NCBI GenBank assembly: GCA_001303705.1
Contig: LJUI01000060.1
Span: 1-13,873 of the forward strand
Reading direction: 5' to 3'
DNA from: a candidate division TA06 bacterium SM23_40
GTDB taxonomy: Bacteria > LJUI01 > SM1-40
Length of the DNA stretch: 13,873 nucleotides
The notes under the pieces were generated by a model that was given only the letters and a program-made list of their open reading frames with translations, was not told the DNA's origin and ran no database searches. Position 1 is the stretch's first letter, and each line of letters opens with the position of its first letter. A program made the position numbers and the translations under genes. Of this stretch, positions 1-13,873 are shown one piece after another.

Positions 1-164
1 AGCTTCAGATTTGCCGGCCGGCAGGGACCACAACTCGTGTTGGTGAAGAGCTCTCCCAGAACGATCCTCTGTGCAGCCATCGAGCTGGTTGGGACCGCGA
101 AGAGGCTCAGTACAACGATCGCAACGACAGAATTCGCGTACATCGGCAGTCTTCGAGATGCCAC
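1..164 (-). CDS. Secreted thioredoxin-fold protein (CGPC), N-terminal part, cut by the left edge
   Basis: The minus strand reads from a GTG at 164-162 without a stop to the window edge, giving 54 residues. Residues 1-31 form a clear signal peptide: a basic start with two arginines at 4-5, a hydrophobic core at about 13-24 (VVAIVVLSLFAV), and a small-residue cleavage region ending SSMAA before Gln32. The mature part begins RIVLGELFTNTSCGPCRPAN, with a CxxC pair at Cys45 and Cys48 in a thioredoxin-like beta-strand/active-site context. An AAGGAG ribosome site at 179-174 lies 9 nt upstream of the GTG; an internal ATG at 143-141 would leave a shorter n-region and has no good ribosome site. The family resembles Omp28-like/redoxin proteins that act outside the cytoplasm in thiol-disulfide chemistry. 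The exact substrate cannot be told, and the rest of the domain lies outside the window. It is divergent from thiC. Confidence 0.8.
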   Translation of the reverse strand, partial: MASRRLPMYANSVVAIVVLSLFAVPTSSMAAQRIVLGELFTNTSCGPCRPANLK

Positions 165-173
165 GTTCGAGTT

Positions 174-179
174 CTCCTT
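174..179 (-). promoter_or_regulatory. Ribosome binding site AAGGAG deciding the GTG start of the secreted thioredoxin
   Basis: On the minus strand AAGGAG ends 9 nt before the GTG at 164-162. The in-frame ATG 21 nt further on has only a weak purine stretch, so the GTG is preferred. It also adds the two arginines expected in the signal-peptide n-region. Confidence 0.6.
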
Positions 180-278
180 GTTACTGGACCCCACCTCACT
201 GCCCACGAGAAGATGTTTCTTACACAGGGGCACGTGGGCCGTGTCGTCAGCCCTGTGCGTCGTTCTAGTTGCCTTTGC

Positions 279-306
279 ATTGCACCCAAAATGGACAGTC
301 TGTCAA
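279..306 (-). promoter_or_regulatory. Candidate sigma70-type promoter for the leftward secreted thioredoxin gene
   Basis: On the minus strand a perfect TTGACA (306-301) is followed after 16 nt by TGCAAT (284-279), a 4/6 match to the -10 consensus. Transcription would start near 272, leaving a leader of about 108 nt before the GTG at 164. Position and direction fit the leftward gene. This is a sequence match only, and the sigma factor of this organism is unknown. Confidence 0.45.
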
Positions 307-606
307 TGAGCATCTCTAGCGGCGAGACGGGTGTGGGGTAGCGCACTCCGTTCGCGTACTGTCAGGACGCATCATAGACCATGAGTCGTACGCCGGCCTG
401 GCATGACCTCCCGGGCAGGGCACCCAGATGCAGCTTCCGGAGGCAGAGGACTCTCTAAGCTGGGTCAGCACAGTAGACTACCCGGATCCGTGCTATCGAG
501 AACGTAGTTCTGGCTGAGTTGGCTCATTTTGCGCACCGTCACGCGGGCGGGGCCGGATTTGTGGAGCCACTGGAGAGCCACAACGGGCACACTACCCAAA
601 ATTGCG

Positions 607-635
607 TTGACAAGGCATTCGGGGTATGTTAAATT
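607..635 (+). promoter_or_regulatory. Candidate sigma70-type promoter with extended -10 for thiC
   Basis: TTGACA at 607-612, a 17-nt spacer, then TAAATT at 630-635. TGT immediately before it (627-629) matches an extended -10 element. The local sequence is AT-rich compared with its surroundings. Transcription would start near 642, giving a leader of only about 33 nt with the ribosome site GGAGGG at 665-670. Such a short leader leaves no room for a TPP aptamer, so if this promoter is the real one, thiC is not riboswitch-controlled from it. Confidence 0.6.
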
Positions 636-674
636 TATGGTGGTTAATAATATACAGGATATGCGGAGGGAAGG

Positions 675-1967
675 ATGGTGCATATAACGACAAGCAAGGG
701 AACGACTTTGGATGTCGTGCGCGCCGTGGCCGAGGCTGAAGGTGTCGATCTCGTCAAACTCGAGGCTGAAGTAGCAAAGGGAACCGTCGTCATCCTGAGG
801 AATCCCCGCCATAGAAATGTGAAGCCCATCGGTATCGGTAAGGGGCTCAGAACTAAGATCAACGCGAACATCGGTTCTTCACCGGACAACGCGGATCTCG
901 ATCTGGAAGTGGCGAAGTTGCGCGCGGCCATCGAGGCGGGCGCGGACACGGTCATGGATCTCTCGGTGGGCGGCGACATCGACAAGATACGGCGGGCGAT
1001 CATCGAAGCCTCCGAGGTCCCAGTAGGGACCGTTCCGATCTATCAGGCCGCCGTCGAGGCAGTGCGACAGGGGCGGGCCGCCCCTGAGATGTCGGGCGAC
1101 GATATGTTCCGGGCGATCGAGAAGCACGGTGAGGATGGAGTCGACTTCGTCACCGTACACTGCGGCGTGACGAGGGAGAGCGTGGGTCGTCTCAAGCGGG
1201 ACAAGCGGATCGCTAAGGTGGTCAGTCGGGGCGGGGCGATCCTCGTAGAGTGGATGGTATTGCACGACCGGGAGAACCCGCTGTACGAGGAATACGATCG
1301 GCTCCTGGAGATCGCCAGGAGCTACGATATGACGCTCAGCCTGGGCGACGGGCTCCGGCCTGGTTCGCTGGCCGACGCGTCAGATCGTTCCCAGATACAG
1401 GAATTGCTCGTCATCGGAGAACTCGTCGAACGTGCGCGGGAGCGCGGGATCCAGGTCATAGTAGAAGGGCCTGGACATGTCCCGCTCGATCAGATAGAAG
1501 CGAACGTCTTCCTGGAGAAGCGTGCCTGCCGTGAGGCACCATTCTATGTGCTCGGCCCTCTCGTCACCGATGTAGCCTGCGGCCACGATCACATCGCCGG
1601 GGCGATCGGCGGCGCGGTGGCGGCCGCGGCAGGGGCGGATTTTCTGTGCTATGTCACCCCTTCAGAACATCTGCGGCTGCCGACGGTCGACGATGTTCGG
1701 GAGGGTGTGGTGGCGTCGCGCATCGCGGCCCATGCGGGTGATCTGGCGAAAGGTGTTGCTGGTGCCTGGGATCGGGATCTGGAGATGTCCCGTATGCGAC
1801 GGAAACTCGACTGGGAAGGCATGTTCAGGCTGGCTATCGATCCCGACCGCGCGCGGGCGCTGCGCGAGGCCAGCCCGGCGTCGGAGAGCGACGTCTGCAC
1901 TATGTGCGGAGAATACTGCGCCGTGAAGAAGATGGCACCGCTCTTCGAGGACGGGCCCGATCTGTGA
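675..1967 (+). CDS. thiC: Phosphomethylpyrimidine synthase ThiC (short form)
   Basis: ThiC is a cytoplasmic radical-SAM enzyme that rearranges aminoimidazole ribotide to hydroxymethylpyrimidine phosphate for thiamine. The 430-residue protein has family landmarks in order: NANIGSS (about 63-69), GTVPIYQA, ENPLYEEYD, LSLGDGLRPGSLADASD, EGPGHVPLDQIEAN, TPSEHLRLP, and a C-terminal cysteine motif CTMCGEYC with Cys408, Cys411 and Cys415. His268 (EGPGH) and His332 (TPSEH) are the likely second-metal ligands. It belongs to the short class (about 430 residues, versus over 600 for E. coli ThiC). The start is ATG at 675 with GGAGGG 4 nt before it. Two oddities: the cysteine spacing is CX2CX3C rather than the long-form CX2CX4C, and the usually conserved APGYDHI segment reads ACGHDHI. 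A ThiC paralogue making hydroxybenzimidazole (BzaF type) is the main alternative; no cobamide genes are nearby, so ThiC is preferred. Confidence 0.9.
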   Translation: MVHITTSKGTTLDVVRAVAEAEGVDLVKLEAEVAKGTVVILRNPRHRNVKPIGIGKGLRTKINANIGSSPDNADLDLEVAKLRAAIEAGADTVMDLSVGGDIDKIRRAIIEASEVPVGTVPIYQAAVEAVRQGRAAPEMSGDDMFRAIEKHGEDGVDFVTVHCGVTRESVGRLKRDKRIAKVVSRGGAILVEWMVLHDRENPLYEEYDRLLEIARSYDMTLSLGDGLRPGSLADASDRSQIQELLVIGELVERARERGIQVIVEGPGHVPLDQIEANVFLEKRACREAPFYVLGPLVTDVACGHDHIAGAIGGAVAAAAGADFLCYVTPSEHLRLPTVDDVREGVVASRIAAHAGDLAKGVAGAWDRDLEMSRMRRKLDWEGMFRLAIDPDRARALREASPASESDVCTMCGEYCAVKKMAPLFEDGPDL

Positions 1968-2087
1968 AGATCCCCAGGTAGCAAGAGCGGCACGGTTCGC
2001 CGAGTGGGTCCTTCGTCGTTGTGGTCGCGGGCGATCGACAGGAGGGATCCGGAGGGAGACAAACTTACACTTATCGGGGACGGCGAG

Positions 2088-3776
2088 ATGGGTCAGGCAA
2101 TGACGGAGGGGACTGGCACAAAGGTGCAGGAGGCGCCAGACGTTCGCGCGCCGCGCGGAACGACTATTTCCTGTAAGGGGTGGCACCAGGAAGCCGCCCT
2201 GCGAATGTTGATGAACAACCTCGATGCAGAGGTCGGCGAGAATCCGGGGGAACTCATAGTCTATGGCGGCTCCGGGAAGGCAGCGCGCAATTGGGAGGCG
2301 TACCACGCCATCGTCCGCTCGCTGCGGGAGCTCGGTGGCGATGAGACGCTCCTGATACAGTCCGGAAAGCCTGTGGGGGTCTTCCGTACCCAGGCCGAAG
2401 CACCTCGTGTGCTGATTGCGAACTCGCTCCTCGTCCCTGCGTGGGCGACCGGAGACCACTTCCGGTACCTGGAGGGGATGGGGCTGATGATGTACGGGCA
2501 GATGACCGCTGGCAGCTGGATCTACATCGGGACTCAGGGCATTCTCCAGGGAACATACGAGACGCTGTCTGCTTGTGCGCGCAAACACTTCGGCGGCTCC
2601 CTGAAAGGCAGGTTCGTGCTCACTGCGGGAATGGGTGGTATGGGTGGGGCGCAGCCCCTTGCGGTGACGATGAACGAGGGGGTATGCATTGACGTCGAGG
2701 TCGATCCTGCACGCATCAAGAGACGGCTTGACAGCGGCTATTGCGAGATGATGGTCGAGAGCCTCGATGAGGCGCTGCGCCTCAAGGATGAGGCGGTCGC
2801 CAAGAAGATACCGCGGTCGATCGGTCTGGTGGGGAATGCCAGCGAGGTCCATCCTCGTCTCGTAGAGGTGGGGGAAATACCTGATGTGCTCACTGATCAG
2901 ACGTCCGCACACGATGAGCTGAACGGGTACATTCCCGGGGGGATGAGTCTGGAGCAGGCGCTCGAACTGCGCGCAAGGGATCCGGAGCAGTACATCGAGC
3001 GTGCGTACGAATCGATGGCCCGCCAGATGCGCGCCATGCTCGAGATGCAGCAGAAGGGGGCTCGTGCGTTCGATTACGGCAACAACCTGCGCGGACAGGC
3101 ACAGAAGGGCGGTGTGGCGGAGGCATTCGATATTCCCGGGTTTGTCCCCGAATATATCAGGCCCCTTTTCTGTTTGGGCAAGGGGCCGTTCCGCTGGGCA
3201 GCTCTGTCCGGCGATCCTCAGGATATCGCAAGGACCGATGAGGTCGTGCTCAAGGAATTCCCCGAGGACGAGGCCCTGGGCCGGTGGATCCGGCTTGCGA
3301 GCGAACGGGTTCGGTATCAGGGGCTTCCCGCCAGGATATGCTGGCTGGGGTATGGAGAGCGGGCTCGGTTCGGTGAATTGATAAATGACATGGTGAAGCG
3401 CGGCCAGATAGCGGCTCCCATCGTCATCGGGCGCGACCATCTCGACACAGGATCGGTTGCCTCGCCCAATCGTGAGACCGAGGGGATGCTCGACGGGTCG
3501 GATGCCGTCGCCGACTGGCCGATTCTGAATGCACTGCTCAATGCCGTCTCTGGTGCGTCGTGGGTTTCGGTGCACCACGGCGGGGGCGTCGGCATCGGGA
3601 ACTCGATTCATGCCGGGCAGGTCATCGTGGCGGACGGCACTGCGGAGATGGCGAGACGGCTCGAGCGAGTCCTGACGAACGATCCGGGAACCGGCATAGC
3701 GCGGCACGCCGATGCCGGATATCCTGAAGCTATTGAATCAGCGAAGCGCATGGGCGTGAAGATCCCCATGCTCTGA
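2088..3776 (+). CDS. hutU: Urocanate hydratase (urocanase)
   Basis: Urocanase uses tightly bound NAD+ to hydrate urocanate to 4-imidazolone-5-propionate, the second step of histidine breakdown in the cytosol. From the ATG at 2088 the protein has 562 residues, close to E. coli (561). It begins matching the family at [20 protein letters not shown] and LRMLMNNLD. Landmarks are [14 protein letters not shown], the NAD-binding [10 protein letters not shown] (about 181-190), the active-site cysteine at about 418 in [40 protein letters not shown], and [12 protein letters not shown] near the end. A GTG at 2004 is in frame, but the 28 residues it adds have no family counterpart; GGGGA at 2076-2080 is well placed for 2088. 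The next ATG (2100) is also possible. It follows thiC by 120 bp and precedes hutI; hutH is absent from the window. Confidence 0.96.
2682..2696 (+). repeat. 15-bp exact repeat, copy 1 (inside hutU)
   Basis: GTATGCATTGACGTC occurs here within hutU, encoding part of VCIDVEV, and again at 3798-3812 just after hutU. Flanking sequence does not continue the match beyond one mismatch followed by AGG. Confidence 0.5.
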
Positions 3777-3788
3777 CCTGCCGTCAGA
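3772..3788 (+). other. 6-bp perfect hairpin across the hutU stop codon
   Basis: TCTGAC (3772-3777), loop CTGCC, GTCAGA (3783-3788). The stem contains the TGA stop. It is not followed by a U-run, so it is not a standard intrinsic terminator; it could be a 3'-end stabilising hairpin or chance. Confidence 0.3.
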
Positions 3789-4117
3789 ACCTTCTCTGTA
3801 TGCATTGACGTCAAGGCACCGCGCCAGCTCCGGCTGCCGTTCATCAACGCGGCCAGTCGCTCTTGAATAGTGACATCGACGGATCCGAGGGGGAGGATCG
3901 GGTCGGCATTCATTCTTCGGCAGCCGGTTCGGGCGCGATGCTTGCGGTTGTCAGGTTGCGCGCCCATCGTACACACCAGCGACCCGAATTACCGTCGGCG
4001 GAGGGACCGTGTGGGCTACCCTGGGAGGAAGGGAAGAAGCTCACGCGTCGCCGGTAGGTTGTCACCGTCCGGATCGCCACGGGATGCAGCGCGAAGGAAG
4101 TCGGCAGGGTCTCCAGA
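3777..4117. other. 341-bp gap between hutU and hutI, no gene recognised
   Basis: Several frames are open for 60-120 codons here on both strands, but their translations show no family resemblance and lack a consistent ribosome site, so I call no gene. The gap holds the second copy of the 15-bp repeat (3798-3812), a perfect 10-bp palindrome TTGACGTCAA (3805-3814), and the hairpin at the hutU stop. I found no good -35/-10 pair for hutI: TTGACG at 3805 and TTGTCA at 3948 both lack a -10 at the right distance. No riboswitch or tRNA signature was seen. The size and position would suit a hut regulator site or a decayed gene, but neither is demonstrated. Confidence 0.5.
3798..3812 (+). repeat. 15-bp exact repeat, copy 2 (after hutU), overlapping palindrome TTGACGTCAA
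   Basis: This is an exact copy of 2682-2696. In this copy the sequence continues into AA, completing the palindrome TTGACGTCAA at 3805-3814, which the hutU copy does not have. A 15-mer recurring in a 14-kb window by chance is uncommon but not extraordinary. Confidence 0.5.
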
Positions 4118-5515
4118 ATGGATAGAGACATGGCTAAAGGCAACGTCGAACTGCTAGTGGTTCACGCGAAGCAGCTCCTGACGCTCAGCTCAGACACGGA
4201 AGGTCCGCGTACCGGCCGCGATATGGAGTCTCTCGGGGTCATCGAGGACGGAGCCGTAGCGGTATCCGGTGAGAAGGTCGTGACAGTGGGGCCATCCGAA
4301 GTCGTCGTTCGATCGGTGCAGCTGGGGCGGGGCGCGCGCGTCATCGATGCCACAGACAAAGTGGTGATGCCCGGATTCATCGACTCCCATACCCATATCG
4401 TATTTGCCGGATCACGCGAGAAGGAGTTCGATCTCCGCATGCGCGGGGCGAGCTACCAGGAGATCGCTGATCAGGGGGGCGGGATCCGTGCGACAGTTCG
4501 AGCGACGCGGGAGGCCACTGAGGAGGAGCTTTTCGAGTCGGCATTTGAGCGGCTGGGGCGGATGCTGCGTTGGGGTACGACAACGGTCGAGACGAAGAGC
4601 GGATATGGCCTGACGACCGACGATGAACTTGCGATTCTACAGGTGATTGATGCGCTCGATGGCAATCAGTCCATCGATGTCCTGCCGACATTTCTCGGCG
4701 CCCACGAGGTCCCCGATGAATACCGCGATCGACGGGAGGCATTCATTACGCTCATCATCGAAGAGATGATTCCCTCTGTGGCCGAGGAAGGACTAGCCCG
4801 ATACTGTGATGTCTTCTGTGAGACCGGTGTCTTCGATCGGGCTGAATCGAAGCGGATCCTGGAGGCGGGTCTGCGCCACGGATTACGGCCCAAGATACAT
4901 GCAGATGAGCTCACCTCGTGTGGAGGTGCGGAGCTGGCGGCAGAGGTGTCCGCGCTCTCCGCCGATCATCTTATCTATCCCTCAGATGCAGGGATCGCGG
5001 CCCTGGCCGACAAGAAGGTTGTAGCCACGCTCCTTCCCGGCACATCGCTCTTCCTCAGGTCGCCATATGCACCTGCACGGAAACTGATCGAGCAGGGGGT
5101 CCCCGTGGCGCTTGCCACCGACCTCAATCCAGGCTCCTGCACTATCGAGGCGATGCCGATCACTATCGGCCTCGCCTGTCTCGGGCTCGAGATGACACCC
5201 GCCGAGGCGATCACCGCGGCGACAGTGAACGGAGCATACGCCCTCGGTCTAGCGGAGGAACTGGGCACTCTGGAGCAGGGGAAGCTCGCCGATCTCGTAG
5301 TCCACAATATGAACGACTATCGGCAGCTCCCGTATCGATTCTCTACGAATTCCGTGCATGCAGTGGTGAAGCGGGGGAGTGTGGTCGTGGGGGAGAGCAA
5401 CTGGATGCCTGTGCGCGCGGTCCGGAGGGAATTCGGCCTGAGGCCAGAGGAGGCGGGGGTCCCCGCCAGAGGCGTCGAGCCGAGGGATCGGGAGGGAGCA
5501 TTTCCTTCCCTGTGA
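4118..5515 (+). CDS. hutI: Imidazolonepropionase
   Basis: HutI is a metal-dependent amidohydrolase that opens 4-imidazolone-5-propionate to N-formimino-glutamate, the step after urocanase. The 465-residue protein shows the amidohydrolase metal sites in order: His91 and His93 in DSHTHIVFAG, His261 and Glu264 in KIHADEL, His284 in SADHL, and Asp335 in ATDLNPGSC. TKSGYGL, FLGAHEVP and LEQGKLADLVV are further HutI landmarks. Starts at 4118 and 4130 (both ATG) are close together; CAGGG at 4105-4109 fits the first. Family members are usually about 405-420 residues. Here the barrel and closing strand end near VVVGESNW, and about 35 further residues rich in Arg, Glu, Gly and Pro follow, with no obvious domain. 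Functionally it pairs with hutU upstream, although 341 bp separate them. Confidence 0.95.
   Translation: MDRDMAKGNVELLVVHAKQLLTLSSDTEGPRTGRDMESLGVIEDGAVAVSGEKVVTVGPSEVVVRSVQLGRGARVIDATDKVVMPGFIDSHTHIVFAGSREKEFDLRMRGASYQEIADQGGGIRATVRATREATEEELFESAFERLGRMLRWGTTTVETKSGYGLTTDDELAILQVIDALDGNQSIDVLPTFLGAHEVPDEYRDRREAFITLIIEEMIPSVAEEGLARYCDVFCETGVFDRAESKRILEAGLRHGLRPKIHADELTSCGGAELAAEVSALSADHLIYPSDAGIAALADKKVVATLLPGTSLFLRSPYAPARKLIEQGVPVALATDLNPGSCTIEAMPITIGLACLGLEMTPAEAITAATVNGAYALGLAEELGTLEQGKLADLVVHNMNDYRQLPYRFSTNSVHAVVKRGSVVVGESNWMPVRAVRREFGLRPEEAGVPARGVEPRDREGAFPSL
5490..5510 (+). other. 8-bp hairpin at the end of hutI
   Basis: GGGAGGGA (5490-5497), loop GCATT, TCCTTCCC (5503-5510), pairing fully with one G-U wobble. 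It lies just before the TGA at 5513-5515. No U-tract follows, so intrinsic termination is doubtful. It also encodes the last residues of the unusual HutI tail. Confidence 0.35.
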
Positions 5516-5629
5516 TCGGCCTAGGTGCTCTCGCTCGGAGGGAAGGTCGGTGCACATGGAGCCCGCGTTGGGAACGCCGGCCGGTTGAGGGTTGCGGTGC
5601 ATGAGTGACACGAGAGGGGGATTTCTACT

Positions 5630-7921
5630 GTGGAAAGCGCAGCGTCATTGAGACAGAAGGCGGCGAAGTACGTCCAGGAGGAGAAGTACGACCTGGCGAT
5701 CGAGGAGTACGAGAAAGTCCTCCAGCTCGAGCCTTCGGACGCAAGCGTCTACAACCATATGGGCGACATCTATCTCAAGAAGAACGAGAAAGACCAGGCG
5801 ATTGACGAGTACTATCGGGCGGTCGATGTCTATGTGAAGGAGGCCTACTACACCAACGCTATCGCTGTATGCAAAAAGATACTCCGCTGCGATCGAGATC
5901 GAGCCGATGTCTACGAGCAGCTCGGCCATCTCTATGCCAAACAGGGGTTGGTCGGCGAGGCGATCACCAACCTGATGGAGTTCGCCGACCGGCAGATGAA
6001 ACAGGACAATATGGACGGTGTGCTTCAGGCCTACCGCACGATGGTCGAGCTCACTCCTGAGAACATAGATGCACGAAAGCAATTGGTCGAGATGTATCTC
6101 TCCCAGGAGCAGGTTGATGAGGCGGTGAAGGAGCTGAGTGAGATCGCAGACCGGCTTCGAGAGCAGGGGAAGGACAGTGAGGTCCAGGCAATCGTTGAGA
6201 GGATCGAGTCGATTGCTCCCGGTGCCGGGGCGGCTGTCGCTGCCGGCGAGGCGCCCCCGGAGGTGACGCCTCCGGAGGCTGAGGTTGTGGCCGCGAGGGC
6301 CGAGCTCGGGGCCGGTGTGGAGGTCGCTGCACCGGAGGAAGAGCGGGCGCCGGAGATGGTGATTCCCGGAGAAGAGGAGGAGGCTCCAGCTGAGGCAGTT
6401 CCCTCTGAGGCAGCGGTCGCGCCGGAGGCGGTAGAGGTCGGTGCTCCCGAGGCTCGGGCAGAGCCAGAGGTGCTGCCGGGGGAGGCAGTGGTCGAGTTGC
6501 CAGAGGCGCCTGTGGGAGCTGAGGAACTGGCGGCGGGCGTGGTAGAGGAGCTGGCGACTGTGGAGGAGGGGGCGCCGGCGGCAGTCAGGCCGAGGATACC
6601 CGAAGCAGCCGATATCGAGGACTGGGGGGAGTGCGTGGAGATGGGTGACCTGCTCCTCGAGATCGGATCGGTCGATGAGGCAATAGACTACTTTTATCGC
6701 GCTGCGACAGGGTATTACGATGAGGGATCGTTCGAAGAGTCATGGCGCCTGTTCAGTAAGCTCGCCGAGCTCCGCCCCTTCGAGCTTCGCCCGCGTCAGA
6801 AGCTCGTGGAGATCGCGGTAGCGAACGAGGATGCTGAGGCGATGGTGATGGCCTATCTGGATCTCGGTGAGTGCCTGATGAGGCGGGGAGCTACTGAAGA
6901 GGCGGAGTCGATCTACAAGCGGGTGATTGAGATCGATCCCCGTAGTGAGGAGGCAATCGAGCGTCTCTCGGTCCTCGTCCCGGACGAGAGGTTTGTGCCT
7001 CCTGAGGCTGTTCCCAGGCCCGAGGCGGTTCCCGTGGCCGAGGCCGCCGGTCCGCCTGAGGCGATTGCACCTGAGGTGTTGGCACCCGAGGCTCCGCCTG
7101 AGGCAGCCGTACCCGCCGGGGCTGAGGCGCGGCCCGAGGCTGCACCGCCGCCTGAGGCGGAACCGGAGACGGCTGTGCCTCCTTCCATGGAGGAGTTCGT
7201 CGATCTGGGCAAGGCCCTTCAGCAGGAGCTCGCAGGCGAGATCGCGAAAGCCGACACCGGTGAGGCCAGGATTGAGATGAGTGACGAAGAGGGCATGCTT
7301 ACGCTGGAGCAGATGATCGAGGAATTCAAGGGAGGCGTGTGGCAGCATATTGACGAAGGGGACTATGCGAGCCATTATGATCTTGGCATCGCATACCGCG
7401 AGATGGGCCTGGTTAACGAGGCGATCTCGGAATTTCAGATCGCGAGCCGCGGCAAGGCGGAGGCGATCAAGTCATTCGAGATGCTCGGTACGTGCTTCAT
7501 CGACAAGGGAGAGATCGAGATCGCCATCCGTCAATTTGAGCGAGGGCTCGTGGTCGAGGGGCATCGGGAGGACGAGTACATCGGGCTCCACTATCACCTC
7601 GGTCGCGCGTACGAGCTTCAGGGCAAACTCGAGGATGCCCTGAGTCATTACGAGAACACCTACGTAATAGACATCGGGTTCGCTGACGTTGCGGAGAAGG
7701 TGGCGACCCTGCGTGAGGCAGTGAGTCAGGGTCGAGCGCGGGCTTCTGCGGAGGGGACCGAAGGGCCTCAGCCAGGTGCGGAGCCCGGGGCGGGGGCGGA
7801 GGAATCGGGCGAGCCTGCTGCGGGCGAGCCGGGCGACGTGACGTCGCGGGAGGAAGGACGTCCGGGAGAAAGGGGGGACGACACAGACAAGCCCAAGAAG
7901 GATCGGATCTCGTACGTATGA
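5630..7921 (+). CDS. Large three-block TPR protein with Pro/Glu/Ala-rich linkers
   Basis: The 763-residue protein has no signal peptide or membrane segment and is probably a cytoplasmic scaffold. Block 1 (about 4-196) holds five to six tetratricopeptide helix pairs, including KYDLAIEEYEKVLQLEPSD and ADVYEQLGHLYAKQG. Linker 1 (about 197-323) is low-complexity Pro/Glu/Ala/Val. Block 2 (about 325-450) has TPRs such as GSVDEAIDYFYRAATGYYDE and AEAMVMAYLDLGECLMRRGA. Linker 2 (about 451-519) repeats PEA units. Block 3 (about 520-703) has TPRs such as YDLGIAYREMGLVNEAISEF and YHLGRAYELQGKLEDALSHY. A Gly/Glu/Pro tail ends in the basic motif KPKKDRISYV. The start is GTG at 5630 after GAGAGGGGG (5612-5620); this is where the repeat pattern begins. 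Only 20 bp separate it from the AAA ATPase, suggesting a shared complex. Its partner and process are unknown. Confidence 0.85.
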   Translation: MESAASLRQKAAKYVQEEKYDLAIEEYEKVLQLEPSDASVYNHMGDIYLKKNEKDQAIDEYYRAVDVYVKEAYYTNAIAVCKKILRCDRDRADVYEQLGHLYAKQGLVGEAITNLMEFADRQMKQDNMDGVLQAYRTMVELTPENIDARKQLVEMYLSQEQVDEAVKELSEIADRLREQGKDSEVQAIVERIESIAPGAGAAVAAGEAPPEVTPPEAEVVAARAELGAGVEVAAPEEERAPEMVIPGEEEEAPAEAVPSEAAVAPEAVEVGAPEARAEPEVLPGEAVVELPEAPVGAEELAAGVVEELATVEEGAPAAVRPRIPEAADIEDWGECVEMGDLLLEIGSVDEAIDYFYRAATGYYDEGSFEESWRLFSKLAELRPFELRPRQKLVEIAVANEDAEAMVMAYLDLGECLMRRGATEEAESIYKRVIEIDPRSEEAIERLSVLVPDERFVPPEAVPRPEAVPVAEAAGPPEAIAPEVLAPEAPPEAAVPAGAEARPEAAPPPEAEPETAVPPSMEEFVDLGKALQQELAGEIAKADTGEARIEMSDEEGMLTLEQMIEEFKGGVWQHIDEGDYASHYDLGIAYREMGLVNEAISEFQIASRGKAEAIKSFEMLGTCFIDKGEIEIAIRQFERGLVVEGHREDEYIGLHYHLGRAYELQGKLEDALSHYENTYVIDIGFADVAEKVATLREAVSQGRARASAEGTEGPQPGAEPGAGAEESGEPAAGEPGDVTSREEGRPGERGDDTDKPKKDRISYV
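6215..6600 (+). repeat. Low-complexity Pro/Glu/Ala/Val-coding linker 1 of the TPR protein
   Basis: The translation is almost entirely Ala, Glu, Pro, Val and Gly for about 125 residues, with recurring units such as PPEV, APEAVEVG and PEAPVG. At DNA level it is an imperfect run of GAGGC/GAGGT-containing units. It likely forms a flexible acidic tether between TPR blocks 1 and 2, and such repeats may vary in length between strains. Confidence 0.7.
6985..7187 (+). repeat. Degenerate PEA-unit linker 2 of the TPR protein
   Basis: About 68 residues built on PEA motifs (VPRPEAVPVAEAAGPPEAIA and similar). The underlying DNA repeats CCTGAGGC and CCCGAGGC many times at irregular spacing. It separates TPR blocks 2 and 3, and the unit structure invites replication slippage. 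Confidence 0.7.
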
Positions 7922-7930
7922 TAGACGAGT

Positions 7931-7935
7931 AGGAG
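7931..7935 (+). promoter_or_regulatory. Ribosome binding site AGGAG deciding the ATPase start
   Basis: AGGAG abuts the ATG at 7936 directly but lies 6 nt before the ATG at 7942. The second spacing is functional and the first is not, so translation should start at 7942. That also matches ExeA-like proteins, which begin only a few residues before FYGL. Confidence 0.6.
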
Positions 7936-7941
7936 ATGTCG

Positions 7942-8763
7942 ATGGACGTTGAATCGTTCTACGGTCTGGCGGAGCCGCCGTTTTCAAGTGCTCCGGACGA
8001 GCGCTTCTACTACGACAGTCCACAACACTCTAAGGCCCTCATCAAGCTCATGCACGCGGCTGAGAGGATGGAGGGCCTTGTTACACTGGTGGGAGATATC
8101 GGCACTGGAAAGACGACCCTGGCCAGGAGGATGCTCGACATGCTCTCTGAACAGGGGAGCTTCGAGACGATCCTGTTGGTGATTATCCATCCCGAGATCA
8201 GTTCCTTCTGGTTTCTGCGGAAGGTCGCGGCTCTCCTCGGTGTCGATAGCCCCTCCGAGGAGAAGGGAGAGGTTGTCGCCGCGATGTACCGTGTCCTGCT
8301 CGATCTCCACGAGCGTGGGAGGAAACCGGTTGTTCTCGTCGATGAAGCGAATATGCTTCAGCGAAAAGAGCTCATGGAGGAGATCCGCGGGCTGCTCAAC
8401 ATTGAGCTTCAAGGCGGGCGCCTGCTCACATTCTTCCTCTTTGGCCTGCCGGATATGGAGGACTACCTCCGACTCGATGAGCCTCTCCAGCAGCGCATAG
8501 CCATGCGGTGTCGGCTGGACCCGCTGGAGCGGAAATCGGTTGGCGATTACATCCGCTACCGGCTCCAGGTTGCAGGCCGCGAGGACGAGCTGTTCACAGA
8601 TGACGCCATTGATCTTATCTCCGACTATTCCCAAGGTCGTCCGCGTGTGATCAACACGATATGCAATAATGCGCTTCTGGAGGGTGCGATTGAGGGCGCG
8701 CAGATCATCGAGAGAGAACTCATAGATTCGGTCGCTCGGGACCTCGACCTCGTTCGGGAATAG
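7942..8763 (+). CDS. ExeA/GspA-type AAA ATPase
   Basis: A 273-residue P-loop ATPase of the family typified by ExeA/GspA and MshM, which energise assembly of type II secretion or pilus parts; transposition helpers of the TnsC type are related. It starts with the family's VESFYGLAEPPFSSAPDERF segment. Walker A is GDIGTGKTT with Lys57, Walker B is VVLVDEAN with Asp134-Glu135, and the later LFGLPDMEDYL and PLQQRIAMRCRLDPL segments match the sensor/arginine region. The end, SQGRPRVINTICNNALLEGA, is the usual C-terminal helical lid. The protein stops after the ATPase domain: the transmembrane and peptidoglycan-binding parts of full ExeA are missing, so it is presumably cytosolic. The tight link to the TPR gene suggests the TPR protein is its partner. 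No secretin, pilin or transposase gene is in view, so the precise role is open. Confidence 0.88.
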   Translation: MDVESFYGLAEPPFSSAPDERFYYDSPQHSKALIKLMHAAERMEGLVTLVGDIGTGKTTLARRMLDMLSEQGSFETILLVIIHPEISSFWFLRKVAALLGVDSPSEEKGEVVAAMYRVLLDLHERGRKPVVLVDEANMLQRKELMEEIRGLLNIELQGGRLLTFFLFGLPDMEDYLRLDEPLQQRIAMRCRLDPLERKSVGDYIRYRLQVAGREDELFTDDAIDLISDYSQGRPRVINTICNNALLEGAIEGAQIIERELIDSVARDLDLVRE

Positions 8764-8832
8764 CAGAAGCCACCCCCTACAGTTTGAAAAGATCTTTCGC
8801 GGGGACCCTCGCAGCTCCCGCCTGATGAGATT

Positions 8833-9690
8833 ATGGACGAACGGTACGCGGATCTCCATATACATACAACATACTCCGATGGCCTCTCTTCACCTGCATC
8901 AGTGGTGCAGAGGGCAGTTGACTTGGGATTGCGGGCGATCGCCATTACTGATCACGACTCGGTAGGGGCAATTGAACCCGCACTGGTAGCGGCACGCGGT
9001 ACCGACGTGGAGGTCATTCCGGGAGTCGAACTCTCGGTTACCATAGATGACGAGGACGTACACATACTGGGGTACCTGATCGATTGCAGGCACACCGGGC
9101 TGCTCGAGCTTCTCCACAGATTCGCGAGCGCCCGTCTAGAACGCGCACGGAAGATCGTGGCCAAGCTCGATACACTCGGTGCTCCGCTTGAGATCGATCG
9201 GGTGCTCGAGCTTGCCGGTCGCGGTACGGTCGGGAGACCCCATATTGCAGATGCGCTCGTGGAGAGCGGATGGGCGAGGACCTTCGACGACGCGTTTCTC
9301 CGGTTCATCGGCTATCACGCTCCGGCCTATGTCGGGAAGCCGCGGCTCGATCCTGCCCTAGCTTTTCGCCTGCTTCGTGACGCGGGGGGACTCTCCGTGC
9401 TCGCTCATCCAGGGGTCGAGGGTCGCGAGCGATTTCTCCCCCAACTCAAGGAGGCGGATCTCGACGGGATCGAGGTCTGGCACACCCAGCACGACCGACG
9501 GACAGTGGCGCGGCTGAGCGAACGTGCCCGGGAGATGGGGCTCCTGATGACTGGCGGGTCCGATTGTCACGGCGAGAGGCGATCCGAACCCCTCATAGGC
9601 ACTGTCAAAGTTCCCTATTCCGTTGTTGGCGAGATGAAGCAGAGACGCCGAGACAAAGGTCTGACCGAGCTGGGGGACGAGAACCGGTAA
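8833..9690 (+). CDS. PHP-domain phosphoesterase (TrpH/YciV/RNase AM-like)
   Basis: A 285-residue protein of the polymerase-and-histidinol-phosphatase superfamily. Metal-binding motifs are all present: DLHIHTTYSDG (His9, His11), ITDHDS (Asp40, His41), PGVELS (Glu66), GRPHIA, LAHPG (His192) and GSDCHG (Asp244, His246). Characterised relatives hydrolyse nucleoside 3',5'-bisphosphates or act as 5'-3' exonucleases on short RNA; which applies here cannot be read from the sequence. The length and layout match the stand-alone TrpH class, not histidinol phosphatase or the PolX/DnaE fusions. The ATG at 8833 begins directly at the first conserved strand, but only a weak ribosome site (GATGAG, 8825-8830) precedes it, unlike its neighbours. 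It lies 69 bp after the ATPase and 46 bp before apgM. Confidence 0.88.
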   Translation: MDERYADLHIHTTYSDGLSSPASVVQRAVDLGLRAIAITDHDSVGAIEPALVAARGTDVEVIPGVELSVTIDDEDVHILGYLIDCRHTGLLELLHRFASARLERARKIVAKLDTLGAPLEIDRVLELAGRGTVGRPHIADALVESGWARTFDDAFLRFIGYHAPAYVGKPRLDPALAFRLLRDAGGLSVLAHPGVEGRERFLPQLKEADLDGIEVWHTQHDRRTVARLSERAREMGLLMTGGSDCHGERRSEPLIGTVKVPYSVVGEMKQRRRDKGLTELGDENR

Positions 9691-9736
9691 CTCGGACCAG
9701 CGTCGGTGCGCACTCGGCGCAAGGGGGGAGACATCT

Positions 9737-10948
9737 GTGTGTGAGGCGGATCTCATACCTGATCTCTTGACGCAGGCCGAGTCCAAGATCGTGCTCCTCG
9801 TAATCGATGGGCTGGGCGGGATCGGGATGGGCCCTGAGGGGAAGACCGAGTTGGAGCAGGCATCGACGCCGCATCTCGACCGCCTGTGTGAGGTCGCGAC
9901 GGTGGGCCTCACCGATCCCGTTGCACCCGGCATCACGCCGGGCAGCGGTCCGAGCCACCTTTCCCTTTTCGGCTACGATCCGATTCGATATGACATCGGT
10001 CGCGGGGTGCTCGAGGCCCTGGGTATCGATTTCCCTCTCACAGAGCGGGATGTCGCGGCGCGAGGCAACTTCGCCACATTAGATAGCAGAGGCATCGTGA
10101 CAGACCGTCGCGCCGGACGTCTGCCGACTCCGGAGAACGCGCGCATCTGCGCAAAGGTGGGAGAGTCGATCAACACCATCGATGGAGTTGAGGTCATCAT
10201 CAGACCTGGCAAGGAGCACCGCTGTGTGGTCGTGTTCCGGGGGGATGGGCTCTCAGGAGCATTGGCCGATACTGATCCACAGAAGGACGGTCTGGCGCCC
10301 AAGCCTGTGGCGGCCCTGGAGCCGGCAGCGGAAGGGACCGCGACGGTCGTCGCGAAATACCTCGAGCGTGTCCAGCCGGTCCTGGCGGGCGAGGAGCGCG
10401 CGAATGTCCTTCTGCTCCGGGGCTTTGCCAAGTACCCTGACATTCCGAGCATGGAGACGCGGTTCGGGCTCCGGTCTGCCGCTATTGCAGGCTACCCAAT
10501 GTATCGCGGCCTGGCTAGATTGGTAGGGATGACCGTTTTGGAAACCGGCGATACGATCGACGATCAGTTGGAGACGCTGGAACGTCATTTCGCGGATTTC
10601 GATTTCTTCTACGTGCATGTCAAGAAGACGGACAAGGCGGGGGAGGATGGGGATTTCGAGGGGAAGGTTCGAGCTATCGAGGAGGTCGATGAGCGAGTGC
10701 CGAGACTCCTGAAGCTCGAGCCCGATGTGTTCGTGGTGACGAGTGATCATTCGACCCCTGCCGCCCTCAGGAGCCACAGCTGGCACCCGAATCCGTTCCT
10801 CCTCTACGCAAAGACATGTCGGGGAGACCGTGTCAGTCACTTCACCGAGGTGGGCTGTGCGAGGGGTTCCCTCGGCACGTTTCCCGCCCTGCATGCGATG
10901 CCGTTGATGCTTGCCCACGCACTGCGTCTGAAGAAATATGGAGCCTGA
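9737..10948 (+). CDS. apgM: 2,3-bisphosphoglycerate-independent phosphoglycerate mutase, archaeal type
   Basis: A 403-residue member of the alkaline phosphatase superfamily interconverting 3- and 2-phosphoglycerate in glycolysis/gluconeogenesis without cofactor. Visible metal and active-site elements are VLLVIDGLGG (Asp24), PGSGPSHLSLFGYDP (Ser70 the likely phosphorylated serine), YVHVKKTDKAGEDGD (His294, Asp299), VTSDHSTPA (Asp337, His338) and HSWHPNPFLLY (His347, His350). Length and motifs fit ApgM, not the roughly 510-residue bacterial GpmI. The start is GTG at 9737 with GGGGGGAG (9723-9730) 6 nt upstream. Related archaeal-type proteins include phosphonopyruvate decarboxylase-like homologues and ThrH-type homoserine kinase replacements, so mutase activity is likely but not certain. 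It sits between the PHP protein and purH with no obvious pathway link. Confidence 0.9.
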   Translation: MCEADLIPDLLTQAESKIVLLVIDGLGGIGMGPEGKTELEQASTPHLDRLCEVATVGLTDPVAPGITPGSGPSHLSLFGYDPIRYDIGRGVLEALGIDFPLTERDVAARGNFATLDSRGIVTDRRAGRLPTPENARICAKVGESINTIDGVEVIIRPGKEHRCVVVFRGDGLSGALADTDPQKDGLAPKPVAALEPAAEGTATVVAKYLERVQPVLAGEERANVLLLRGFAKYPDIPSMETRFGLRSAAIAGYPMYRGLARLVGMTVLETGDTIDDQLETLERHFADFDFFYVHVKKTDKAGEDGDFEGKVRAIEEVDERVPRLLKLEPDVFVVTSDHSTPAALRSHSWHPNPFLLYAKTCRGDRVSHFTEVGCARGSLGTFPALHAMPLMLAHALRLKKYGA

Positions 10949-10999
10949 AGAGGATGGCACCCGGCTGGCCGAGTGAATGGCCGCGACTGAAAGAATGAG

Positions 11000-11005
11000 A
11001 GGTGA
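11000..11005 (+). promoter_or_regulatory. Ribosome binding site AGGTGA pointing to a TTG start for purH
   Basis: AGGTGA pairs with the 16S anti-Shine-Dalgarno sequence and lies 4 nt before the TTG at 11010. Upstream in-frame ATGs (10977, 10995) lack such a site and would add residues with no counterpart in PurH. Confidence 0.55.
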
Positions 11006-11009
11006 GTCG

Positions 11010-12581
11010 TTGATCAAGGTGCATCGCGCACTCATTAGTGTATCGGATAAGCAGGGGTTGGTTAGCTTCGCGAAGGGTCTTGAGGAGTTGGGCGTCGAGA
11101 TCATCGCCACCTCGGGGACCGCGGGTGAGCTGGCCGCGGCCGGCATCAGAGTCAGGTCTGTTGAGGAGGTATTCGATTCTCCGGAACTGGCAGGCGGACG
11201 TGTGAAGACGCTCCATCCCGATCTGTTCGCGGCCATCCTCGCTCCCGGCTCCGAGCTGGGAGAAGATGGTGGTGAGCACCAGAAGCCACTGGCACCGATC
11301 GATCTGGTGATCGTGAACTTCTATCCGTTCGCCCAGGTCGCTCGCAGCGTCACACCTTCTGTATCGAAGGAACAGGAACTTTCCGAGGACGCGGTCGAGG
11401 CGATCGACATCGGCGGGCCGGCCATGGCGCGTGCCGCTGCCAAGAACTGGAGCCGGGTGGCCGTCCTTGTCGAGCCGGCCCAGTACGAACCGGTGCTCGA
11501 CGAGCTCACGAATAACAATGGCGCACTCTCACGGGAAACGAGGCGCAACCTCGCGGCGAACGTCTTTCGCCACTGTGCCCGGTACGACCGGGAGATTGGC
11601 CGGTGGCTCGCGGCCGAGGTCGTATCACTGCCCGCCTCCATCGGCATTGGATTGACCAAGGTTGCCGACCTCCGTTATGGTGAGAACCCTCATCAGCGAG
11701 CGGCGCTGTACGTGGAGGGTAGTGATCCCGACGCAGGTCTCGCTGGATATCGACAGCTCGCCGGTGTCCCGCTCTCGTACACGAATTTCCTCGATCTGGA
11801 TGCCGCTCATGGGATCGCCATGGAGTACGAGGAGCCGGCCTGCACGATCATCAAGCACTGCAATCCCTGTGGCGTCGGCCGTGGCGGCAGCGTGGCAGAG
11901 GCGTATGAACGCGCCCTCGCAACAGATCCGCGCTCGGCGTTCGGTGGGATCATCGGACTCAACCGTCCGGTTGAACCAGAGCTCGCATCGACAATCGCGA
12001 GCAGATTCTACGATCTCGTTTTCGCTCCTGCCTTCGATCGGGAAGCTCTCGACATCCTCAAGGAGAAGAAACGACTTCGAGTCATGACGTCATTGTCTCC
12101 CGGGACGAGTGCAAGGACCTTCGACCTGCGCAGTATCGAGGGTGGAGTGCTGGTCCAGGAGGCAGATCGCGTGAGCGACGACGTCACCGAGTGGCGCGTT
12201 GTCACGCGCAGGGCGCCCACCGACGAGGAATTGGATGCGCTTTCCTTTGCGTGGCGTGTCGTGCGTCACGTGCGGTCGAATGCTGTAGTTATCTCCAATT
12301 CTGTACAGACGCTGGGCATCGGGGCGGGCCAGATGAGTCGGGTTGAGCCCGTTGAGTTGGCGATCAAGAAGGCAGCCTTTGCGGGGTTGAATCTTGTTGG
12401 CGCGGTGATGGCGTCAGACGGGTTCTTTCCGTTTCCCGACAGTATTGAGATGGCCGCCGCGGCACAGATCTCAGCTGTCGTACAGCCCGGAGGTTCGCGG
12501 CGAGACAAGGAGGTAATCGCGGCTGCGGACGAATTTGGTATCGCGATGGTCTTCACGGGGGTTCGTCACTTCAAACACTAG
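11010..12581 (+). CDS. purH: Bifunctional AICAR transformylase / IMP cyclohydrolase
   Basis: PurH performs the last two steps of IMP synthesis: formyl transfer to AICAR and ring closure. From TTG 11010 it has 523 residues, the usual family length. The N-terminal cyclohydrolase domain (MGS-like) shows HRALISVSDKQGLVSFAKGL, SGTA, VKTLHP and NFYPF. The transformylase part shows YGENPHQRAALY, the catalytic Lys-His pair in IIKHCNPCGVGRGGS (Lys282, His283), RSAFGGIIGLNR, GAGQMSRVEP, ASDGFFPFPDSIE and FTGVRHFKH at the end. All key residues are in place. An ATG at 10977 gives 534 residues and cannot be ruled out. Downstream are a HEAT-repeat gene and guaA, which continues from IMP/XMP to GMP, so the segment looks like a purine operon. 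Confidence 0.96.
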   Translation: MIKVHRALISVSDKQGLVSFAKGLEELGVEIIATSGTAGELAAAGIRVRSVEEVFDSPELAGGRVKTLHPDLFAAILAPGSELGEDGGEHQKPLAPIDLVIVNFYPFAQVARSVTPSVSKEQELSEDAVEAIDIGGPAMARAAAKNWSRVAVLVEPAQYEPVLDELTNNNGALSRETRRNLAANVFRHCARYDREIGRWLAAEVVSLPASIGIGLTKVADLRYGENPHQRAALYVEGSDPDAGLAGYRQLAGVPLSYTNFLDLDAAHGIAMEYEEPACTIIKHCNPCGVGRGGSVAEAYERALATDPRSAFGGIIGLNRPVEPELASTIASRFYDLVFAPAFDREALDILKEKKRLRVMTSLSPGTSARTFDLRSIEGGVLVQEADRVSDDVTEWRVVTRRAPTDEELDALSFAWRVVRHVRSNAVVISNSVQTLGIGAGQMSRVEPVELAIKKAAFAGLNLVGAVMASDGFFPFPDSIEMAAAAQISAVVQPGGSRRDKEVIAAADEFGIAMVFTGVRHFKH

Positions 12582-12587
12582 CGTGTT
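12574..12587 (+). other. 5-bp perfect hairpin across the purH stop codon
   Basis: AACAC (12574-12578), loop TAGC holding the TAG stop, GTGTT (12583-12587). It is short, AT-containing and not followed by a U-tract, so it is unlikely to terminate transcription alone. It resembles the stop-codon hairpin of hutU in position. Confidence 0.25.
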
Positions 12588-12660
12588 GCACCGTATTGCG
12601 CGGCCAGGGGACTGGCGTACCAAGGGAGGTGAGAGGGCAGAGGGCAGGAGGGATCGATCG

Positions 12661-13599
12661 ATGGCTCGTTCCGGGCGGGGCAGAGCAGAAAGAGACGGTG
12701 CCGCCAAGGCGATCCGGGGCGAACTCCTGAGATCAGGAGGGCTTTCCGGCGATACCCTCGATCGCATCATCGGTGCGATGAGAAGCGGGGGCGCCCAACA
12801 ATCGTGGCTTCGGCCCTTTCTCCGCGGGCTCGGATACAAATCGGCACATGCCCGGAGGCACGCTGCAGAGGCCCTCGCCGAGATCATCAACAGTTGCAGG
12901 GAGAGGATCTCGCAGGAGTCGCTTCGGGCCATCGTAGGTCGCTGCATCCACGTCATGGAGCGGGAGGAAGAGATGGAGCTGTATGATCTCCATCTCTCAG
13001 TCCTCGAGCAGTGTGCCAGGGTGCTGGTGCGTCAGGGATGGTCCTCGGAACTCGCACGCATCACGCAGGTGCTGACCGAGCATCTGAACGTTCTGTACAC
13101 GAGTCCCACCGGCAAGAAGATCGTAGGCGTGCTCGGGTCGATAGACGATCGCATGGCGCTTCATAGTCTGGTGCTCTGTCTGGCAAAGGACGAAGTGCGG
13201 AATGACGCACAGCGCTTTCTCGTGAAGGCCGGGAGAAAGAGTGTCGTTCCTCTGCTGGAGGCACTGGGGACACACGAAGATCCTCGAGTCCGGGCTCGGA
13301 TAGTCAAGGTTCTGTCGGCAATGGGTGAAGACGCCACTGATGTGCTCGTGGCAGAGGCCGAAGACGTGAGATGGTTTGTGCGGCGGAACGTCTGTCATGT
13401 TCTGTCGAATCTCGGTGCTATGCGAGCTCTCCCTCTGCTCAGGTTGCTCGCTCAAGATGATGACAAACGGGTACGCCTTGCCGCGGTCCAAGCGGCCGGT
13501 GAACTCGGAGGGAAGCGAGCGCAGAAGCTCGTCCGAGACGCTCTGGCCGACAGCGATGCGCGCGTGCGCCGGGAGGCGAGGAGCCTGTTGAATCGGTGA
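12661..13599 (+). CDS. HEAT-repeat protein between purH and guaA
   Basis: A 312-residue soluble protein with no signal peptide. The first 20 residues are basic and Gly/Arg-rich, and the middle (about 40-160) is helical without a recognised family. The last 150 residues are a run of about five HEAT/PBS-lyase-type repeats, recognisable by units such as DPRVRARIVKVLSAMG, VRWFVRRNVCHVLSNLG, KRVRLAAVQAAGELGG and DARVRREARSLL. Such arrays are protein-binding solenoids; no catalytic residues are seen. A longer reading frame opens upstream at 12535 inside purH, but CAGGAGGG at 12645-12652 followed by ATG 12661 sets the start. It lies 79 bp after purH and 92 bp before guaA, so co-transcription with purine genes is likely. 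Whether it acts on them is unknown. Confidence 0.8.
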   Translation: MARSGRGRAERDGAAKAIRGELLRSGGLSGDTLDRIIGAMRSGGAQQSWLRPFLRGLGYKSAHARRHAAEALAEIINSCRERISQESLRAIVGRCIHVMEREEEMELYDLHLSVLEQCARVLVRQGWSSELARITQVLTEHLNVLYTSPTGKKIVGVLGSIDDRMALHSLVLCLAKDEVRNDAQRFLVKAGRKSVVPLLEALGTHEDPRVRARIVKVLSAMGEDATDVLVAEAEDVRWFVRRNVCHVLSNLGAMRALPLLRLLAQDDDKRVRLAAVQAAGELGGKRAQKLVRDALADSDARVRREARSLLNR

Positions 13600-13691
13600 G
13601 GAATAGTCGAGGGAAGGAGCGCGTCGACTGAGGGAGTGCGTCGGCCGAGGGAGGGTACCCGAGAAGCTCGACTGTGAGGGAGGTCGAACGG

Positions 13692-13873
13692 GTGGACGCA
13701 GACCATGACATTCGGGAGGTCGTCGGGATCCTCGATTTCGGATCTCAGTACACCCAGCTCATCGCCCGCCGAATTCGAGAAGCCCGCGTCTTTTCCAGGA
13801 TCTTTCCATTCAATATCTCCGCTTCCCAGCTGGCAGAAGAGCCGCTCATCGGCCTCGTCTTCTCCGGCGGGCC
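13692..13873 (+). CDS. guaA: GMP synthase, N-terminal glutamine amidotransferase part, cut by the right edge
   Basis: Sixty codons are visible. GuaA converts XMP to GMP using glutamine nitrogen. After a short leader ([11 protein letters not shown]) the frame gives [20 protein letters not shown], the hallmark N-terminus of the class I amidotransferase domain of GuaA, and ends in LVFSGG, the start of the SGGP motif. The catalytic Cys-His-Glu triad lies beyond the edge. The start is GTG at 13692 with GGGAGG at 13678-13683, 8 nt upstream; GTG at 13674 is a weaker alternative. It could instead be the separate amidotransferase subunit of a split GMP synthase, which needs downstream sequence to settle. 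It is the last gene of the purine segment beginning with purH. Confidence 0.9.

What the first reader, a model, noticed from the sequence alone, without database searches (positions are those of the whole stretch)
5630..8763. Three-block TPR scaffold paired with a trimmed ExeA-like ATPase: possible undescribed machine
Seen: a 763-residue TPR protein with two low-complexity acidic tethers and a basic terminal motif KPKKDRISYV, 20 bp before a 273-residue ExeA-type ATPase with intact Walker A and B but no membrane or peptidoglycan-binding part. Known: ExeA/GspA/MshM ATPases work with membrane partners in secretion or pilus assembly. Inference: here the TPR protein may replace the missing partner module. 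No secretin or pilin is close, so this may be a stand-alone pair with a different role.
Basis: partly seen in the sequence, partly recalled or inferred. Interest (0 to 1): 0.6.

Follow-up and report, generated by a model that had tools for sequence, protein, structure and literature searches.

The report
SgmX-like pilus activator with tail-docked ATPase
The two genes are a distant, deeply conserved version of the Myxococcus SgmX operon, which switches on surface pili at a cell pole, and its protein ends in a short tail, shared by relatives in many phyla, that is predicted to plug into the neighbouring ATPase, a partner whose job nobody knows yet.

Summary
A 763-aa TPR protein (5630-7918) is followed at once by a 273/275-aa AAA_22 ATPase with intact Walker motifs and no membrane part. 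The pair is not a private or unknown machine. The TPR protein aligns in order with Myxococcus SgmX, the MglA effector that activates type IV pili: N-terminal block 11-197, C-terminal block 530-699 (in SgmX the MglA-GTP-binding region), then the last residues. The ATPase is 50% identical to the gene right after sgmX (MXAN_5765 type). The pair occurs in about ten phyla. Its ATPases form one clade (SH-aLRT 100), distinct from ExeA, PEP-CTERM and CheA/CheW-linked ATPases. It co-occurs with MglA (27/33 vs 79/257 genomes, p=2e-8); other ExeA-type ATPases do not. The window's genome has MglA, MglB, PilM and two PilB. AlphaFold, run on two natural loci, docks this tail as a beta strand on the ATPase. 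Best reading: an MglA/SgmX-type pole scaffold with a dedicated, tail-docked, TnsC-like AAA+ partner. The ATPase's role is unknown; deleting it in M. xanthus leaves pilus motility intact.

The parts
5630..7921 (+). SgmX-like TPR scaffold protein, 763 aa (GTG start)
   Evidence: NF052243 SgmX 1.1e-46 in two stretches; BLASTP to bona fide SgmX
5660..6220 (+). N-terminal TPR block, residues 11-197, aligns with SgmX 10-196
   Evidence: 30% identity, 2e-28
7217..7726 (+). C-terminal TPR block, residues 530-699, aligns with SgmX 840-1013, the region of TPR12-14 that binds MglA-GTP in M. xanthus
   Evidence: 33%, 4e-22; function in SgmX from PMC7668184
7889..7918 (+). C-terminal tail KPKKDRISYV, conserved docking motif [KR][IV][STG][YF][LIVM]-COOH
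   Evidence: predicted strand on the ATPase in relatives
7942..8763 (+). SgmX-associated AAA+ ATPase, 273 aa (275 aa from ATG 7936), ExeA/TnsC-type, no membrane or peptidoglycan-binding part

Best explanation
The locus encodes an SgmX-type module. The TPR protein is a cytoplasmic scaffold. Its C-terminal TPR block is the counterpart of the SgmX region that binds MglA-GTP, and its N-terminal block is the counterpart of the SgmX part that activates type IV pili (recruitment of the extension motor PilB). Its last residues, RISYV, form a flexible tail that docks by strand addition onto the ATPase encoded next door, a TnsC/MuB-like AAA+ protein. Most likely, MglA-GTP places the scaffold at the active pole. 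The tail brings the ATPase along, and the ATPase's nucleotide-controlled self-assembly clusters, remodels or releases the scaffold there, tuning pilus activity. Shown by computation: homology, synteny, tail conservation, co-occurrence with MglA. Predicted: tail docking. Inferred only: MglA binding in this organism, pole localisation, and the ATPase's effect.
For: SgmX is the best NCBIfam hit, with colinear BLASTP blocks plus tail. The ATPase is 50% identical to the one after bona fide SgmX. 12/12 SgmX above the curated cut-off end ARKVGY[LV] and are followed by this ATPase. Upstream tail-bearing TPR gene in most of 120 loci; motif in 73/77 adjacent genes vs 12/1133 other ORFs, those 12 being second proteins of the same clusters, TPR where checked. 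ATPase clade SH-aLRT 100 with invariant H85, W92 and G152 absent from outgroups. MglA 27/33 vs 79/257, p=2e-8; other ExeA-type ATPases p=1. PilB over cut-off 27/33 vs 97/257, p=2e-6. TPR-ATPase-PilB-PilB gene order in two genomes. Own MglA matches crystallised MglA at 2e-85. AlphaFold: tail is a strand in L112 and in L130 beside an all-helical TPR domain. ATPase fold: TnsC Z 19, MuB Z 18; TnsB docks on TnsC by a C-terminal hook (PMC9371665).
Against: Inactivating mxan_5765 or mxan_5764 does not affect S-motility (PMC7668184), and a C-terminally truncated SgmX (mimB), which must lack the tail, still activates pili. So the ATPase and tail are dispensable for pilus activation in M. xanthus under laboratory conditions. 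The window TPR scores 160 bits against the SgmX cut-off of 1800. MglA is missing from 6 of 33 pair genomes. The AlphaFold chains were tethered by stop read-through, so the tail lacked its free carboxylate; tail confidence is moderate (10-residue block means 76 and 62, blocks that include disordered residues) and the partner strand could not be inspected.
Confidence: 0.62

Rival explanations
1. The ATPase belongs to an envelope or outer-membrane assembly task rather than to pili: in myxobacteria and relatives the operon continues with TamB and an Omp85/TamA protein, and the TPR protein docks the ATPase to that transporter.
For: SgmX-ATPase-TamB-TamA order in L135 and in M. xanthus (PMC3983030); the mxan_5765 knockout has no S-motility phenotype.
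Against: TamAB is not next to the pair in the window or among the recurrent neighbours of other loci, whereas TPR-ATPase is; two genomes have PilB next instead; MglA and PilB co-occurrence.
Confidence: 0.15
2. The conserved tail binds something other than the ATPase (a polar landmark, PilB, MglA, or the TPR domain of a neighbouring subunit), and the two genes are only co-expressed.
For: Tail docking is only predicted, and the partner strand was not seen. The tail resembles a PDZ class I ligand (own knowledge). Orphan ATPases without an adjacent tail protein mostly keep H85 and W92.
Against: Two AlphaFold models make the tail a strand, although the only other folded partner, the TPR domain in L130, is all helix. 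Where two TPR genes flank one ATPase, both carry the tail (L041, L042). The S/T-Y form of the motif is unique in the own genome.
Confidence: 0.15
3. One reading: a stand-alone secretion or pilus-independent machine, in which the TPR protein replaces the missing membrane partner of an ExeA-type ATPase.
For: No secretin or pilin in the window; the ATPase is of ExeA type without a membrane part.
Against: SgmX homology, MglA/PilB in the genome and co-occurrence, clade distinct from the long ExeA proteins.
Confidence: 0.06

Closest known systems
SgmX (MXAN_5766) - MXAN_5765 pair of Myxococcus xanthus
   Same: Same gene order, colinear N- and C-terminal TPR blocks, same C-terminal tail class (ARKVGYL in bona fide SgmX), orthologous ATPase (50% identity), MglA and type IV pili in the genome
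   Different: SgmX is 1060 aa with more central TPRs; the window protein is 763 aa with different linkers and scores far below the SgmX equivalog cut-off; no TamB/TamA genes follow; neighbours are hut, PHP and apgM genes as in WOR-3
Bdellovibrio Bd2490/Bd2492 (SgmX2/SgmX1)
   Same: TPR proteins placed in the MglA/RomR polar network; Bd2492 is needed for prey invasion (PMC3983030, PMC11025332)
   Different: [quoted passage not shown] bd2492 is co-transcribed with TamAB genes; whether an ATPase of this clade is present there was not tested here
MshM-MshN-MshE of the Vibrio MSHA pilus
   Same: ExeA-type ATPase beside a TPR protein and a PilB-type motor; mshM and mshN deletions also leave pili intact (PMC4624765)
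   Different: Gene order differs; MshM/MshN were not compared by sequence here; MSHA has its secretin and pilus genes in the same cluster
TnsC/MuB with the C-terminal hook of TnsB
   Same: Same AAA+ fold (Z 18-19); partner recruited through a short C-terminal peptide at the end of a disordered linker (PMC9371665)
   Different: DNA transposition; no sequence homology of the tails is claimed; DNA binding by the pair's ATPase is unknown
XrtA/PEP-CTERM-associated ATPase (TIGR03015)
   Same: Best NCBIfam model for the ATPase (185 bits)
   Different: Below cut-off 324.5

Membership tests
SgmX | NCBIfam NF052243 score above curated cut-off (1800 bits) | tested here: not met
   159.7 bits, E 1.1e-46, two stretches
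SgmX | N-terminal TPR block and C-terminal MglA-binding TPR block in the same order | tested here: met
   11-197 vs 10-196 and 530-699 vs 840-1013 of bona fide SgmX
SgmX | Gene followed by the MXAN_5765-type ATPase | tested here: met
   50% identity of the ATPases; 12/12 bona fide SgmX have it
SgmX | MglA and type IV pilus genes in the genome | tested here: met
   MglA/MglB at C51, PilB twice at C101, PilM at C22
SgmX | Binding to MglA-GTP and stimulation of pilus formation | not testable with these tools
   needs experiment
SgmX-associated ATPase clade (MXAN_5765 type) | Place inside the clade | tested here: met
   SH-aLRT 100 on the clade stem; window row inside
SgmX-associated ATPase clade (MXAN_5765 type) | Signature H85, W92, G152 | tested here: met
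ExeA/GspA | Trans-membrane segment and peptidoglycan-binding domain after the ATPase | tested here: not met
   ORF ends after the AAA_22 region; long ExeA-like proteins are a separate clade
XrtA/PEP-CTERM ATPase TIGR03015 | Score above cut-off 324.5 | tested here: not met
   184.8 bits

The most novel reading that the evidence does not exclude
A dedicated AAA+ regulator, recruited by a C-terminal tail, is an ancestral and general part of the MglA-SgmX polarity/type IV pilus system across about ten phyla. It was overlooked because deleting it in M. xanthus gives no gross motility defect. Its TnsC-like, nucleotide-driven assembly would add an active clustering or disassembly step to pole switching.
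Probability: 0.45. Interest if true: 0.75.

Novelty: new variant of a known kind. Interest (0 to 1): 0.58.

Why it matters
SgmX links the polarity switch MglA to pilus extension and has been studied in Myxococcus, with proposed homologues in Bdellovibrio. This work finds SgmX-like proteins, each with the same ATPase partner and the same docking tail, in WOR-3, Nitrospirota, Methylomirabilota, Gemmatimonadota, FCPU426 and others. It gives the neglected MXAN_5765 a physical hypothesis testable in one experiment. It also warns that C-terminal tags on SgmX may block a natural contact.

Tried and rejected
Defence system: no convincing PADLOC hit. Solved structure of a sequence relative of the ATPase: none at 1e-3. 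Tail as a motif shared by many proteins of the organism: the S/T-Y form has a single match in the genome, this gene; forms with F, G or A were not searched. Loss of H85/W92 in orphan ATPases as a test of the docking site: mostly retained, so uninformative. A supposed MglB-like gene near the pair in L124: no Pfam match, dropped. PilM co-occurrence is only marginal (30/33 vs 192/257, p=0.048). In one script loci on the minus strand were read on the wrong strand; corrected. The EMBO J. 2023 FrzS-SgmX paper is not held.

Full report
What is there. The window reads thiC, hutU, hutI, TPR gene, ATPase gene, PHP gene, apgM, purH, HEAT gene, all on the + strand. The finding concerns the TPR gene (5630-7921, GTG start, 763 aa) and the ATPase gene (7936- or 7942-8763). 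Both are as described. The start at 7942 (273 aa) fits homologues and the Shine-Dalgarno spacing better. The ATPase has PF13401 AAA_22, intact Walker A and B, and nothing else.

Identity of the TPR protein. Its best NCBIfam hit is SgmX (1.1e-46, below the strict cut-off). Against a bona fide 1060-aa SgmX (L222; 2092 bits, over the cut-off 1800) it aligns in order: residues 11-197 to SgmX 10-196, and 530-699 to SgmX 840-1013. In M. xanthus the last three TPRs of SgmX bind MglA-GTP, and SgmX promotes polar localisation of the extension motor PilB (PMC7668184, PMC7519303).

Identity of the ATPase. It is 50% identical to the ATPase directly downstream of that SgmX. In M. xanthus the gene after sgmX is MXAN_5765, called a putative Sec system ATPase, followed by TamB- and TamA-like genes (PMC3983030). 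L135 shows the same four-gene order, with TamB and Omp85 confirmed by Pfam. A tree of 71 ATPases puts the pair-type ATPases in one clade (SH-aLRT 100, stem length 0.97), apart from long ExeA-like proteins, a further group of short ATPases (taken here, by length and model hit, as PEP-CTERM-like) and a group beside CheA and CheW genes. Clade signatures are H85, W92 and G152, each invariant in 36/36 tail-partnered members and absent from 23 outgroup rows. The predicted fold is closest to ORC, TnsC and MuB (Z about 18-20).

The pair is ancient and constant. In WOR-3 the unit is tandem: hutI-ftcD-TPR-ATPase-TPR-ATPase-PHP. One WOR-3 locus (L113) reads hutU-hutI-(262-aa gene)-ATPase-TPR-ATPase-PHP-apgM, the window's neighbourhood with one extra pair (hut, ftcD, PHP and apgM names there are from clustering and reading, not from separate family scans).

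The tail. 73 of 77 complete upstream genes end in [IVL][STGA][YF][LIVMF], nearly always preceded by K or R. Only 12 of 1133 other ORFs do, and all 12 are second proteins of the same clusters, TPR where checked. All 12 bona fide SgmX examined end ARKVGY[LV] and are followed by the ATPase. In the window's own genome a DNA pattern for the S/T-Y form of the tail matches once, at this gene.

Does the tail dock on the ATPase? In several loci the two genes are in frame, so a natural read-through chain of tail, intergenic linker and ATPase could be modelled (stop read as Gly). In L112 the tail residues VSYL form a strand between disordered flanks (residues 1-11 and 24-50 below pLDDT 50). In L130, with the last TPR domain included, ISYL again forms a strand (residues 167-170) between flanks below 50, while the TPR domain is all helix; so the strand partner should lie in the ATPase. 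Confidence is moderate, the tail is tethered and the coordinates could not be inspected, so this is a prediction, not proof.

Link to MglA and pili. The own genome holds MglB and MglA after a RecR-like gene, the MglA matching solved MglA at about 2e-85, two PilB over cut-off in tandem and PilM. Over 290 diverse genomes, MglA is in 27/33 with the pair-type ATPase and 79/257 without (odds ratio 10, p=2e-8). Genomes with other ExeA-type ATPases only show no association (30/82 vs 76/208, p=1). These are raw Fisher tests, not corrected for phylogeny, though the genomes come mostly from different families. PilB over cut-off: 27/33 vs 97/257 (p=2e-6). In L061 and L067 two PilB genes follow the ATPase directly (MshEN plus T2SSE domains in L061).

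Mechanism. Most likely MglA-GTP recruits the scaffold through its C-terminal TPR block, the scaffold promotes pilus extension, and the tail carries a TnsC-like ATPase that can assemble with nucleotide and so cluster, remodel or release the scaffold. The comparison with TnsB, whose 15-residue C-terminal hook docks on TnsC at the end of a disordered linker (PMC9371665), is a mechanistic analogy only. Against a strong pilus role: inactivating mxan_5765 has no S-motility effect, MXAN_5763-5765 are likewise reported dispensable (PMC11580455), and the truncated SgmX mimB variant, which must lack the tail, is active. The ATPase may act redundantly, in fine control of polarity, or in another process.

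Verdict. It is a distant SgmX-type module with a newly recognised, widely conserved docking tail for a dedicated ATPase of unknown function.

Noticed in passing
L201:1609-5272 and similar loci L202, L203, L206, L212, L214, L216, L077, L078: A sister clade of the same ATPase family sits between a CheA gene and a CheW-domain gene (Pfam-confirmed in L201 only), suggesting that these AAA+ proteins also serve chemosensory arrays.
   Followed up: partly
L089:3413-8822 (WOR-3 chromosome CP070686.1): Tandem TPR-ATPase-TPR-ATPase array; the first TPR protein ends GENISFL, the second KSKITYL, so each ATPase has its own tail variant.
   Followed up: partly
L043-L056, L088, L132, L150, L158, L222-L233 ATPase C-termini: Many ATPases of the clade carry their own conserved C-terminal motif (D/A)EIDxxLxxL at the end of a probably disordered extension; the window's ATPase lacks it.
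   Followed up: no
L068 and L069 (G038, G183): Divergent clade members without an adjacent TPR gene whose own C-terminus reads KTPYL or KTAYL, resembling the tail motif.
   Followed up: no
window 675-1964: ThiC homologue that scores well for both ThiC and the B12 lower-ligand enzyme BzaB (562.8 bits, below BzaB cut-off 700), next to hut genes.
   Followed up: no
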